From Flavobacteriaceae bacterium (lineage in GTDB: Bacteria > Bacteroidota > Bacteroidia > Flavobacteriales > Flavobacteriaceae), in contig JAQWSN010000005.1 in the NCBI GenBank assembly GCA_029243165.1, forward strand, positions 62,001 through 126,000: a DNA stretch of 64,000 nucleotides. Direction: 5' to 3'. The notes beneath the pieces were generated by a model. It was given only the letters and a program-made list of their open reading frames with translations, made no database searches and was not told the DNA's origin. Shown one piece after another: positions 1-64,000 of this stretch; positions within the stretch are counted from its first letter, which is position 1; the number at the start of each line of letters is the position of its first letter. A program made the translations under genes and the position numbers.

Positions 1-2
1 AC

Positions 3-416
3 TTCAAATCTCCCTATGGTTACAACATGATAATCAAGTGTATTCCTTTAGAAGCAGTTCCAGGGATCTACACTTTTACCATGGCTGATTCCTATGGAGA
101 TGGTTGGCAAGGAAGTCATGTAAAGGTTACTGTAGATGGCACTACAACATACTATGGCATTCCTAGTCCTTATGCATCAGATGCAGGTCGAAATGAGCTC
201 TTAGAACCATTTTCTGGAAACGATTCCGGAGGAACCGCTAAACTTACAATACCTGAAGGTGCAAAAGTTATGTCCTTTGAGTGGAATAGTGGAGATTATC
301 CATCTGAATGTAGCTATTCAATCAAGTACACCAAATTAGATGGAACTGGAGAACAAACTGCTTTTATTGAAAGTAGTGTCTCCCCAGGGGTTAAATTTCT
401 AAGTATTTGTGAATAA
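3..416 (+). CDS. 3' end of a probable secreted or surface protein (partial, 5' end outside window)
   Basis: The reading frame is open to the left edge of the window (first full codon at 3) and stops with TAA at 414-416, so the ATG at 27 is probably internal. About 137 residues are visible. They look like a beta-rich extracellular domain: the motif DSYGDGW (a repeated theme in secreted CUB-like domains) followed by alternating hydrophobic and polar strands and many Gly, Ser, Thr and Tyr. The protein ends in KFLSICE with no recognisable type IX sorting domain. A strong terminator follows within 30 bp. Function cannot be named; a ligand-binding or adhesin module is an inference from composition only. 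Confidence 0.7.
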   Translation, partial: FKSPYGYNMIIKCIPLEAVPGIYTFTMADSYGDGWQGSHVKVTVDGTTTYYGIPSPYASDAGRNELLEPFSGNDSGGTAKLTIPEGAKVMSFEWNSGDYPSECSYSIKYTKLDGTGEQTAFIESSVSPGVKFLSICE

Positions 417-435
417 TTATTTTACACTAACAAAG

Positions 436-470
436 AAAAAAGGGGAACCCGTGGGTTCCCCTTTTTTTTT
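436..470 (+). terminator. Rho-independent terminator after the partial gene
   Basis: A G/C-rich palindrome (442-461, GGGGAACCC against GGGTTCCCC) is followed by a run of nine T (462-470) and preceded by an A-run, so it may work in both directions. It separates the partial surface-protein gene from rlmB. The rest of 417-538 holds only the rlmB promoter element. Confidence 0.9.
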
Positions 471-526
471 GATCTTAATTAGAAAAAGTTTTATTCATTT
501 TAACCGAGTGCCTTCATAAATTGAAT

Positions 527-534
527 TAATTTTG
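527..534 (+). promoter_or_regulatory. TAnnTTTG -7 promoter element for rlmB
   Basis: TAATTTTG matches the Bacteroidota -7 consensus TAnnTTTG. It ends only 4 bp before the ATG at 539, so the transcript would start at or within a few bases of the start codon. No clear TTG -33 element at the ideal 19-bp spacing is seen. Confidence 0.55.
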
Positions 535-538
535 GACC

Positions 539-1270
539 ATGGAAACTTTCACAATATTTGGAATAAGAGCTATTTTAGAGGCAATACACTCAGAAAAACC
601 AATTGATAAAGTATGGTTACTCAAAGGAACTCAGAGCAAACTTTTTGAACAACTTTTACATAAATTAAGAGAAAAGAATATTGCCTTTAGTTTCGTTCCT
701 GTGGAACGTCTAAGTCGCTTTTCTGAAAAAAATCATCAAGGTGCGGTTGCTCGAATAGGGGCTTTAAAAACATTCGAGATGGAACCTTTAATTGAGGAAG
801 TCATTCAAACCAAAAAGAATCCTATTTTCTTACTTTTAGATGGAATTACGGATGTTCGGAATTTCGGAGCTATTCTTCGCTCAGCTGCAGCATCAGGTGT
901 AGATGCAGTTTTTATTCCCTCAGGAGGAAGTGCGCCTTTGAACGGAGATACAATTAAAACCTCCGCTGGAGGTGCTTTTAAAGTTCCAATCTCAAAAGTA
1001 AATCATTTAAAGGATGTCATTTATTACCTCAAGGCACAGCAAGTCCCCTCCGTTGCCATAACAGAAAAAGCATCAGATACCTTGTACCAAACTGATCTCA
1101 AGGGTCCCGTTGCTCTTATTTTTGGATCGGAAGATATTGGAATATCGTCTGGAATATTAAAATTGGTTGATGCCAAAGCGAAACTACCCTTACACAATGA
1201 AATGGACTCTCTTAATGTTTCGGTGGCCTGTGGTATTGTTTTCTATGAAGCAATTCGTCAGCGATTGTAA
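539..1270 (+). CDS. rlmB: 23S rRNA (guanosine-2'-O-)-methyltransferase RlmB-like, SpoU/TrmH family
   Basis: 243 residues, the usual RlmB length. The N-terminal part (about 1-80) is the L30e-like substrate-binding domain beginning FGIRAILEAI. The C-terminal SPOUT domain carries the three family motifs: NFGAILRSAAASGVDAV (motif 1), LIFGSEDIGIS (motif 2) and the knot-forming LPLHNEMDSLNVSVACGI (motif 3) with the catalytic Asn/Ser region. The family transfers a methyl group from SAM to a ribose 2'-OH, here most likely G2251 of 23S rRNA in the peptidyl-transferase loop. The start is the ATG after TAATTTTGGACC, placing the gene almost directly on its promoter. A second SpoU-family gene lies at 6964-7695; the L30e-like N-terminus here makes RlmB the better call. 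Confidence 0.9.
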   Translation: METFTIFGIRAILEAIHSEKPIDKVWLLKGTQSKLFEQLLHKLREKNIAFSFVPVERLSRFSEKNHQGAVARIGALKTFEMEPLIEEVIQTKKNPIFLLLDGITDVRNFGAILRSAAASGVDAVFIPSGGSAPLNGDTIKTSAGGAFKVPISKVNHLKDVIYYLKAQQVPSVAITEKASDTLYQTDLKGPVALIFGSEDIGISSGILKLVDAKAKLPLHNEMDSLNVSVACGIVFYEAIRQRL

Positions 1271-1295
1271 TTAAAGAAACTGCTATCTTTAATCC

Positions 1296-2573
1296 ATGAA
1301 TACTCCTCTGGCAGAACGCATGCGACCCAAATCACTAAAAGACTATTTTGGTCAACAACATTTAGTGGGCCCAAAAGGGAGTTTAACCCAAATGATTGCA
1401 AACGGTGTGTTTCCTTCTTTAATTTTTTGGGGACCCCCTGGGACAGGCAAAACAACACTAGCCCAGCTTCTTGCCCTTGAAAAAGAACGTCCTTTTTATC
1501 AACTTTCAGCCATCAATGCGGGAGTCAAAGAAGTTAGAGAAATCATTCACAAAGCAGAACACTCGGGAGGATTATTTACAGGAAAAAGTCCTATTTTATT
1601 TATTGATGAAATACACCGATTTAGTAAGTCTCAACAAGACTCCTTGCTCAACGCTGTGGAAAAAGGAATTGTTACCTTGATCGGGGCAACCACTGAAAAT
1701 CCAAGTTTTGAAGTCATCAATGCCTTGTTATCTCGATGCCAAGTCTACATCCTTAATGCACTTGATAAAAAAGATTTAGAGAAGATCCTTGCAACTGCAT
1801 TAAAAAAAGACATTCAATTAAAAAATAAGAATATTCAAATTGTAGAGTCTGATGCCTTAATTGAACTTGCCGGTGGTGACGCAAGGAAACTACTTTCATT
1901 GTTTGAACTTGTTGTACAAGCACAAAAAACAAAAAACATTGATCTCACCAATGCACTAGTATTTGAAACCGTTCAAACCAACACCGTTCTTTTTGATAAA
2001 AATGGTGATTTTCATTACGATATCGTTTCAGCATTTATTAAATCCATAAGAGGAAGTGATCCCAATGCAGCAGTCTATTGGTTAGCAAGAATGATAGAGG
2101 CTGGTGAAGATATCGCTTTTATCGCACGAAGAATGCTCATACTAGCAGCTGAAGATATTGGTATTGCCAACCCAACGGCATTGGTGCTTGCAAATAGTAC
2201 CTTTCAAGCAGTAACCGCAGTAGGATATCCAGAAGGAAGAATTTTATTATCAGAATGTGCACTCTATTTAGCGAGTTCGCCGAAGAGTAATAAAGCCTAC
2301 AAAGCCATTGATCAAGCACTAGAAAAAGTAAAACAAACAGGGAATCTTCAAGTGCCCTTACACTTGCGAAATGCTCCTACCAAATTGATGAAAGATTTAG
2401 GCTATGGAAAAGGCTATCAATACGCGCATGATCATAAAAATCAATTTGCTGAACAAGAATTCTTACCCGAAGAAATCAGTGGTACAAAGTTTTACGACCC
2501 AGGGGAAAATACAAAAGAAAAAAGCATTCGTGACTTTCTAAAAATACGTTGGAAAGATAAATACAACTACTAA
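1296..2573 (+). CDS. rarA: replication-associated recombination protein A (RarA/MgsA), AAA+ ATPase
   Basis: 425 residues. Walker A GPPGTGKT (46-53), Walker B ILFIDEIHRF (about 100-109), a sensor-1 type stretch IGATTENPSF, and the C-terminal MgsA tetramerisation region (RMILAAEDIGIANPTAL, then YKAIDQALEKV). This is the WRNIP1/RarA clamp-loader-like family that acts at stalled replication forks. It starts 25 bp after rlmB and is probably co-transcribed with it. A TATCTTTA stretch before the ATG is one mismatch from the promoter consensus. The 3' end overlaps that of the convergent trkH by 4 bp. Confidence 0.94.
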   Translation: MNTPLAERMRPKSLKDYFGQQHLVGPKGSLTQMIANGVFPSLIFWGPPGTGKTTLAQLLALEKERPFYQLSAINAGVKEVREIIHKAEHSGGLFTGKSPILFIDEIHRFSKSQQDSLLNAVEKGIVTLIGATTENPSFEVINALLSRCQVYILNALDKKDLEKILATALKKDIQLKNKNIQIVESDALIELAGGDARKLLSLFELVVQAQKTKNIDLTNALVFETVQTNTVLFDKNGDFHYDIVSAFIKSIRGSDPNAAVYWLARMIEAGEDIAFIARRMLILAAEDIGIANPTALVLANSTFQAVTAVGYPEGRILLSECALYLASSPKSNKAYKAIDQALEKVKQTGNLQVPLHLRNAPTKLMKDLGYGKGYQYAHDHKNQFAEQEFLPEEISGTKFYDPGENTKEKSIRDFLKIRWKDKYNY

Positions 2574-4060
2574 GTCTTTTTCCAAAAAAATGGAGAAAAG
2601 AGAATAAGTACCGTAAAGAGCTCCAGACGCCCTAGAAGCATTAGGAAGCTTGCCCACCATTTGCCGGGCTCAGCAAGCGCTGCATAAGTGCTACTGGGGC
2701 CAAAATCACCAAGTGCAGGTCCTACGTTTCCGAGAGTTGATGCCGATAATCCAATAGCAGATTCAAAATCCAAACCTAAGCTCCCAAAACCGACAGCGCC
2801 AATTATAAAACTCAGCATGTAAAGTATAAAGAACCCAAGAATATTGTAGGCAATTCCATCACTGACCGTTTTTTTGTTGTAACGTGCTTGAATAATTGCA
2901 TTGGGATGTAAAGCCCTTTTAAATTCCAAAAAACCACTTTTTATCATCAACATATGTCGAACCACCTTTACCCCTCCTGAGGTAGAGCCAGATGACCCTC
3001 CAAGAAACATAAGTCCAAAGAAAACAACAGTCAAAAAGGGAGTCCATTGTGTGAAATCAGCTGAAACAAAACCAGTAGTTGTAATTACTGCAACTACCTG
3101 AAACAATGCTGATCGTATGCTAAATTCTAACCCTTGCCAAGAAAAGTTTTGTTGGGAAAGTAAGTTATGACCGGAATTTAAGATAACTACTGAGGTAAGT
3201 AGCGTAAAAATTAAAATAAAACTTAGATAAACTTTAAACTCCTCATCAGCGATTACTTTTTTAAATTTTCGAGTAAAAATAAAATAGCTCAGTACGAAGT
3301 TGGTACCAGCCAAAAACATAAAGAATACAATAATGTATTGAATTAAGGGTTGGTCATTCCAAAAAGCAATACTGGCATTTTTGGTAGAAAAGCCACCCGT
3401 AGAAACCGTGCTCATGGAATGATTTACCGCATCAAAAAATGACATTCCTGCGAGCCATAGGAAAAGTGTTTCCAAGAAAGTAAATAAGACATAAATCAAC
3501 CATAATCTTTTTGCGGTATCCGTGATTCTTGGATGTAACTTATCCCCTCCAGGACCGGGTGCTTCTGCTGTAAAAAGTTGAATCCCTCCAATTCCTAAAA
3601 AAGGAAGTATGGCAATCGCCAAAACAATAATCCCCATCCCTCCTATCCAATGCGTAGTACTGCGCCAAAACAAAATTCCATGGGGAAGAATTTCAATATC
3701 ATTTAGTACAGATGCACCAGTAGTGGTATATCCAGACATGGTTTCAAAAAAACTCGAAGCAAAGTTTGTAAACGTACCTGTAAGTAAATACGGTAAAGTC
3801 CCTGAAAATGCCATTAATATCCATCCCAGACTCACAATAAGATACCCTTCTCTTTTCTGGATTTGCTTTTGGTGTTGCCGACCAAACAACATGAGCAAGG
3901 CCCCTGATGACAATACCAAGAATGCAGCAAGAGTAATTTCAAATGTAACACCGTCTTGGTAACTGTAACTGACCAAAGATGAAAGTAGCATCAGACCTCC
4001 GTTAAAGAGAAGTAAAATACCCATCAGAAATACAACAATTCTGTAATTGAGATTTAGCAT
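2570..4060 (-). CDS. trkH: TrkH/KtrB-family potassium uptake membrane subunit
   Basis: 496 residues with about ten hydrophobic segments and the four pseudo-repeated selectivity loops of the SKT superfamily, for example TTTGASV, STGGFST, TTTGFVS and STLGNVGP. The central feature MGGSSGSTSGGVKV-like region (LGGSSGSTSGG) is the intramembrane gating loop. It forms the K+-conducting pore in the inner membrane. It lies 7 bp downstream of trkA, the cytosolic regulatory subunit, and the two surely form one operon. Length and loops fit TrkH; KtrB is the alternative name within the same superfamily. Confidence 0.93.
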   Translation of the reverse strand: MLNLNYRIVVFLMGILLLFNGGLMLLSSLVSYSYQDGVTFEITLAAFLVLSSGALLMLFGRQHQKQIQKREGYLIVSLGWILMAFSGTLPYLLTGTFTNFASSFFETMSGYTTTGASVLNDIEILPHGILFWRSTTHWIGGMGIIVLAIAILPFLGIGGIQLFTAEAPGPGGDKLHPRITDTAKRLWLIYVLFTFLETLFLWLAGMSFFDAVNHSMSTVSTGGFSTKNASIAFWNDQPLIQYIIVFFMFLAGTNFVLSYFIFTRKFKKVIADEEFKVYLSFILIFTLLTSVVILNSGHNLLSQQNFSWQGLEFSIRSALFQVVAVITTTGFVSADFTQWTPFLTVVFFGLMFLGGSSGSTSGGVKVVRHMLMIKSGFLEFKRALHPNAIIQARYNKKTVSDGIAYNILGFFILYMLSFIIGAVGFGSLGLDFESAIGLSASTLGNVGPALGDFGPSSTYAALAEPGKWWASFLMLLGRLELFTVLILFSPFFWKKT

Positions 4061-4067
4061 TTGCCTT

Positions 4068-5417
4068 TTATAAAAATAACTGCTCTATTCTTTTAATGGA
4101 CCGGGGCAAACAGCAAACTACAATCCGATCACCAGGCTCAATAGTGTAGTCACCAAGAGCTATTATTCCAATGTCTTTTTTGATGACACCTCCAATAATT
4201 GCAGTTCTAGGAAAATCTATGTCTTTGATTCTGTAATTTGCAACCTTTGAGTTTGCATTGACTACAAATTCTAAAATTTCTGCATTCAAATTATTGAGGG
4301 TTGTCATGTCTACCACATCTCCCTTTCGAATGTATCTAAAAATAGTATTTGCGGTAAGTAATTTTTTATTGATTAATGTATCTATGCCAATGGAATGGGA
4401 TAACTGAAAATAATCCATGTTTTCAACTAAGGCGATTGTCTTTTTCACATTCTTAGTTTTAGCCATCAAGCAAGACATGATATTGGTTTCAGAATTTTCA
4501 GTAACTGAAATAAAAGCATCCATACTTGAGAGTTCTTCCTCATCCAGAAGATCTGAATTTCTGCCATCACCGTGAATAACTAATGCATTGGGAAGTAAAT
4601 CAGCTATTTCAAATGCTTTTTTCTTATTCTTTTCAAGGATGGTGACTTTAAACTTTTTATCACATAGCTCGCGTGCTGTATTGTATCCAATTTTACCCCC
4701 ACCTAAAATCATAATATTCTTAATGGATGTTTTTTTCTTTCCTGTAAGCTTGTAAAGCTCCTCAACACCCTCTTTAAGAGTAATAAAAAAAACAGTGTCA
4801 CCCGTTTCAAAACAAGTATCTCCTCTTGGAATCATTGTGGTTTGTGTTCCTTTTCGCTGAATGGCGATAGGCATAAAATGAACGTCAGGGAAAATCGAAG
4901 CAGCATCTTTAACGCTTTTACCTACAAAAGGAACATCCTCGTCCAATCGTGTACCAATAAGTGTAAGTGCACCCTCCTCAAATTCATAACTATTTGAAAA
5001 TGCTGATTGATCCAGCAGTTGTTGAATTTCATTGGCTGCAAGTTCCTCAGGTGAAATCAATTCATCAACTCCAATTTCTTGAAAACTGATTGATTCTTTA
5101 GCCTTAATAAATTCAAAATTAGAAATCCTTGCAATGGTTCGTTTGCATCCTAACTGTTTTGCTAGCGCACAAATGGTAATGTTAGTAGCCTCTTCGGAAG
5201 TTACTGCAATAAAAAGGTCAGAAGACCCTACCTGTGCCTCTTGCATGAGCGACAAAGAAAGTGCGTCACCCTTAATTGCTTTGATATCCAAATGGGATTC
5301 GGCATAATTTAAACGCTCTTTTTCAGTATCTATTAAAGTGATATCGAGAGATTCAAAAGAGAGAAGTTTTGCCAAATGGAAACCTACTTCTCCTCCCCCT
5401 GCGATGATAATTTTCAT
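4068..5417 (-). CDS. trkA: Trk system potassium uptake regulatory protein TrkA
   Basis: 449 residues in two similar halves, each a Rossmann-fold RCK_N domain plus an RCK_C (TrkA_C) domain. The nucleotide-binding glycine motifs are IIAGGGEVGFHLAKLL at the N-terminus and IMILGGGKIGYNTAREL near residue 234. Both are followed by an acidic residue at the end of beta-2 (DTE, LEK), as in NAD(H)-binding domains. It binds TrkH on the cytosolic side and gates it in response to NAD(H) or ATP. First gene of the trkA-trkH operon, with a TATATTTG element at 5440-5447 upstream on the same strand. Confidence 0.95.
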   Translation of the reverse strand: MKIIIAGGGEVGFHLAKLLSFESLDITLIDTEKERLNYAESHLDIKAIKGDALSLSLMQEAQVGSSDLFIAVTSEEATNITICALAKQLGCKRTIARISNFEFIKAKESISFQEIGVDELISPEELAANEIQQLLDQSAFSNSYEFEEGALTLIGTRLDEDVPFVGKSVKDAASIFPDVHFMPIAIQRKGTQTTMIPRGDTCFETGDTVFFITLKEGVEELYKLTGKKKTSIKNIMILGGGKIGYNTARELCDKKFKVTILEKNKKKAFEIADLLPNALVIHGDGRNSDLLDEEELSSMDAFISVTENSETNIMSCLMAKTKNVKKTIALVENMDYFQLSHSIGIDTLINKKLLTANTIFRYIRKGDVVDMTTLNNLNAEILEFVVNANSKVANYRIKDIDFPRTAIIGGVIKKDIGIIALGDYTIEPGDRIVVCCLPRSIKRIEQLFL

Positions 5418-5439
5418 ATGATTGTATCGAAATACAGTT

Positions 5440-5447
5440 CAAATATA
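5440..5447 (-). promoter_or_regulatory. TAnnTTTG -7 element for trkA-trkH
   Basis: Read on the minus strand the bases are TATATTTG, a full match to TAnnTTTG, 22 bp upstream of the trkA ATG. No TTG at the ideal -33 position was found. Confidence 0.5.
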
Positions 5448-5500
5448 CAAATATTCAATAGGGAAGTATAAAATTCACTCAAACATGAGGGTCAAATACG

Positions 5501-5508
5501 TATCTTTG
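5501..5508 (+). promoter_or_regulatory. TAnnTTTG -7 element for ubiE
   Basis: TATCTTTG is a full match to the Bacteroidota -7 consensus, 7 bp before the ATG at 5516. The predicted 5' leader is very short. Confidence 0.55.
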
Positions 5509-5515
5509 CCTCGCT

Positions 5516-6259
5516 ATGAAACAATCCATTAAACCCAATCAAAATCATCCTGAAACAAAAAAGAAACAGGTCACTCACATGTTTGATGGGATTTCTGCGA
5601 GTTATGATATTCTCAATCGAATCATTACCCTTGGGATTGATGTTCTGTGGCGCAAACGAGTTGTAAATTTACTGAGAAAAGAACATCCAAAAAGTTTACT
5701 CGATATTGCCACAGGAACAGGAGATTTGGTCATTGAACTTGCCCAATTGGATGCAAAAAAAATTATTGGTCTTGACATATCACCAGGAATGCTAGAAATT
5801 GGAAAACAAAAGGTGAAAAAAAAGCAATTGGACAATCGTATTGATATGCAATTAGGAGATTCTGAAGCGCTCCATTTTGACAAGCATACTTTTGATGCCG
5901 TTACCATTGCATTTGGTGTTAGAAACTTTGAAAACTTAGACTTGGGCTTAAAAGAAATTTTTCGTGTGCTAAAACCCAACGGTACTATTGTTGTTTTAGA
6001 AACGGCCGTTCCAAAAAACCCGATCCTGAAAGGCTTTTATTCTTTTTACACCCAAAAAATCATGCCTCTGGTTGGAAAAATGTTTTCTAAAGATCGCTCT
6101 GCTTATCAATATTTATCAGATTCAGCAGCAATTTTCCCTTGTGGTGAAGCTTTTAACAATATTTTACGTAAAAATGGGTTTATACAAGTAGAAGATTTCC
6201 CACAAACCTTAGGGGTTTCTTCTATTTATTTTGGTAAAAAACCTAGACATCTTACTTAG
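5516..6259 (+). CDS. ubiE: demethylmenaquinone methyltransferase (UbiE/MenG)
   Basis: 247 residues. Class I SAM methyltransferase: MFDGISASYDILNRIITLGIDVLWRK is the characteristic UbiE N-terminus (seen in part as FDGISASYD), LLDIATGTGDLVIELA is SAM motif I, and the C-terminal FGVRNFENL and LETAVPKNP segments are family signatures. In menaquinone-using Bacteroidota this enzyme performs the last step of menaquinone synthesis at the inner membrane. The last 29 bp overlap the next gene, porT/sprT; this ubiE-porT neighbourhood recurs in flavobacteria as far as I recall. Very secure. Confidence 0.96.
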   Translation: MKQSIKPNQNHPETKKKQVTHMFDGISASYDILNRIITLGIDVLWRKRVVNLLRKEHPKSLLDIATGTGDLVIELAQLDAKKIIGLDISPGMLEIGKQKVKKKQLDNRIDMQLGDSEALHFDKHTFDAVTIAFGVRNFENLDLGLKEIFRVLKPNGTIVVLETAVPKNPILKGFYSFYTQKIMPLVGKMFSKDRSAYQYLSDSAAIFPCGEAFNNILRKNGFIQVEDFPQTLGVSSIYFGKKPRHLT

Positions 6260-6977
6260 AATAAAACTTATCCTGCTTAGCTGCTTTTTTGCAAATAGTC
6301 TTTATTGCCAGTATCCCGTTGTCAAAGAACGTCTAATAAACCTTCCCTCTTTTGATAAAAAACAGCTGCACTATGGCTATTTTTTAGGAGTGAATCAATA
6401 CGACTTCAAGTTTGAATATATTGACACCTATTACGAAAAACTCAAATACAAAGATGTAGCTGTTGAGCAAAAAAAGGGATTCAGTGTGGGTTTGATTGGA
6501 GATTTGCGTATTAATGAATACCTAAACTTACGTTTTGAACCTGGCCTTTTTTACAACAGACGGGAGTTAGTTTTTCCAGAATATTCTGATTTTACCCGAG
6601 AGTCTGATCGGTTGAGAGAAATCAAATCTACTTACATCCATTTACCGCTTCTAATAAAAATAAGTACCAAACGGATCAATAACTTTAGACCCTTTATTGT
6701 AGGAGGCTTTTCCACAGATTTCAACCTGTCCAGTAATGAAAAAAACTCTGATGACAATGCCAGCAATGTCTTCCGAACTACCTCGCAAAACATCAATTAT
6801 GAATTGGGTTTGGGTTTTGACTTTTATCTTTACTATTTCAAATTTTCACCTTCCCTTAGAGGTATTTTTTCTATGCAAAATGAAATGATTCCCGACAATG
6901 ATCCTGAGAGCGCTTGGACAGGAAAAATCAATAATATGTTCTCCAGAGGGGTTGCCTTAATCATTACTTTTGAGTAG
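6231..6977 (+). CDS. porT: PorT/SprT-type outer membrane beta-barrel protein of the type IX secretion and gliding machinery
   Basis: About 248 residues from the TTG at 6231; no upstream or near ATG exists in frame, so the exact start is uncertain. A signal peptide (hydrophobic stretch LILLSCFFANSLYCQ) is followed by a conserved-looking motif LHYGYFLGVNQYDFKFEY and alternating amphipathic strands ending in an aromatic-rich tail IITFE, typical of an eight-stranded outer membrane barrel. PorT (SprT in Flavobacterium) is required for type IX protein secretion. The call rests on this motif plus position directly after ubiE. It overlaps ubiE by 29 bp and converges with the next gene over 14 bp. Confidence 0.85.
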   Translation: MVKNLDILLRIKLILLSCFFANSLYCQYPVVKERLINLPSFDKKQLHYGYFLGVNQYDFKFEYIDTYYEKLKYKDVAVEQKKGFSVGLIGDLRINEYLNLRFEPGLFYNRRELVFPEYSDFTRESDRLREIKSTYIHLPLLIKISTKRINNFRPFIVGGFSTDFNLSSNEKNSDDNASNVFRTTSQNINYELGLGFDFYLYYFKFSPSLRGIFSMQNEMIPDNDPESAWTGKINNMFSRGVALIITFE

Positions 6978-7695
6978 GAGGCCGCATTAACTCACTTAAA
7001 ACAATAGCAGTTGCAGTAGCTACATTCAAGCTCTCTGCCCTTTGGTTTGCCCCCCTAAAATGTGGGATAGACAATTCACCATCCAACACACGGGTAACCT
7101 TTGGTGAGATTCCATGGGATTCACTTCCGAAAACATAACTTGCTTGACCTGAAGGTTTTGCCTCATAAATTGAATCCCCTCGTGCTGTGGCACCATAAAT
7201 TGGTTTATCTAAAGATTTTAAAGAGTCTGCCAATTCCGTTACATAATGACACTGAACCCTAACTATGGATCCCATTGAAGCCTGAATTACTTTTGGATTA
7301 AAACAATCAACCGTTGTTTCACTGCAAATCAATTCGGAAAAGCCAAACCAGTCACACAATCGAATAATTGTTCCAAGATTTCCTGGATCACTCACCCCGT
7401 CAACCGCTACGGTGATTGGTTCGTTAAGAATCTCTGACCTTTTAGGCATCTTAAAAACACCCAAAACGGGACTTGGTGTTTTAAACTGGGTTAACTGTTT
7501 CATTTCCTCCCATTTTAGGAGTTGTGCATCAGGATGAAAAGCCTGATCCATAGAAAACAGAAATTCAAAAGTCCAACCCGAAGCAATCAATTCCAAAACT
7601 ACTTTCTCACCCTCGGCTACAAAAAGTCCATCGGTTTTACGATGCTTTTTTTTACTTAATTGAAGGATTTGCTTGCGTTGATTCTTAGAGAGCAT
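6964..7695 (-). CDS. TrmH/SpoU-family RNA 2'-O-ribose methyltransferase
   Basis: 243 residues. An N-terminal L30e-like segment (KHRKTDGLFVAEGEKVV, a signature of the SpoU subfamily next to RlmB) precedes the SPOUT domain with motif 1 DPGNLGTIIRLCDWFG, motif 2 YVFGSESHGIS and motif 3 SLNVATATAIVLSEL. It should methylate a ribose in rRNA or tRNA using SAM; the target is not deducible. Divergent from tamL with 35 bp between starts, convergent with porT. Paralogue of the gene at 539-1270 but clearly distinct in its N-terminus. Confidence 0.88.
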   Translation of the reverse strand: MLSKNQRKQILQLSKKKHRKTDGLFVAEGEKVVLELIASGWTFEFLFSMDQAFHPDAQLLKWEEMKQLTQFKTPSPVLGVFKMPKRSEILNEPITVAVDGVSDPGNLGTIIRLCDWFGFSELICSETTVDCFNPKVIQASMGSIVRVQCHYVTELADSLKSLDKPIYGATARGDSIYEAKPSGQASYVFGSESHGISPKVTRVLDGELSIPHFRGANQRAESLNVATATAIVLSELMRPPTQK

Positions 7696-7705
7696 AAAAA
7701 TGACT

Positions 7706-7713
7706 TATTTTTG
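7706..7713 (+). promoter_or_regulatory. TAnnTTTG -7 element for tamL
   Basis: TATTTTTG is a full consensus match 17 bp before the GTG start of the BamA/TamA-family gene, in the 35-bp divergent gap. Confidence 0.5.
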
Positions 7714-7730
7714 GAGTTAAATTCCATAGT

Positions 7731-10280
7731 GTGTTTCGTCCACAAGCAAAATTAATCATTCTATCGCTTACTGCATTAACTCTTGTAGGATGTTCTGGGA
7801 CAAGGGCATATCGAACCCAAGAAGTACTCATCGCTAAAAATGAGGTTTATCAAGAAACACAATTATTAAAAAACGATCCTGTAAACTTCATCATCAATAC
7901 AACTGAGAATAAAAAAATACTGGGGATTCCTGTTAAAAAAATTCTTTTCGAAAGCGCACACCCCGAGCCAAAAAAGCAATTTGAAACCTGGCTTAACAAA
8001 AAAGAAAAACGGAAAGATCGATTAGAAAAATGGCTTTCCCCAAAACAAGTTTTAGCGATGGAAAACTATGCTATCAAATTTAACGATTGGCTCAAAAATA
8101 ACGGAGAACCTCCTTCTGTACTCGACACCATTGCGATCAATAATTCCAAAAAACGAATTCAACAATATTACAAGAATCTAGGATACTACAATGTAATGGT
8201 CGAACACGACACGGTTCATTTTAAACCAAAACAAGTTGTTCTCAAATACAAAATTTATCCTGATAAACTCTATGAAATTGATTCAATAAAAACAGCAATC
8301 GATTCTCCTGAAGTAGCTGAAATCTACAAGACCCATTTGGCTAATGCCGAGATCAAACAAGGAGATGCATTTGAAATAAATAAATTTGAAAAAGAAAGAG
8401 AACGGCTGTTTACCCTTTTTAGAAATAATGGTATTTACAACTTCCAACAAAATAGCATCCAATTTACGGCAGCCATTGACAGTACTGGAGTAGATTTAAA
8501 AATTCCAATAACTATTGAAATCGAAGATCCTCAACAAAGAATCAACGATGTTTCAATTAAGCTCCCTTATGAAAGGTTTACCATCAAAGAAATTAAGGTT
8601 TTTGTTGACAATCCAAATGCAGAAAAAACAGATCAGTTCACAGATTCAATCCAATACAAAGACATTACGCTGATCAGCAAAGGGAAACTGAAATATCGTC
8701 CCAACGCCATTACATCAGGTATTGCAATTCAAAAAAACAAGCCCTACAGTGATCTGGACAGAACCCTAACTTACAGGTATTTCACAAACCTCAAAAACTT
8801 TAAATACCCCAGTATCAACTACAGTTTACTCCCCCAAGAAGAAAACCAGCTTAAAGCTTCCATTTTTTTGACCCCAAGGGAACGCTTTTCTTTGGGCTTT
8901 GATCTTGATTTTTCGCACTCCAACATCCAAGATTTTGGGATTGGACTGGGTGGAGGGCTCGGCATAAGAAATGTTTTTAAAGGCGCTGAATCTCTTGAGC
9001 TCAACATCAAAAATACCCTTGGAGCCTCTAGGGATATTGCTCAATCTGACGATCAGTTTTTCAATCTTTTTGAATTGGGAGCCGATCTCAAACTAAGTTT
9101 TCCAAGATTAGTTTTTCCCTTTTTAAGTAAAGTTCAGATAAACTCCCAGATGAATCCTGTTACACAAATGATCTTGGGAACCAGTATTCAGCAGAATATC
9201 GGTTTAGATAAGCAGTTTTTCAAATCCACTTATCAATTCGATTGGCAACCCAAAAAAAATAAAAAAATTCAAATCAAATGGATTGATCTCGAATTTGTTA
9301 ACAATAGAAATCTTTCAAATTATTTCAATGTTTATCGAAATTCCTACGACCGACTAAATGCCGTTGCGGATATTTTCAATACACAAACCGAATTTGAAAA
9401 TGCTCAAGGAGATCTTTCCATACCCGACGGAACAGAGGGTTTTATTAATGCTGTTTTGAACGGAGAAACTATTTTAAATCAAGAGAATTTAAATTACAAA
9501 ACCGTAAATACAGTAAAAGAGAGACAAGACCGACTCACTGCAAACAATCTCATCTTGGGATCATCATTAAGTATGAATTTCAATAGTCAGGAAAGTATTT
9601 TTGATGAAAACTTCTACCAACTACGATGGAAAATAGATTGGGTAGGAAATCTTCTCAATGGAATTCTCAGAACATTAAATGCCCCAGAAAACAGTCAAGG
9701 ACAAACCCTATTGGGTGGAGTCAGCCCTTCTCAATACGTAAAGATTGAAACCGATTACATAAAACACTGGCCCCTTGGTAAAGAACGAGTAATTGCCTTC
9801 CATTCATTTGGTGGCTTGGCCATTCCTTATGGAAATGCAACCAATATGCCCTTTTCACGTTCCTATTTTTCAGGAGGGGCAAATGACAATCGAGCATGGA
9901 AAGCATACAAATTAGGCCCTGGAAGCAGTAACAACATTAATGAATTTAATGAAGCAAACTTCAAATTGGCTTTTAACCTTGAGTATCGTTTTCCCTTGAC
10001 AGGTAGCTTAAAAGGCGGAATTTTTATTGATGCAGGAAATGTTTGGAATGTTTTTGACGACATTGAAGACACCGCTTTTCGCTTTGAAGGTTTTAAGGAT
10101 TTATCTGAGCTCGCAATTGGGTCTGGATTTGGATTGCGCTACGACTTTGATTTTTTTGTTTTTCGATTTGATACAGGATTTAAAACGTACAATCCAGCCT
10201 TAGCTGTTGGGGAAAGATGGTGGGGTGAGTACAATTTAAAAAGTGCTGTTTTCAACATCGGAATTAATTATCCTTTTTAA
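7731..10280 (+). CDS. tamL: TamL, lipoprotein BamA/TamA-family outer membrane protein
   Basis: 849 residues from a GTG start. The N-terminus is a lipoprotein signal with lipobox LVGC (Cys21), unusual for the Omp85 family but the defining trait of TamL, the Bacteroidota/Chlorobi variant of TamA. Residues about 130-300 are POTRA-like (for example NNGIYNFQ, YEIDSIK), and the C-terminal ~450 residues form the bacterial surface antigen barrel, with the strand signature SRSYFSGGANDNRAW standing for the usual (V/I)RGF loop region and NLEYRFPL near the end, finishing in INYPF. It is expected to insert or move outer-membrane components together with TamB. No tamB gene lies beside it in this window. 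Ends 39 bp before fbaA. Confidence 0.82.
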   Translation: MFRPQAKLIILSLTALTLVGCSGTRAYRTQEVLIAKNEVYQETQLLKNDPVNFIINTTENKKILGIPVKKILFESAHPEPKKQFETWLNKKEKRKDRLEKWLSPKQVLAMENYAIKFNDWLKNNGEPPSVLDTIAINNSKKRIQQYYKNLGYYNVMVEHDTVHFKPKQVVLKYKIYPDKLYEIDSIKTAIDSPEVAEIYKTHLANAEIKQGDAFEINKFEKERERLFTLFRNNGIYNFQQNSIQFTAAIDSTGVDLKIPITIEIEDPQQRINDVSIKLPYERFTIKEIKVFVDNPNAEKTDQFTDSIQYKDITLISKGKLKYRPNAITSGIAIQKNKPYSDLDRTLTYRYFTNLKNFKYPSINYSLLPQEENQLKASIFLTPRERFSLGFDLDFSHSNIQDFGIGLGGGLGIRNVFKGAESLELNIKNTLGASRDIAQSDDQFFNLFELGADLKLSFPRLVFPFLSKVQINSQMNPVTQMILGTSIQQNIGLDKQFFKSTYQFDWQPKKNKKIQIKWIDLEFVNNRNLSNYFNVYRNSYDRLNAVADIFNTQTEFENAQGDLSIPDGTEGFINAVLNGETILNQENLNYKTVNTVKERQDRLTANNLILGSSLSMNFNSQESIFDENFYQLRWKIDWVGNLLNGILRTLNAPENSQGQTLLGGVSPSQYVKIETDYIKHWPLGKERVIAFHSFGGLAIPYGNATNMPFSRSYFSGGANDNRAWKAYKLGPGSSNNINEFNEANFKLAFNLEYRFPLTGSLKGGIFIDAGNVWNVFDDIEDTAFRFEGFKDLSELAIGSGFGLRYDFDFFVFRFDTGFKTYNPALAVGERWWGEYNLKSAVFNIGINYPF

Positions 10281-10295
10281 ATCAAATAAGTTTAA

Positions 10296-10303
10296 TATTT
10301 TTG
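10296..10303 (+). promoter_or_regulatory. TAnnTTTG -7 element for fbaA
   Basis: TATTTTTG, a full consensus match, ends 16 bp before the fbaA ATG at 10320, giving fbaA its own promoter after tamL. Confidence 0.5.
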
Positions 10304-10319
10304 CCCCAAACCAAACTAA

Positions 10320-11387
10320 ATGAATCATTCTATCCCTTCCGGTGTCATCACTGGAAAACAAGTTCAAGAAGTATTTAAACTTGCCAAATCAAAGGCCTTT
10401 GCACTTCCAGCCGTTAATGTAATTGGAAGTAACACAATCAATGCAGTGCTTGAAACAGCGGCTTCCTTAAACAGCCCTGTCATCATTCAATTTTCAAATG
10501 GCGGAGCACAATTCAACGCAGGTAAGGGCCTGTCTAATGAAAATCAGCAGGCAGCCATTGCAGGAGCCATTGCCGGAGCGAAACATGTCCACGAACTTGC
10601 TAAGGCTTACGGAGCAACCGTCATTCTTCACACAGACCACTGTGCAAAAAATTTACTCCCTTGGATTGATGGACTTTTAGATGCAAGCGAAGAGTTTTAT
10701 GCAGCGCATGGCAAATCTTTATTCAGTTCTCACATGATAGACCTCTCTGAAGAGCCCATTGAAGAAAATATTGAAATTTGTAAAACCTACCTTGAACGCA
10801 TGTCAAAAATGGATATGACTTTAGAAATTGAGTTAGGTATCACTGGAGGTGAAGAAGATGGGGTAGATAACAGCGATGTAGATGTATCTAAACTTTACAC
10901 CCAACCCGAGGAAGTAGCCTATGCCTATGAAGAACTCAGCAAAGTAAGTTCTCAATTTACCGTTGCTGCTGCCTTTGGAAACGTTCACGGTGTTTACAAA
11001 CCTGGAAATGTTAAATTAACTCCTAAAATCTTAAGAAATTCTCAAACCTTTATTTCTGAAAAGCACAATCTTGAAGAAAATACTATTGACTTTGTATTTC
11101 ACGGTGGATCAGGTTCTACTCAAGCTGAAATTGAAGAATCGATTGGATATGGTGTTATTAAAATGAATATCGATACTGACCTTCAATTTGCTTTTACTGA
11201 GGGAATTAGAGATTACATGAACGATAAGATTGATTATTTAAAAAATCAGATTGGTAATCCTGAAGGATCAGACCAACCCAATAAAAAACATTACGATCCC
11301 AGAAAATGGCTCCGTTTGGGAGAAGAGACTTTCAAATCACGATTAAAGAAAGCTTTTGAAGACTTAAACAATGTCAATACTTTGTAA
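10320..11387 (+). CDS. fbaA: class II fructose-bisphosphate aldolase
   Basis: 355 residues, the length of the E. coli FbaA (type A) group. Zinc ligands are visible in ILHTDHC (His of HTDHC), ELGITGGEEDGVD, FGNVHGVY and the FHGGSGS loop that binds substrate phosphate; KMNIDTDLQ closes the active site. The enzyme cleaves fructose 1,6-bisphosphate to DHAP and glyceraldehyde 3-phosphate and runs backwards in gluconeogenesis. It sits between tamL and accD, each preceded by its own TAnnTTTG element, so the three may be separately transcribed. Confidence 0.97.
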   Translation: MNHSIPSGVITGKQVQEVFKLAKSKAFALPAVNVIGSNTINAVLETAASLNSPVIIQFSNGGAQFNAGKGLSNENQQAAIAGAIAGAKHVHELAKAYGATVILHTDHCAKNLLPWIDGLLDASEEFYAAHGKSLFSSHMIDLSEEPIEENIEICKTYLERMSKMDMTLEIELGITGGEEDGVDNSDVDVSKLYTQPEEVAYAYEELSKVSSQFTVAAAFGNVHGVYKPGNVKLTPKILRNSQTFISEKHNLEENTIDFVFHGGSGSTQAEIEESIGYGVIKMNIDTDLQFAFTEGIRDYMNDKIDYLKNQIGNPEGSDQPNKKHYDPRKWLRLGEETFKSRLKKAFEDLNNVNTL

Positions 11388-11410
11388 CGGGAGATTAATT
11401 TTTATATTTG
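11382..11410 (+). promoter_or_regulatory. TTG-N18-TAnnTTTG promoter for accD
   Basis: TTG at 11382-11384 and TATATTTG at 11403-11410 are separated by 18 bp, close to the ideal Bacteroidota arrangement (TTG, about 19 bp, TAnnTTTG). The -33 part overlaps the end of fbaA. The accD ATG follows 18 bp later. Confidence 0.65.
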
Positions 11411-11428
11411 ACTTAAAACATACAGTAA

Positions 11429-12286
11429 ATGAGCTGGTTTAAGCGAAGTGAGAAAGGTATTCAGACTAAAACTGAAGAAAAAAAAGACATCCCCAAGGGT
11501 CTTTGGTATCGAACTCCAACAGGCAAGGTTATTGAATCTCAAGAATTGGCGGAGAACAACTATGTCAGTCCTGAAGATGATTACCACGTTCATATTGGCA
11601 GTAAGGAATATTTTGAGATTCTCTTTGACAACAACCAGTTTAAAGAACTTGACAGTAAATTAAAATCAAAAGACTTTTTAAAGTTTGAAGATTCAAAAAA
11701 ATACATAGATCGTCTTAAGAGTGCCCATACAAAAACAGGTTTGTATGATGCAATTCGTATTGCCGTTGGGCCCTCCAAAGGAACTGATTTGGTTGTGGCA
11801 TGTATGGACTTTAAATTTATTGGAGGATCAATGGGATCTGTTGTTGGTGAAAAAATAGCACGTGCTACAGACTATGCGATCAAACACAAACTTCCGTTGG
11901 TCATCATATCGAAATCAGGGGGGGCACGAATGATGGAATCGGCCACTTCATTGATGCAAATGGCAAAAACATCAGCAAAACTGGCGCAATTGGCCGAAGC
12001 AAAACTTCCCTACATTTCACTTTGTACCGACCCCACTACAGGGGGAACCACGGCATCTTACGCCATGTTGGGTGATATCAATATTGCAGAACCTAAAGCA
12101 CTTATTGCCTTTGCAGGACCTCGAGTAGTAAAGGATACCACAGGGAAAGACCTTCCAGAGGGTTTTCAAAAAAGTGAGTTTCTTCTAGAAAAAGGTTTTC
12201 TTGATTTCATTTCACATCGTAATGATTTGAAAAATAAAATTAACTTGTACATTGACTTGATTTTAAATCAACCCCTTAGAAAGTAA
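11429..12286 (+). CDS. accD: acetyl-CoA carboxylase carboxyltransferase subunit beta
   Basis: 285 residues, start [12 protein letters not shown] typical of AccD. The carboxyltransferase core has [21 protein letters not shown] and [16 protein letters not shown], forming the oxyanion holes for acetyl-CoA and biotin carboxyl transfer. With AccA it makes malonyl-CoA for fatty acid synthesis. The N-terminal zinc ribbon is degenerate: where E. coli AccD has four Cys, this protein reads WYRTPTGK and YVSPEDDYH with no Cys (Thr, Ser and Asp instead). I recall the same in other flavobacteria, so this is probably lineage-specific rather than decay. It is the last core gene before the accessory island. 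Confidence 0.95.
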
Positions 12287-12389
12287 GCCATTGTACTTGT
12301 AAGTTGAATCTAGCGAGTTTAAAATCCCGATCGAATCCTTTTTTTTATTAATTTAGTGAAATACAGTACCCAAATCTGTTCTCTAAATC

Positions 12390-12752
12390 ATGAAAAACCT
12401 ACGGCTAATACCCGATTTTCATAGACAACACGCAATTGTCAAAGCTGAATTTGCTTTTGACAAAGAACTGATTGCGTTGGTGAAATCTCAAAAAGGGAAG
12501 GTTAAATCTACTGGTAGTTACAAGAGGGTAAACCCGAATACATCAAGGCACAGTTTTGCTACCCATTTACCAGAACAAGGAGTAAGTCTAAGATACAGAC
12601 AAACCCTGCTTGGGCATAATCGTTTAAAAACAACAGAGATTTATCCCCATATAAGTAAAAAATCTCTTGCAAATATTAAAAACCCGTTAGATCAACTTGT
12701 AGAGATGCAATGTGCTGATAATAAGGTTATTGAGAACAGAAAAACAAAATAA
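12390..12752 (+). pseudogene. internally deleted tyrosine recombinase with IntI-like C-terminus
   Basis: 120 codons against roughly 300 or more for an intact enzyme. The first ~37 codons resemble the extreme N-terminus of Bacteroidota integrases (FAFDKELIALVKSQKGKVK). They jump directly, near codon 40, to the C-terminal catalytic box (RHSFATHL, GVSLRYRQTLLGH, TTEIYPHIS). Box II residues Arg53 and His76 and the nucleophile Tyr85 remain, but the usual PHTLRHS reads PNTSRHS, losing the catalytic His, and most of the core-binding and catalytic domains are absent. The tail KSLANIKNPLDQLV resembles the end of integron integrases (IntI1 ends with a SPLD motif, from memory). It cannot be active. Its position at the head of the island on the same strand as the cargo suggests the remains of the recombinase that assembled it. 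Confidence 0.85.
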
Positions 12753-12766
12753 TATATAAAAGAAAT

Positions 12767-12803
12767 AAACGCTATTTGCGTTTAGCTACTAGTTGTGTGT
12801 AAT
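12767..12803 (+). repeat. right half of an attC-like site, upstream of the ATPase gene
   Basis: The block TAGC (12783-12786), five spacer bases and GTTGTG (12792-12797), followed by TGTAAT, matches the right arm of the complete attC-like site at 14859-14881 (TAGCC, six spacer bases, GTTGTG, CATAAT). A small hairpin (AAACGC 12767-12772 against GCGTTT 12778-12783) sits just before it. A matching left arm is not evident, so the site is partial or decayed. The ATPase ORF begins 20 bp after it, as expected for a gene cassette. Confidence 0.5.
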
Positions 12804-12822
12804 GTAACGAAACCAACAAACA

Positions 12823-14736
12823 TTGAAGAAAGAAACCATAATACAAGGCTCATTATTTGAGGAAGACTATCTAATCAGAACTTTAGGAAGTCTTGGAAAT
12901 TCACCAGAAGTTGCACTTACAGAATTGGTTGCGAATGCTTGGGATGCTGGTGCAACAATTGTTGATATTTTCATTCCCGAAGAAAAAGGGCAGAATATTA
13001 TCATTAAGGATAATGGTGTTGGTTTATCGAAAGACGAATTTTATTCAAGATGGATGAAATTGGGCTACAACAGACTAAAACATCAAGGAAAAAAAGTCCT
13101 ATTCCCAAAAGGAGTTGAGCAACAAAGATATGCTTATGGAAGAAATGGAGTTGGCAGACACGGAATGCTTTGTTTCAATAATGAGTATAAAGTGATAACC
13201 AACAATAGTGGAAAAAAATCTGAATTTACAATTACCACTAAAAGCGAAAAAGAACCCTTTATTATTAAAGAACAAAACTTTGAAACTTCTGAAACAGCAG
13301 GAACAGAACTTATAGTTAATGTGGTTAAGAATTTACCTAAACCCGAACATATTATAGAAGTAATTTCTGCAAGGTTTCTACACGACCCAAACTTTAAAGT
13401 TTCAATCAACAGAAAAACAATTCAGTTAGAAGAACATAAGGGATTGATATTTTCAGAAACTGTAAACATTGGAGATATAGAACTCAAAATACATCTGATA
13501 GATTCCAAAAAAGCACGAAAATCAACTTTATATCAAGGAATTGCTTTTTGGCAAAGCGGTAGGTTAGTTGGCGAACCTTCTTGGATTGTAGGTTTCAATA
13601 TGGTTTTAGATGGAAGAACTAAGCAAGCAAAAAGATATTCTGTTGTTGTACAAACCAATGATTTAGCAGAATTCATAAAAGAAGATTGGACAGGATTTAA
13701 GAACACAAAAGAACTAAATCCAATATTTGATAAAGTTGACGAAACCGTTCATAAAATGTTCTCGGAAATTGCAAAAGAGAATATTGAAGAAACAACAAAA
13801 CAAATAAAAAATGAATACAGAAAGGAGTACAATGAATTAAGTCCTCTTGGAAAATATGAATTTAATGAAGCCATAGAAAGTATTGCTTTAAATAATCCTA
13901 CAGCAAGACAAGATTCTGTGAATCTTGCAGTTGAAACGGTTATAAATTTAGAGAAAACAAGAAGTGGAAGCGAACTACTTCAAAAACTTTCATTATTCTC
14001 TGAAGAAGATGTTGAGGATTTAAATAAGCTTCTTGACAAATGGACAGTTAAAGATGCATTAACAGTTTTAGATGAAATAGATAAAAGAATTTCAGTAATC
14101 GAAGCAATAAGAAAATTATCTAACGATAAATCGGTTGATGAACTTCACGTTCTTCATCCTTTAATTGCAAATGCAAGATGGATTTTTGGACCTGAATTTG
14201 ATTCGCCTGAATATGCTTCGAACAATCAACTTCAAACAACGGTCGAAAAAGTATTCAATAAAAAAATAGATAAATCTGCTTTCAACAATCATAAAAAAAG
14301 ACCAGACATTGTTGTTGCTGGCGATTCTACGTTTTCAATAACAGGAACTGTAGATTTTGACAATTCTAATGAAATTACGAATATTAATAAAGTGCTGATT
14401 ATTGAACTTAAAAGAGGCGGATTTAAGTTAGGTAAAACAGAAAGGAATCAAGCAGTCGGTTATGTTGAGGACTTTATGAATTGCGGAACATTAATCGGTT
14501 CGCCTTATATTAATGCTTTTGTAGTCGGAGAAACTTTTAGTGAAAAAATTCAGCCAATATCTAAAGTTTCTAATGGTAGTGATGTAGAAATGGGAAAAGT
14601 TCAAATTTGTCTTTTTTCACAAATTGTTGACTCATCCGAAAGGAGACTTTTCAACTTGAGAAAGAGGTTAAATAAACGTTATGACAATGCTTCTGGGATG
14701 GAGTTATTTGAAAGACAGAAAAAAATAGTAATCTAA
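12823..14736 (+). CDS. GHKL (Hsp90-like) ATPase fused to a PD-(D/E)XK-like nuclease domain; candidate defence protein
   Basis: 637 residues from a TTG start (a stop lies in frame at 12805-12807 and there is no nearby ATG). Residues 1-~200 form a GHKL ATPase: N-box ELVANAWDA (34-42), G1 box DNGVGLS (63-69) and G2 box GRNGVGRHGML (106-116). The middle (about 200-470) is a transducer-like region plus helical, charged segments. The C-terminus carries RPDIVV (Asp495), then IIELKRG with Glu528 and Lys530, and NQAVGY (Gln about 545), the layout of a PD-(D/E)XK nuclease and close to the DUF4263/Shedu pattern ExK...Q...Y. I know GHKL ATPases fused to nucleases from MORC-like and restriction-type defence proteins; the specific family is not recognised. 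It lies alone between two attC-like sequences, without a methylase. Confidence 0.8.
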   Translation: MKKETIIQGSLFEEDYLIRTLGSLGNSPEVALTELVANAWDAGATIVDIFIPEEKGQNIIIKDNGVGLSKDEFYSRWMKLGYNRLKHQGKKVLFPKGVEQQRYAYGRNGVGRHGMLCFNNEYKVITNNSGKKSEFTITTKSEKEPFIIKEQNFETSETAGTELIVNVVKNLPKPEHIIEVISARFLHDPNFKVSINRKTIQLEEHKGLIFSETVNIGDIELKIHLIDSKKARKSTLYQGIAFWQSGRLVGEPSWIVGFNMVLDGRTKQAKRYSVVVQTNDLAEFIKEDWTGFKNTKELNPIFDKVDETVHKMFSEIAKENIEETTKQIKNEYRKEYNELSPLGKYEFNEAIESIALNNPTARQDSVNLAVETVINLEKTRSGSELLQKLSLFSEEDVEDLNKLLDKWTVKDALTVLDEIDKRISVIEAIRKLSNDKSVDELHVLHPLIANARWIFGPEFDSPEYASNNQLQTTVEKVFNKKIDKSAFNNHKKRPDIVVAGDSTFSITGTVDFDNSNEITNINKVLIIELKRGGFKLGKTERNQAVGYVEDFMNCGTLIGSPYINAFVVGETFSEKIQPISKVSNGSDVEMGKVQICLFSQIVDSSERRLFNLRKRLNKRYDNASGMELFERQKKIVI

Positions 14737-14745
14737 AAAACACTA

Positions 14746-14883
14746 CACACAACAATGGCTATAAGTAATTGCTTGTTCTCGCCTACTTCTGAAAACCCTC
14801 GCGGATTTTCAGCTTAGTGTGTACTTACAAAGTTAAGTGTTAATCCACGAAACTACACATAGCCTAGACCGTTGTGCATAATA
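14746..14883 (+). repeat. attC-like imperfect palindrome (~135 bp) between the two island genes
   Basis: Left arm CACAAC (14748-14753), spacer AAT, GGCTAT (14757-14762). Right arm ATAGCC (14859-14864), spacer TAGACC, GTTGTG (14871-14876). Both 6-bp blocks are exact reverse complements and the two spacers differ in length, as in the R''-L''/L'-R' layout of integron attC sites. GTTGTGC differs from the GTTRRRY core at one position. The inner part contains another hairpin (CTGAAAA 14789-14795 against TTTTCAG 14806-14812). It begins 10 bp after the ATPase stop and ends 14 bp before the next start, the expected place for a cassette-junction site. Confidence 0.65.
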
Positions 14884-14896
14884 TGAACGAAAATAT

Positions 14897-15499
14897 ATGG
14901 AGCAAATAATACGAATTGGATTGCCGATATACTTTGTGCTTTTCTTCGGAATTGCATTTGTATTAAAAAGTCTATTTGTTGCTAAAAGAATTGGCAAAAA
15001 TCCTTTAGTTCTTCCAAAAGACGATAGTGCATATGGTTTAATCGGTTTATATTTCAAATTAACAATGTTTGGATTATTGTGCTATACAATATTCTATTCT
15101 TTCCTTCCTGACAGTAACAGCTATTTATTGCCAATCAAAATACTTGAAAATCAAAATTTAAAATATGTTGGAATAGGAATTATGATAGTTGGTTTGATTT
15201 GGACAATAATTGCTCAAAACCATATGAAGGAATCGTGGAGAATTGGGATTGATACCGAAACTAAAACTAAACTCATAACTACCGGATTGTTTGGAATTTC
15301 AAGAAATCCCATTTTCTTAGGGATGATAGTAAGTTTGGTAGGATTGTTTTTCCTGACACCAAATACTTGGACTTTATTATTTATGATTTTAGGGTATGTT
15401 TTAATTCAGATTCAAATCAGACTTGAAGAAGATTTTTTAATTGAACAACACGGGAATGAATATTTGGAATATAAAGAAAAAGTAAGACGATTAGTATAA
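14897..15499 (+). CDS. membrane isoprenylcysteine carboxyl methyltransferase (ICMT)-like protein
   Basis: 200 residues with about five hydrophobic segments. The C-terminal signature of the ICMT/PEMT-type membrane methyltransferases is clear: LITTGLFGISRNPIFLGM, then RLEEDFLIEQHGNEYLEYKEKVRR. These families bind SAM within the membrane and methylate small molecules or lipids; bacterial members have mostly unknown substrates. It starts 14 bp after the attC-like palindrome. It is codirectional with the ATPase gene and may be an independent cassette. No attC-like site is visible at its 3' end, where an IS relic begins. Confidence 0.8.
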   Translation: MEQIIRIGLPIYFVLFFGIAFVLKSLFVAKRIGKNPLVLPKDDSAYGLIGLYFKLTMFGLLCYTIFYSFLPDSNSYLLPIKILENQNLKYVGIGIMIVGLIWTIIAQNHMKESWRIGIDTETKTKLITTGLFGISRNPIFLGMIVSLVGLFFLTPNTWTLLFMILGYVLIQIQIRLEEDFLIEQHGNEYLEYKEKVRRLV

Positions 15500-15540
15500 G
15501 ATACTATGCAAAAAAAAATTATGAAGCCATACTCCCTATG

Positions 15541-15965
15541 GGTCGCACCACAAGGTTTTTTATGATACGTACACTTGATAAAGGAAAGCAAGCTCAAAAC
15601 CTAACTCAAGAATTAATCCAAATGCTACTGCCCTAGAAAAAACAGGTACATTACATAACCTCTGATAACGGAACTGAGTTTGCTATCCACAAGAAAATAA
15701 ACCAAAAATTCAAACTCAATTTTTCTTTACTAACCCCTATTGTTATTTGGAGAGGGTGCGTAGTGAATACGCCAAAAAACTCGTTAGACAGTACCTGCCT
15801 AAGAAAACAGATTTTAACCGGATAAGTAACCAAACGATTAACATGATTGCCAGTAAATAAACAACAGACCAGGGAAGCTACTAGCTTACAAAACGCCGTA
15901 TGAAATATTTTTTTTCAATTTTTAATCCTACATGTTGCACTTATTTGTTGGATCTAGCTTTATTT
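15541..15965 (+). pseudogene. IS30-family transposase relic
   Basis: Conceptual translation of several frames gives IS30 transposase C-terminal fragments: RFFMIRTLDKGKQAQ, then a TAG at 15634-15636, then HYITSDNGTEFA (the DNG/T catalytic-core motif) in the same frame. After a frame change come RQYLPKKTDFNRISNQTINM and, after another, KTPYEIF. At least two stops and two frameshifts rule out function. No inverted repeats or target duplications were found, and the 5' half of the transposase is missing. The segment fills the gap between the ICMT-like gene and the rpsO promoter. Confidence 0.85.
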
Positions 15966-15983
15966 TAATTCAACTTGTAAACA

Positions 15984-16013
15984 TTGTTTTGTCCTTGTTT
16001 AGTTGTATATTTG
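15984..16013 (+). promoter_or_regulatory. TTG-N19-TAnnTTTG promoter for rpsO
   Basis: TTG at 15984-15986 and TATATTTG at 16006-16013 are exactly 19 bp apart, an ideal Bacteroidota housekeeping promoter. The rpsO ATG is 48 bp further on, leaving a leader long enough for the translational control known for S15 in other bacteria. Confidence 0.75.
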
Positions 16014-16061
16014 CAGCTCGATTAAAAAAATTACATAAAAATTATTAAAATTAATATTGGC

Positions 16062-16331
16062 ATGTACAATTCAAAAGAAGCAAAAGAAACTATTTTTAAG
16101 AAACACGGCAAGTCTGAAAAGGACACAGGTTCTACAGAAGGACAAATCGCACTTTTCACTCACCGTATCGAACACCTCTCAAACCATTTAAAAAGCAATC
16201 GTAAAGATTTCAATACAGAGCGCTCTTTAGTGCGTTTGGTGGGTAAAAGAAGAAGTTTACTTGACTACTTAAAGTCCAAAGACATTACGCGTTATCGTGC
16301 AATCGTCAAAGAATTGGGCTTACGTAAATAA
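16062..16331 (+). CDS. rpsO: 30S ribosomal protein S15
   Basis: 89 residues, standard S15 length. The signature HGKSEKDTGSTEGQIAL and the C-terminal RLVGKRRSLLDYLKSKD are unmistakable. S15 binds 16S rRNA early in 30S assembly. The rpsO-pnp order is conserved in many bacteria. It lies immediately right of the accessory island, behind its own strong promoter, so the insertion left its expression intact. Confidence 0.98.
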   Translation: MYNSKEAKETIFKKHGKSEKDTGSTEGQIALFTHRIEHLSNHLKSNRKDFNTERSLVRLVGKRRSLLDYLKSKDITRYRAIVKELGLRK

Positions 16332-16413
16332 GAAATTTCCCTCACCCTACTGAATCTTAGTTTTTCATTGGTTGCCACAACACACAACATTTGTTTTAAC
16401 CTAATAATGAAAA

Positions 16414-18540
16414 ATGATTCCAAAAACATTTACACAAGAAATTCGTCTTGAAGACGGAAGAACAATCACATTAGAAACCGGAAAATTAGCAAAACAAGCT
16501 GACGGTTCTGTAGTGGTTAAAATGGGAGACTGTATGCTCCTAGCAACCGCAGTCTCGGCAAGAAAAGCGAGTCCTGTTGACTTTTTACCACTAACTGTTG
16601 ATTACAGAGAAAAATTTGCAGCAGCAGGAAGATTCCCAGGAGGATTCTTCAAACGCGAAGCACGTCCCAGTGACCAGGAAGTTTTAACCATGCGTTTAGT
16701 GGACCGTGTACTACGCCCATTATTTCCAAAAGACTATCACGCCGAAACACAGGTCATGATCCAATTGATGTCGCATGATGATACAGTTATGCCCGATGCA
16801 CTGGCTGGACTTGCTGCATCCACAGCCATCCAACTTTCAGACATTCCCTTTGAGTATCCTATCTCAGAAGTTCGAGTAGCTCGCGTTGATGGTATGTTTG
16901 TAATCAATCCGAGTAAAGAACAACTCGCTGAATCAGACATTGACATCATGATTGGAGCCAGTCAAGATTCAGTGGCTATGGTTGAAGGAGAATTTGACGA
17001 AATTTCTGAAGAAGAAATGCTAGATGCAATCTCTTTTGGTCATGAGGCTATTAAAGACCAAATTAAAGCTCAAATAGCGCTTGCGGAAGCTTTTGGCAAG
17101 AAAGAAACACGGACCTATGAAGAAGAGGACCAGGATGAAGCTTTAGAAAAAACCATACATGAAAAAACGTATGACGCTTATTATGAAATAGCCAAACAAG
17201 GTCTTTCAAAAGCTGAACGTTCAGAAAAATTTTCCGAAATCAAAGAAAATTATCTTGCTAGCCTAACCGAAGAAGAAATTAATGAAAAATCAGATCTTAT
17301 TGGTCGTTATTTAAGTGGAGCTCAGAAAAAAGCCGTTCGTGATTTAGTTCTTTCAGAAGGAATCAGGCTAGATGGTAGAAAAACTACTGATATCAGACCC
17401 ATTTGGTGTGAAGTGGATTATCTCCCTTCTACTCATGGATCTGCCTTGTTTACCCGTGGGGAAACTCAAGCTCTTGCTACTACTACATTAGGAACTTCTA
17501 GAGAAGCTAATGTCATTGATTTACCAACAGATCAAGGCGAAGAAAATTTTTACCTTCATTACAACTTCCCTCCCTTTTCAACAGGAGAAGCTAGACCTTT
17601 AAGAGGAACTTCAAGACGTGAAGTTGGACATGGTAATCTCGCTCAAAGAGCTTTGAAAAAAGTATTGCCAGACAATTGCCCATACACAGTTCGTGTTGTT
17701 TCTGAAGTTTTAGAATCTAACGGTTCCTCTTCAATGGCAACCGTATGTGCAGGAACCATGGCATTAATGGATGCTGGGGTACGAATCACAAAACCCGTTT
17801 CTGGTATTGCAATGGGACTAATTACAGAAGGAGAGCGTTTTGCGGTACTCTCAGACATTCTAGGAGATGAAGACCACCTCGGAGATATGGACTTTAAAGT
17901 AACCGGAACAGCCGATGGAATAACAGCATGTCAAATGGACATCAAAATTAAAGGGCTGCGATTCGACATCATGACCCAAGCGCTTAATCAGGCAAGAGAC
18001 GGAAGACTTCATATTTTAAAGCATCTTACCGATACAATAGCAACTCCTAACGAGGATGTAAAAGCGCATGCTCCAAAAATGATCAACAGACGTATTGCAA
18101 ACGATTTCATTGGAGCATTGATTGGACCTGGAGGAAAAGTTATTCAAGAACTCCAAAAGGAATCAGGATGTACAATCGTAATTAACGAAGATCCTGTAAC
18201 CGAAGAAGGAATTGTAGAAATTTTAGGAACTTCACCAGAAGGTATTGCAATGGTAGAAGCTAAAATTGACTCCATAACCTTTAAACCAAAAGTAGGAAAC
18301 ACTTACGAAGTCAAAGTCATTAAAATGCTTGATTTTGGTGCTGTAGTAGAATACACTGAAGCTCCTGGAAATGAAGTATTACTCCATGTGAGTGAACTGG
18401 CATGGGAACGAACAGAAAACGTTTCTGATGTAGTGAATATGGGCGATATTCTTCAGGTGAAATATTTTGGTGTGGACTCCAGAACACGAAAAGAAAAAGT
18501 TTCTCGTAAGGCATTATTACCACGTCCAGAAAAAAAATAG
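16414..18540 (+). CDS. pnp: polyribonucleotide nucleotidyltransferase (PNPase)
   Basis: 708 residues. Two RNase PH domains (first beginning [17 protein letters not shown]; second with [17 protein letters not shown] and the catalytic-region [11 protein letters not shown]) are joined by the all-alpha domain. They are followed by a KH domain with [16 protein letters not shown] and an S1 domain ([20 protein letters not shown]). It degrades RNA 3' to 5' phosphorolytically in the degradosome or alone. It lies 82 bp after rpsO, likely in the same transcript. The preceding ATGs in AATAATGAAAAATG are out of frame or shorter; the chosen start gives the standard MIPKTF N-terminus. Confidence 0.98.
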
Positions 18541-18615
18541 TTTTTTTTTAGATCGATTTTGTAACAATTTCAAAATTATTACGTAATACTATTATAAACC
18601 TATATGATTTAATGC

Positions 18616-19479
18616 ATGAGACAGCTTAAAATTACCAAGCAGGTAACCAATCGCGAAACCGCTTCACTTGACAAATATCTTCAAGAAATCGGAAAGGTAG
18701 ATTTGATCACAGCCGAAGAAGAAGTTGAATTAGCTCAACGAATTAAAGCAGGTGACCAAATTGCCTTAGAGAAATTGACAAAAGCCAATTTGCGTTTTGT
18801 TGTTTCCGTAGCAAAGCAGTATCAAAATCAAGGGTTAACGCTGCCTGACCTAATAAACGAAGGAAATTTAGGTTTAATTAAAGCAGCTCAACGTTTTGAT
18901 GAAACTCGTGGATTTAAGTTTATTTCGTATGCTGTTTGGTGGATTCGTCAATCTATTTTGCAAGCACTGGCAGAACAATCTAGGATTGTAAGACTTCCGT
19001 TGAATAAGATTGGATCAATCAATAAGATCAATAAAACCTACGCTTTTCTTGAACAAGCTCACGAGCGCGCACCCTCTGCGGAGGAAATCGCAAAGGAGTT
19101 GGACATGACCATCAACGATGTTAAAGAATCACTCAAAAACTCAGGAAGACACGTATCTATGGATGCACCCTTAGTTGAAGGAGAAGATTCAAACCTCTAC
19201 GATGTATTAAACAGTGGTGAATCACCAAATCCAGATAGAACTTTATTGCATGAATCTCTTCGAACTGAAATCGAAAGAGCACTTGAAACACTTACACCTA
19301 GAGAGGCCGACGTGGTTCGTCTCTATTTCGGTTTAGGCAATCAACATGCAATGACTCTTGAAGAGATTGGTGAAACATTTGACTTGACGCGTGAACGTGT
19401 TCGCCAAATTAAAGAAAAAGCAATAAGAAGACTTAAACATACTTCTAGAAGTAAAATTCTTAAAACCTATTTGGGTTAA
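18616..19479 (+). CDS. rpoD: primary RNA polymerase sigma factor, sigma-70 (short Bacteroidota form)
   Basis: 287 residues, lacking region 1.1 as usual for the Bacteroidota primary sigma factor. Region 1.2 [16 protein letters not shown], region 2 with [14 protein letters not shown] (2.3-2.4), region 3 and region 4.2 [27 protein letters not shown] (its core reading [15 protein letters not shown]) are all present. This sigma is thought to read the TTG/TAnnTTTG promoters found throughout this window. It is followed by a strong hairpin terminator at 19488-19515. Confidence 0.97.
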
Positions 19480-19487
19480 AAAAAAGG

Positions 19488-19515
19488 AGGCAGCTTTTCA
19501 AAGTTGCCTTTTTTT
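19488..19515 (+). terminator. Rho-independent terminator after rpoD
   Basis: AGGCAGCTTT (19488-19497) pairs with AAAGTTGCCT (19500-19509) over 10 bp with one G-U pair and a two-base loop, followed by a T-run to 19515. A TATATTTA element (19517-19524, one mismatch to TAnnTTTG) directly after it is a plausible promoter for rpe. Confidence 0.9.
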
Positions 19516-19537
19516 GTATATTTAAACAAAGAATTTC

Positions 19538-20191
19538 ATGCCAGTACTTATTGCACCTTCCGTTTTAGCTTCAGACTTTGGTAACCTAGAGCGAGACTGT
19601 AAAATGATAAACAATAGCAAAGCTGATTGGTTCCATATTGACATCATGGATGGAGTTTTTGTTCCCAATATTTCTTTTGGTATGTCCGTTTTAGAAGCCA
19701 TTCAAACACATGCAAAAAAACCATTGGATGTTCATCTTATGATTGTTGACCCTGACCGCTACATTGAAAAATTTCATCAACTGGGAGCTGAAGTATTGAC
19801 AGTACACTACGAAGCTTGTGATCATCTTCACAGAAGTATTCAACAGATTAAGTCGTTGGGTATGAAAGCAGGTGTTGCACTAAATCCTCATACACCTGTA
19901 TCGCATCTAAAAGATATTATTTTAGATATTGATTTGGTATGTTTAATGAGCGTCAATCCAGGTTTTGGTGGTCAGTCTTTTATTGAAAATACTTACAGCA
20001 AAACAAAAGAACTCAAAGGGCTTATTGAAAATTCAAAAAGCACTTGCTTAATTGAAATTGATGGAGGAGTAACGGACCAAAACGCTGCAAAACTTATTTC
20101 GTGTGGTGCGGACATATTGGTTGCTGGGAGTCATGTTTTTAAATCAGAGAATCCTACCGAAAAAATAAGTACTCTAAAAAGCTTGGGTTAA
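19538..20191 (+). CDS. rpe: ribulose-phosphate 3-epimerase
   Basis: 217 residues, TIM-barrel enzyme of the pentose phosphate pathway interconverting ribulose 5-phosphate and xylulose 5-phosphate. Metal ligands and catalytic residues are in WFHIDIMDGVFVPN, DVHLMI and the C-terminal IEIDGGV; the phosphate-binding loop SVNPGFGGQSF is intact. It starts 22 bp after the rpoD terminator T-run with its own promoter-like element. The 3' end overlaps the convergent OmpA-family gene by 4 bp. Confidence 0.97.
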   Translation: MPVLIAPSVLASDFGNLERDCKMINNSKADWFHIDIMDGVFVPNISFGMSVLEAIQTHAKKPLDVHLMIVDPDRYIEKFHQLGAEVLTVHYEACDHLHRSIQQIKSLGMKAGVALNPHTPVSHLKDIILDIDLVCLMSVNPGFGGQSFIENTYSKTKELKGLIENSKSTCLIEIDGGVTDQNAAKLISCGADILVAGSHVFKSENPTEKISTLKSLG

Positions 20192-21510
20192 TTTCGTTTG
20201 GCTTTGAACTGAACTCTTCTATTCATTGCTCTCCCTTTAGGATTTGAATTATCCTCAAGAGGATCTAACTCTCCATAACCCTCTACTTCCAAACGAATTG
20301 GAGGAACACCAAGGTCTACCAAATATTCTAGCACAGCTTCAGCTCGTCTCCTTGAAAGATCAATATTATAATCTTCACCGCCGTCTGAGGAAGTATACCC
20401 TTGTATGAGAATATTTCCTTTTGGGTTCTCAAGTAATACACTTTTGATTTGTTCTAAAACATCTTTGGTTTTTTTTCCAAATAATTGAGAACTATTTGCA
20501 GGAAAGTAAATTCGCGATCCATATTCATTTAATGTTTCAACAATTTCAGGGGACAACTCAGGACAGCCATTATTTGCAGCAGTTCCTTTTTCATCCAAGC
20601 ACAAATCGTCTTTATCTGGAATACCATCTCCGTCTTGATCAGGCCATGGGCAACCCTTATTTTCGATTGGACCCACAGTATCTAAACAAGCATCTTCAAA
20701 ATCTGAAGTACCGTCTCCATCTGTATCTGGACAACCGTTCATTTCTTCAATTCCTGCTTTTTCTGGACAAGCATCATCTGGATCAGCAATACCGTCTCCG
20801 TCAGTATCTACACATCCATTTAATTCAGGAACACCAGCTATTTCAGGGCAACGGTCGTCTTTATCAATTATGGTATCACCATCCGTATCTGGACAGCCTT
20901 CATATTCTGATAAACCTGGAACATTTGGACATTTATCTTTTTTATCAGGAACTCCGTCACCATCTGCATCAGTGGATCCAAAACCATAACTGAGTCCTAC
21001 AAAACTTTGTAAATGGCTAAAAACATCGGTTTCATTTATTGCTCTGTAAGATGACTGGATTTTTAAAGATAGGGTCTCATTAAAGTAAAAATTAAAACCT
21101 ATTCCACCAAATAATGTTCTTCCTGTTTGTGGCGAGGGGAAAGTACTAACCCTATCCAAATCATCTGAAAACAAGGAAAGTCCATAGCCTCCAATTAAGT
21201 AAGGAATAAAATTTCCATCAGTTAAGTTAAACTTGACAAACCCATCAAACGCTAAATAGTTGTAGCTAACATTAAAATTATCAGCTTTACCAAATGCAAG
21301 CTGTGATCCTAAAGAAAAACCATTACTAATGTAACGGCTAAAAGCAAAAGCAGGACCTCCCAAATTGAAACTCTTTTCAGTTTCGTCACCAGTAAGGTTT
21401 ATTAGATTGGCATTAACGGAAAAAGACCAAGGTTTGGTTTCGCTTTGACCTCTTGCATTTGAGAAATACAATACAGAGAGAAATAAAAAAAGTAGCGTAA
21501 AGTTTTTCAT
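20188..21510 (-). CDS. OmpA-family outer membrane protein with thrombospondin type 3 repeats
   Basis: 440 residues. Signal peptide ending near NARGQ, an N-terminal beta-barrel of about 170 residues (aromatic alternating strands), then five calcium-binding type TSP3 repeats of the form DxDGDGxxDxxDxCP (for example DADGDGVPDKKDKCP), and a C-terminal OmpA domain (IYFPANSSQLF ... NIDLSRRRAEAVLEYLVDLGV) that binds peptidoglycan. Such proteins anchor the outer membrane to the wall and are abundant in flavobacteria. The repeats are Cys-rich in pairs and probably rigid when calcium is bound. Single-gene unit, convergent with rpe. Confidence 0.92.
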   Translation of the reverse strand: MKNFTLLFLFLSVLYFSNARGQSETKPWSFSVNANLINLTGDETEKSFNLGGPAFAFSRYISNGFSLGSQLAFGKADNFNVSYNYLAFDGFVKFNLTDGNFIPYLIGGYGLSLFSDDLDRVSTFPSPQTGRTLFGGIGFNFYFNETLSLKIQSSYRAINETDVFSHLQSFVGLSYGFGSTDADGDGVPDKKDKCPNVPGLSEYEGCPDTDGDTIIDKDDRCPEIAGVPELNGCVDTDGDGIADPDDACPEKAGIEEMNGCPDTDGDGTSDFEDACLDTVGPIENKGCPWPDQDGDGIPDKDDLCLDEKGTAANNGCPELSPEIVETLNEYGSRIYFPANSSQLFGKKTKDVLEQIKSVLLENPKGNILIQGYTSSDGGEDYNIDLSRRRAEAVLEYLVDLGVPPIRLEVEGYGELDPLEDNSNPKGRAMNRRVQFKAKRN

Positions 21511-21593
21511 AATAGATCAGGACATAGCCTTTATCAATATAACCCACAAATGGGAGGTTTATTGCACTACGAAATTATTTGGTTTGAAAAAAA

Positions 21594-21770
21594 TTAATCT
21601 AAATCCTTACTGGATTTAAAGATTTTAGGAAATTTTCTTTCAATCCAATCTGGAATATAGTTCTTGTTTTCGTCTTCTTCCATGCCCGTGGCAGTTGATA
21701 TTACAGCATACAATATAACTCCACCAACTAAAGTAACTGCTCCAACAATTACAATTACAATATCATCCAT
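21594..21770 (-). CDS. small single-pass membrane protein of unknown function
   Basis: 58 residues if translation starts at the ATG at 21768-21770 (MDDIVIVIVG). A longer frame to 21854 would overlap the upstream gene and adds a sequence without coding character. One N-terminal transmembrane helix (IVIVIVGAVTLVGGVILYAVI) and a charged cytoplasmic tail with PDWIERKFPKIFK are visible. It lies 58 bp after the stop of the three-domain gene and could be co-transcribed. No family recognised. Confidence 0.6.
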   Translation of the reverse strand: MDDIVIVIVGAVTLVGGVILYAVISTATGMEEDENKNYIPDWIERKFPKIFKSSKDLD

Positions 21771-21828
21771 TTTTAAAATATTTAATAATAGTACATTGTA
21801 AAGTACAAAAAAATTATGAAATGAAAAA

Positions 21829-24800
21829 TTAATTGAATTCGGGCTGCATGGCATCTTCTTTCATAATTTTGGACAAAGTTTTAATGAGGTGTTGAGCGTT
21901 TTTTATTGAAAAAATAAGGGGTGGTTTAATTTTTATGACATTATGATCAGGACCATCTGTGCTCATCAATATTCCACTATTTTTCATCCGATTAACCAAA
22001 TAATCAGCCTGTACTGGTAAAGGAAAGCCCTCGGGAGTAATCAACTCAATTCCAAGAAAGAGCCCCTGACCTCTAATGGATCCAAGAATGGGATGTTCTA
22101 GAGCAAGTTCCTTTAACCTGGATTTTAAATAATTACCAACCTCAAATGCATTGGACTGAAGCTTTTGATCCTGAACAACCTCTAGAACCTCATTTGCAAT
22201 AGCACAAGAAACTGGATTTCCTCCAAAGGTGTTAAAAAACTCCATCCCATTAGCAAATTTATCAGCGACTTCTTCGGTACAGACTACTGCTGCTACTGGA
22301 TGCCCATTTCCTAAGGGTTTACCTAAAGTTATGATATCTGGGGTAACACCATGCAGTTGAAATCCCCAAAATGTTTTTCCCATCCGTCCACATCCCGTCT
22401 GCACCTCATCTGAAATACAAAGCCCTCCAGATTTACGAACAATCGGATATACTATTTTTAAAAAATCATTGGGCAATTCAACTTGACCTCCGCAACTTAA
22501 AATAGGTTCAATAATAAACCCTCCCAATTGCTTCCCTTCTATCATCAGTTTATCGATTAAGATTTGTACTTCTTTGCTGTACGCCTCGGCAGTCTGTGAT
22601 CCCCTATACTTTCCCCTGAAAGGATTTGGCATTGGAAAAACATGAGTTGAAGCTGGTGCGCCTACACCCCCTTTTCCGTCAAACTTATAGGAACTGATAC
22701 CAACACATCCATTCGTATTACCATGGTAGCCCACTTCAGAAACCAACATTTCATTAGACCCTGTTACAGCCTTTACCATTCTTAATGCCAATTCATTAGC
22801 TTCACTTCCAGAATTTACAAAATGAAAAACTTTTAACTCAGGAGGAAGTCTTCTTTTTAAGTTTTGTGTAAGCTTGGTGATATTTTCATGCAAATATCTT
22901 GAGTTCGTATTTAAAAGTGCCATTTGTTTTTGTCCAGCACGAACTACCCGAGGGTGCTCGTGTCCAACATGGGCAACGTTATTTACCGTATCCAAATACC
23001 TTTTACCCTTCTGATCAATCAAATAAGCTCCTGAACCCCTAACAATATGAAGAGGTTCTTTGTATTGCAAACTCATACTTTTTCCCAGATACTTTTGTCT
23101 AGATTCCAGAATTTCTGCTGCTGATTTCTTTTTGAACGGTTGCAATTCTTTGAAAGCGAATAATAAATTTGGATCAGGGCAAATGGAACTCCAACATTTT
23201 ATTTCATTAAAATAAGCAACTCCTGGAAAGTCATTTTTATAATTCATCAGACTTAGCATTATTTGAAAATGGAGATGAGGTGCCCAATTACCATTTTCAG
23301 TTGAAGTGCCAATAAACCCTATTTCATCTCCTTTTTTTACTTTGTCTCCAGCTTTAAAGCGATTTGAAATAGAAGCTGATAAATGTCCATACAATGTAAA
23401 AAATTCGATTCCGTCTTCTAAATGCTTTAAAATTAATAAACCTCCATACTTTTTATTTCCTACATCATTAACAGCATAAACTACTTCGGCATCGAAAATC
23501 GAATTGATAGGAGTGTTTTTTGGAACCCAAAAGTCAATACCTAAATGAATACATCGATGCTCTAGACCCTCGTTTCCTATTTTTTCATAAGCAGAATCTG
23601 TGTAAAGGGGTCTGGATTCTAAATAGCCTCCTGCAATAATTTTTCCCGGATGCTCTTTTTGAATTTCACCAAGCTGAAAATCAAACCAGTTCAAATTATT
23701 AAACTCAGAAGGTTGTCCCAACCAATCGCTAGAAATACTTAAATCTAGGGGAAATATCTTTTGCTTATCCAATGAGGGGAAAAGTGATTTCAAAGAAAAT
23801 GACTGCTTTGAAACCCATTTGGTAAAACTTTTCGCCTTTGGATGAGGGGTAAATCCACAGACCCCTCTAAAAGTATACTTTGCAAATTCAGGATCAATAT
23901 TATTCCACTTTCTCAAAAGATCCCATGCGGCTTTATCGCTTATTTGAAGGTAAGTATTATCGGGTTCCTGAATTTTATTTATCCTTGATTTTGTAACGGA
24001 AATGATAAGACGAATCGCAATGCATAGGTAAAGCAGGTTTAAAGCCTCTTCTTCAATGGGTAAAGCATCGTGATACCCTTTAACTATTGCACCAGCCGCT
24101 TGTAAGGGATCTTCAAAACCCATGATTGCATAAGAACAACTAATGGCTACATCGTTGATGATTTGAGTATGAACTGCATCTCCAAAATCAATTAATGCAA
24201 CTAGACTAGGATCGAACCTATCCTCAGAAACGATACAGTTAAAATCGTTTGCATCATTATGAACAATACTTTTTTGAAGCTTTTGATACTGGCTCTGCAC
24301 AGACTCAAACTGATCCAACAACTTCGTCAGTAGGTTTTGATCTTCTGCATCAAAAAGATCTAAGTAGTTTTTTGTCCAAAGCCCATTGGCAACATCCCAT
24401 TCAAAAGAACGATGGGCAAAATCATGATCAAAATCGACAAGTGCATTTGAAAACTTCCCACAAACTGATCCCAATTGATATCGCAGATTTTCTGTTTTTG
24501 GATTGACCTGATTCCAAATACGACCCGAGATCCAACTTAGAAGTAGTACATTCCTTTTCTTAGCGTTATCGTCTTCTAAATAAGTAGTTGAACTTCCTGA
24601 CTTGGATTTAATAATTTTAGGAACTTCAATATCTAACACCCTGTCTTGAAGGTGAAGTAGGATTTTTTCTTGAAAATCTAAAAATTGTTGATCCCGTTCA
24701 GGTGCGAATAATTTAAGAACAAACTCCTCGCCTTGAGAAGAAACAACTTTAAAATTTAAATCCAGCTCACCCGCCAGAGGAGTAACCTCTCCACTAAGAC

Positions 24801-24861
24801 CATATTGATTTAGGAGAAAAGTTTTCAGTGTTTTAATGAGAATTGACATGGTGTTTTTCAA
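21829..24861 (-). CDS. three-domain fusion: APH-type kinase, M23 peptidase-like domain, class III aminotransferase
   Basis: 1010 residues. Residues 1-~340 are an aminoglycoside-phosphotransferase/choline-kinase fold with the catalytic loop HNDANDFN (His201, Asp203) and DFG-type Asp225. About 420-560 is an M23 (LytM) fold with intact zinc ligands His439, Asp443 (HLGIDF) and His529/His531 (HLHF). About 590-1005 is a PLP-dependent class III aminotransferase with DEVQTGCGR and the PLP lysine Lys848 in [10 protein letters not shown]. The aminotransferase part resembles the AGXT2L/phospholyase group, and kinase plus phospholyase fusion could phosphorylate then eliminate an amino alcohol; this is inference. 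The M23 domain is cytosolic here, as no signal peptide is seen, so it may be structural. The start could also be Met5 (24849). Confidence 0.9.
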
Positions 24862-25010
24862 ATAACAATCTAAATATCTAAAATCTTATCAATAATAGAT
24901 ATTAACTGAGAAAAATAATCTAATTATCGAACTAAAACATTTACAGCTTTAGTAGTTTCTAAAACGTGATTCCTACTTGAAAATAAAGTTTTCATTGAAC
25001 TTGATGTACC

Positions 25011-25041
25011 AAAAAAAACTAACTAAAAATCAACTAGTTAG
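25011..25041 (-). terminator. Rho-independent terminator after tRNA-Arg
   Basis: On the minus strand CTAACTA (25041-25035) and TAGTTAG (25025-25019) form a 7-bp stem with a 9-base loop, followed by eight T (25018-25011). It lies 12 bp after the 3' end of the tRNA and would end its transcript. The rest of 24862-25010 shows nothing recognisable. Confidence 0.75.
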
Positions 25042-25053
25042 CTTTATTTTTTG

Positions 25054-25127
25054 TGACCCAGGGAGGATTCGAACCCCCAACCCTCAGAGCCGAAATCTGA
25101 TATTCTATCCAGTTGAACTACTGGGCC
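25054..25127 (-). tRNA. tRNA-Arg (anticodon UCG)
   Basis: 74 nucleotides. The acceptor stem pairs GGCCCAG (5', at 25127) with CTGGGTC (one G-U pair), discriminator A at 25054. The anticodon stem TCAGA/TCTGA encloses the 7-base loop TTTCGGC, giving anticodon TCG (decodes CGA and by wobble CGG). The T-arm contains GTTCGAATC. CCA is not encoded, as is common in this phylum. A terminator follows. Confidence 0.93.
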
Positions 25128-25492
25128 AATTAAAGTTGTAAAATTACGTATATTTCAATTGAAAACTCAAATTAATATCTCAAACTTCTTTACCCTTAAT
25201 TATTAGAATCTGGGATATCAAAATTGGGATGAAGCGCAAATTTGATCCAAAGTTTTTTTGTAGTCTGTAAGCTTTAGAAAAATCAACAAAGCCAGCGTAT
25301 CAACAATTCTGATTGTAAAAATTTTAATCGGATCATAATAAAATCAGATATTTTGCGAACCTCCGTCATTTAAAAGCAAATAGGCATTTTGGTATTAATC
25401 ATAGCACCACAAAATTTTCATTTAGATGCTTAGCTTGTCATTGATTTTCAATTTTTATTGTAAATTCATTTAGTAATCTTAAACTATATTCA
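25128..25492. other. 365-bp AT-rich intergenic region, no gene seen
   Basis: It lies between the divergent tRNA-Arg and the secreted-protein gene at 25493. No ORF with coding character, no clean TAnnTTTG element and no terminator were found; TATATTCA (25485-25492) just before the ATG is a poor match. It may hold a longer regulatory region for the secreted protein or decayed sequence. Confidence 0.4.
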
Positions 25493-26245
25493 ATGAAAAA
25501 ACTATTTACACTACTATTTCTATCTGTTTTATTTTCACTCTCAGCTCAAAGCGACATGAGAGTTAATCTGTGGTATGGCACCATAAGTAATGAAGACATA
25601 AAGGATCATCTAGAAAATGAAAAATATTTTAAAGAGGTCTGGCAGCAACAGAAAGATGCAGGGAATCTAACCAACTGGGAAATGTGGGAGTTAATAAACC
25701 CTCATTCAGATGCTTTAGAAAAAACGTATCTCTACATTAAAATGACCACCAAAGAAAATAGAGAAAATAACAAGCCGGTACGTGGAATGCCAGATGGCAT
25801 GGATGAAGTAACTTGGAAACAAATAAGCGATAAACATCTCAGCCGTTTCAAAAAAGTGTTTTCAGTTGACACCGCCTACAAGGGAGGGTTTAATAACTCA
25901 GCTGCTGAGGGTAAACCTGCCAATATTGCTGTTATCAATTACATGAATGTCAATTGGTACAAAGCTTACGAATATGAAAATATGGAACTTAAAACATTCA
26001 TGCCGATTAATAAAAGTAATGGCATGAAAGCCTGGGGACTAACTAAAGTTCTCAATCATTTTGGTGCAGATCGTGAAGTGAATTACATGACCGTAGACTT
26101 TTATGATGATTTAGAAGAAGTTTACGAACGCCGTTCCAACACTTCTGCAATCAGTAAAGAGGTTTTAAATGCAAACAAAAAAATGGATCAAATCCGGACT
26201 TTAAAATCTTCGGATATCTTTAGACTGGTTGATTACTTAGATTAG
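25493..26245 (+). CDS. secreted or periplasmic protein of unknown function
   Basis: 250 residues. A clear Sec signal peptide (KKLFTLLFLSVLFSLSAQS) is cut after SAQ. The mature part is rich in Trp, Tyr, Asn and charged residues (VNLWYGTISNEDIKDHLE, WQQQKDAGNLTNWEMWELIN) with a likely helical C-terminus. No catalytic motif, lipobox or type IX sorting domain is seen. The phrase NLTNWEMWELINP suggests a small alpha/beta domain repeated twice (compare VNWYKAYEYENMELKTFMPIN), similar to dimeric alpha-beta barrel-type proteins, but this is only an impression. It is a single-gene unit ended by a strong terminator. Confidence 0.8.
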   Translation: MKKLFTLLFLSVLFSLSAQSDMRVNLWYGTISNEDIKDHLENEKYFKEVWQQQKDAGNLTNWEMWELINPHSDALEKTYLYIKMTTKENRENNKPVRGMPDGMDEVTWKQISDKHLSRFKKVFSVDTAYKGGFNNSAAEGKPANIAVINYMNVNWYKAYEYENMELKTFMPINKSNGMKAWGLTKVLNHFGADREVNYMTVDFYDDLEEVYERRSNTSAISKEVLNANKKMDQIRTLKSSDIFRLVDYLD

Positions 26246-26261
26246 TTTTTAAAATCACAAC

Positions 26262-26288
26262 AAAAAACCCCCTTATTGGGGGTTTTTT
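26262..26288 (+). terminator. Rho-independent terminator after the secreted-protein gene
   Basis: A-run, CCCCC (26268-26272), loop TTATT, GGGGG (26278-26282), six T. The symmetrical A and T runs make it potentially bidirectional. Confidence 0.92.
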
Positions 26289-26340
26289 ATTCCTACAACT
26301 TGAGTAAAATTAAATTTTTAATATTTTCTATATTGCAGTT

Positions 26341-26478
26341 ATGGAAAAGAAAAGGTGCGACTTGTGTAGGGAAGAAAAATCAATCGAAGAGTTTCGCATT
26401 ACTTCAAATCAGAATAAAGATCAAATAAAAATATGCAGAGCATGTGAGGTGCACCGAGATTCAGAGCTATGGCTCTAA
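26341..26478 (+). CDS. 45-residue zinc-ribbon protein
   Basis: An ATG-to-TAA frame of 46 codons contains CDLC near the N-terminus and CRAC 23 residues later, a classic two-knuckle zinc ribbon, with charged residues between (EEKSIEEFRIT, NQNKDQIKI). The spacing, composition and an ATG 52 bp after a terminator argue for a real small gene. It resembles the small HNH/zinc-finger-like fragments of restriction-type proteins but has no nuclease motif. Its last 4 bp overlap the stop of convergent yqeY. Function unknown; it could act as a nucleic-acid or protein binding adaptor. Confidence 0.6.
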   Translation: MEKKRCDLCREEKSIEEFRITSNQNKDQIKICRACEVHRDSELWL

Positions 26479-26927
26479 GCTCCTAGTTTATTCTTCACTA
26501 CATCTGAAATTCTTTTACCATCAGCTTTCCCTGCCAATTGCTTAGAAGCCATCCCCATTACTTTACCCATATCTTTCATTCCTTCGGCACCCGTAGTCTG
26601 AATAATTTTTATTACAGCATTTTCAATTTCCTCATCAGAAAGCTGTTGCGGTAAAAATGTAGCAATGACCTTGGCTTCAGCCTCTTCAGGCTCTGCAAGA
26701 TCCGGTCGGTTTTGATCTCTAAAAATTGAAGCACTATCTTTACGTTGCTTCACCAACCGTTGAAGTAATTTAATTGCCTGTTCGTCACTCAAAGGCCCAG
26801 AACTCCCACTGGAGGTCTCGGCTAGCAAAACTGCCGATTTAATTGCTCTTAAAGATTCAAGTTTTAAACCATCCTTTGCACGCATGGCATTTTTTATTTC
26901 TTCTGAAAGGTTACTTAATACCCCCAT
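26475..26927 (-). CDS. yqeY: GatB/YqeY domain protein
   Basis: 150 residues, full YqeY length. The family pattern is clear: EEIKNAMRAKDGLKLESLRAIKSA at the start, KQRKDSASIF in the middle, FLPQQLSDEEIE and the C-terminal MGKVMGMASKQLAGKADGKRISDVVK. YqeY resembles the tail domain of GatB, which binds tRNA in the amidotransferase complex; its own job is unsettled. It follows ftsZ by 15 bp as the last gene of the dcw operon, an order common in flavobacteria. Confidence 0.94.
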   Translation of the reverse strand: MGVLSNLSEEIKNAMRAKDGLKLESLRAIKSAVLLAETSSGSSGPLSDEQAIKLLQRLVKQRKDSASIFRDQNRPDLAEPEEAEAKVIATFLPQQLSDEEIENAVIKIIQTTGAEGMKDMGKVMGMASKQLAGKADGKRISDVVKNKLGA

Positions 26928-26942
26928 ATTTGTATCGTTTTT

Positions 26943-29153
26943 TTAATCTACGTTATCGTGTAAAAAAGAATTGTTTGATCGCATCTGCAAATCATCATTG
27001 TTGTCTGTATCTAAAGTCGTTCTTGATGGAGCTTGAGGAAGATCCGTATCTAAATCAAGTCCCTGTCGCTTGTAAGCGGGTTGTTTTTCCAAATCATCCA
27101 CACGCTGCATTTGATGCATGAACTTATGATTAAACGCTTTTAAATGCTCCTTGCGCTTTTCATTTTGCGCAGCCAAAGTTTGATCAATAGAACGCTCAAA
27201 AGGATCTTCTAATTGTTGTTGCTCACTTGCGCTTTCTGTTACTTCTTCACTGAGCGACTCCTCTTCTACTGGCTCTGTAGGCGCCACTTGATTTTCCACA
27301 TCTCTAACTTCGAATTTAATCTCCAGTGCTGCTTCATCAAATTCTTTAATCGTTTTTTCCTGAAATGAAGAGCGGTTCATTTCATCTTCTAATGAAGTAT
27401 TAATCTCCGGTTGTTGCTTTTCAGTAAAGGGCATTTCAAATTCCATTTGAATTTGACTTTCAGAAGACACTACCTCAGGTTCTACAACTTCCATTTGAAA
27501 GGGGTCTTTAACCTCAACTTCATTAAAAATAAATTCAGATTCCTCTTCTTCTGAAGCTAATGAAGAAATCTCTTCTCTTAAATAAGGCAATTCAGCTTCC
27601 TCCTCTAATTTAGTATTCCTTTCTAATTCTGCTTCTGTATCCGTTTCAGGAAGATGTTTAACCTCTTGTTCGGAATTAAAAAAGGAGGATGTTAATTCAA
27701 AATCCGGAGGAGAAACAAACTCATCTTCTTTGGGTGTAGAACTTTCAATGGGTTCTATTTCAGGAGTCTCTTCTTCGAATTTAGCCTCCAATGATTCTCC
27801 GGTATGAATTGGTTCAAATTCATCTGCTTTTACCAACTCAGGAACATCAAAGCTTTTTTCAGGTTTCAATTCCTCTGAATTCGATTTTAACTGGATGGGT
27901 TCAGGAACATCATCAGAACTTATTTCTGGATGCGTAACTACTTCAAAATCAACATCAATATTACTTAGCAACTCATTCATTTCTATGAGTGGATCCGTAT
28001 TCTCAGGAGTTGCATAATCAAACCTTGTCCGATCAATTTCTAGAGATGATTCTTTAAATTCGATTTGATCCTCTTGTTTAGGTTCATCGCTCAAGTCATG
28101 AACTACTTTTTGCTCATCCTCTAAAGAGTGAATGATTTTTTTAGCCTCCGTATTGGAAATCTCATTTTGCTGCTCTTGACCAAAACCGGTGGCTATGACT
28201 GTCACTGAAACCTCATTTCCTAAACTTTCATCCTCACCAACACCCATGATAATATTGGTATGATTTCCTGCTTCAGTCTGAATGTAATCATTGATCTCAC
28301 CAATTTCATCAATGGTAATCTCATCAGAGCCCGATACAATCAGAAGAAGGACATTTTTACAACCCGTAATTTTGTTGTCATTAAGAAGTGGAGAATCCAA
28401 GGCTTTTACAATTGCTTCTTGTGCTCGATTACTTCCAGACGCCGTTCCTGATCCCATAATTGCAGTACCGGAATTAGTCAATACTGTTTTGGCATCTTTT
28501 AAATCAATATTCTGTGTGTAATGATGTGTGATCACCTCTGCTATCCCTCGAGCCGCAGTAGCTAAAACCTCATCTGCTTTTGCAAAGCCTGCCTTAAAGC
28601 CAAGGTTACCATACACTTCTCTGAGTTTATTATTATTAATAACAATCAGTGCATCCACCGCCCCTTTGATTTTTTCAAGACCTTTTTGAGCCTGTTCCAA
28701 TCGGAGTTTTCCCTCGAACTGAAACGGCATAGTCACAATACCCACAGTGAGAATGTCCATAGATTTTGCCATTTGAGCAATGATGGGAGCTGCTCCTGTA
28801 CCAGTTCCTCCTCCCATTCCAGCGGTAATGAAAATCATCTTAGTTTGAGTAGATAAAATGCTGTGGATTTCTTCATGACTCTCTTGTGCCGCTTTGGCTC
28901 CTACTTCAGGATTTGCTCCTGCTCCCAGACCTTCTGTTAAAGTAGCTCCAAGTTGAATTTTAGTGGGTACACCACTCTCTGACAATGCTTGTGCATCAGT
29001 GTTGCTTATGATAAAATCAACTCCTTTGATTCCTTGTTGGAACATGTAGTTAATCGCATTACTTCCTCCGCCACCAACACCCATGACCTTGATAACGTTA
29101 CTTCGATTTTTCGGTAAATCAAAATTGATTCCTTTATTTTCTTCTTGATCCAT
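26943..29153 (-). CDS. ftsZ: cell division protein FtsZ with a long acidic C-terminal extension
   Basis: 736 residues, about twice the E. coli length. Residues 1-~330 are the tubulin-like GTPase: GVGGGGSNAINYM, tubulin signature GGGTGTGAAP, and the T7 synergy-loop region. The remaining ~400 residues are a low-complexity linker packed with Glu, Pro and Ser, ending in a basic stretch (KRKEHLKAFNHKFMHQMQ) and the tail NNSFLHDNVD, which probably replaces the proteobacterial C-terminal peptide that binds FtsA. FtsZ polymerises into the division ring. It starts 12 bp after ftsA. Confidence 0.96.
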   Translation of the reverse strand: MDQEENKGINFDLPKNRSNVIKVMGVGGGGSNAINYMFQQGIKGVDFIISNTDAQALSESGVPTKIQLGATLTEGLGAGANPEVGAKAAQESHEEIHSILSTQTKMIFITAGMGGGTGTGAAPIIAQMAKSMDILTVGIVTMPFQFEGKLRLEQAQKGLEKIKGAVDALIVINNNKLREVYGNLGFKAGFAKADEVLATAARGIAEVITHHYTQNIDLKDAKTVLTNSGTAIMGSGTASGSNRAQEAIVKALDSPLLNDNKITGCKNVLLLIVSGSDEITIDEIGEINDYIQTEAGNHTNIIMGVGEDESLGNEVSVTVIATGFGQEQQNEISNTEAKKIIHSLEDEQKVVHDLSDEPKQEDQIEFKESSLEIDRTRFDYATPENTDPLIEMNELLSNIDVDFEVVTHPEISSDDVPEPIQLKSNSEELKPEKSFDVPELVKADEFEPIHTGESLEAKFEEETPEIEPIESSTPKEDEFVSPPDFELTSSFFNSEQEVKHLPETDTEAELERNTKLEEEAELPYLREEISSLASEEEESEFIFNEVEVKDPFQMEVVEPEVVSSESQIQMEFEMPFTEKQQPEINTSLEDEMNRSSFQEKTIKEFDEAALEIKFEVRDVENQVAPTEPVEEESLSEEVTESASEQQQLEDPFERSIDQTLAAQNEKRKEHLKAFNHKFMHQMQRVDDLEKQPAYKRQGLDLDTDLPQAPSRTTLDTDNNDDLQMRSNNSFLHDNVD

Positions 29154-29165
29154 ATTGAATACTAA

Positions 29166-30476
29166 TTATGCATTATCTAAAAATTCTTTTAATTTTTCAC
29201 CAAAGCGATCCAAAATTGATTTTCGCTTAATAGCAACCTCTTTGACCGACTCTGACTCATCGACTGGATTTTCATCATCACTAGACGCTGAAGCCTCTTC
29301 CTCCTCCTCCAGTTTAGTGTCTTCCAAGGCACTCATTAACAATCCTACTGAGGTAGCAAATAAAGGGCTAGAAACCGCCTCCTGAGTGTCCCCTGCAAGA
29401 TGTTCGCTAGGGAAACCCACTCGTGTATCCATACCCGTAATGTACTCCACCAATTGCTTTAAGTGTTTTAGCTGACTCCCACCTCCAGTGAGAACAATTC
29501 CAGCTATTAATTTTTTCTTTTGTTCATTGTGTCCGTAGTTTTTGATTTCTAAAAATACTTGCTCAATGATTTCTACAATCCGCGCATTAATGATTTTGGA
29601 TAGCGTTTTCAAAGAAATTTCTTTAGGATCTCTTCCTCTTAGACCAGGTATGGAAACTATTTCAGTTTCTTTATTTTCTCCAGGCCATGCTGATCCAAAT
29701 TTGATTTTCAAAAGCTCCGCCTGTTTTTCAATAATAGAGCACCCTTCTTTAATGTCTTCTGTAACAACATTTCCTCCAAATGGAATGACTGCTGTATGCC
29801 GAATGATTCCATCTTTAAAAATGGCCAAATCGGTGGTTCCACCACCGATATCAATCAGTGCCACACCCGCTTCTTTTTCCTCATAACTCAATACCGCCTC
29901 AGAAGAAGCGAGTGGCTCTAAAGTAATGTTTGCCATATTCAATCCAGCACTTTTAATACAACGCCCTATGTTTTTAATCGATGAAACCTGACCAACAACT
30001 ACATGAAAATTAGCTTCTAAACGTCCTCCGTGCATCCCCACTGGCTCTTTAATTTCTGCCTGACCATCGACTTTGTACTCTTGAGGGAGTACATGAATAA
30101 TTTCCTCCCCTGGTAGCATGACCAATTTGTAGACTTGTTGAATGAGTTCTTGAATATCATCCTCATCAATTACTTCTTCAGGATGTTCTCTAGTGATGTA
30201 GTCACTATGCTGAATACTACGAATGTGTTGCCCTGCAATACCAACCACAACATCTGATATGTCATGACCCGAATTCAGCTTGGCATCGTCCACTGCCTGC
30301 TGAATCGATTGAATGGTTTGGGTAATATTGTTTACCACACCACGATGAACCCCAAGACTTTTAGATTTTCCTACACCCAAAATTTCTACTTTATTGAATT
30401 CATTCTTTTTACCAACCAAAGCCACAATTTTTGTGGTTCCGATGTCAAGTCCTACTGAAATATTTGTGTTTTCCAT
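29166..30476 (-). CDS. ftsA: cell division protein FtsA
   Basis: 436 residues, actin/HSP70-fold ATPase. Phosphate-1 motif VGLDIGTTKIVALVG, the SHS2-type 1C insert, and phosphate-2 ALIDIGGGTTDLAIF and adenosine motif VLTGGGSQL are in order. The C-terminus has an acidic segment then KRKSILDRFGEKLKEFLDNA, an amphipathic helix (LDRFGEKLKEFL) likely to be the membrane-targeting sequence. It tethers FtsZ to the inner membrane. It sits 3 bp after ftsQ and 12 bp before ftsZ. Confidence 0.97.
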   Translation of the reverse strand: MENTNISVGLDIGTTKIVALVGKKNEFNKVEILGVGKSKSLGVHRGVVNNITQTIQSIQQAVDDAKLNSGHDISDVVVGIAGQHIRSIQHSDYITREHPEEVIDEDDIQELIQQVYKLVMLPGEEIIHVLPQEYKVDGQAEIKEPVGMHGGRLEANFHVVVGQVSSIKNIGRCIKSAGLNMANITLEPLASSEAVLSYEEKEAGVALIDIGGGTTDLAIFKDGIIRHTAVIPFGGNVVTEDIKEGCSIIEKQAELLKIKFGSAWPGENKETEIVSIPGLRGRDPKEISLKTLSKIINARIVEIIEQVFLEIKNYGHNEQKKKLIAGIVLTGGGSQLKHLKQLVEYITGMDTRVGFPSEHLAGDTQEAVSSPLFATSVGLLMSALEDTKLEEEEEASASSDDENPVDESESVKEVAIKRKSILDRFGEKLKEFLDNA

Positions 30477-30479
30477 AAT

Positions 30480-31190
30480 TTAAAGTGTTGTAGCTACCAC
30501 CTGATTGTCATAGCTTAAATTAATTCTATCATAGCCTTTCAAACTGTCTTGACTAATTTGAAAAGCACAAAAAATTCTTAGTTTTTCGAGTTTGTGTTTG
30601 AGCTGGGTTGAATCCCCTAGAATTACCTGAAAAGGGAATGATCTCAACTCTAATGTGTATCCAATTTCATCTAAAGAAATTGTTTCTAATTCAAAATCCA
30701 ACAGGGGATCTTGCTTAAGTTTTGAAATAAGATCGGCTGAAGAAGAAATTGTAGCGTTAATACTATCCATTTTAAGAATAGGTAATCTTAAACCAATGGG
30801 TTGATACTTAAACAAAACTCCCTCTACATCGCCTAAAAAACGAGTATGTGACTCCAATTCAAAAAGAGGTTTACGCTCAGTAACCGCTACAGATAATCCA
30901 CCCTGAGGAAGTTGGTAAATTTCCACATTTTGAACCTCTTGAGTAAGTTTCAACTGGGTTTCGAGCATATTCAAATCTAAACTTTCTTTATCCTCATTTG
31001 ACTGTATCTTAAAGTTTTGTGTTAACAATTTATTAACCAAAAGAGTGTCTAAAAGAAGAGCTGGATGGGTAAATTCTACACTGAATTTGTCTAAAGTTCT
31101 TGCTCTATTTTTAAGCTGTGAAAACCAATAACTTGATCCCATCAAAAGAAACATTACCATCAAAAAAATAACTCCACTATGCCTTTTCAT
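30480..31190 (-). CDS. ftsQ: cell division protein FtsQ-like
   Basis: 236 residues with one N-terminal transmembrane helix (VIFLMVMFLLMGSSYWF) and a periplasmic part. The segment LKLTQEVQNVEIYQLPQGGLSVAVTERKPL (core VQNVEIYQLPQGGLSV) is the FtsQ beta domain that follows the POTRA domain. It links the FtsL/FtsI complex to the cytosolic ring. The gene overlaps murC by 14 bp and ends 3 bp before ftsA. Sequence is divergent, so position in the cluster is a large part of the evidence. Confidence 0.87.
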   Translation of the reverse strand: MKRHSGVIFLMVMFLLMGSSYWFSQLKNRARTLDKFSVEFTHPALLLDTLLVNKLLTQNFKIQSNEDKESLDLNMLETQLKLTQEVQNVEIYQLPQGGLSVAVTERKPLFELESHTRFLGDVEGVLFKYQPIGLRLPILKMDSINATISSSADLISKLKQDPLLDFELETISLDEIGYTLELRSFPFQVILGDSTQLKHKLEKLRIFCAFQISQDSLKGYDRINLSYDNQVVATTL

Positions 31191-32520
31191 TGAGTTTAGA
31201 TTTTAATTTTAATTGTTGGATTTCCTCACCAATATCACCCGCTCCTAAAAGAGCAAAAACGGTAGCTTGACTTCCCATTATTGCCTCAGAAATTTCATCC
31301 TTTTTTATCAATTTTTTGTTTGAATGCATTAAGTCGTCAACCATCTTACTCGAAGTTACACCAGCAATAGGTTTTTCTCGAGCAGGGTAAATATCCAAAA
31401 GAATCACCTCGTCAAATCCAGTTAATACTTTTAAAAATTCTTGATAGAAATCTTGTGTTCTTGAAAACAAATGAGGCTGAAAAATCACACATTTTTGTTC
31501 ATTGGGATAAAAAGTTTTCAAGGTTTTCAAAACGCTTCTTATTTCTGTTGGATGATGTGCATAGTCATCAATCAGCCATTTATTATCCCATTGAAAAAGA
31601 TGCATTCTTCTGTGAACTCCAGGAAAAGAAACCATTGAATCAAGTGCGGCTTTCATCGAGACATTTACTTGATCCGCCATCGCTAAAGCACAGAGCATAT
31701 TCGATAGATTATGTTCGCCCAATTGATTTAAACGAATCTTTGAAAATTCCTCCGATGGTGTCGTTAGATCAAATTCATATCCATTCACAAGAGTCTTAAC
31801 ATTATGAATACGATAGTCAGCGGGTACATCGATTCCATAGGTGAGTCCTTCCAAAGGCACCCCATGAGCTACTATTCGCTGCTGACTGACTTGTGATGAG
31901 AACTGAGCGAATGCGTTCTCGAAAGCCTCTCGTGTCTCATAAACGTCCAAATGATCAGAATCTATGGAAGTAATGCCACTTATCGTGGGGTGTAGATGTA
32001 AAAAGGAGCGATCGTATTCATCAGCTTCAACCAACATAAAATCATCTCCTGTACTAATTAAGTTTGATGAATCATTCTGAAAAAAACCTCCCATTATTGA
32101 GGTAAATGTTTGACCCGTTTTTGAAAAAATATGAGTCAAAAATGCAGTAGTTGTAGTTTTACCATGGGTTCCAGCTACAGCAAGGGTAGGCTTGTTAGCA
32201 CACAATTCTGCCATAAAAAGAGCTCTCTTTTTTACATTAAAACCATTTTCAATAAAGTAAGAAAGTTGAGGGTGAGAGTCTGGAATAGCAGCCGTGAAAA
32301 TGATTTGAGTTTCATTTTGAAAAACCGAATCGAAAAGTGCCTCAACAGAATCATTAAAGAGGATGGGAATTCCCTCTTCTTCCAATTCATCAGTGATTCG
32401 GGATTGAACACGGTCGTAACCTAAAACCGTTTTTCCTTGGAGTAAGCACAAGCGTGCTAAAGCGGACATTCCAACCCCACCGATTCCTATGAAATAATAT
32501 GTTTGTGGCTGATGCCTCAT
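31177..32520 (-). CDS. murC: UDP-N-acetylmuramate--L-alanine ligase MurC
   Basis: 447 residues. N-terminal Rossmann motif FIGIGGVGMSALA binds the UDP sugar; AGTHGKTTTTAFL is the ATP P-loop; DYAHHPTEI is the Mur ligase C-terminal signature. It adds L-Ala, the first residue of the stem peptide, in the cytoplasm. It overlaps murG by 4 bp and ftsQ by 14 bp, consistent with translational coupling. A paralogue, Mpl, lies at 56448-57806. Confidence 0.97.
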   Translation of the reverse strand: MRHQPQTYYFIGIGGVGMSALARLCLLQGKTVLGYDRVQSRITDELEEEGIPILFNDSVEALFDSVFQNETQIIFTAAIPDSHPQLSYFIENGFNVKKRALFMAELCANKPTLAVAGTHGKTTTTAFLTHIFSKTGQTFTSIMGGFFQNDSSNLISTGDDFMLVEADEYDRSFLHLHPTISGITSIDSDHLDVYETREAFENAFAQFSSQVSQQRIVAHGVPLEGLTYGIDVPADYRIHNVKTLVNGYEFDLTTPSEEFSKIRLNQLGEHNLSNMLCALAMADQVNVSMKAALDSMVSFPGVHRRMHLFQWDNKWLIDDYAHHPTEIRSVLKTLKTFYPNEQKCVIFQPHLFSRTQDFYQEFLKVLTGFDEVILLDIYPAREKPIAGVTSSKMVDDLMHSNKKLIKKDEISEAIMGSQATVFALLGAGDIGEEIQQLKLKSKLNEKA

Positions 32521-33599
32521 AAAAGTTTTATCATTTCGTTTACGATTAATTGCGCCGCTTCTGGTTTAGCAAGTGCTTTAAGTGCTTTTGCCATACTTTT
32601 TTGAATCTCAGTATCCGTCACTAACTTTTTAAACTTAGGTTTAAAATCGGTCTTTAGCTCTTTTTCTTCAAGTACAAATGCAGCTCCTTTTTTCTCTAAT
32701 GCCATAGCATTGTGGTATTGGTGATTGGCTGTTACGTTCGGAGAAGGAATGAGTAAAAGCGGCTTTCCTACACTACACAATTCAGAGAGGCTCCCTGCCC
32801 CTGCCCTAGAAATAATAAAATCTGCAGCTGAATAAAATTGCTGCATTTCATAAATAAATGGTTGAATCACCACACCTTCTTTCTTTAGGTCTTTAAATTG
32901 ATCGTAATACAACGCGCCGCACTGCCATACTATTTGCAAACCAAAACCTTGAATAAAATCAAGATGGTCAGATATCAATGCATTTACACTACGCGCCCCT
33001 AGACTACCTCCAATGATAGCCAAAGTGGGCTTATTAGGATCAAGACCAAAAAATTGTTTGGAGCTTTCAGGAGCACTCACAGTACCAACTTTTGAACGTA
33101 TTGGATTACCCGTTAGTTTTATTTTTTGGGGAGGAAAATACTGCTCCATCCCATCGAAAGCAACACAAATAGTATCGACTTTTTTACTGAGTAATTTGTT
33201 CGTAATTCCAGGATATGAATTTTGCTCTTGGATGACAGTAGGTATCTTTAACCATTGAGCCATTTGTAAAATTGGACCACTTGCAAAACCGCCTGTACCC
33301 ACCACCAAGTTGGGTTTGAATTTTTTGATGATAAGGTATCCCTGAATCAAACTGATAATTAATTTTAAAGGGAAAATTAAATTTTGGATTGAAAGGGATC
33401 GTTGGAACCCACTTATCCATAATCCCTTAATCTGAAAACCTGCTTTAGGAACTTTTTCCATTTCCATTTTTCCCTTGGCCCCTACAAAAAGAATTGCAGC
33501 ATCCTTGACTTCTTTCTGAATTTGTGAGGCAATCGCTAGTGCAGGAAAAATATGACCTCCTGTACCTCCACCGGAAAGTATGAGTCTAATGGGTTTCAC
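32517..33599 (-). CDS. murG: undecaprenyldiphospho-muramoylpentapeptide beta-N-acetylglucosaminyltransferase MurG
   Basis: 360 residues, GT-B fold. The G loops SGGGTGGHIFPALAIA and GTGGFASGPILQMA and the C-terminal donor-binding region IIGGSLGARSVN, ISRAGAGSLSELC are intact. It adds GlcNAc to lipid I to make lipid II on the inner face of the membrane. It overlaps ftsW by 14 bp and murC by 4 bp. Confidence 0.97.
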   Translation of the reverse strand: MKPIRLILSGGGTGGHIFPALAIASQIQKEVKDAAILFVGAKGKMEMEKVPKAGFQIKGLWISGFQRSLSIQNLIFPLKLIISLIQGYLIIKKFKPNLVVGTGGFASGPILQMAQWLKIPTVIQEQNSYPGITNKLLSKKVDTICVAFDGMEQYFPPQKIKLTGNPIRSKVGTVSAPESSKQFFGLDPNKPTLAIIGGSLGARSVNALISDHLDFIQGFGLQIVWQCGALYYDQFKDLKKEGVVIQPFIYEMQQFYSAADFIISRAGAGSLSELCSVGKPLLLIPSPNVTANHQYHNAMALEKKGAAFVLEEKELKTDFKPKFKKLVTDTEIQKSMAKALKALAKPEAAQLIVNEMIKLL

Positions 33600-34773
33600 T
33601 TAATATGCTTATTGGGTTGGTATTTAATTTTTCGACCTGATCGGTATCCGAAGATTTTTTTACACTCACACTTAGGATAATTCCCATCGCGATACAAGTC
33701 ATCCAAGCAGAGGTGCCTCCGCTGCTGATCATGGGAAGGTTTTGCCCTGTAACGGGAAGCACATGAAGGGCTACACCTATGTTAATAAAAGCCTGAAATA
33801 TGATCGGAATTCCCAGACCCACAACGGTTAATTTTCCAAATAAATTATTCGAATTATGCGTAATTACAACTATTCTGAATAATAGTAACAAGTAGAGTAA
33901 TATCAATCCGATTCCTCCTAGAAGACCAAATTCTTCCACAATTATTGCATAAATAAAGTCTGAGGAACTTTGCGGTAGAAAGTTTTTCATTCGGCTTTTC
34001 CCTGCCCCTAAACCAAAAATTTTACCGCTTACAATAGCAGTTTTTGCTCGCGCAACCTGATAATTTCCATCATCACTTTGACCACTACTAAAATTTTCAA
34101 TTCTACTTACCCAGGTATCCACTCGATTCGGAAACGCTCCTGGAAAAGCCTTTACCAAAAGAAAAAACAATAGTACAAATACAAGCCCCAAACCGCAGAT
34201 CGTCAACAAATAGCGCATCGGATAATGGGCCACAAAGGCCAAAATCATCACCATGGTAAACAAGAGTGCTGCAGTAGATAAATTGGATGGAAAAATTAAC
34301 AATAGTACACTCAATACGGGAAGCCACAATTGAACTAATGATTTAGAAAATTTAATCGATTTCAAATCCGGCTTTGACAGGTAATTTGCTACAAAAACCA
34401 TTAAAACCACTGTTGCCAAAGTGGAAGTCTGAAAACTCAATCCAATAAAAGGTATCTTTACCCATCGACTAGCATTTGCACCCTCTATCACAGTTCCTTG
34501 ACTTGCGGTGTAGACCAACAAGACAAGTACAACGGGTAACATTAAAATTGAGATACCTTTAAAATAATGAAAGGGAATTTTATGAACGGAATACATCAAT
34601 ACAAAACCGATTACTAAAATGACAAAGTGCTTTACCAAATATCCCCATGGAGTTCCCCTTCCTACCACATAAACTAGATTGGAACTCGCACTAAAAACAG
34701 GCAAAAAAGAAAAAATAGCCAAAAGGGCCAAAATACCCCACAAAACTTTATCTCCTTTTAGTAACTGAAACAT
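33586..34773 (-). CDS. ftsW: lipid II polymerase / cell division protein FtsW (SEDS family)
   Basis: 395 residues with about ten transmembrane helices. The SEDS signature is at the C-terminal side: VALHVLPVTGQNLPMISSGGTS and the catalytic-region Asp lies in the preceding extracytoplasmic loop (VDTWVSRIEN). FtsW polymerises glycan with its partner transpeptidase FtsI, encoded four genes upstream. It starts 3 bp after murD and overlaps murG. Confidence 0.95.
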   Translation of the reverse strand: MFQLLKGDKVLWGILALLAIFSFLPVFSASSNLVYVVGRGTPWGYLVKHFVILVIGFVLMYSVHKIPFHYFKGISILMLPVVLVLLVYTASQGTVIEGANASRWVKIPFIGLSFQTSTLATVVLMVFVANYLSKPDLKSIKFSKSLVQLWLPVLSVLLLIFPSNLSTAALLFTMVMILAFVAHYPMRYLLTICGLGLVFVLLFFLLVKAFPGAFPNRVDTWVSRIENFSSGQSDDGNYQVARAKTAIVSGKIFGLGAGKSRMKNFLPQSSSDFIYAIIVEEFGLLGGIGLILLYLLLLFRIVVITHNSNNLFGKLTVVGLGIPIIFQAFINIGVALHVLPVTGQNLPMISSGGTSAWMTCIAMGIILSVSVKKSSDTDQVEKLNTNPISILSETH

Positions 34774-34776
34774 ATC

Positions 34777-36117
34777 CTAAAGATTTCTAACTGCGTTTTT
34801 AAACTGATCGCCCCGATCTTCATAATTTTTAAACAAATCAAAACTGGCACAAGCTGGAGAAAGAAGAACGGTATCTTTCGGTTCAGCTAATTTGTGAGCA
34901 ATTTTTACAGCTTCTGTCATGGATTCAGTCTCAATAAAAACATCACTAGTCCCTTCAAAAGCCGCTCTCAATTTGGAATTGTCCACTCCTAAACAAATAA
35001 TTGCCTTAGCCTTCCTTCTAATTAAGGGCAAAAGTACTTCGTAGTCATTTCCTTTGTCTACTCCACCAACAATCCAAATCAAAGGAGTATCCACACTTTC
35101 TACAGCAAAATAAGTTGCATTGATATTGGTGGCTTTAGAGTCATTTACATACTTTACCTTTTGAATAGTCAAAACATTCTCCATTCGGTGAGGCGCTCCT
35201 TTAAAATGTGTTAAACTTTCTCGGATGGAATCTTTTTTTATTGACAATAAATCCCCAATTGTTGCAGCCGCCATTGCGTTAAGCAAATTGTGCCTTCCTG
35301 AAAAGGGAAATTCTAAAGAATTTATCATAGTAGTCTGATTTTGATTTTTTATTATGAGTTTATCGTCTTCTAAATAGGAGCCTAATTTGTCACATTCAGT
35401 TGTCCCAAAAGAAAGTTGTTGCGCTTTTATCGTATGTTTTTTCAATGCTTTAACAAGGACTTCATCATCAGCATTAAAAAGGAAAAAATTACTTGAGGTT
35501 TGATTCTTTGTGATTTTTAATTTTGCCTGGATGTAGGCTTCAAAGCTGTAGTTGTAACGATCTAAATGATCCGGTGTAATATTCGTTATGACAGAAATAT
35601 GGGGTGCAAATTGATCAATATCGTCCAACTGAAAACTGCTAATTTCCAAAACGTAATAGTCAAAATTTTCTTCAGCTACTAGTTTTGCAAAACTCACTCC
35701 TACATTCCCTGCCATTCCTACGTGAAGCCCTGCGTTTTTCAAGATTTCATAGGTCATCATTGTGGTGGTTGTTTTCCCGTTGGTACCTGTAATTCCTATC
35801 AGTGTTGCAGAAGTTGACTGTGCCGCAAATTCAATTTCAGATAGAATGCGCGTTCCATTTTCTCTCAGCCCGTTAAGTAGTGGAATATCTCCTGGAATTC
35901 CAGGGCTTTTAATCGCTATGGTGGCCCCTGTCATAGACTCCAAGGAATGTTGTCCTGACTCCCACGCTATGCCTTTATCCCTTAAAAGATTCTGCAATGA
36001 AGGTGAAATTGAATTTAGATCTGACAAAAACACATCATATCCTTTTTGCTTTCCTAGAATTGCAGCACCAATTCCGCTCTCACCTGCTCCTAAAACAACC
36101 AGCTTCTCTTTCATCAT
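34777..36117 (-). CDS. murD: UDP-N-acetylmuramoyl-L-alanine--D-glutamate ligase MurD
   Basis: 446 residues from the ATG at 36115-36117. The frame is open to 36171, but the extra 18 residues lack family resemblance and this ATG overlaps the mraY stop as ATGA, the usual coupling. Motifs: [15 protein letters not shown] (UDP binding), [14 protein letters not shown] (P-loop), FKGAPHRME and NDSKATN (active site). It adds D-Glu to UDP-MurNAc-Ala. Its stop is 3 bp before ftsW. Confidence 0.96.
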
Positions 36118-37340
36118 CTCAATTTTAGGGTTACGATACTCAGTACGGCGAGAATGATTCCTACTATCCAAAAACGAGCAACTATCTTGCTTTCATGGAA
36201 TCCTGATTTTTGAAAGTGATGATGCAATGGAGCCATTTTAAAAATACGTTGCCCTACTCCGCTTTTTGAACGTGTGTACTTGAAATAACTCACTTGTAAA
36301 ATAACCGAAAGGGTTTCAATAAAAAAGACACCACACAAGAGTGGAATCAATAATTCTTTTCGCACAATAACAGCAATCACTGATATTACCGCTCCTATGG
36401 ATAAGCTTCCTGTATCTCCCATAAAAACGGTTGCAGGAAAAGTATTGTACCATAAGAAGCCAATGAGTGATCCTAAAAAAGCAGCGATGAAAACAGCGAG
36501 TTCTCCCACATTTGGGATGTACATAATATTCAAATACGACGCAAAGTTTACATTTCCAGAAACCCAAGAAAAAACACCCAACGCAAAAACAATTATCGCA
36601 GAGGTTCCTGCCGCCAGGCCGTCAATTCCATCCGTTAAATTGGCTCCGTTAGAAACCGCGGTAATGATAAAAATAACGATTGGAATAAAAATAATCCAAG
36701 TAAATCTCCCATTAGGTATCCCCATCCAACCAATGAGCCAGTGGTAGTCAAATTCATTATTCTTTATCAAAGGAATAGTGGTCAATGTTGCTTTTACATT
36801 TTCTGATTTTGAAACAGTTGTATCTACCGTTTCTACAAATTGAGAAATGGGCTGAACCTCGGTACGAACCGTAACATCAGGGTGAAAGAAGAGTGTTGCT
36901 CCTACAAGAACTCCTAAAATGACTTGTCCTAATATTTTAAATTTTCCTCGAAGTCCCTCTTTATTTTTCTTAAAGATTTTAATGTAATCATCTAACCAAC
37001 CAATCAAACCCATCCAAATCATGCTGATGATTAGTAAAAGAATGTAAACATTGTCAAGTCGCGCTAAGAGAACTACAGGCAAAAGTGTACTCAAAATGAT
37101 GATGATTCCCCCCATGGTCGGGGTTCCTTCTTTTTCTTTTTGCCCAGTTAACCCCAAGTCACGAACCGACTCACCTATTTGTTTATTTTTTAAAAAAGCA
37201 ATAATCCGCCTTCCTGTAATCATTGAAAATCCAAGCGAAAAAATCACCGCAACTGCTGCCCTAAAAGAGAGGTATTGAAAAACGCTGGCTCCAGGAAGCT
37301 CATAATGTAATTCAAGAAATTCAAATAAATAATAGAGCAT
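36114..37340 (-). CDS. mraY: phospho-N-acetylmuramoyl-pentapeptide-transferase MraY
   Basis: 408 residues, ten transmembrane helices. Conserved active-site motifs: GWLDDYIKI (Asp-Asp), [21 protein letters not shown] and the MAPLHHHFQ loop. It joins UDP-MurNAc-pentapeptide to undecaprenyl phosphate to form lipid I. Longer than the E. coli enzyme (360) because of an insertion around residues 155-200 ([18 protein letters not shown]), a feature I associate with Bacteroidota. It overlaps murE by 1 bp. Confidence 0.97.
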
Positions 37341-38803
37341 TAGTTGTTCGTGTTTAAAAATATTTTTTGGGCTATTTCCATATCGTTAAATGGAAACTTT
37401 TTCCCTTCAATTTCTTGATAGGTTTCATGTCCTTTGCCAGCTATGAGGACAATATCTCCTTGATTTACTAAGTTTCCAGCAACCGCAATAGCTTCTTCTC
37501 TATGGGTAACTTTCATCACTTTTTTAAAATCTTCTGGAGCCACTCCTTCCATAATTTGAGAAATGATTGAGGCGGGTTCTTCATTTCTTGGATTGTCAGA
37601 AGTGAAAATTACTTTGTCACTTAAAGAGGCGGCTTTATTTCCAATCATAGGTCGCTTTTCCTGATCTCGATTTCCGCCACATCCTACTATTGTGATTAAA
37701 ATTTCGTTTTTCGTTCTTATTTTATTAATCGTTTGTAAGACATTTTCTAAGGCATCTGGTGTATGAGCATAATCAATAACAACAGTAACCTTGTCATTGG
37801 TTTGAAAGGTTTCAAATCGACCTCGAATTGATTTGAGTAAACTGACTTGTTTGAGAATATTCAAAGGAGTTTCCCCCAAAAGTTCAGCAACAGCATAAAC
37901 TGAAAGCATGTTTTGGACATTAAATTCTCCAACCAAACTGGTCCAAACTTCTTGATCTTGAATTTTTAAAAGCATCCCAGAAAATTCACATTCCAAAATT
38001 TGAGCCTTAAAATCTGCATGTTGTTTTAAGGCATAGGAGTACTTTTTTGCCTTCGTATTTTGAAGCATAAAAGCACCATTTTTGTCATCAATATTGGTAA
38101 GAGCAAAAGCCGTTTTAGGCAGCTGGTCAAAAAATAATTTTTTAGTATCTCTGTACGATTTAAAATCACCGTGATAATCTAAATGATCGTGTGTTAAATT
38201 TGTGAAAACTCCTCCTGTAAAATGTAATCCTGTAATTCTTTTTTGAGCGATCCCGTGTGAGGATACTTCCATAAAACAATGAGTGATTCCAGAAGCCACC
38301 ATATCTAATAAATACTGATTTAGAGACAAGACATCTGGAGTCGTATGTGAACTGTCCCACTGTTTTTTGTGATATGTAATTTTAACTGTAGAAATCAAAC
38401 CACACGAATAACCCAATCCAGAAAAAAGATCAAAGAGTAATGACGCTATGGTTGTTTTTCCATTGGTTCCTGTTACACCTATTAATGTCAATTTGTGAGA
38501 AGGGTGATTGTAAAAATTTGCTGCTATTAATCCAAGAGCTTCGGAAGCATTCGGAACTACTACATACACAATACCCGTTTGACAAGTTTTAGGTAAACGC
38601 TCACAGACCACAACCACAGCTCCATTTAATATTGCATTAGCAATAAAATCATGCCCGTCAGATGCAACCCCTTTTTGAGCAACAAAAAGAGCTCCCTGAT
38701 TTATTTTACGACTGTCAAATTCGATCGAATCAACCATTAAAGCCGTACTCCCTACAATACTCTCGATCGAAACTCCATACAATATGTCTTGCAATTTTTT
38801 CAC
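37340..38803 (-). CDS. murE: UDP-N-acetylmuramoyl-L-alanyl-D-glutamate--2,6-diaminopimelate ligase MurE
   Basis: 487 residues. [15 protein letters not shown] is the ATP loop, [10 protein letters not shown] the family motif and [11 protein letters not shown] carries DNPR, the motif for meso-diaminopimelate specificity. This indicates a DAP-type (A1gamma) peptidoglycan. It adds DAP to UDP-MurNAc-Ala-Glu. It overlaps ftsI by 4 bp and mraY by 1 bp. Confidence 0.97.
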
Positions 38804-40788
38804 GATAATTCGAGTATTACTTTTTGTTGGTATTTGACCTTAGTCCCTGGTTGTGGGCTTTGTCCTTTTACATTTCCTTGTCCTTTCAATTCGACTTCTA
38901 AACCGAGTGCTTCTAATGTTTTTATTGCTTCTTGTTCAGACAGCCCAGCTAAGTTTGGGACTTGCAACTCTTCGTTTAGCCGAACCTCTTCTACAAGTCC
39001 GTTTAACCTAGATACATTTAAAGGAAGCTGCCTGGGAATGTCATTAAATATTTTTTTTGCTATCGTTTTAAAAACAGGTGCTGCTACAGTGGCACCGTAA
39101 TAGCCCTTAGTTTTATCCGGTCGATGAACAACTACAATACAAGAATATTTAGGCTGATCTGCTGGAAAATAACCTACGAAACTTGAAATGTATTGAACAT
39201 TATCTGTGGTGTAATCAACTTGACAGGTGCCTGTTTTTCCTGCCATTGTTAGGAGGGAATCTTTAATACGATGCCCCGTACCCCATTTTTTATCGACCAC
39301 ATTAAACATCATTTTCTGAACTTTTGCCAAGGTTTCTTCAGAGCAAATTGAAGGATTTAAAACCTGTTTGGTAAACACCTTATGCGGCGCATCACCCAAA
39401 TTTCCAATCTCGGTTAAAAATTGGGGTTGAACCATCTCACCCTGATTCGCTATTGCATTGTAAAAAGTCAACGTTTGAAGTGGTGTTAAACTCACTCCAT
39501 AACCATATGCCATCCAAGGCAAATCCAAACCGTCCCAATCTGTATCGGTTGGATAGGGAATCTTTGGAACTCCCTCTCCTCTAATAGGCAATCCTAAAGT
39601 TTTGTTGAGCCCCATATTGTACAAGCGATCAATAAATTGTTTGGGATTTTCATTGTAATTGTCATAAACAATTTTAACTAGACCTACATTAGATGAAACC
39701 TCAAATGCTTTAGCAGCAGTTAGGGTTCCATATCCTCCTTTTTTCGAGTCTTTTACCTTGTATTTTCCATAAAAAGTGAGTTCACCGTTACCGGTTTCGA
39801 TTAAAGAATTTTCATCGATCACTTTGTCCTCAAGGGCTGCTATCATTCCCATTAATTTGAATGTTGAACCTGGTTCATGCGCCTCACCTACAGCATAATT
39901 TAGTTTTTCAAAATACTTGCCTTTTTCTGTTCTTCCAAGATTCACTATTGCCTTTACCGCTCCTGTAGCCACCTCCATCACAACCACTGTACCATGATCT
40001 GCCTCGAAAGCCTCTAGCTGCCCCAAAAGAGCGTTATGGGCGATGTCTTGTATGTTGACATCCAAAGTGGTTCTTAAATCATAGCCTTGAGTAGGTTCTT
40101 TTTCATTAGAATCACTAATCGGTTTCCACTGACCGTTAGCAATCTTTTGTTTGAGTCGCAAACCTGAGTCTCCTCTTAAATACTGGGAAAATGCACCTTC
40201 TAATCCCACTCGGAAATACGTACCGTCTTTGTCTAATTTTTCATAACCAATAGTCCGCTCTGCTATTTTACCCAAAGGATGCTCCCTTTTTATTTCTTGC
40301 TCTGCTATCAAACCTCCTTTGTAGGCACTCTTGTTGAAAATAGGGAAGCTCTTGTAGCGCATGTAAGTTGAGTAAGACATGTCATTGGCTACAAGCCAAT
40401 ATCTATTTTTTTTCTTTCGTGCGTTTTCCAACTGTTTTAAAACAACTAATGCATCCACACTAGAAACGGCAGCAATTGAATCGGCAAGAATTTTTTTGTA
40501 TTTATCAAAAAGTTTAGCTGAGGGGGTTACTGCATCCCAATGCAGTGAATAACGTGCCACTGAAGTAGCCAAAATATTACCGTCGGCAGCATAGATATCT
40601 CCTCTACTTGGCTCTAAGACTACATTTTTTACCAAAGCATCAGGAGCCATACCAAGACCTTCTGTATTCGAATAAAACTGTAGATGAATCAACTTCCCAA
40701 TCAAAATAAAACCAAATACTACCAAAACACTGACTAAAAGAAAGAATCTTGATTTATGAAAATTGGTATGTTGATTGGAATTATTCAT
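38800..40788 (-). CDS. ftsI: division transpeptidase FtsI (PBP3) with C-terminal PASTA domain
   Basis: 662 residues. One N-terminal membrane anchor, a PBP dimerisation domain, then the transpeptidase: SxxK in EPGSTFKLM, SxN in EVSSNVG and KTG in MAGKTGTCQ. The last ~60 residues (VPNLAGLSEQEAIKTLEALG) form one PASTA domain. It cross-links septal peptidoglycan together with FtsW. The gene overlaps ftsL by 8 bp and murE by 4 bp. Confidence 0.97.
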   Translation of the reverse strand: MNNSNQHTNFHKSRFFLLVSVLVVFGFILIGKLIHLQFYSNTEGLGMAPDALVKNVVLEPSRGDIYAADGNILATSVARYSLHWDAVTPSAKLFDKYKKILADSIAAVSSVDALVVLKQLENARKKKNRYWLVANDMSYSTYMRYKSFPIFNKSAYKGGLIAEQEIKREHPLGKIAERTIGYEKLDKDGTYFRVGLEGAFSQYLRGDSGLRLKQKIANGQWKPISDSNEKEPTQGYDLRTTLDVNIQDIAHNALLGQLEAFEADHGTVVVMEVATGAVKAIVNLGRTEKGKYFEKLNYAVGEAHEPGSTFKLMGMIAALEDKVIDENSLIETGNGELTFYGKYKVKDSKKGGYGTLTAAKAFEVSSNVGLVKIVYDNYNENPKQFIDRLYNMGLNKTLGLPIRGEGVPKIPYPTDTDWDGLDLPWMAYGYGVSLTPLQTLTFYNAIANQGEMVQPQFLTEIGNLGDAPHKVFTKQVLNPSICSEETLAKVQKMMFNVVDKKWGTGHRIKDSLLTMAGKTGTCQVDYTTDNVQYISSFVGYFPADQPKYSCIVVVHRPDKTKGYYGATVAAPVFKTIAKKIFNDIPRQLPLNVSRLNGLVEEVRLNEELQVPNLAGLSEQEAIKTLEALGLEVELKGQGNVKGQSPQPGTKVKYQQKVILELS

Positions 40789-41092
40789 TGACTAAAACAA
40801 TTTGAATGGGAGGTGTTTTCGCAGGTCCTACTCCCTTTTCTGATAAAATTCGAGTGATATTGGTTTCCTTTTTTAAAATCAAAAGCTGTTTTTTAGACTC
40901 GATGAAGTCGCTTTTAAGCGCTTTGATTTCGGTATTTAAGGCTGCGATTTTAAAAATCTTACGGTCTGCACTATGTCCGCTTGCAATCATGATCATTGCT
41001 AAAGCGGATAAAAACAAAATCATTCTCCAATTCTTTAAAGCATCATTTCGAATTAAAAACTCAATATTCAATATGGATAACAGCTTTTTCAT
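40781..41092 (-). CDS. ftsL: FtsL-like division protein
   Basis: 103 residues: short cytosolic N-terminus, one transmembrane helix (MILFLSALAMIMIASG) and a predicted coiled coil (KIAALNTEIKALKSDFIES). This is the FtsL topology, and the gene stands between rsmH and ftsI where ftsL belongs. Sequence alone would not identify it, since FtsL diverges rapidly. It overlaps rsmH by 4 bp. Confidence 0.85.
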   Translation of the reverse strand: MKKLLSILNIEFLIRNDALKNWRMILFLSALAMIMIASGHSADRKIFKIAALNTEIKALKSDFIESKKQLLILKKETNITRILSEKGVGPAKTPPIQIVLVNE

Positions 41093-41991
41093 TTTTTTTC
41101 TGCCACTCTTAATTTTGCGCTTCTTGCACGTCCGTTACTTTTCACCTCTTCCTCTGAAGGCACAATAAGTTTTCCCACCTTTTGAAGTTGAACTAATGGG
41201 TTTCCATAAAAATCTTTTTGAATTTTCCCTTCAAAATTTCCCGACTGGAAAAACCGCTTTACCAATCGATCCTCAAGAGAATGGTAGGAAATACAAACCA
41301 GCCGTCCACCCGGCTTAAGAACGGATACTGCTTGATTTAAAAACGACTGAAGCACTTCCAATTCATTATTCACTTCAATGCGGATTGCTTGAAAAAGCTG
41401 AGCTAAAATTTTATTTTCAATTCGCTGAGGCACCAACGATTGAACTACCGTAATAAGATCTTGAGTTGTAACCAATTTATTTTCAGATCGAGCATTTACT
41501 ATTGTTCTTGCTAAAATCTTGGCATTTCGTAATTCGCCATAATCAAAAAGCACCTTTGCCAAAGCATCCTCCTCGTATCCATTAACAACTGCATACGCAT
41601 CTAAGGTTTGTGCTTGATTCATTCTCATGTCGAGACGCCCTTCCATTCGAATCGAAAAACCTCTGGATCCAGTATCAAATTGGTGTGAGGAAACTCCAAA
41701 ATCAGCCAGGATTCCATCTACCTCCTCTATTTTATGAAATTTCAAATATTGAGTAAGGTGTCCAAAATTTGCTGGAATAAATTCAAAACGCGAATCTTCA
41801 ATTGTATTTAAAGCTGCGTCAGCATCTTGATCAAAACCAAATAAGCGTCCGTTGGCATCAAGTTGATCTAAAATTGCCCTAGAATGTCCGCCCCCACCAA
41901 AAGTTACATCCACATAAGTTCCTTGGGGTCTAACCTTTAGTCCCTCTAGACTCGACTGGAGCAAAACCGGATTATGATATTGAGTCATCAT
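41089..41991 (-). CDS. rsmH: 16S rRNA (cytosine(1402)-N4)-methyltransferase RsmH
   Basis: About 300 residues starting at MMTQYHNPVLL (ATG at 41989-41991 or 41986-41988). The frame opens further to 42027 but those 12 residues are not family-like and run deeper into mraZ. VDVTFGGGGHSRAIL is the SAM motif, GILADFGVSSHQ, RGFSIRMEGRLDMRM and SYHSLEDRLVKRFF are RsmH signatures. It modifies C1402 in the decoding centre. The start lies inside the 3' end of mraZ (20-bp overlap), suggesting coupling. Confidence 0.96.
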   Translation of the reverse strand: MMTQYHNPVLLQSSLEGLKVRPQGTYVDVTFGGGGHSRAILDQLDANGRLFGFDQDADAALNTIEDSRFEFIPANFGHLTQYLKFHKIEEVDGILADFGVSSHQFDTGSRGFSIRMEGRLDMRMNQAQTLDAYAVVNGYEEDALAKVLFDYGELRNAKILARTIVNARSENKLVTTQDLITVVQSLVPQRIENKILAQLFQAIRIEVNNELEVLQSFLNQAVSVLKPGGRLVCISYHSLEDRLVKRFFQSGNFEGKIQKDFYGNPLVQLQKVGKLIVPSEEEVKSNGRARSAKLRVAEKK

Positions 41992-42439
41992 TTTTATCTC
42001 CCATAACTTCTTCAGCCAAGGCTCCAAAATCTAGAGCTGCTTCATCAATCGCTAATTCGTAAAGCGACTTATCCCAGATTTCAAGAATATTTACCGTGGA
42101 AGAAACCACAACTTCTTTACTGATATGGGCATAGTTCACTAGGTCTTTTGGAATCAAAAGACGTCCAGATGCGTCCATCTCAACCGTTTTAACGCCAGCA
42201 GTAAAACGGCGGATAAAATCATTGTTCTTTTTATTGAAGCGATTTAAGCCATTTACTTTTTCCATTAACTGCTCCCACTCCTTGAGAGGGTAAAGTTCCA
42301 AACAGGTATTGAATACTGCACGTTTTAGCACAAAACCCTCAGCCATGGCAGCCGCCAATTGCTTTTTAATCGCGATTGGCATCATGATACGTCCTTTTGT
42401 ATCTGCTTTGCATTCGTATGTACCGACTAAGTGTTGCAC
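41972..42439 (-). CDS. mraZ: transcriptional regulator MraZ
   Basis: About 155 residues if translation starts at the GTG at 42437-42439 (VQHLVGTYECKADTKGR), which gives the canonical MraZ N-terminus. The frame is open to an ATG at 42493, but that start lies within the repeat operator and upstream of the TATATTTG element, so it is unlikely. Two AbrB-like swapped-hairpin domains with DTKGRIMMPIAIK and DASGRLLIPKDL form the DNA-binding ring. MraZ represses the dcw operon, of which it is the first gene. Confidence 0.93.
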   Translation of the reverse strand: MQHLVGTYECKADTKGRIMMPIAIKKQLAAAMAEGFVLKRAVFNTCLELYPLKEWEQLMEKVNGLNRFNKKNNDFIRRFTAGVKTVEMDASGRLLIPKDLVNYAHISKEVVVSSTVNILEIWDKSLYELAIDEAALDFGALAEEVMGDKNDDSIS

Positions 42440-42460
42440 TGATTTATTGAGATTTGCTAT

Positions 42461-42468
42461 CAAATATA
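42461..42468 (-). promoter_or_regulatory. TAnnTTTG -7 element of the dcw operon
   Basis: Minus-strand TATATTTG, 22 bp upstream of the inferred mraZ GTG start and immediately downstream of the three repeats at 42476-42503. It lies inside the longer open frame, supporting the shorter mraZ. Confidence 0.6.
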
Positions 42469-42475
42469 CACGATA

Positions 42476-42503
42476 TTTACCACTTTTTACCACAATTTAC
42501 CAC
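42476..42503 (-). promoter_or_regulatory. MraZ operator: three direct GTGGTAAA repeats at 10-bp spacing
   Basis: On the minus strand GTGGTAAA occurs exactly at 42503-42496, 42493-42486 and 42483-42476, each 10 bp apart. MraZ of E. coli binds TGGGN repeats spaced 10 bp start to start, and mycoplasma MraZ binds AAAGTG-type repeats, so this is almost certainly its operator. It covers the region just upstream of the -7 element, where a bound ring would block sigma or polymerase. Confidence 0.8.
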
Positions 42504-42586
42504 ATTGTTAATAAGTTTTCCCACTGGTATTTTTTTGGGTGAATTTTAGCGAATAAATAAAACCACTCCGCTAATTGTGAAATGTC

Positions 42587-42594
42587 TATCTTTG
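42587..42594 (+). promoter_or_regulatory. TAnnTTTG -7 element for the alpha/beta hydrolase gene
   Basis: TATCTTTG is a full consensus match 20 bp before the ATG at 42615. It is divergent from the dcw promoter, 118 bp away. Confidence 0.5.
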
Positions 42595-42614
42595 TGCACT
42601 AACTTTAGGTACGT

Positions 42615-43379
42615 ATGATGAATCAAATTGTTCAAGAAGCAGAGTTTCGATATGTTGAGGCTGGTAAGGGACAACCCATCATAATTTTACACGGTCTAAT
42701 GGGAGGGTTGAGTAATTTTGAGGGAGTATTGGACTACTTTCCTCCAAAGGGATATCAAGTCATTATTCCTGAGTTACCTGTGTACAGCTTTCCGGTACTT
42801 AACACTTCCGTGAAATCTTTGTCTGAATTCCTTCATAAATTCATCCTTCACAAGGAACTGAAAGACGTAATCCTTTTGGGAAATTCATTAGGTGGGCACG
42901 TAGGCTTACTTTACACCAAAAACCACGCTGAATTTGTAAAAGGACTTATCCTTACGGGAAGCTCTGGACTTTACGAAAACAATATGGGTGATGGCTATCC
43001 CAAACGTGGTGATTACGAATACATCAAAAAGAAAAGTCAAGATGTATTTTACGATCCAAAAATTGCCACTAAAGAAATTGTAGATGAGGTATTTGAGTCA
43101 GTAAATGATCGTAACAAACTAGTCCGAACCCTTGCTCTTGCAAAGAGTGCGATTCGACACAATATGGCAAAAGAACTGCCCAAAATGGAAACACCAACAG
43201 CAATCATTTGGGGTGCTGACGATTCCGTTACTCCGCCCAATGTAGCAGAAGAATTTAACCACCTTTTACCCGATTCCAACTTGTATTGGATAAAGAGTTG
43301 TGGGCATGCACCCATGATGGAACACCCCGATCAATTCAATCAAATTTTAGAAACGTGGTTTGATCTGAGAAAGTTTTAA
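42615..43379 (+). CDS. alpha/beta hydrolase
   Basis: 254 residues with a complete triad: nucleophile Ser in LGNSLGG, Asp in WGADDSVTP and His in CGHAPMMEHP. The oxyanion-hole motif HGLMGGLSNF is at the N-terminus. Substrate unknown; the layout resembles small esterases and MhpC-type C-C hydrolases. No signal peptide, so cytosolic. It ends 6 bp before engB and is likely co-transcribed with it. Confidence 0.9.
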   Translation: MMNQIVQEAEFRYVEAGKGQPIIILHGLMGGLSNFEGVLDYFPPKGYQVIIPELPVYSFPVLNTSVKSLSEFLHKFILHKELKDVILLGNSLGGHVGLLYTKNHAEFVKGLILTGSSGLYENNMGDGYPKRGDYEYIKKKSQDVFYDPKIATKEIVDEVFESVNDRNKLVRTLALAKSAIRHNMAKELPKMETPTAIIWGADDSVTPPNVAEEFNHLLPDSNLYWIKSCGHAPMMEHPDQFNQILETWFDLRKF

Positions 43380-43385
43380 ACTACT

Positions 43386-43994
43386 ATGCATGTTAAATCC
43401 GCTCGTTTTGTAATTAGTAATACTGAGGTTGCCAAATGTCCAAAAAGTAAACTCCCCGAATACGCCTTTATCGGGCGTTCAAATGTGGGAAAATCTTCTC
43501 TTATCAACGCTTTGTGCAATAAAAAAAATCTTGCGAAAACCTCATCACGACCTGGAAAAACTCAATTGATCAATCATTTTTTAATTAATGAAAACTGGCA
43601 TTTGGTTGACTTGCCAGGCTTTGGTTATGCACGAGTATCCAAGACACAAAAAAAAGTTTTTCAAAAATTTATTACCAACTATTTCAAAGAAAGAACTCAG
43701 CTCGTGACCGCCTTTTTATTAGTCGATATCCGTCACGAACCTCAACCCATTGATCTTAACTTTATGCAATGGTTGGGTGAAAATTTCATTCCTTTTTCAA
43801 TTATTTTCACAAAAGCCGATAAGCTTAAACCCAAGGCGATAGAAAAAAACATAGCCGATTATTCAAAGGAATTATTGGATACCTGGGAGGAATTGCCCCC
43901 TCAATTTGTCACCTCATCCCTTCATCGGTCTGGAGTGGAAGAGGTATTAAAATATATCGACTCTTTAAATGCGAGTTTAAAAATGGAAAACTAG
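43386..43994 (+). CDS. engB: ribosome biogenesis GTPase EngB (YihA/YsxC)
   Basis: 202 residues. GTPase boxes: GRSNVGKSSLINAL (G1), T in the switch I stretch SSRPGKTQLINH, DLPGFGYARV (G3), FTKADK (G4). The start HVKSARFVISNTEVAKCPKSKLPEYAFIG is typical (core LPEYAFIGRSNVGK). It acts in 50S assembly. The 3' end overlaps convergent gldC by 4 bp. Confidence 0.96.
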   Translation: MHVKSARFVISNTEVAKCPKSKLPEYAFIGRSNVGKSSLINALCNKKNLAKTSSRPGKTQLINHFLINENWHLVDLPGFGYARVSKTQKKVFQKFITNYFKERTQLVTAFLLVDIRHEPQPIDLNFMQWLGENFIPFSIIFTKADKLKPKAIEKNIADYSKELLDTWEELPPQFVTSSLHRSGVEEVLKYIDSLNASLKMEN

Positions 43995-44329
43995 TTTTTT
44001 TTGAGCTCTAATTTTTCCGCAAAATAATCACAAAAATCCCGCATTGTTGCAGTCATTTTTTCATCTTGCGTAGCTCTGAAATAAGTATCGCTTAGAGACA
44101 TCAAAGTCTGATGAAAAAAAAGTTGCATTTGATCCATGGGCATATCTTTTACCCACAAGTCCATTTTCAAAGTCTCTTGTTGTTCATCATCCCAGAATGA
44201 TAAAAGCATGGCTTTAGTATCCATTTTTGAAATCCCTCCATCCGGAGCTGTCCATTGCATTTTTTCAGGAATGTTATTTTCATCAAGATTTACATCTATT
44301 GTAATCTGCGTTTTTTTTTCAATTGCCAT
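43991..44329 (-). CDS. gldC: gliding motility protein GldC
   Basis: 112 residues, the size of GldC. The N-terminus ITIDVNLDENNIPEKMQW and the middle KAMLLSFWDDEQQETLKMDLWVKDMP (core LSFWDDEQQETL) with FFHQTLMSLSDTYFRAT match the GldC family. It is cytosolic and assists gliding in flavobacteria, and its family is always found with gldB. Its start abuts the gldB stop (1-bp sharing), forming a gldB-gldC operon. Confidence 0.92.
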   Translation of the reverse strand: MAIEKKTQITIDVNLDENNIPEKMQWTAPDGGISKMDTKAMLLSFWDDEQQETLKMDLWVKDMPMDQMQLFFHQTLMSLSDTYFRATQDEKMTATMRDFCDYFAEKLELKKN

Positions 44330-45321
44330 TAGCGTTTCGGTTTGTATTTTGATAAATTAAATAATCTTTGAGCTGGCATTTTCAAAAGCTCCTCAAGAGG
44401 AGTTTCAGGATTTTGCTCCATATAACTTCGAACAATTTGCCATCCAATCCACCTCCCTATTCTTCCTGGAGACTCATTGTCCAACTGTAAATAAAACTTG
44501 GAGAAAGGTGCTGGTTCTAAAAAACGTTGAACCCATTCGAATTCTGTTTTGTACAACACTTGCCTTTCAATGAAATATTGCCAAACATACAATTCATTCT
44601 CTTCTACCCAGTTCAATTCGGCTTGAGTGTAAGCAATTTTAATGGCATCTGATTGATGGGGCAGCAACAGGTCACGTAAATACATTTTCTTTCCTTCGTA
44701 AAGCATTTGAGCGAGGAAAGTTCTGTCTTCAGCAGGAGGTATGACGAATGCTGCAAACTTTTCTGCAATTTGGCTTAGAATGAATTTTTGATCCAATTCT
44801 TTTCGAATATAATTTGGGATACCTTCATACAAGGGGTGATCAGCGCCCAAAAAAGTATCCAAAGAAATCAAAAGCAGACTATCGGAATAAACAATTTTAA
44901 TTTGATAATCTACATTATTAGTCAAAGTGACAACATGTGGAACTTCAACTTTGGGAAAATGATACTTTATATGTTTGAAAAGATGACTGATTTCTCGTTC
45001 TAGGGGAGTTGTATCGTCAAATACCTCTGAAACAGCTTCTTGCAAGATCAACTGAAGACTGTCTTTCTGTCTTGCAATCCAAACGCTATCTGAGAATTGC
45101 TTTGGAAAAAGATAGGGGTAGTTTTGTTTTAGCTCCGGAATTACCTCGGCTTCTTGATTGTAGAATTTCAGGTCAAAACGGTCAAACTCAATTTCAATCG
45201 GCATCGATTCAATTTCCATTTCATTTTGCATACCCTGCTTACAAGCGAAAAAAAAGAAAAAAATGACAATAAAAATCAAATTTTGTTGCAGATAATTAAA
45301 AAATAATCGGAGTCTTTTCAT
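44329..45321 (-). CDS. gldB: gliding motility lipoprotein GldB
   Basis: 330 residues from the ATG at 45319-45321 (MKRLRLFF). The frame is open to 45399, but that would overlap the divergent nadE start and add a non-signal N-terminus. A lipoprotein signal ends in FFFFAC, with acylated Cys. The family motifs FDRFDLKFY, YLFPKQFSDSVW and the HxxxE-like DRTFLAQMLYEGKKMY are visible. GldB is essential for gliding and T9SS function in Flavobacterium. Operon with gldC. Confidence 0.93.
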   Translation of the reverse strand: MKRLRLFFNYLQQNLIFIVIFFFFFACKQGMQNEMEIESMPIEIEFDRFDLKFYNQEAEVIPELKQNYPYLFPKQFSDSVWIARQKDSLQLILQEAVSEVFDDTTPLEREISHLFKHIKYHFPKVEVPHVVTLTNNVDYQIKIVYSDSLLLISLDTFLGADHPLYEGIPNYIRKELDQKFILSQIAEKFAAFVIPPAEDRTFLAQMLYEGKKMYLRDLLLPHQSDAIKIAYTQAELNWVEENELYVWQYFIERQVLYKTEFEWVQRFLEPAPFSKFYLQLDNESPGRIGRWIGWQIVRSYMEQNPETPLEELLKMPAQRLFNLSKYKPKR

Positions 45322-45383
45322 TTGGTCTTCCACTTTCCTTTCAAATACTTTAATTTTGAACAAATTTACTAGCTTAAAACGAC

Positions 45384-46181
45384 TTGAGAATGAAATCACC
45401 TGAAAAAGTAGTCAATCACATAACGCAATGGCTTGCCAATTACCTTGAAGATGCAAAAATGGAGGGTTTTGTTGTTGGCATCTCAGGAGGTATTGACTCA
45501 GCTCTGACTTCAACCCTTTGTGCCATCACAGCAAAGCCAGTTCTGTGCATAGAAATGCCTATTAAACAGGGAGATGATCAGCTTTCAAGATCTGCTCAGC
45601 ATATTGAATGGTTAAAACAAAATTATCCGAATGTTAGCTCCTTAAAACTTACGCTTGACTCCGTTTTCGATTCTTTTTGCGGTATTTTACCACAGTCTGA
45701 AAATAAAGAAGCTCATGAACTGAGCCTTGCCAACACTCGTGCAAGACTCCGTATGACTAGTTTGTACTATTTTGCCGCATTAAACCGCTACTTGGTTTGT
45801 GGCACGGGTAATAAAGTTGAAGATTTTGGGGTAGGATTTTACACAAAGTATGGAGATGGTGGTGTGGACTTAAGTCCTATCGCTGATCTTACCAAAACAC
45901 AAGTTTTTGGACTTGCCGCTCACTTAAACATTAACTCTGATATTCAGAATGCTCCCCCTACAGACGGACTTTGGGGTGATCATAGAACGGATGAAGATCA
46001 GCTCGGTGCCTCATATCCAGAATTGGAATGGGCTATGGAAGCACACGAAAAAAAAATCCCTCAAAATGAATTTAACGAACGTCAAAAAGAAGTTTACGAA
46101 ATTTTCATAAGTCATTTCAATAACAACCAACACAAGATGCAACCCATACCTGTTTGTAAAATTCCATTCGATTTTATTTGA
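45384..46181 (+). CDS. nadE: NH3-dependent NAD+ synthetase
   Basis: 265 residues, the ammonia-dependent short form with no glutaminase domain. The PP-loop GISGGIDSALTSTLC, the CGTGNKVEDFGVGFYTKYGDGGVDLSPI block (core GNKVEDFGVGFYTKYGDGG) and the C-terminal PPTDGLWGDHRTDEDQLG are conserved. It turns deamido-NAD into NAD. Divergent from gldB with 62 bp between the chosen starts. The nadE-gldB association is common in flavobacteria as I recall. Confidence 0.96.
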   Translation: MRMKSPEKVVNHITQWLANYLEDAKMEGFVVGISGGIDSALTSTLCAITAKPVLCIEMPIKQGDDQLSRSAQHIEWLKQNYPNVSSLKLTLDSVFDSFCGILPQSENKEAHELSLANTRARLRMTSLYYFAALNRYLVCGTGNKVEDFGVGFYTKYGDGGVDLSPIADLTKTQVFGLAAHLNINSDIQNAPPTDGLWGDHRTDEDQLGASYPELEWAMEAHEKKIPQNEFNERQKEVYEIFISHFNNNQHKMQPIPVCKIPFDFI

Positions 46182-46224
46182 AATTAACTATCTTGTAAAA
46201 GATGTTATCCAAATCTTACATCTT

Positions 46225-46854
46225 ATGATAAAAATTGCACTTTTAGATCCGCATCCTGTTGTACACAAAGGTTTCAAAAGCTTCTTCAGAAAAACAGAGC
46301 ACATTACAGTCGTTGGAACATTTTCTAAGACATGTGAACTGTATCCCTACCTAGAAGAGCACAGCATAGATGCCCTTATTCTAGAAATGGAATTAGCTGG
46401 TGACAATGCCATTCAAGTTATCAAAAAAGTAAAAAAGGCGTATCCCAATACTTCCATCATAATTTACACCTCTTTGCCGCAATCAATCTATGGTATTTCC
46501 TTACTCAAAGCAGGAGCTTCAGGATACCTTTCAAAAGAAGCTAATAGAAAAGTTTTGATGGAAGCCATTGAAAAAGTTGTTCATAGCGGTTATCATATCA
46601 CAACCAATTTTGCTCATGAAATCAACAATAACATAGACCTTTCAAGACCAAGAAATGCTTATGAAACCCTCTCGCCAAGAGAAATTGAAGTTCTCAAATT
46701 ACTTGTCGAGGGAAAAAGAAATATTGAAATCGCTTCAAATTTAGAAATCAATCAAAAAACGGTCAACACCTACAAAACTAGACTCATGAAAAAATTGGAA
46801 GTAAAAAATCCAGTCGATTTATTTCAGCAAGCTCGAAATTTTGATTTGATCTAA
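46225..46854 (+). CDS. LuxR/NarL-type response regulator with atypical receiver domain
   Basis: 209 residues. Receiver domain 1-~120 and a LuxR helix-turn-helix at ~145-205 (ETLSPREIEVLKLLVEGKRNIEIASNLEINQKTVNTYKT in outline; core LSPREIEVLKLLVEGK). The receiver lacks the normal phospho-acceptor: the DALILEMEL segment has Glu54 where Asp is expected, and only one acidic residue (Asp8) remains of the usual DD pair. The switch Thr (IIIYTS) and Lys (YLSKEA) are present. It may be permanently active or respond to another signal. Starts 43 bp after nadE; convergent overlap of 4 bp with dnaG. Confidence 0.9.
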   Translation: MIKIALLDPHPVVHKGFKSFFRKTEHITVVGTFSKTCELYPYLEEHSIDALILEMELAGDNAIQVIKKVKKAYPNTSIIIYTSLPQSIYGISLLKAGASGYLSKEANRKVLMEAIEKVVHSGYHITTNFAHEINNNIDLSRPRNAYETLSPREIEVLKLLVEGKRNIEIASNLEINQKTVNTYKTRLMKKLEVKNPVDLFQQARNFDLI

Positions 46855-48815
46855 AGGACCCGATTTAATTTTTTTGAAAGTAATTTTTTTAACCCTTGAT
46901 ATTGCATCACATCTTCTAAAAATTCTGAAGAATTTTCAGTAGCCTCTGAGTTTTTGGATTCTTGCAATAAACTCTGAATTTTTTCATCAATTAGATACCT
47001 CCTAAAAGTTAAAATAGTTTCACTTACCAATTGCCCTACCACACTTTCACGTTGCTTGACAAAAATATTTTTCTTTTCCCAATCATGAAGTTGATGAATC
47101 TCCTCAGCTAACAAAATATCTGATATGATTTTACCCAAACTAGAATCGTCTTGCTGAATAATTTTATCGAGCTTTAGATCCCCTTCCATCTGATAGGAAT
47201 GAATAAGCTGATCATAAAGCAAGCGAAATTCAGGCTGAATAAACTCCACCTCATCTTGCTGTAGATCTAAAAAAACTTTTTCATACACTTTACTATGAAT
47301 AGTTTTCGACTCTTCTATCAGATTTCCATCCGCATCAGAACTCACAATAATTTCTTCAAAAGAAGCTTCGTGGTTCCCATATTGAATAAGAATACTCACA
47401 ATTTGTTTTTCCAAATACAACAACGGATTTGAACTAACTTGTTGTTCAGGAGCTTTATGAATGAGTTCTCCCTTTTCCGAGCTTACATTGGCTATTTTAC
47501 GAACAGGTTTTTGTTTTTTATTTTGCTCTTGGGCAAGGGCATTAAAAAGAACTGCTTCTGAAACCTCCATAGAGGTTGCACACTGTTTGATGTAAATCTC
47601 TTGCTGAATAGGATCTGGAATTTTAGAAATACTCTGAACAATCTCTCTTACCGTAGCCGCTTTCTTTACAGGATCATGATTGGCTTCCTTCAGCAGAAGG
47701 TCTGTTTTAAACTCAATAAAATCTTTAGCCTCACTTTTTAAATAAGAGTTGATCTCTTGTTCTGTGTGGGACTTTGCAAAACTGTCTGGATCTTCTCCCT
47801 CTGGAAAACTACAGATTTTGACATTCATTCCCTGCTCTAAAATTAGGTCAATCCCTCTAATTGCAGCCCTAAGTCCTGCCGCATCTCCATCAAACAACAC
47901 AACAACATTTGATGTGAGCCTACGAATTAGTCTAATTTGTTCAGAAGTCAGTGCCGTTCCTGAAGAAGAAACCACATTTTCAATCCCTTTTTGAAAAAGT
48001 TGAATCACATCCGTGTAGCCTTCAACTAAGTAACAGACGTCTTCTCTTGCAATGGCTTTCTTTGATTCATAGATACCATACAAAACCTGACTTTTATGAT
48101 AGATCTCACTCTCAGGAGAATTGAGGTATTTTGCAGTTTTTGCTGTAGCTGAAAGTATTCGTCCCCCAAAGCCCTGAACTCTGCCCGCCATGCTACGTAT
48201 GGGAAAAATAACGCGCCCTCTAAAGCGATCTACTGCACCTCTTTCATTTTTTATTACCAATCCCGTACCCACCAAAAATTCTTCAGAATATCCTGCCTGG
48301 GTTGCCTTTTGATAAAAATGATCTCTTTTTTCTGCAGCATATCCTAATCCAAAAAAACGAATGGTCTCATCTGTAAATCCTCGCTCTCTAAAATAGGAAA
48401 GCCCTATGGCCATACCTTCAGAAAACTCCCACAGGTCTTTTTCAAAAGACTCTTGAGCAAACTGACTTACTAAATAAAGACTTTCCTTAGCATTCGCTTT
48501 TTCTTTTTCCTCTTGAGTTTGTTCCGTTTCTTCTATTTCTATGTTGTATCGTTTAGCCAAAAAACGAATTGCCTCCGGATAAGAAAAATGCTCGTGTTCC
48601 ATTAGAAATGCAACTACGTTACCCCCTTTGCCACTACTAAAATCTTTCCAAATTTGTTTGACAGGAGACACCATAAAACTAGGGGTTCGTTCCTGTGAAA
48701 AGGGACTCAGACCTTTAAAATTAGATCCTGATTTTTTTAAAACTACAAAATCACCGATTACCTCCTCAACACGAGCAGTTTCATACACTTGATCTATGGT
48801 GCTTCTTGAAATCAA
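46851..48815 (-). CDS. dnaG: DNA primase DnaG, lacking zinc-ribbon ligands
   Basis: 654 residues from a TTG start (MISRSTIDQVYE, the standard DnaG beginning). The CHC2-type zinc domain is present in outline but its four ligands are gone: GLSPFSQERTPSF has Ser37 and Ser40, and WKDFSSGKGG has Asp58 and Ser61 where E. coli has C40, H43, C61 and C64. The TOPRIM domain is intact (VEGYTDVI, VLFDGDAAGLRAA). It lays down RNA primers at the fork through the DnaB helicase-binding C-terminus. I recall the same zinc-site loss in other flavobacteria. Confidence 0.95.
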   Translation of the reverse strand: MISRSTIDQVYETARVEEVIGDFVVLKKSGSNFKGLSPFSQERTPSFMVSPVKQIWKDFSSGKGGNVVAFLMEHEHFSYPEAIRFLAKRYNIEIEETEQTQEEKEKANAKESLYLVSQFAQESFEKDLWEFSEGMAIGLSYFRERGFTDETIRFFGLGYAAEKRDHFYQKATQAGYSEEFLVGTGLVIKNERGAVDRFRGRVIFPIRSMAGRVQGFGGRILSATAKTAKYLNSPESEIYHKSQVLYGIYESKKAIAREDVCYLVEGYTDVIQLFQKGIENVVSSSGTALTSEQIRLIRRLTSNVVVLFDGDAAGLRAAIRGIDLILEQGMNVKICSFPEGEDPDSFAKSHTEQEINSYLKSEAKDFIEFKTDLLLKEANHDPVKKAATVREIVQSISKIPDPIQQEIYIKQCATSMEVSEAVLFNALAQEQNKKQKPVRKIANVSSEKGELIHKAPEQQVSSNPLLYLEKQIVSILIQYGNHEASFEEIIVSSDADGNLIEESKTIHSKVYEKVFLDLQQDEVEFIQPEFRLLYDQLIHSYQMEGDLKLDKIIQQDDSSLGKIISDILLAEEIHQLHDWEKKNIFVKQRESVVGQLVSETILTFRRYLIDEKIQSLLQESKNSEATENSSEFLEDVMQYQGLKKLLSKKLNRVL

Positions 48816-48876
48816 AAAAAAGTGTTTTGTATAAATTTATGCATTCTTGAAGAAAATTGATTCAAAATCGAAGGAT

Positions 48877-49854
48877 TTAAATCTTCCGCTCCGTAACGTA
48901 ATTCAACATCAGTTCTAGGGCATCTCGGTATTCGTTTTTTGGAAATTCAACCAGAAGCTTCATTGCTTCTTTTTTATATTCTTTCATTTTTTTTATTGCA
49001 AAATCAAGCCCTCCTTTTTCTTTGACCAGAGTAATCAAAGCCCTTACTTTGGCTTTGTCTTTATTGTGATTTTTAACTGTATTGATAATCTCTCTTTTCT
49101 CTTTAGGATCAACCGTATTGAGGGTAAAAATAAGAGGGAGGGTCATTTTTTTTTCTTTAATATCAATTCCAATAGGTTTTCCAATTTTGTACTCCCCATA
49201 GTCAAATAAATCATCTTTTATTTGAAATGCCATTCCTAAAAGTTCTCCGAACCGATGCATTTTTTTGACTTCTTCTTCAGGCGCATCAACAGATTGCGCC
49301 CCCAGAGCACAGCAAGCCGCTAAAAGAGTTGCCGTTTTCTGACGAATGATTTCATAATAAATTTCCTCTGTAATATTCAAATCTCGCGCCTTCTCAATCT
49401 GAAGTAATTCTCCTTGGCTCATTTCCCTAACTGCAACCGAAATTATTTTTAACAAATCAAAATCTTCGTTTTCAATAGAAAGCAATAAGCCTTTTGAAAG
49501 TAAATAGTCTCCTACTAAAACAGCAATTTTATTTTTCCATAGTGCATTAATAGAAAAAAAACCTCTTCTCTTGTTACTGTCATCAACAACATCGTCATGA
49601 ACCAGTGTTGCGGTGTGAATCAATTCAATCACAGATGCACCTCTGTAAGTCCGCTCATTAACGTTTCCTTTCCCTAAAAGCTTGGCTACCAAAAAAACAA
49701 ACATCGGCCGCATTTGTTTTCCCTTTCGATTAACGATAAAATGAGTAATCCTGTTGAGTAAGGCAACTTGGGACGACATGGACTCGGTGAACTTTTCTTC
49801 AAAAAGTTCCATCTCATTGTAAATCGGTTTCTTGATTTGCTCAACAACTTTCAT
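48877..49854 (-). CDS. polyprenyl (octaprenyl-type) diphosphate synthase
   Basis: 325 residues with both Asp-rich motifs of trans-prenyltransferases: LVHDDVVDDSNKRRG (FARM) and QIKDDLFDYG (SARM). MRPMFVFL and GASVIELIHTATL complete the pattern. It elongates FPP or GGPP to a long-chain prenyl diphosphate, most likely the side chain of menaquinone. Chain length cannot be read reliably. Between dnaG and rlmN with 61-63 bp gaps. Confidence 0.93.
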   Translation of the reverse strand: MKVVEQIKKPIYNEMELFEEKFTESMSSQVALLNRITHFIVNRKGKQMRPMFVFLVAKLLGKGNVNERTYRGASVIELIHTATLVHDDVVDDSNKRRGFFSINALWKNKIAVLVGDYLLSKGLLLSIENEDFDLLKIISVAVREMSQGELLQIEKARDLNITEEIYYEIIRQKTATLLAACCALGAQSVDAPEEEVKKMHRFGELLGMAFQIKDDLFDYGEYKIGKPIGIDIKEKKMTLPLIFTLNTVDPKEKREIINTVKNHNKDKAKVRALITLVKEKGGLDFAIKKMKEYKKEAMKLLVEFPKNEYRDALELMLNYVTERKI

Positions 49855-49917
49855 AGGCTGGTAAAGATATCAATTCTAGAATGACTTACTTCATTAATTG
49901 AGTTTTGGATTTGGGGA

Positions 49918-50955
49918 TTATTTATTTGCCAACTGACCACAAGCCGCATCAATGTCTTCTCCTCTGGATCGGCGGTAAGTTACTTGGATTCTAGAATCCG
50001 TCAGTGTTTTAATGTATGCATCTACAGTTTTTGTTTGGGCTTGTTTCATCGAGTTTCCATCTATGGGGTTGTACTGTATCAAATTCACCTTAGAAGGAAC
50101 CTGTAAACAATACTTAACCAAAGCTTGAATGTCCTCTCTTGTATCGTTTACACCTTCCCAAACAACGTATTCAAATGTGATTCGCTTTTTGGTACAGTCA
50201 TACCAATGTTTTAATGCATCGAGTAATTCATCCAAGGGAAATTTGGTTGCAAAAGGCATAATTTGTTCGCGAATTTCTTGGCGAGCACTGTGAAGAGAAA
50301 CTGCCAAAGCAAATTTTACTCCGTCATCAGCCATTTTTCTGATCATCTTTGGAATTCCTGAGGTTGAAACGGTTATTCTTTTTGGTGACATCCCTAACCC
50401 TTCTGGATCGGTTATTTTTTCAATTGATGCCAAAACGTTTTTGTAATTCATCAAGGGTTCTCCCATACCCATAAACACAATATTAGACAAAGGACGCTGA
50501 TAATAGGTTAAGCTTTGCTGATTGATCGTAACTACTTGATCGTAAATTTCATCTGGATTGAGGTTTCGCATTCTTTTCATGGAAGCTGTTGCACAAAAAG
50601 TACAATCAAGACTACATCCAACCTGAGAAGAAACACAAGCTGTACTACGGGTTGCGGTTGGGATAAGAACCGACTCAACTACCAATTGATCGTAAAGTTT
50701 TACTGCATTTTTAACCGTGCCGTCCTTGCTTTTTTGTTGAACATCAATTTTGATATGATTGATCTCAAAATGAGCTTTCAATAGTTCTCGATGTGCTAAT
50801 GCTAAATTGGTCATGGCATCAAAATCATGAACCCCCTTTTGCCACAACCATTGATAAACTTGTTTTCCCCTAAAAGAGGGAATTCCATGAAAATCAAAGA
50901 ATTGAATGATCTCATCTTTACTTAGTGATCGTATGTCTTTCTTACTATTTTCCAA
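49918..50955 (-). CDS. rlmN: dual-specificity 23S rRNA/tRNA (adenine C2) methyltransferase RlmN
   Basis: 345 residues from a TTG start (MENSKKDIRSLSKDE). Radical SAM cluster C-x3-C-x2-C in CSLDCTFCATASMKRM, the second catalytic Cys in the C-terminal AACGQL and the SAM-binding GMGEPLMNY are intact. It methylates C2 of A2503 in 23S rRNA and A37 in some tRNAs. Upstream of the start lies a terminator (50970-50993) that separates it from queA. Confidence 0.96.
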   Translation of the reverse strand: MENSKKDIRSLSKDEIIQFFDFHGIPSFRGKQVYQWLWQKGVHDFDAMTNLALAHRELLKAHFEINHIKIDVQQKSKDGTVKNAVKLYDQLVVESVLIPTATRSTACVSSQVGCSLDCTFCATASMKRMRNLNPDEIYDQVVTINQQSLTYYQRPLSNIVFMGMGEPLMNYKNVLASIEKITDPEGLGMSPKRITVSTSGIPKMIRKMADDGVKFALAVSLHSARQEIREQIMPFATKFPLDELLDALKHWYDCTKKRITFEYVVWEGVNDTREDIQALVKYCLQVPSKVNLIQYNPIDGNSMKQAQTKTVDAYIKTLTDSRIQVTYRRSRGEDIDAACGQLANK

Positions 50956-50969
50956 ACAGGTGAAAATAA

Positions 50970-50993
50970 AAAAACCGCAATAAAGCGGTTTTT
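50970..50993 (-). terminator. Rho-independent terminator after queA
   Basis: Minus strand: AAAAACCGC, loop TTTATT, GCGGTTTTT (stem 50970-50993), a perfect palindrome with T-run. It is placed 6 bp after the queA stop and 15 bp before the rlmN start, so it ends the upstream transcript. Confidence 0.85.
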
Positions 50994-50998
50994 ATGGG

Positions 50999-52048
50999 TT
51001 ACAAAATGAGCATGGCATCGCCATAAGAGTAGAAATTGTACTTCTCTTTGATGGCTACACTGTATGCATGTTTTATAAAATTAGGATCAGCGAATGCTGA
51101 TACCATCATCAATAGTGTAGATTTTGGTGTATGAAAATTTGTGATCATACTGTTCGCAATCGAAAAATCGTAGGGTGGAAAAATAAATTTGTGAGTCCAT
51201 CCTCTGTATTCATTGAGCATACCAGCAGAAGATACGGAACTTTCCAAACCACGCATTACAGTAGTTCCTACTGCACAAATCTTTCGGCGTTCGTCAATGG
51301 CCTTATTTACTTTTGAGGCAGCTAAAGCATCGATGATTAATTCTTCGGAATCCATTTTGTGTTTGGACAGGTCTTCAACCTCTACGGGACTAAAAGTTCC
51401 TAATCCAACATGAAGAGTCAACTCAGCCAAATCAATTCCTTTTATTTCCATTCGTTTTAATAAATGCTTTGAGAAATGCAATCCAGCTGTAGGAGCAGCT
51501 ACAGCTCCTTCATGCTTAGCATAAATAGTTTGGTATCGCTCGCGATCTTCTTCGTCAGTAGGACGTTTTATGTATTTAGGGAGTGGCGTTTGACCAAGCT
51601 CTTTGAGTTTTGTTCTAAATTCCGCATAACTCCCATCAAACAAAAACCTCAATGTTCTTCCTCTGGAAGTTGTATTATCAATTACCTCAGCAACCAAACT
51701 TTCATCTTCTCCAAAATAAAGTTTATTCCCAATTCTTATTTTACGAGCAGGATCAACCAATACATCCCAAAGACGTTGCTCTTGGTTCAACTCTCTTAGC
51801 AAAAAGACTTCAATCCTTGCTCCTGTTTTTTCTTTATTTCCAAAAAGACGTGCAGGAAAAACTTTAGTGTTGTTAAGCACCATTACATCTCCTTCATCAA
51901 AAAAATTAATCACATCTTTAAAAGCATAATGCTCAATTTTCTCTTCTTTTCGATGAAGTACCATGAGTCTGGATTCATCTCTATCGTTTGCGGGTCGTTG
52001 TGCTAAAAGAGCTTTGGGGAGTTCGAATTGGAATTGAGATAATTTCAT
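50999..52048 (-). CDS. queA: tRNA preQ1(34) S-adenosylmethionine ribosyltransferase-isomerase QueA
   Basis: 349 residues. N-terminus [31 protein letters not shown] (core [15 protein letters not shown]) and C-terminal [32 protein letters not shown] are classic QueA. It builds epoxyqueuosine at tRNA position 34 by adding the ribosyl part of SAM. No other queuosine gene is nearby. Its transcript ends at the hairpin just downstream. Confidence 0.97.
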
Positions 52049-52109
52049 TTAATAATTTTAAGCGGCAAATATACCATCTCAACATAGGCCTTGTCAAGTA
52101 AATCGCTAT

Positions 52110-53333
52110 TTATCTGCGATCAATCTCAAAACTAATCTGTTCAAGATCTTCCCAAAAGCTTGGATAGGATTTTGAAACAACCTCCGCATCCTTTATGATT
52201 AGTGGGATCTTTAGCGAAAGCGGAGCAAAAGCCATCGCCATGCGGTGATCATTGTAAGTAGGAATTTGACAACCCGATACAAAATTAGACTTGGGCGCTA
52301 ATTCTAGACTGTCGTTGGTAACTTTAACCTTGGCACCTAATTTGGTTAATTCGTTGTACAGAGCTTGCAGTCGATCTGTTTCTTTTATTTTTAAAGTATG
52401 AAGCCCCTCCAACTTACAACCGATCCCTAGACCGTAACAGGATACTGCAATTGTCTGAGCAATATCGGGTGCCTTAGACAAATCCCAACACAAGACTTCA
52501 GGTAAGTCAACATCCTCTTTTTTTAATATCAGATTTTGATTCTCTATTGAAGAAAAAACTCCCAATTCATTGTAAATTTCTCTTAATACTCGATCTCCTT
52601 GGAGGCTATTTTCCTTGTAATTTGTCAAATGAATTTCTGCCTTTTCAGACAGTGCTACGATGCTAAAGAAGTAGGAAGCTGAACTCCAATCCGATTCAAC
52701 AATTTGAGTCTTTGTATTTGTGTTTTCATGAGGAGACACCCTGATGGTTTGACCATTAAACTCAGTTTGTACACCTAAATTCTCCAAAAGAGATAAGGTC
52801 ATTTTTATGTAAGGAACTGAGGTTATTTTACCCACTAAGTTTAATTGGATTCCATTTTCAAGTACAGGTCCTATGAGCAAAAGAGCTGAAATGTACTGGC
52901 TGCTGATATTTGCTGGGAGGGATACCGCTCCACCTGTTAATTTTTTTCCTCGTATTCTAAGGGGGGGATAGCCCTCTTTTTTTTCGTAATCTATTTCAGC
53001 ACCAATCATCTGAAGCGCCTCTACTAAAACTTTAATGGGACGATCTTGCATTCTTTGCGAACCGGTTAGCACTACCTCTCGCCCTTCTAAATGAGAAAAA
53101 TATGCTGTTAAAAAGCGCATGGCAGTACCTGCATGATGTACATCTACCAACTCAATATTAGACTTTAATGCAGCCTGCATCACGTCACTATCATCAGATT
53201 GAGAAGCATTTTGAATACTGAAACCTGGAAATAGAGCCTGGAGCAGCAGTAGCCTGTTGGTTTCACTTTTTGAACCTGTAATATGTAACTTTCCATTACA
53301 TTCCGCTGTTGGATGCGAAAGCGATAAAATCAT
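52110..53333 (-). CDS. aroA: 3-phosphoshikimate 1-carboxyvinyltransferase (EPSP synthase)
   Basis: 407 residues, slightly short. ITGSKSETNRLLLLQAL is the shikimate 3-phosphate site, HHAGTAMRFLTAYFS has the GTAMRF motif (GTAxR), and LKIKETDRLQAL plus YNDHRMAMAFAPL are the PEP/catalytic motifs. It makes EPSP for aromatic amino acids. The ATG directly follows the mazG stop (TAGATG), so the two are translationally coupled. Confidence 0.96.
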   Translation of the reverse strand: MILSLSHPTAECNGKLHITGSKSETNRLLLLQALFPGFSIQNASQSDDSDVMQAALKSNIELVDVHHAGTAMRFLTAYFSHLEGREVVLTGSQRMQDRPIKVLVEALQMIGAEIDYEKKEGYPPLRIRGKKLTGGAVSLPANISSQYISALLLIGPVLENGIQLNLVGKITSVPYIKMTLSLLENLGVQTEFNGQTIRVSPHENTNTKTQIVESDWSSASYFFSIVALSEKAEIHLTNYKENSLQGDRVLREIYNELGVFSSIENQNLILKKEDVDLPEVLCWDLSKAPDIAQTIAVSCYGLGIGCKLEGLHTLKIKETDRLQALYNELTKLGAKVKVTNDSLELAPKSNFVSGCQIPTYNDHRMAMAFAPLSLKIPLIIKDAEVVSKSYPSFWEDLEQISFEIDRR

Positions 53334-53663
53334 CTAATTCTTTAATTTTGGGTTGTTCTGATGCCGCTCATGATCACGCTCAGATTTTTTCTTTAATTTT
53401 TTCTCAAAAGCTTTTTGAAGGTCAACCCCTGTTTGGTTTGCCAAACAAATAGCAACAAAAATAACATCTGCCAATTCCTCACCTAAGTCTTTATCTTTAT
53501 CCGATTCTTTTTCGGATTGTTCTCCATACCGACGTGCTATTATCCTAGCTACTTCACCTACTTCTTCTGTAAGCTGTGCCATATTCGTTAATTCATCAAA
53601 GTAGCGGACTCCATGAGTCTGGATCCATTGATCAACTTTTTTTTGTGCCCCTTCTAAATCCAT
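53334..53663 (-). CDS. MazG-type nucleotide pyrophosphohydrolase
   Basis: 109 residues from the ATG at 53661-53663. The longer reading from 53669 uses a TTG that is part of the TATTTTTG promoter element. The MazG signature is clear: LTEEVGEVARII (EExxE), then GEELADVIFVAICLA (ExxxD). It hydrolyses NTPs or dNTPs to the monophosphate, house-cleaning enzyme. Coupled to aroA downstream. Confidence 0.9.
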   Translation of the reverse strand: MDLEGAQKKVDQWIQTHGVRYFDELTNMAQLTEEVGEVARIIARRYGEQSEKESDKDKDLGEELADVIFVAICLANQTGVDLQKAFEKKLKKKSERDHERHQNNPKLKN

Positions 53664-53666
53664 GGT

Positions 53667-53674
53667 CAAAAATA
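53667..53674 (-). promoter_or_regulatory. TAnnTTTG -7 element for mazG-aroA
   Basis: Minus-strand TATTTTTG ends 3 bp before the ATG (53663). This and the rlmB promoter are the two cases where the -7 box practically touches the start codon. Confidence 0.5.
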
Positions 53675-53714
53675 ACGATAAATCTTGGTATTCACATTTG
53701 GCAAATCAACAGAC

Positions 53715-54410
53715 TTAAAAAAAGGTACTCAACTCCTCTAAAGAATTTACGATAAGACAATTATCGTGTCTTTCTTCTTGGTGAGAATTAAAGTGAATGG
53801 CATGCATCCCTTGCGCTAGCGCACCCAAAATATCTGCCTCCAAACTATCTCCAATCATCAATGATTTTTCAGGAAGGGCTTGAGTTTTATTTAATGCCTC
53901 AATAAAAATTTGAGGATGCGGCTTTTTAAATCCCACCTGTTCTGCAGTAAAAATAAAATCAAAATATGAACCTAAGCCTGAATTTTTAATTTTAAAATGT
54001 TGGACCTGTTCAAATCCGTTGGTGATAATGTGGAGTTTGTATTTTGATTTTAATTTATCCAACAAAGGAATTGCTCCCTCAAACAAGTGAGGAAAACTGC
54101 TTAAATTCGCAATGTAAGCCTCTGAAATTTGATTGACTTCATCTGCAGTTGCTCGATGCTTTATTTTGGTGAATGTATCAGACAATCTGTTAAAACGAAG
54201 TTCCTGCTGGGTAATGCGATTTTCTCTGTATTGCTTCCAGTATGCATGATTTATCGGGTTGTAAAAGGAAATAAAATCCTCTAAATCTACGGGCAATTCT
54301 ATCGCACTAAAAATTTTCTTAAATGTGAGATATGAATTTTTTTCGAAATCCCATAGGGTATGATCTAAGTCGAAAAAAATATCAGTTAATTCTGTTTGTA
54401 AACCGATCAC
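53715..54410 (-). CDS. HAD-family hydrolase, YjjG-type non-canonical pyrimidine nucleotidase
   Basis: 231 residues from a GTG start that overlaps the upstream stop (GTGA). Motif I FFDLDHTLWDFEKNS (nucleophile Asp), motif II ITNGFEQVQH, motif III Lys in VGFKKPHPQIF and motif IV IGDSLEADILGA fit the YjjG group. It dephosphorylates unusual nucleotide monophosphates. It has its place between mazG and the deacetylase-like gene. Confidence 0.87.
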   Translation of the reverse strand: MIGLQTELTDIFFDLDHTLWDFEKNSYLTFKKIFSAIELPVDLEDFISFYNPINHAYWKQYRENRITQQELRFNRLSDTFTKIKHRATADEVNQISEAYIANLSSFPHLFEGAIPLLDKLKSKYKLHIITNGFEQVQHFKIKNSGLGSYFDFIFTAEQVGFKKPHPQIFIEALNKTQALPEKSLMIGDSLEADILGALAQGMHAIHFNSHQEERHDNCLIVNSLEELSTFF

Positions 54411-55696
54411 TTAACATAGTCTTTGAATGCTTTTTGCAAGGGTTGATTTTGTTTTTTTGGATGTAAAAAACCATTCCCAATTGCTAGCGTTAAACGAGCA
54501 CAAGGTAGGGGTAACTTTTCATAAATAAGGTTCAATTCATCAAACGCTTTTATTTTTTTTCCTTTTCGAATCGCAGTTTCAGTTGCAAAAACAGGATGAA
54601 CTTTCAGAGGCAACTGAAATTCATTGGTAAGATCATAAAAATAAAAGGGAGTTGCTGTACTGGCTCGAAACCCAATACGGTCACAATAACCCATACTGTA
54701 ATCATTTGAAAATTCGTAATCGACCAAATCAGTGTACACTTTAGAAAGCTGCCTGTAACTGATAGGTATTCTACTCATCTTAACTTGCCTATGAGTAAGG
54801 TCTTGAAAATCTTTTTTTTCTTTACTCAGTTCAGGATCCGATTTTAATTGTGAATGAACGGAAAGCAGTAAGCCCAAAGAATAATCATCTCCCATTTTTT
54901 TAATGCGTTGCTGTAATCTTCTATTGAAAGTTGATATTGTAGATTCATAGGCAGAACTTTTTGCATAGAGAAAAAATGCTTTGGGTTTTGTACTTGAATT
55001 TTCAAACCAAGTATTCCAAAAAGAAAAACTGTCAAAAGGATCGGATCTAAGCCTAGTTAATACGGTTACTTGATCAAAAATTTTCAAAAAATTAAAATCC
55101 CACAAAGATTTTAGAAAAAGTTCTAATGTAACCAATAGGGATCGATGGCGGTATTGAAATACTAGGGGCACATCGATGAGGATTTCTTTTTGGGGTTTAT
55201 CTTTTGATAATGGTTTAATTTCTGGAAAAACTTCAGTAAGGATACCGTGCATTTTGAAAATCCAATGATCTACTAAAGGGAGCTCTAAAAATCCCTCTTG
55301 AAAAGCCAAACTTTGCATAGGATCAAAATGTCCATTGGGTGATTTAATTTGAGGTAAAAATTCTTCGTACCGGGAAAGAAGAAAAAAACTGGCAGCAAAA
55401 ACATCAAACGGAATGGGGTTGTTTTCTCCTGTCTTAAAAAACGCAGGTACCCCCTCCCAATCGTCAATATTAATATCATGAGAAGTTATTCCTCTCTCAA
55501 AAAGAAGCGGATGTGATGCAACAAAAAATTCATCGCCCAAGGGTTTTGTGGTGTAACTCATTTTAGGTCCTGAATGAGCTACCAAAGCTTCTACTGAAGA
55601 GGTAACTTTCACTTGAAGTTCCAACATGTTTTCAAAAATATGTTTAAAAACATAGGTTACTCTAGGTGTAATTTTATGAGTAAAAACCAATAACAT
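54407..55696 (-). CDS. polysaccharide-deacetylase-like protein (DUF7033-type N-terminus) with degenerate active site
   Basis: 429 residues. It follows the layout of a family usually annotated as polysaccharide deacetylase in flavobacteria: an N-terminal domain with EFFVASHPLLFERGI and FFLLSRYEEFLPQ, then an NodB-like half. However, the metal-binding Asp pair expected in a THDID-like motif reads LIDVPLVFQY, and the later His motifs GIHPSY and RQHFLR read GLLLSVHSQ and RQVKMSR. Catalysis is therefore doubtful. Family role unknown, possibly surface carbohydrate handling. Its stop overlaps the HAD gene and its start follows radC immediately (1 bp). Confidence 0.72.
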   Translation of the reverse strand: MLLVFTHKITPRVTYVFKHIFENMLELQVKVTSSVEALVAHSGPKMSYTTKPLGDEFFVASHPLLFERGITSHDINIDDWEGVPAFFKTGENNPIPFDVFAASFFLLSRYEEFLPQIKSPNGHFDPMQSLAFQEGFLELPLVDHWIFKMHGILTEVFPEIKPLSKDKPQKEILIDVPLVFQYRHRSLLVTLELFLKSLWDFNFLKIFDQVTVLTRLRSDPFDSFSFWNTWFENSSTKPKAFFLYAKSSAYESTISTFNRRLQQRIKKMGDDYSLGLLLSVHSQLKSDPELSKEKKDFQDLTHRQVKMSRIPISYRQLSKVYTDLVDYEFSNDYSMGYCDRIGFRASTATPFYFYDLTNEFQLPLKVHPVFATETAIRKGKKIKAFDELNLIYEKLPLPCARLTLAIGNGFLHPKKQNQPLQKAFKDYVK

Positions 55697-56395
55697 TTAA
55701 ATAATCTCTTCGTCAGCAAAGCTAAAGTAGCCTTTTTCTGATACAATTAAATGATCGAGAACAGATAGATCTACATATTTAGCTGCACGTTTGAACTTTT
55801 GAGTAAGCTCTTTGTCATGCTTACTGGGGGTTAAATTTCCTGAGGGGTGATTGTGAACCAAAATAAGGGAGGTGGCTCCCACTTCAAAAGCGCGTTTTAA
55901 TGCCAAACGAATGTCCACAACAGTTCGGGTAATCCCTCCTTGACTGAGACGAAATTTTTCTATTAATTTGGAAGATTGATTGAGATACATTACCCAAAAC
56001 TCTTCATGCCCCAGAGCAGCAAGTTCGTATCGAATGTTTTCAAAAGCTACCTTACTGTGGTTCAATTCAGGAACTTTATTTTGTGTTTTCTGAACCAATC
56101 GTTTACTAAGTTCTAGGGCGGTTTTTATTTTTACTGCCTTTGCGATACCTATGCCATTAAACTGGACCAAATGCTCTAGGGATAGTTGTTGTAATTTATG
56201 TAAATCATGATCTACACTTTGCAAAACCCGTTTCATTAAATCTACAGCACTTTCTTTAAAACTACCACTCCCAATCAAAACTGCAAAAAGCTCTGCATTG
56301 CTAAGGCATGATGCTCCGTGATGCTGTAATTTTTCTCTGGGTCGATCCGAGGGATCCCAATCTTTGATCGTTATTTTTTGGGGTAACTTGCTCAT
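55697..56395 (-). CDS. radC: DNA repair protein RadC (JAMM domain)
   Basis: 232 residues. N-terminal helix-hairpin-helix (QFNGIGIAKAVKIKTALELS; core GIGIAKAVKIK) and C-terminal MPN+/JAMM with LVHNHPSGNLTPSKHD, zinc-binding His-His-Asp. The family is widespread but the biochemical role is unsettled. It abuts the next gene without a gap and is followed by a 52-bp space to mpl. Confidence 0.95.
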   Translation of the reverse strand: MSKLPQKITIKDWDPSDRPREKLQHHGASCLSNAELFAVLIGSGSFKESAVDLMKRVLQSVDHDLHKLQQLSLEHLVQFNGIGIAKAVKIKTALELSKRLVQKTQNKVPELNHSKVAFENIRYELAALGHEEFWVMYLNQSSKLIEKFRLSQGGITRTVVDIRLALKRAFEVGATSLILVHNHPSGNLTPSKHDKELTQKFKRAAKYVDLSVLDHLIVSEKGYFSFADEEII

Positions 56396-56447
56396 AGGGT
56401 GTTCTATGAATTACAAAATAAAAATTTTAACCAAAAAATAAAAATGT

Positions 56448-57806
56448 TTATCGGAATTGCTCTTGAAGTGCCTTCCAGTCCATTCCTCCAAAATTCCCTG
56501 AACTCATCATGACTAAAACCTCATCCGAATAAGTTCTTTCCAACAAAACTGTATTTAATTTGGCCGCATGAGTGAAAACATTGAGGGTGCTGTGTACAAA
56601 AGCTTCTTGAATCGATTCTGGTGGAATGGCGCTTCTATTTTTAATTTTGAGTGCTTCAGGATCATAAAAAACCAAAACCTCATCTGCAGCTTCCAAGGTT
56701 TGAGCATATTGGTTTATGAATTCTGGATCAAGGCTACTGTAAGTGTGTAATTCTAAACAAATCGTTATTTTTTTAGAAGAAAACTGATCTTTAACCGCTA
56801 GACATGTGGCTTTTACTTTACTTGGAGCATGGGCAAAATCTTTAAACAGAAAACTATTTTCTCCTTTTGCAAGAAGCTCCAATCGTTTTGAAGCACCCTT
56901 AAAAGAGGGCATCGCTTCATAAAAATCAGAACTGTCTAAACCCATCAGTTGAGCTATCCACTGTGCCCCTGCTAAATTTAAAAGATTGTGTTTACCGAAA
57001 ATCATCAACGGAAGACTTCCTTCTTCAGTTTCTAAATACGTAATCCCCTCTTCTGTAAAATGTGTAGGTGTTCGATATCCGATTTTTTTGATCGGATGTG
57101 TATTGGATTCGACAAGTTTTTTAAGCACCTCGTCATCCTCATTGAATACCAAAACACCCCCTGCCTCAATGGAATTAATAAATTCTTCAAATTGAGCTAC
57201 ATAATTTTCAAAAGTGGGAAATACATTAATATGATCCCATGCAATTCCACTAATTAGTGCAATTTCAGGCGAATACCACAAAAACTTTGGTCGGAGATCT
57301 ATTGCAGATGATAAATATTCGTCGCCTTCTAGAAGGACAAAATCAGGGGTTTCTGATAAGGAAAGCGTTTTTGAGTTTTCTGAAACGGGTGCCCCTACCA
57401 TGTAATCAGCTTCAATCTCATGATAATTCAATGCGTGTAAAATCATGGAAGTAATGGTAGTCTTTCCATGACTCCCAGCAATCACTACTCTTGTTTTATT
57501 CTTGGTCAACGAAGCTAAAAACTCTGGATAGGATTGAATTTTTAAATCCAATTCTTGAGCTTTTAACAATTCGGGATTGTCTTCTTTAGCGTGCATTCCT
57601 AAAACAACAACATCAATAGTTTTAGAAATTTTTTCGGGAAACCAACCAAAAGTTTCGGGCAATAATCCTGCTTTTAAAAGTTTCGATTTCGAAGGCTCAT
57701 AAATTGCATCGTCACTTCCGGTTACCCTATGTCCCAATTGCATCATTTCCAATGCCAAACTGTGCATGGCACTTCCTCCAATTGCGATAAAATGCAACTG
57801 CATCAT
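56448..57806 (-). CDS. mpl: UDP-N-acetylmuramate--tripeptide ligase Mpl (peptidoglycan recycling)
   Basis: 452 residues. HFIAIGGSAMHSLA at the N-terminus is the Mpl signature (MurC has GIGGVGMS), followed by AGSHGKTTITSM and FKDFAHAPSKV. The terminal MMSSGNFGGMD is also typical. It re-uses tripeptide L-Ala-gamma-D-Glu-mDAP from the wall. Distinct from murC at 31177-32520. The second of two adjacent ATGs (57803) could be the start. Ends 3 bp after obg. Confidence 0.94.
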   Translation of the reverse strand: MMQLHFIAIGGSAMHSLALEMMQLGHRVTGSDDAIYEPSKSKLLKAGLLPETFGWFPEKISKTIDVVVLGMHAKEDNPELLKAQELDLKIQSYPEFLASLTKNKTRVVIAGSHGKTTITSMILHALNYHEIEADYMVGAPVSENSKTLSLSETPDFVLLEGDEYLSSAIDLRPKFLWYSPEIALISGIAWDHINVFPTFENYVAQFEEFINSIEAGGVLVFNEDDEVLKKLVESNTHPIKKIGYRTPTHFTEEGITYLETEEGSLPLMIFGKHNLLNLAGAQWIAQLMGLDSSDFYEAMPSFKGASKRLELLAKGENSFLFKDFAHAPSKVKATCLAVKDQFSSKKITICLELHTYSSLDPEFINQYAQTLEAADEVLVFYDPEALKIKNRSAIPPESIQEAFVHSTLNVFTHAAKLNTVLLERTYSDEVLVMMSSGNFGGMDWKALQEQFR

Positions 57807-57809
57807 GGT

Positions 57810-58811
57810 TTAGGGATTGAGCTGTTTCCAGAGTAGGTCCTTTAACTCTGTAAGTTGAAATTGAGTAGCACTAGAAATAATCAGGTGCGGTATGTCTTGG
57901 AAGGTATCCTTCATTTCTTTGGTGTATTCCTCAAGCAGTTCTTCGTCTAATAAATCCGCTTTCGAAAGAACCACTGTAAAGCTTTTATCCAGCAATTCTG
58001 GATTGTATTTAACCAACTCTTTTTGTAAAATATCAAATGCTTTTTTTACATCAGGAGTATCTGCAGGGATCAAATAAAGCAAAATTGAATTTCGTTCAAT
58101 ATGTCTAAGAAAATAATGCCCCAATCCCTTTCCTTCTGCAGCTCCTTCAATAATGCCAGGAATGTCCGCCATAACAAAAGACTTGTAGTCTCGGTAGTCA
58201 ACGATCCCTAGGTTGGGTTTAAGTGTTGTAAACTCATAGTCCGCAATTTTGGGTTTGGCGGCTGTAAGAACTGAAAGTAAAGTAGACTTCCCTGCATTGG
58301 GAAATCCGACCAAACCAACATCTGCTAAGACTTTTAATTCTAATGTTATGTCCAAAGTGATTCCTTCTCTGCCGGGCTGTGCATAACGTGGTGTTTGACG
58401 TGTTGGCGACTTGAAATGCCAATTTCCACGACCTCCCAGACCTCCCTCTGCGATAATTTTCTCCTGACCAGCTTCTGTGATTTCAAAAATCACATCCTTA
58501 CTTTGTGTACTTCGAACCACCGTACCTACGGGTACATCTATGTAAATATCCTCACCTTGAGCCCCGCTACTCCTACTTTTGCTACCGTCACCACCGTGTC
58601 CTGCTATGAAATGTCTTTTAAATTTGAAAGGATAGAGGGTCCACAGTTGCTCATTTGCCCTAATAATTACATGGCCTCCTCTTCCTCCATCCCCACCGTC
58701 AGGGCCTCCTTTAGTAATGTACTTCTCACGGTGCAAATGAATAGAACCTTTTCCTCCTTTACCAGAGCTTATTTGTAACTTAACATAATCGACAAAATTT
58801 CCTTCTGTCAT
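57810..58811 (-). CDS. obg: GTPase Obg (CgtA)
   Basis: 333 residues. Glycine-rich Obg fold ([27 protein letters not shown]) at the N-terminus, then G domain with [12 protein letters not shown] (G1), DIPGII (G3) and LSKADLLDE (G4); no C-terminal OCT domain. It works in 50S assembly and stress responses. It follows adk by 4 bp. A T-rich spacer precedes mpl. Confidence 0.96.
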
Positions 58812-58815
58812 AAAA

Positions 58816-59388
58816 CTACAAGCTGTTGATTAGTTGAGTTAACCGTTGGGTAATCTCTTCTATGGTTCCAATGCCGTTGACGCTATGGAATTTATTTTGT
58901 TTGGTGTAATAATCTCTTAACGGAGCGGTTTTTTGATTGTATTCTTCAAAGCGATTTCGAATTTTACTTTCGTCTTGATCGTCAGTACGTCCACTACTTT
59001 TTCCACGCTCCAAAAGTCTTTCTACCAAAATATCGTCTTCGGCCTCTAGAGCAATTGTTGCAGAAATTTTCATTTGTTTTTTAGCCAGAAAAGCATCTAA
59101 AGCACCAGCCTGAGCCTCTGTTCTGGGAAAACCATCGAAGATAAATCCTTTAGCTTCTGGATTTTGATCTACCTCAGATTCCAACATATCAATAGTAACC
59201 TGATCTGGCACCAAGTCTCCTTGATCCATGTAAGATTTTGCGAGTAACCCCAAAGAGGTTTGGTTTTTAATATTGTATCGAAAAAGATCCCCTGTGGAAA
59301 TGTGAACTAAATCGTATTGCTCTTTTAAAAAAGAAGCCTGAGTTCCTTTTCCAGCTCCTGGTTTTCCAAATAAAAGAAGATTGATCAT
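58816..59388 (-). CDS. adk: adenylate kinase
   Basis: 190 residues from the ATG at 59386-59388 ([17 protein letters not shown]); the frame is open upstream to 59502, but those 38 residues are not family-like and would overlap purK. P-loop [27 protein letters not shown] and the [10 protein letters not shown] lid are intact. The lid is short, without the Cys4 zinc site. It balances AMP, ADP and ATP. First gene of adk-obg-mpl. Confidence 0.96.
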
Positions 59389-59403
59389 GAAAAAATATTT
59401 GTG

Positions 59404-59411
59404 CAAAGATA
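59404..59411 (-). promoter_or_regulatory. TAnnTTTG -7 element for adk-obg
   Basis: Minus-strand TATCTTTG, full consensus match, 15 bp before the adk ATG, which supports the shorter adk start. Confidence 0.55.
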
Positions 59412-59453
59412 CCCATTTTAGACGGCTTTTTTCCATTCCAAAAAACTTATGCC

Positions 59454-59461
59454 TATTTTTG
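59454..59461 (+). promoter_or_regulatory. TAnnTTTG -7 element for purK-purE
   Basis: TATTTTTG, full match, 13 bp before the purK ATG at 59475. The divergent adk and purK promoters are about 43 bp apart. Confidence 0.55.
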
Positions 59462-59474
59462 CCAAAAGAATAGG

Positions 59475-60629
59475 ATGGGATATTTCTCCACAACAAGAAC
59501 AATTGGAATTTTGGGAGGAGGGCAGTTAGGTAAAATGCTGCTCAACACAACGCGTCAGTGGGACATACAAACTCATATTCTGGATTCTAATGCTCAAGCT
59601 CCGGCACGAATTGGTTGCAATACATTTGTTCAGGGAGATTTGATGGACTATCAAACCGTTGTAGATTTTGGTAAAAACGTGGACATCCTTACCATAGAAA
59701 TCGAAAATGTTAATGCCAGTGCACTAGCTCATTTGGAAGAACAAGGGGTTCGGGTTTATCCTCAAGCCAATGTTATTCAAACCATACAGAATAAATGCCT
59801 CCAAAAAGAATTTTACAAGAAAAACAATATCCCAACAGCACCCTTTCAACTATTTAAATCCATAGAAGCACTTAAAGATGCTGTAGCAAGAGGCTGGGTT
59901 TCTTTTCCTTTTGTTTGGAAATCTGAGTCTATGGGATATGATGGTTACGGTGTCAAAATCATTCGTTCTAATCAAGACTTAGAAACCGTAAATGAGGGTC
60001 CTTGCATGGCTGAGGATCTGGTAAACATCGAAAAAGAAATTGGTGTTATTATGTGTAGAAGTGTTAGCGGTGAAACCGTAAACTACCCAAGTGTGGAAAT
60101 GGAGTTTCACCCTACAGCCAATCAGGTAGAATATGTTTTAAGTCCTGCGCGAATTTCAAAAACTGTTGAAAAAAAAGCTCAAGAGGTTGCTCGTAAAGTC
60201 TCACAAGCATACCAACATGTTGGGCTCCTGGCAGTAGAATTATTTTTAACCAAAGAAGGTGAAATTTGGGTCAACGAAGTTGCTCCAAGACCACACAATA
60301 GCGGACATTATTCCATAGAGGCTTCTTACACTTCTCAGTTTGAACAACACATAAGGGCCCTTTTAGATCTTCCTTTAGGGAACCCGGAAAACAAAGTATC
60401 AGGTGTTATGGTTAATTTAGTTGGGGCACCAAACCACAAGGGTCCAGTTCATTACAAAAACATGGAACATATTTTAGCTATTGAAGGAGTATGCCCACAT
60501 ATCTACGGAAAAAAAGAAACTCGACCATTCCGAAAAATGGGTCACATCACTATTGTAAATAAAGATTTGGAGACCGCACGACAAATCGCAGAACAGGTAA
60601 AAGAAACTATTGAAGTAATCTCAAAATAA
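59475..60629 (+). CDS. purK: 5-(carboxyamino)imidazole ribonucleotide synthase PurK
   Basis: 384 residues, ATP-grasp enzyme. [13 protein letters not shown] at the N-terminus, [13 protein letters not shown] in the ATP-grasp B domain, and [16 protein letters not shown] with the Mg-binding residues. It makes N5-CAIR from AIR, ATP and bicarbonate. It is followed after 1 bp by purE, its partner in the pathway. Confidence 0.96.
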
Positions 60630-60630
60630 T

Positions 60631-61116
60631 ATGGCACAAGTTGGAATTATTATGGGAAGTCAGTCCGACCTCCCCGTTATGGAAGCAGCAATCTCAATTT
60701 TAAAAGAATTTAAAATTGAGGTTGAAGTAGATATTGTATCGGCACACCGAACTCCAGATAAAATGACTGAGTATGGAACTCATGCACATCAAAGAGGAAT
60801 TAAAGTTATCATTGCGGGTGCCGGAGGTGCTGCACATTTACCCGGCATGATTGCCTCATTAACCCCCTTACCCGTTATTGGCGTCCCTATCAAGTCCAGT
60901 AATTCTATTGACGGTTGGGATTCTGTTTTGTCCATTTTACAGATGCCAGGGGGTGTACCTGTAGCTACGGTTGCTTTGAACGGAGCAAAAAATGCCGGTA
61001 TTCTAGCTGCTCAAATTTTAGGCAGTCAAGATTCAGAAATACTCAATAAAGTCGTTCAGTTTAAAGAAAGTCTCAAGCAAAAAGTCTTGGACAGTAGTAG
61101 AAACATCAAAAAATAA
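60631..61116 (+). CDS. purE: N5-carboxyaminoimidazole ribonucleotide mutase PurE
   Basis: 161 residues, class I Pur[22 protein letters not shown] and [23 protein letters not shown] are the standard motifs (core AHLPGMIAS). It converts N5-CAIR to CAIR. Translationally adjacent to purK and 5 bp before the M3 peptidase start. Confidence 0.97.
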
Positions 61117-61121
61117 ACCCA

Positions 61122-63137
61122 TTGAACAACCCCCTTTTAAAGGAGTTCGAAACTCCCTTTGAGTCAGCTCCATTCAGCACAATCAAAATTGAACACTTTA
61201 TTCCTGCGATTAAGGAGTCCATAGCAATTGCGCTTAAGGAAATAGAAACGATCACAGAAAACAAGGAAGCTGCAACGTTTGAAAACACTATTGAAACTCT
61301 AGAAAGCTGTGGAAAACTAATCGGACGAAATACTTCGCTGCTTTTCAATCTAAACAGTGCCGAAACCAGTGATGAACTCCAACAAACAGCACAGCAAGCG
61401 TCGCCCTTACTGACTCAATTCCAAAATGACATTCGACTAAATCAAAAGCTATTTAATCGAATTCAAACGGTTTACCAAAATGAAGACCGAGAAAAGCTCA
61501 CCGAAGAACAGAGAACGCTCTTAGAGAAAGAATACAAAAGTTTTGTCCGAAACGGAGCCAATCTCGCTACTGAATCCAAGGAAAAACTTCGTGAAATTGA
61601 CACCGAACTTTCCCAACTTAGCTTAACTTTTGGAGAACATGTGTTGGCAGATACCCAGTCGTTTTTACTTCAAATTAAAAAAGAAGAAGATCTCAAGGGA
61701 TTACCCCCTTCAATTATTGAAATGGCTGCTGAAGAAGCGCGATCCAGAGAAAAAAAGGGATGGGTTTTTACATTAGATTATCCGAGTTACGTCCCTTTTA
61801 TGACGTATGCTGAGAATAGATCTTTACGAGAAAAAATGAGTAACGCTTTTGGACGACGAGGTTTTCAAGACAATCCTCAAAATAACAATGAGACGGTATT
61901 AAAAATTGTACAATTGCGAAAAAATCGTGCCGCTTTACTGGGCTATGATTCTCACGCCTCTTTTGTGCTAGAAGAACGTATGGCTCAATCTGAAGAAAAC
62001 GTTCAAAACTTTTTGAACCAACTGACAGAAAAGGCAAAACCTGCTGCAGAAAAGGAATGGGAAGCCATGAAAACTTTTGCAGCTGAAAACCTAAATCTGA
62101 ATTGTTTAGAAAAATGGGACACCGCCTTTGTTTCAGAAAAACTGAAACAAGCCACACTGAATTTAGACGAACAGCAACTCAAACCCTATTTTCCTCTTGA
62201 AAAAGTTCTTAAAGGGCTGTTTGAAATTGTTTACAAACTGTACGGAATTCAATTTCATGAAAACACTAAAATTGATGTTTACCATCCCGATGTCAAGGTT
62301 TTTGAAGTGCACAAAAACAATGAATTTCACGCACTACTTTACACTGACTTTTTCCCGCGATCCGGAAAACGCAATGGTGCATGGATGACCAGTTATCGCT
62401 CTCAAAACAAAGAACAACGACCTCATGTATCTATCGTTTGTAATTTTTCAAAACCCACAAAAACTCAACCCTCTCTTTTAACATTTCAAGAAGTTACCAC
62501 CCTCTTTCATGAATTTGGTCATGCTCTTCACGGCATGTTAGCCGATACCACATACAGTTCTTTGAGTGGAACTAGTGTATTTTGGGATTTTGTTGAGCTC
62601 CCTTCTCAAATCTTGGAGAATTGGTGCTACCAACCTGAGGCCTTAGAATTATTTGCAAGACATTACAAAACTGATGAAGTGATCCCCTCTGAGATGATCC
62701 GTAAAATCAAAAAAGCAGCCTACTTCCAGCAGGGACTTCAAACGCTCAGACAGTTGAGCTTTGGTTATTTAGACTTATCTTTTCACAATCAAAATGCACA
62801 TAAGATTAAGGATGTTAAAAATCATGAGCTAAACCAAATCGCTCATCTACAATTTACTCAAGACACATCAGAGAATTGTATGAGCACAGCTTTTTCACAT
62901 ATTTTTCAAGGCGGTTATGCTGCAGGATATTACAGTTACAAGTGGGCAGAAGTTTTAGATGCTGATGCCTTTGAATCGTTCTTGGAAAATGGTGTTTTTG
63001 ATACTCAAACAGCAGCAGCTTTTCAAGAGCATATTTTATCTAAAGGAGGAACCCAACACCCGATGACTCTCTACAAAAAATTCAGAGGGAAAGAACCAGA
63101 CCCTTCAGCACTTTTACGCAGGGCAGGATTGGTTTGA
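61122..63137 (+). CDS. M3-family metallopeptidase (dipeptidyl carboxypeptidase / oligopeptidase A-like)
   Basis: 671 residues from a TTG start (MNNPLLKEFETPFESAPF, a typical M3 beginning). Zinc motif LFHEFGHALHGML with the HEFGH ligands, and downstream the third ligand region WDFVELPSQILENW and a Tyr/His loop YSYKWAEVLDADAF. No signal peptide, so cytosolic. It clips oligopeptides. It starts 5 bp after purE and may read through from it. Dcp and OpdA are not told apart here. Confidence 0.92.
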   Translation: MNNPLLKEFETPFESAPFSTIKIEHFIPAIKESIAIALKEIETITENKEAATFENTIETLESCGKLIGRNTSLLFNLNSAETSDELQQTAQQASPLLTQFQNDIRLNQKLFNRIQTVYQNEDREKLTEEQRTLLEKEYKSFVRNGANLATESKEKLREIDTELSQLSLTFGEHVLADTQSFLLQIKKEEDLKGLPPSIIEMAAEEARSREKKGWVFTLDYPSYVPFMTYAENRSLREKMSNAFGRRGFQDNPQNNNETVLKIVQLRKNRAALLGYDSHASFVLEERMAQSEENVQNFLNQLTEKAKPAAEKEWEAMKTFAAENLNLNCLEKWDTAFVSEKLKQATLNLDEQQLKPYFPLEKVLKGLFEIVYKLYGIQFHENTKIDVYHPDVKVFEVHKNNEFHALLYTDFFPRSGKRNGAWMTSYRSQNKEQRPHVSIVCNFSKPTKTQPSLLTFQEVTTLFHEFGHALHGMLADTTYSSLSGTSVFWDFVELPSQILENWCYQPEALELFARHYKTDEVIPSEMIRKIKKAAYFQQGLQTLRQLSFGYLDLSFHNQNAHKIKDVKNHELNQIAHLQFTQDTSENCMSTAFSHIFQGGYAAGYYSYKWAEVLDADAFESFLENGVFDTQTAAAFQEHILSKGGTQHPMTLYKKFRGKEPDPSALLRRAGLV

Positions 63138-63182
63138 ATTTTTGCTTCATTTTTTTTAATTTGATGTCCCAATTTTTAAAAA

Positions 63183-64000
63183 ATGAAGCCCCAGATCAAC
63201 ATTTTTGTTCTCCTTAAATGCTTTTTACTGTCCCCTTCTCTCTGGGGTCAACTTTCAATTTTTGGAGACATTTATGTAAGTGAAGAAAATCAACTTCATA
63301 TCGCATTTGAGGATACCTACTTTAACGGTGGCAAAATCATCACAGAAAAGAAAAGCATTACTGAAGGGGTTGTTTCCTTTGGCTCCAGAAGCAAGTGGCA
63401 TCAAGTTCGGGAAGCTTCCTATGTAGCGGGATCAGTCAGAATTTATCACGAAGGAGAATTTACATTCCCTGTGGGGTCCAACACAAACTTTAGCCCCATA
63501 ACACTCTACCTTTTAAAAAATAATGATTTTGTTCAGGTTCAATACCAAGACAGACCCCCTCACATATTAAGTCTAATGGATACGGCTTATGAGTCTCCAA
63601 AGTTTCATTACTGGAGTTGGAAAACAAGTGGACTAACAACTGCAAAAATTAAAATCTATTGTTGGGATTGGCACCGTCTTGACCGATTATCATTTAGTCA
63701 ATTAAATCCCAATCAACTTCACTATGGGCTTTTAAGCAATACTGGCTGGGAAGTGTTTATGGGGCATCTTATCAATAATCCATTTACTGAAAAAGAATCC
63801 ATTAGTTTGGAATATGGAGGGGCTTTACTTTTGGAACCTTTCGAATTATCAAATTACAAAGGAATCAGCTTTACCCTAGCCCATTTATCTCCAACTTTTT
63901 CAGAAAAAACGATAAGTGAAGTCATTACCCCTAATAACGATGGAATCAACGATACTTGGAAAATTAAAGGATACAGCTTTTCGCCAAAAAGCAGGATTCG
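63183..64000 (+). CDS. secreted protein with type IX (type B) sorting domain, partial
   Basis: 272 codons visible to the window edge with no stop. N-terminal signal (KCFLLSPSLWGQ), then a region of beta-type sequence with no recognised catalytic motif. Near the edge TPNNDGINDTWKIKGYS is the opening signature of the type B C-terminal sorting domain (gliding motility-associated C-terminal domain). This domain sends the protein through the T9SS to the cell surface. It is the cargo side of the PorT system encoded at 6231. No function for the passenger is apparent. Confidence 0.88.
   Translation, partial: MKPQINIFVLLKCFLLSPSLWGQLSIFGDIYVSEENQLHIAFEDTYFNGGKIITEKKSITEGVVSFGSRSKWHQVREASYVAGSVRIYHEGEFTFPVGSNTNFSPITLYLLKNNDFVQVQYQDRPPHILSLMDTAYESPKFHYWSWKTSGLTTAKIKIYCWDWHRLDRLSFSQLNPNQLHYGLLSNTGWEVFMGHLINNPFTEKESISLEYGGALLLEPFELSNYKGISFTLAHLSPTFSEKTISEVITPNNDGINDTWKIKGYSFSPKSRI

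Follow-up and report, generated by a model that had tools for sequence, protein, structure and literature searches.

Probable remains of an integron-like platform, with an integrase other than IntI, between accD and rpsO in a member of the Flavobacteriaceae

Sedentary chromosomal integrons carry large arrays of cassettes, mostly in one direction, with an attI site beside the recombinase gene and with palindromic sites that are bounded by AAC and GTT and show a bottom-strand bias. The integron core is GTTRRRY. Among related recombinases, XerA has a role at dif-like sites and is not known to be associated with cassettes. In the excerpts of the literature cited here, the two ends of an integron cassette are complementary over 9–11 nt (PMC2727003), and Treponema-type integrons have a recombinase, named IntI, that is codirectional with the cassettes (PMC3607928). 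The same kind of source describes an extra domain as what separates IntI from other integrases (PMC9024848), calls the insert "not fully conserved" in an integron-like subgroup, yet essential for integron function (PMC8138268), and holds that the I2 helix converted a double-strand recombinase into a user of folded single strands, with intermediates lacking (PMC7790495). Integrons have already been listed for Bacteroidota in such excerpts (PMC8618304, PMC9668308, PMC2426708); for Bacteroidetes proper, one complete integron is named, that of Salinibacter ruber M1, with cassette-less integrases only before it (PMC9024848). Among the matches listed for the open PMC literature, as far as their excerpts go, none described arrays of cassettes in Flavobacteriaceae, nor integrases that are linked to arrays and lack the IntI insert.

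The window, that is, the whole stretch of 64,000 nucleotides analysed here, contains an insertion between accD and rpsO (12285..16002). The single same-genus genome sampled (G137) aligns to 12284, resumes at 16003 and has 58 bp in place of the insertion, and the S15 ribosomal-protein leader of rpsO (16006..16064, + strand; RF03161, 59.8 bits) lies just beyond it. Within the insertion lie a tyrosine recombinase with an internal deletion, a remnant resembling attI, two cassettes, one complete attC-like site and the stump of a second; we read the whole as a relic of an integron-like system whose integrase is not IntI. It is very probably a defunct copy of an integron-like platform found widely in Bacteroidota, in whose living copies the linked recombinase would carry out recombination. 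A first-pass annotation, made from the sequence alone, had proposed two cassettes, a decayed recombinase pointing the same way as in Treponema-type integrons, and relic status, all of which our analysis supports.

The recombinase remnant (12390..12752, + strand; 120 aa, PF00589 E 2.8e-11) confirms the deleted tyrosine recombinase of that annotation. Compared with a 384-position profile of intact relatives, it is an in-frame deletion product in which roughly 40 N-terminal residues are fused to roughly 70 C-terminal ones, with a weak match at positions 5–40 (3.6 bits) and a match of 98.7 bits at positions 308–379. The C-terminal 84 residues match the end of the integron integrase profile TIGR02249 (E 9.8e-17) as well as that of XerD (2.6e-17). 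The tail IKNPLD indeed resembles the SPLD ending of IntI, and the recombinase family shares the [SN]P[LF]D tail typical of integron integrases. The remnant is part of a 457-bp block (12318..12774, + strand) that comprises the deleted gene together with the first part of the attI region and has a second copy on contig C27 (94% over 457 bp). This copy has the identical internal deletion, and in both copies the H of PHTLRHS is replaced by N. No recognised cassettes lie beside the C27 copy, and genome searches found no full-length relative of the recombinase in the window's own genome. The window's fragment is too short for tree placement; the family was judged from the intact relatives.

The attI remnant (12753..12794, + strand) has its core GTT at 12792-12794, after ACTA and 39 bp past the recombinase stop. 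This element had been described as a half attC-like site; the element is real, and we reread it as an attI remnant because of its position after the recombinase stop and its match to the attI behind intact recombinases, which agrees in place and core (..AACTAGTTGT in genome G014).

Cassette 1 (12793..14871, + strand) extends from the TT of attI to the G of the attC core, limits that follow from a cut point borrowed from integrons. Its N6 GTGTGT (12795-12800) exactly complements, in 6/6 positions, the ACACAC (14745-14750) of an R''-like arm with the form N6-AAC (14745..14753, + strand). The repeat pair I10 (12792-12805 / 14740-14753, 93% of 14), absent from the earlier annotation, is this boundary complementarity. 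Both reading frames reported in the region are present: the gene of cassette 1 (12823..14736, + strand) encodes a HATPase_c_3 protein with weak likeness to BbrUII/HgiDII-type restriction enzymes, and that of cassette 2 (14897..15499, + strand) a PEMT/ICMT-like methyltransferase. Cassette 2 begins with an R'-like core GTT and the N6 GTGCAT (14871..14879, + strand). Its attC is lost, and only the stump ACTATGCA of the left arm is left (15503..15510, + strand), which agrees with the expected ACTATGCACAAC as far as the break; the AAC of this arm would have ended 15 bp past the stop codon, the family median. Downstream lies transposase-like debris (15520..15930, + strand), which may resemble IS30. 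In the window the middle of the recombinase is missing, as it is in the genome's second copy, and cassette 2 is truncated, with the debris where its far end would have been.

The complete palindrome between the two genes is borne out as an attC-like site (14751..14873, - strand, the bottom strand being the better-folding one). A covariance model of the site family assigns it 75.5 bits (E 1.2e-14), a score that is partly given by construction, the window site being among the model's 48 rows. In the single-strand fold suggested as a check, the bottom strand reaches -18.8 kcal/mol (z -2.07; 3/200 shuffles as good) and the top strand -15.5 kcal/mol (z -1.39; 17 of 200). For the lone site these values are no more than mildly unusual; the argument is carried by the site family. 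The window's genome has one real copy of the site, three other matches being merely 14-19 bp long. Besides this genome, a relative of cassette 1 occurs in 1/299 family genomes (G018, 83% identical protein), and no clear attC was seen beside it; movement of cassette 1 is thus neither supported nor refuted.

A search of related genomes, also proposed earlier, recovered a 17-mer from the site's left end, with up to one mismatch allowed, in 130/299 family genomes, as compared with 10 for the reversed control. The lineage had been regarded as one where such elements are rarely described; in our site and array searches, which were directed at the phylum, such sites prove common, occurring in 42/73 genomes sampled from the window's class. 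Of the sites found, 134 are linked on both sides; they correspond to 129 distinct places, as five entered the set twice (locus L067 is the same contig as L135, and L035 overlaps L083). Their core distance is 116-123 in 128/129 cases, in a search that allowed 85-165 and chose the candidate nearest 119; integron sites differ in that their length is not so nearly fixed. For the alignment set, 133 of the 134 were kept by length, and 47 dissimilar ones plus the window site formed the covariance model. Similar to attC, the sites are imperfect palindromes with AAC/GTT ends and spacers of unequal length, although the invariance of AAC and CGTT, which the search required, does not count as independent evidence. 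In 116/120 distinct sites folded as a circle and in 108/120 folded in the array (128/133 and 120/133 with repeats counted), the bottom strand is the more stable, and the stem shows covariation, with changes on both sides in 14/16 consensus pairs. Where integrons carry unpaired, extrahelical bases on one arm of the site, there are two conserved G-T mispairs (38/48 and 42/48 rows) rather than clear bulges, and, unlike in integrons, the letters after GTT do not follow RRRY.

The arrays consist of cassette units. Array cassettes begin with GTT-N6, and this N6 returns as its complement in the left arm of the site that belongs to the cassette; the complementary ends span 9 nt, within the range of integrons. 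Among 39 consecutive site pairs less than 6 kb apart, N6 matches in 5-6 of 6 positions in 21, compared with a mean of 4.8 and a maximum of 12 in 20000 shuffles and with 8/55 for same-site pairing; the same boundary rule located the expected arm in 16/18 gaps left by the sequence model. The longest ORF runs along the array in 118/125 distinct cassettes (4 more lack an ORF), and all 141 matches in six array loci lie on one strand per array. The palindrome might instead be a generic intergenic repeat of the MITE or terminator type with a recombinase beside it by coincidence, since many genomes do contain copies, at times just a single one, and the block with the recombinase is also repeated in the window's genome. 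We rejected this reading on the boundary rule and regard it as extremely improbable: the complementarity is specific to each cassette, the length is nearly fixed, each array keeps to one strand, the gene spacing speaks against it as well, and duplications end at the core. The latter were observed in plasmid pPP2, where 28/29 duplicated blocks have, in one copy or both, an end at most 12 bp from a predicted core (chance 4.9%), 19 of them in both, and 14/29 also start at most 12 bp from a core, in a set of blocks that overlap and hence are not independent. About 73 sites of the family are present on one plasmid. The footprints in pPP2 alone indicate that cassettes probably move as units with a crossover at the core. 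Growth of the arrays purely through homologous exchange among their repeated sites, without any site-specific step, would fit the likeness of the sites (up to close to 90% between records) and the 15/29 blocks without a start within 12 bp of a core; it appears very improbable given the ends of the blocks and an N6 that travels with the cassette, not with the site.

Cassette capture had been attributed to an IntI-like enzyme, which does not hold for the family. Eight intact recombinases score 189-213 bits against TIGR02249, below its cut-off of 265 and in two separated pieces in all eight; the IntI-specific insert columns (I2 helix, patch III region) are empty in 12/12 relatives aligned with IntI1, and the corresponding region is deleted in the window. 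In the tree, 23 IntI rows form one clade without array-linked rows (100/99). On profile, alignment and tree we rejected the IntI reading. The first-pass annotation had named a recombinase grouping away from IntI as a reason to abandon its proposal; the intact relatives do group away, while the cassette structure stands on independent evidence. An ordinary IntI integron relic would account for the cassettes, the attI position, the GTT core and the [SN]P[LF]D tail, and canonical IntI does exceed the cut-off in 85/296 genomes of the phylum. Nevertheless, this proposal is quite improbable in view of the missing insert and the separate clade, as well as of the presence of canonical IntI in just 1/73 genomes of the window's class and of a site model without a match in 22 canonical IntI loci (flanks at most about 1.5 kb). 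Nor are the enzymes members of the XerC/XerD equivalogs (149-193 bits, cut-offs 330-335), and four Xer rows, which also served as the chosen outgroup, are separate in the tree (100/100).

For seven of the eight intact enzymes the best NCBIfam profile is NF040815 (XerA / archaeal Xer; "site-specific tyrosine recombinase/integron integrase" in NCBI naming), three of them exceeding its cut-off of 220, whereas the eighth is best matched by TIGR02249. XerA and archaeal Xer (PDB 5hxy, 4a8e) also gave the best PDB sequence match for the one enzyme tried and the best Foldseek match of a model. The enzymes differ from XerA in an often present extra N-terminal domain outside the matched part, a domain that, together with the absent I2 insert, also distinguishes them from the recombinases of sedentary chromosomal integrons. 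In the form that carries it, this domain is somewhat like the damage-recognition domains of HARP and XPB, which are among the closest known systems: the first member scores 15.4 bits with Pfam HARP (gathering score 25), the best of 37 members reaches E 3.7e-4, and fold similarity is weak to middling.

Similar to integrons, where attI beside the integrase gene is the entry of cassettes, intact relatives have attI directly behind the recombinase, often with the core ATATAAC-N-AGTTR. An attI-cassette link was detected behind 38/57 recombinases with at least 700 bp of downstream sequence, and linked GTTs numbered 42/472 as compared with 5/472 for control reversed hexamers. The remaining 19/57 have no attI link, several of them with almost 10 kb of sequence; in loci L106 and L135 no link was detected, yet linked sites are present. 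Among 73 genomes of the class, 32 have both the site and a strong recombinase hit, 10 and 10 have one only, and 21 have neither (Fisher p 2.8e-4, kinship ignored). The 10/42 site-bearing genomes without a strong recombinase hit (10/42 recombinase-bearing genomes lack the site), the 19 recombinases without an attI link and the Xer-type recombinases that also occur in these genomes would be explained if the arrays were real but moved by another enzyme, IntI in trans or XerC/XerD, the linked recombinase having some other task. This seems rather unlikely with attI directly behind the recombinase, with the co-occurrence of the two, and with IntI nearly absent from the class.

We therefore prefer a platform served by its own recombinase. 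A living copy would comprise a tyrosine recombinase gene, then the attI core, then cassettes joined end to end at the GTT core, each usually made up of one gene and one attC of about 119 bp. The linked recombinase would perform the recombination, probably acting on the site as a folded single strand with the bottom strand preferred, as in integrons, and the HARP/XPB-like N-terminal domain may replace the missing IntI helix. Whether Bacteroidota hold a second integron lineage, in which folded single-stranded attC is recombined without the I2 helix, we consider an evenly balanced question; such enzymes could descend from the intermediate that gave rise to IntI, or be an independent invention with the hairpin recognised by an N-terminal, HARP/XPB-like fork-binding domain. 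How single-strand use arose becomes testable with a family that has integron-like sites but lacks I2. If the platform is active, it represents a large reservoir of mobile genes, most of them unstudied; and if the second lineage is true, a class nearly without canonical IntI would be full of integrons, overlooked as searches key on the insert. Finally, it should be noted that in other lineages a shorter form of the recombinase points away from its own array.

The accD–rpsO gap is 58 bp in the sole other sampled genome of the genus, according to the genome alignment. In the window, the insertion between accD (end at 12286) and rpsO (start at 16062) has all its parts on the plus strand: a 120-aa recombinase remnant (12390–12752), an attI-like core (12792–12794), a HATPase gene as cassette gene 1 (12823–14736), a palindromic attC-like site placed within this gene order (14751–14873) and a methyltransferase-like gene as cassette gene 2 (14897–15499), together with transposase-like debris. 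The HATPase gene has weak similarity to BbrUII/HgiDII-type restriction enzymes and is possibly a defence gene. The relic is flanked by an imperfect direct repeat (12289–12316 and 15937–15962; about 18 of 25 by eye) that ends in GTTGNATCTAGC; the two copies are possibly the two ends of one transposon family.

Against a profile of intact relatives, the recombinase remnant matches positions 5–40 (weakly) and 308–379 of 384, so that approximately the first 40 residues are fused in frame to the last 70 or so. A second genomic copy of a 457-bp block, 94% identical, carries the identical deletion. The 363-bp ORFs of the two copies differ at 27 sites (6, 8 and 13 at codon positions 1, 2 and 3) and in 13 residues, a pattern that does not look like one of strong constraint. 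Since searches of the window's genome found a single full site and no full-length recombinase relative, this copy of the platform looks dead.

The cassette boundaries follow a simple rule, in which a cassette starts with GTT-N6 and the left arm of its own site, N6-AAC, is the complement of that N6. Cassette 1 starts after the attI GTT with GTT-GTGTGT, the exact complement of the start of its own site, ACACAC-AAC. The GTT-GTGCAT within this site starts cassette 2, whose expected arm ACTATGCACAAC is seen as ACTATGCA at 15503–15510, directly after gene 2, and is then broken off. For integrons, a cassette end complementarity of 9–11 nt is given in a passage of PMC2727003. Arrays of other genomes were initially searched with a DNA profile built from ten site copies. 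The N6 agreed in at least five of six letters in 21 of 39 consecutive site pairs, versus a mean of 4.8 and a maximum of 12 in 20000 shuffles, and pairing inside one site gave 8 matches in 55. Among the remaining 18 pairs, the expected N6-AAC was located in the gap in 16, followed by sequence that is site-like by eye. A rule-only search of 102 sequences, demanding AAC, CGTT and the arm, identified 134 doubly linked sites, spread over 23 of the sequences. These stand for 129 separate places and 121 different cores; the core distance is 116–123 in 128 of the 129.

The folding of the site resembles that of attC. For 48 sites picked for dissimilarity, the RNAalifold consensus has 16 pairs, 14 of them with changes on both sides; its spacers on the core side are unequal in length, and G-T mispairs are conserved at two positions (in 38 and 42 of 48 rows). 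Folding with DNA parameters favours the bottom strand in 116 (circle form) and 108 (array form) of 120 distinct sites, and the circle form is more stable than the array form in 115; because the sites are related to one another, nominal p-values for the strand bias come out too small.

Among the 129 distinct cassettes (median length 673 bp), four lack an ORF of 40 aa; in the other 125, the longest ORF has the direction of the array 118 times and the opposite direction seven times. Genes start a median of 26 bp after GTT and stop a median of 15 bp before AAC, repeat-fetched sites included. The Persicobacter psychrovividus plasmid pPP2 holds about 73 sites within 58 kb, all on the same strand; at E 0.001, one stretch has 51 matches and an overlapping one 24, with two matches shared. 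The plasmid also encodes an intact 384-aa recombinase that spans the record start, such genes being omitted from its gene table. Sequence comparison indicates that cassettes move. Of 29 duplicated blocks in pPP2 (at least 300 bp, at least 95% identity; overlapping and hence not independent), 28 end 2–7 bp from a rule-predicted core, counting the better copy; the chance of an end within 12 bp of a core is 4.9%. Both copies end at a core in 19 blocks, with 31 different cores in all, and the start is also within 12 bp of a core in 14. In two pPP2 stretches (L035 and L083), several sites match only as variants of about 180 nt (28–40 bits), perhaps a second size class.

Starting from the window remnant, we found full-length relatives adjoining arrays. 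Of at least 592 stretches in the scan of named genomes, the 80 best include 78 titled Bacteroidota. Among these 80 loci, 57 have at least 700 bp downstream, and in 38 of them the rule ties a downstream site to a GTT located no more than 420 bp after the recombinase stop (39 of all 80). This GTT is 24–155 bp past the stop in 37 of the 39, and its context is commonly ATATAAC-N-AGTTR. When all loci are pooled, 42 of the 472 GTTs have a link, versus 5 of 472 for the reversed-hexamer control.

Alignment to IntI1 revealed that the IntI-specific insert (I2 helix region) is missing in 12 of 12 recombinases, with the [SN]P[LF]D tail retained. The integron integrase profile TIGR02249 matches eight recombinases in two pieces at 189–213 bits, below its cut-off of 265, and XerA (NF040815) is the top profile for seven of the eight, above its cut-off in three. 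PDB sequence matches for the one enzyme tried were XerA, an archaeal Xer and IntI4 (split). In a tree of 78 rows with four Xer set as outgroup, the 23 IntI rows form one clade (100/99), outside which fall 46 longer array-linked or related enzymes, themselves not a single clade, and five shorter ones; this topology appears compatible with IntI being sister to the recombinase family or not. Apart from the enzyme, and with two conserved G-T mispairs where integrons have extrahelical bases, the tested features are integron-like. Since the enzymes lack the insert that defines IntI, we do not class this as an IntI integron; it appears to be an integron-like system working as integrons do. No description of such an insert-less system was found in the open-access PMC literature, among the matches listed.

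Within the phylum, 125 of 296 genomes have at least one site at E 1e-4 or better by the site model, with rough E-values and counts per genome that saturate at 11. In the window's class (73 genomes), sites occur in 42 genomes and a strong recombinase match (E 1e-64 or better, a threshold chosen after viewing the list) likewise in 42: 32 have both, 10 and 10 only one, and 21 neither. Canonical IntI scores above cut-off in 85 of the 296 genomes versus 1 of the 73, so sites in other classes may go with either enzyme. At 22 canonical IntI loci, whose flanks were short, the site model found no site.

The shorter recombinase form (272–330 aa, five examples), without the insert and the N-terminal domain, has its gene and its sites on opposite strands. 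Three sampled genomes (G334, G342, G001) have many rule-linked sites near it, and the other two (G465, G349) have almost none. G334 also has a canonical IntI (the L223/L237 pair of loci), its array with an insert-less divergent recombinase being on a separate contig. In another genome (G220, contig C1), several similar recombinases of about 298 aa, possibly representing a recombinase that is itself mobile, lie near site matches at about 1241734, 2683880, 2688120 and 2933380. On a Flagellimonas marinaquae plasmid (NZ_CP092416, 7216–13063; L036), a site copy has a dihydrofolate-reductase-family gene on one side and a Tn3-family transposase gene on the other; genes annotated as erm(F) and as 'tyrosine recombinase/integron integrase' are nearby.
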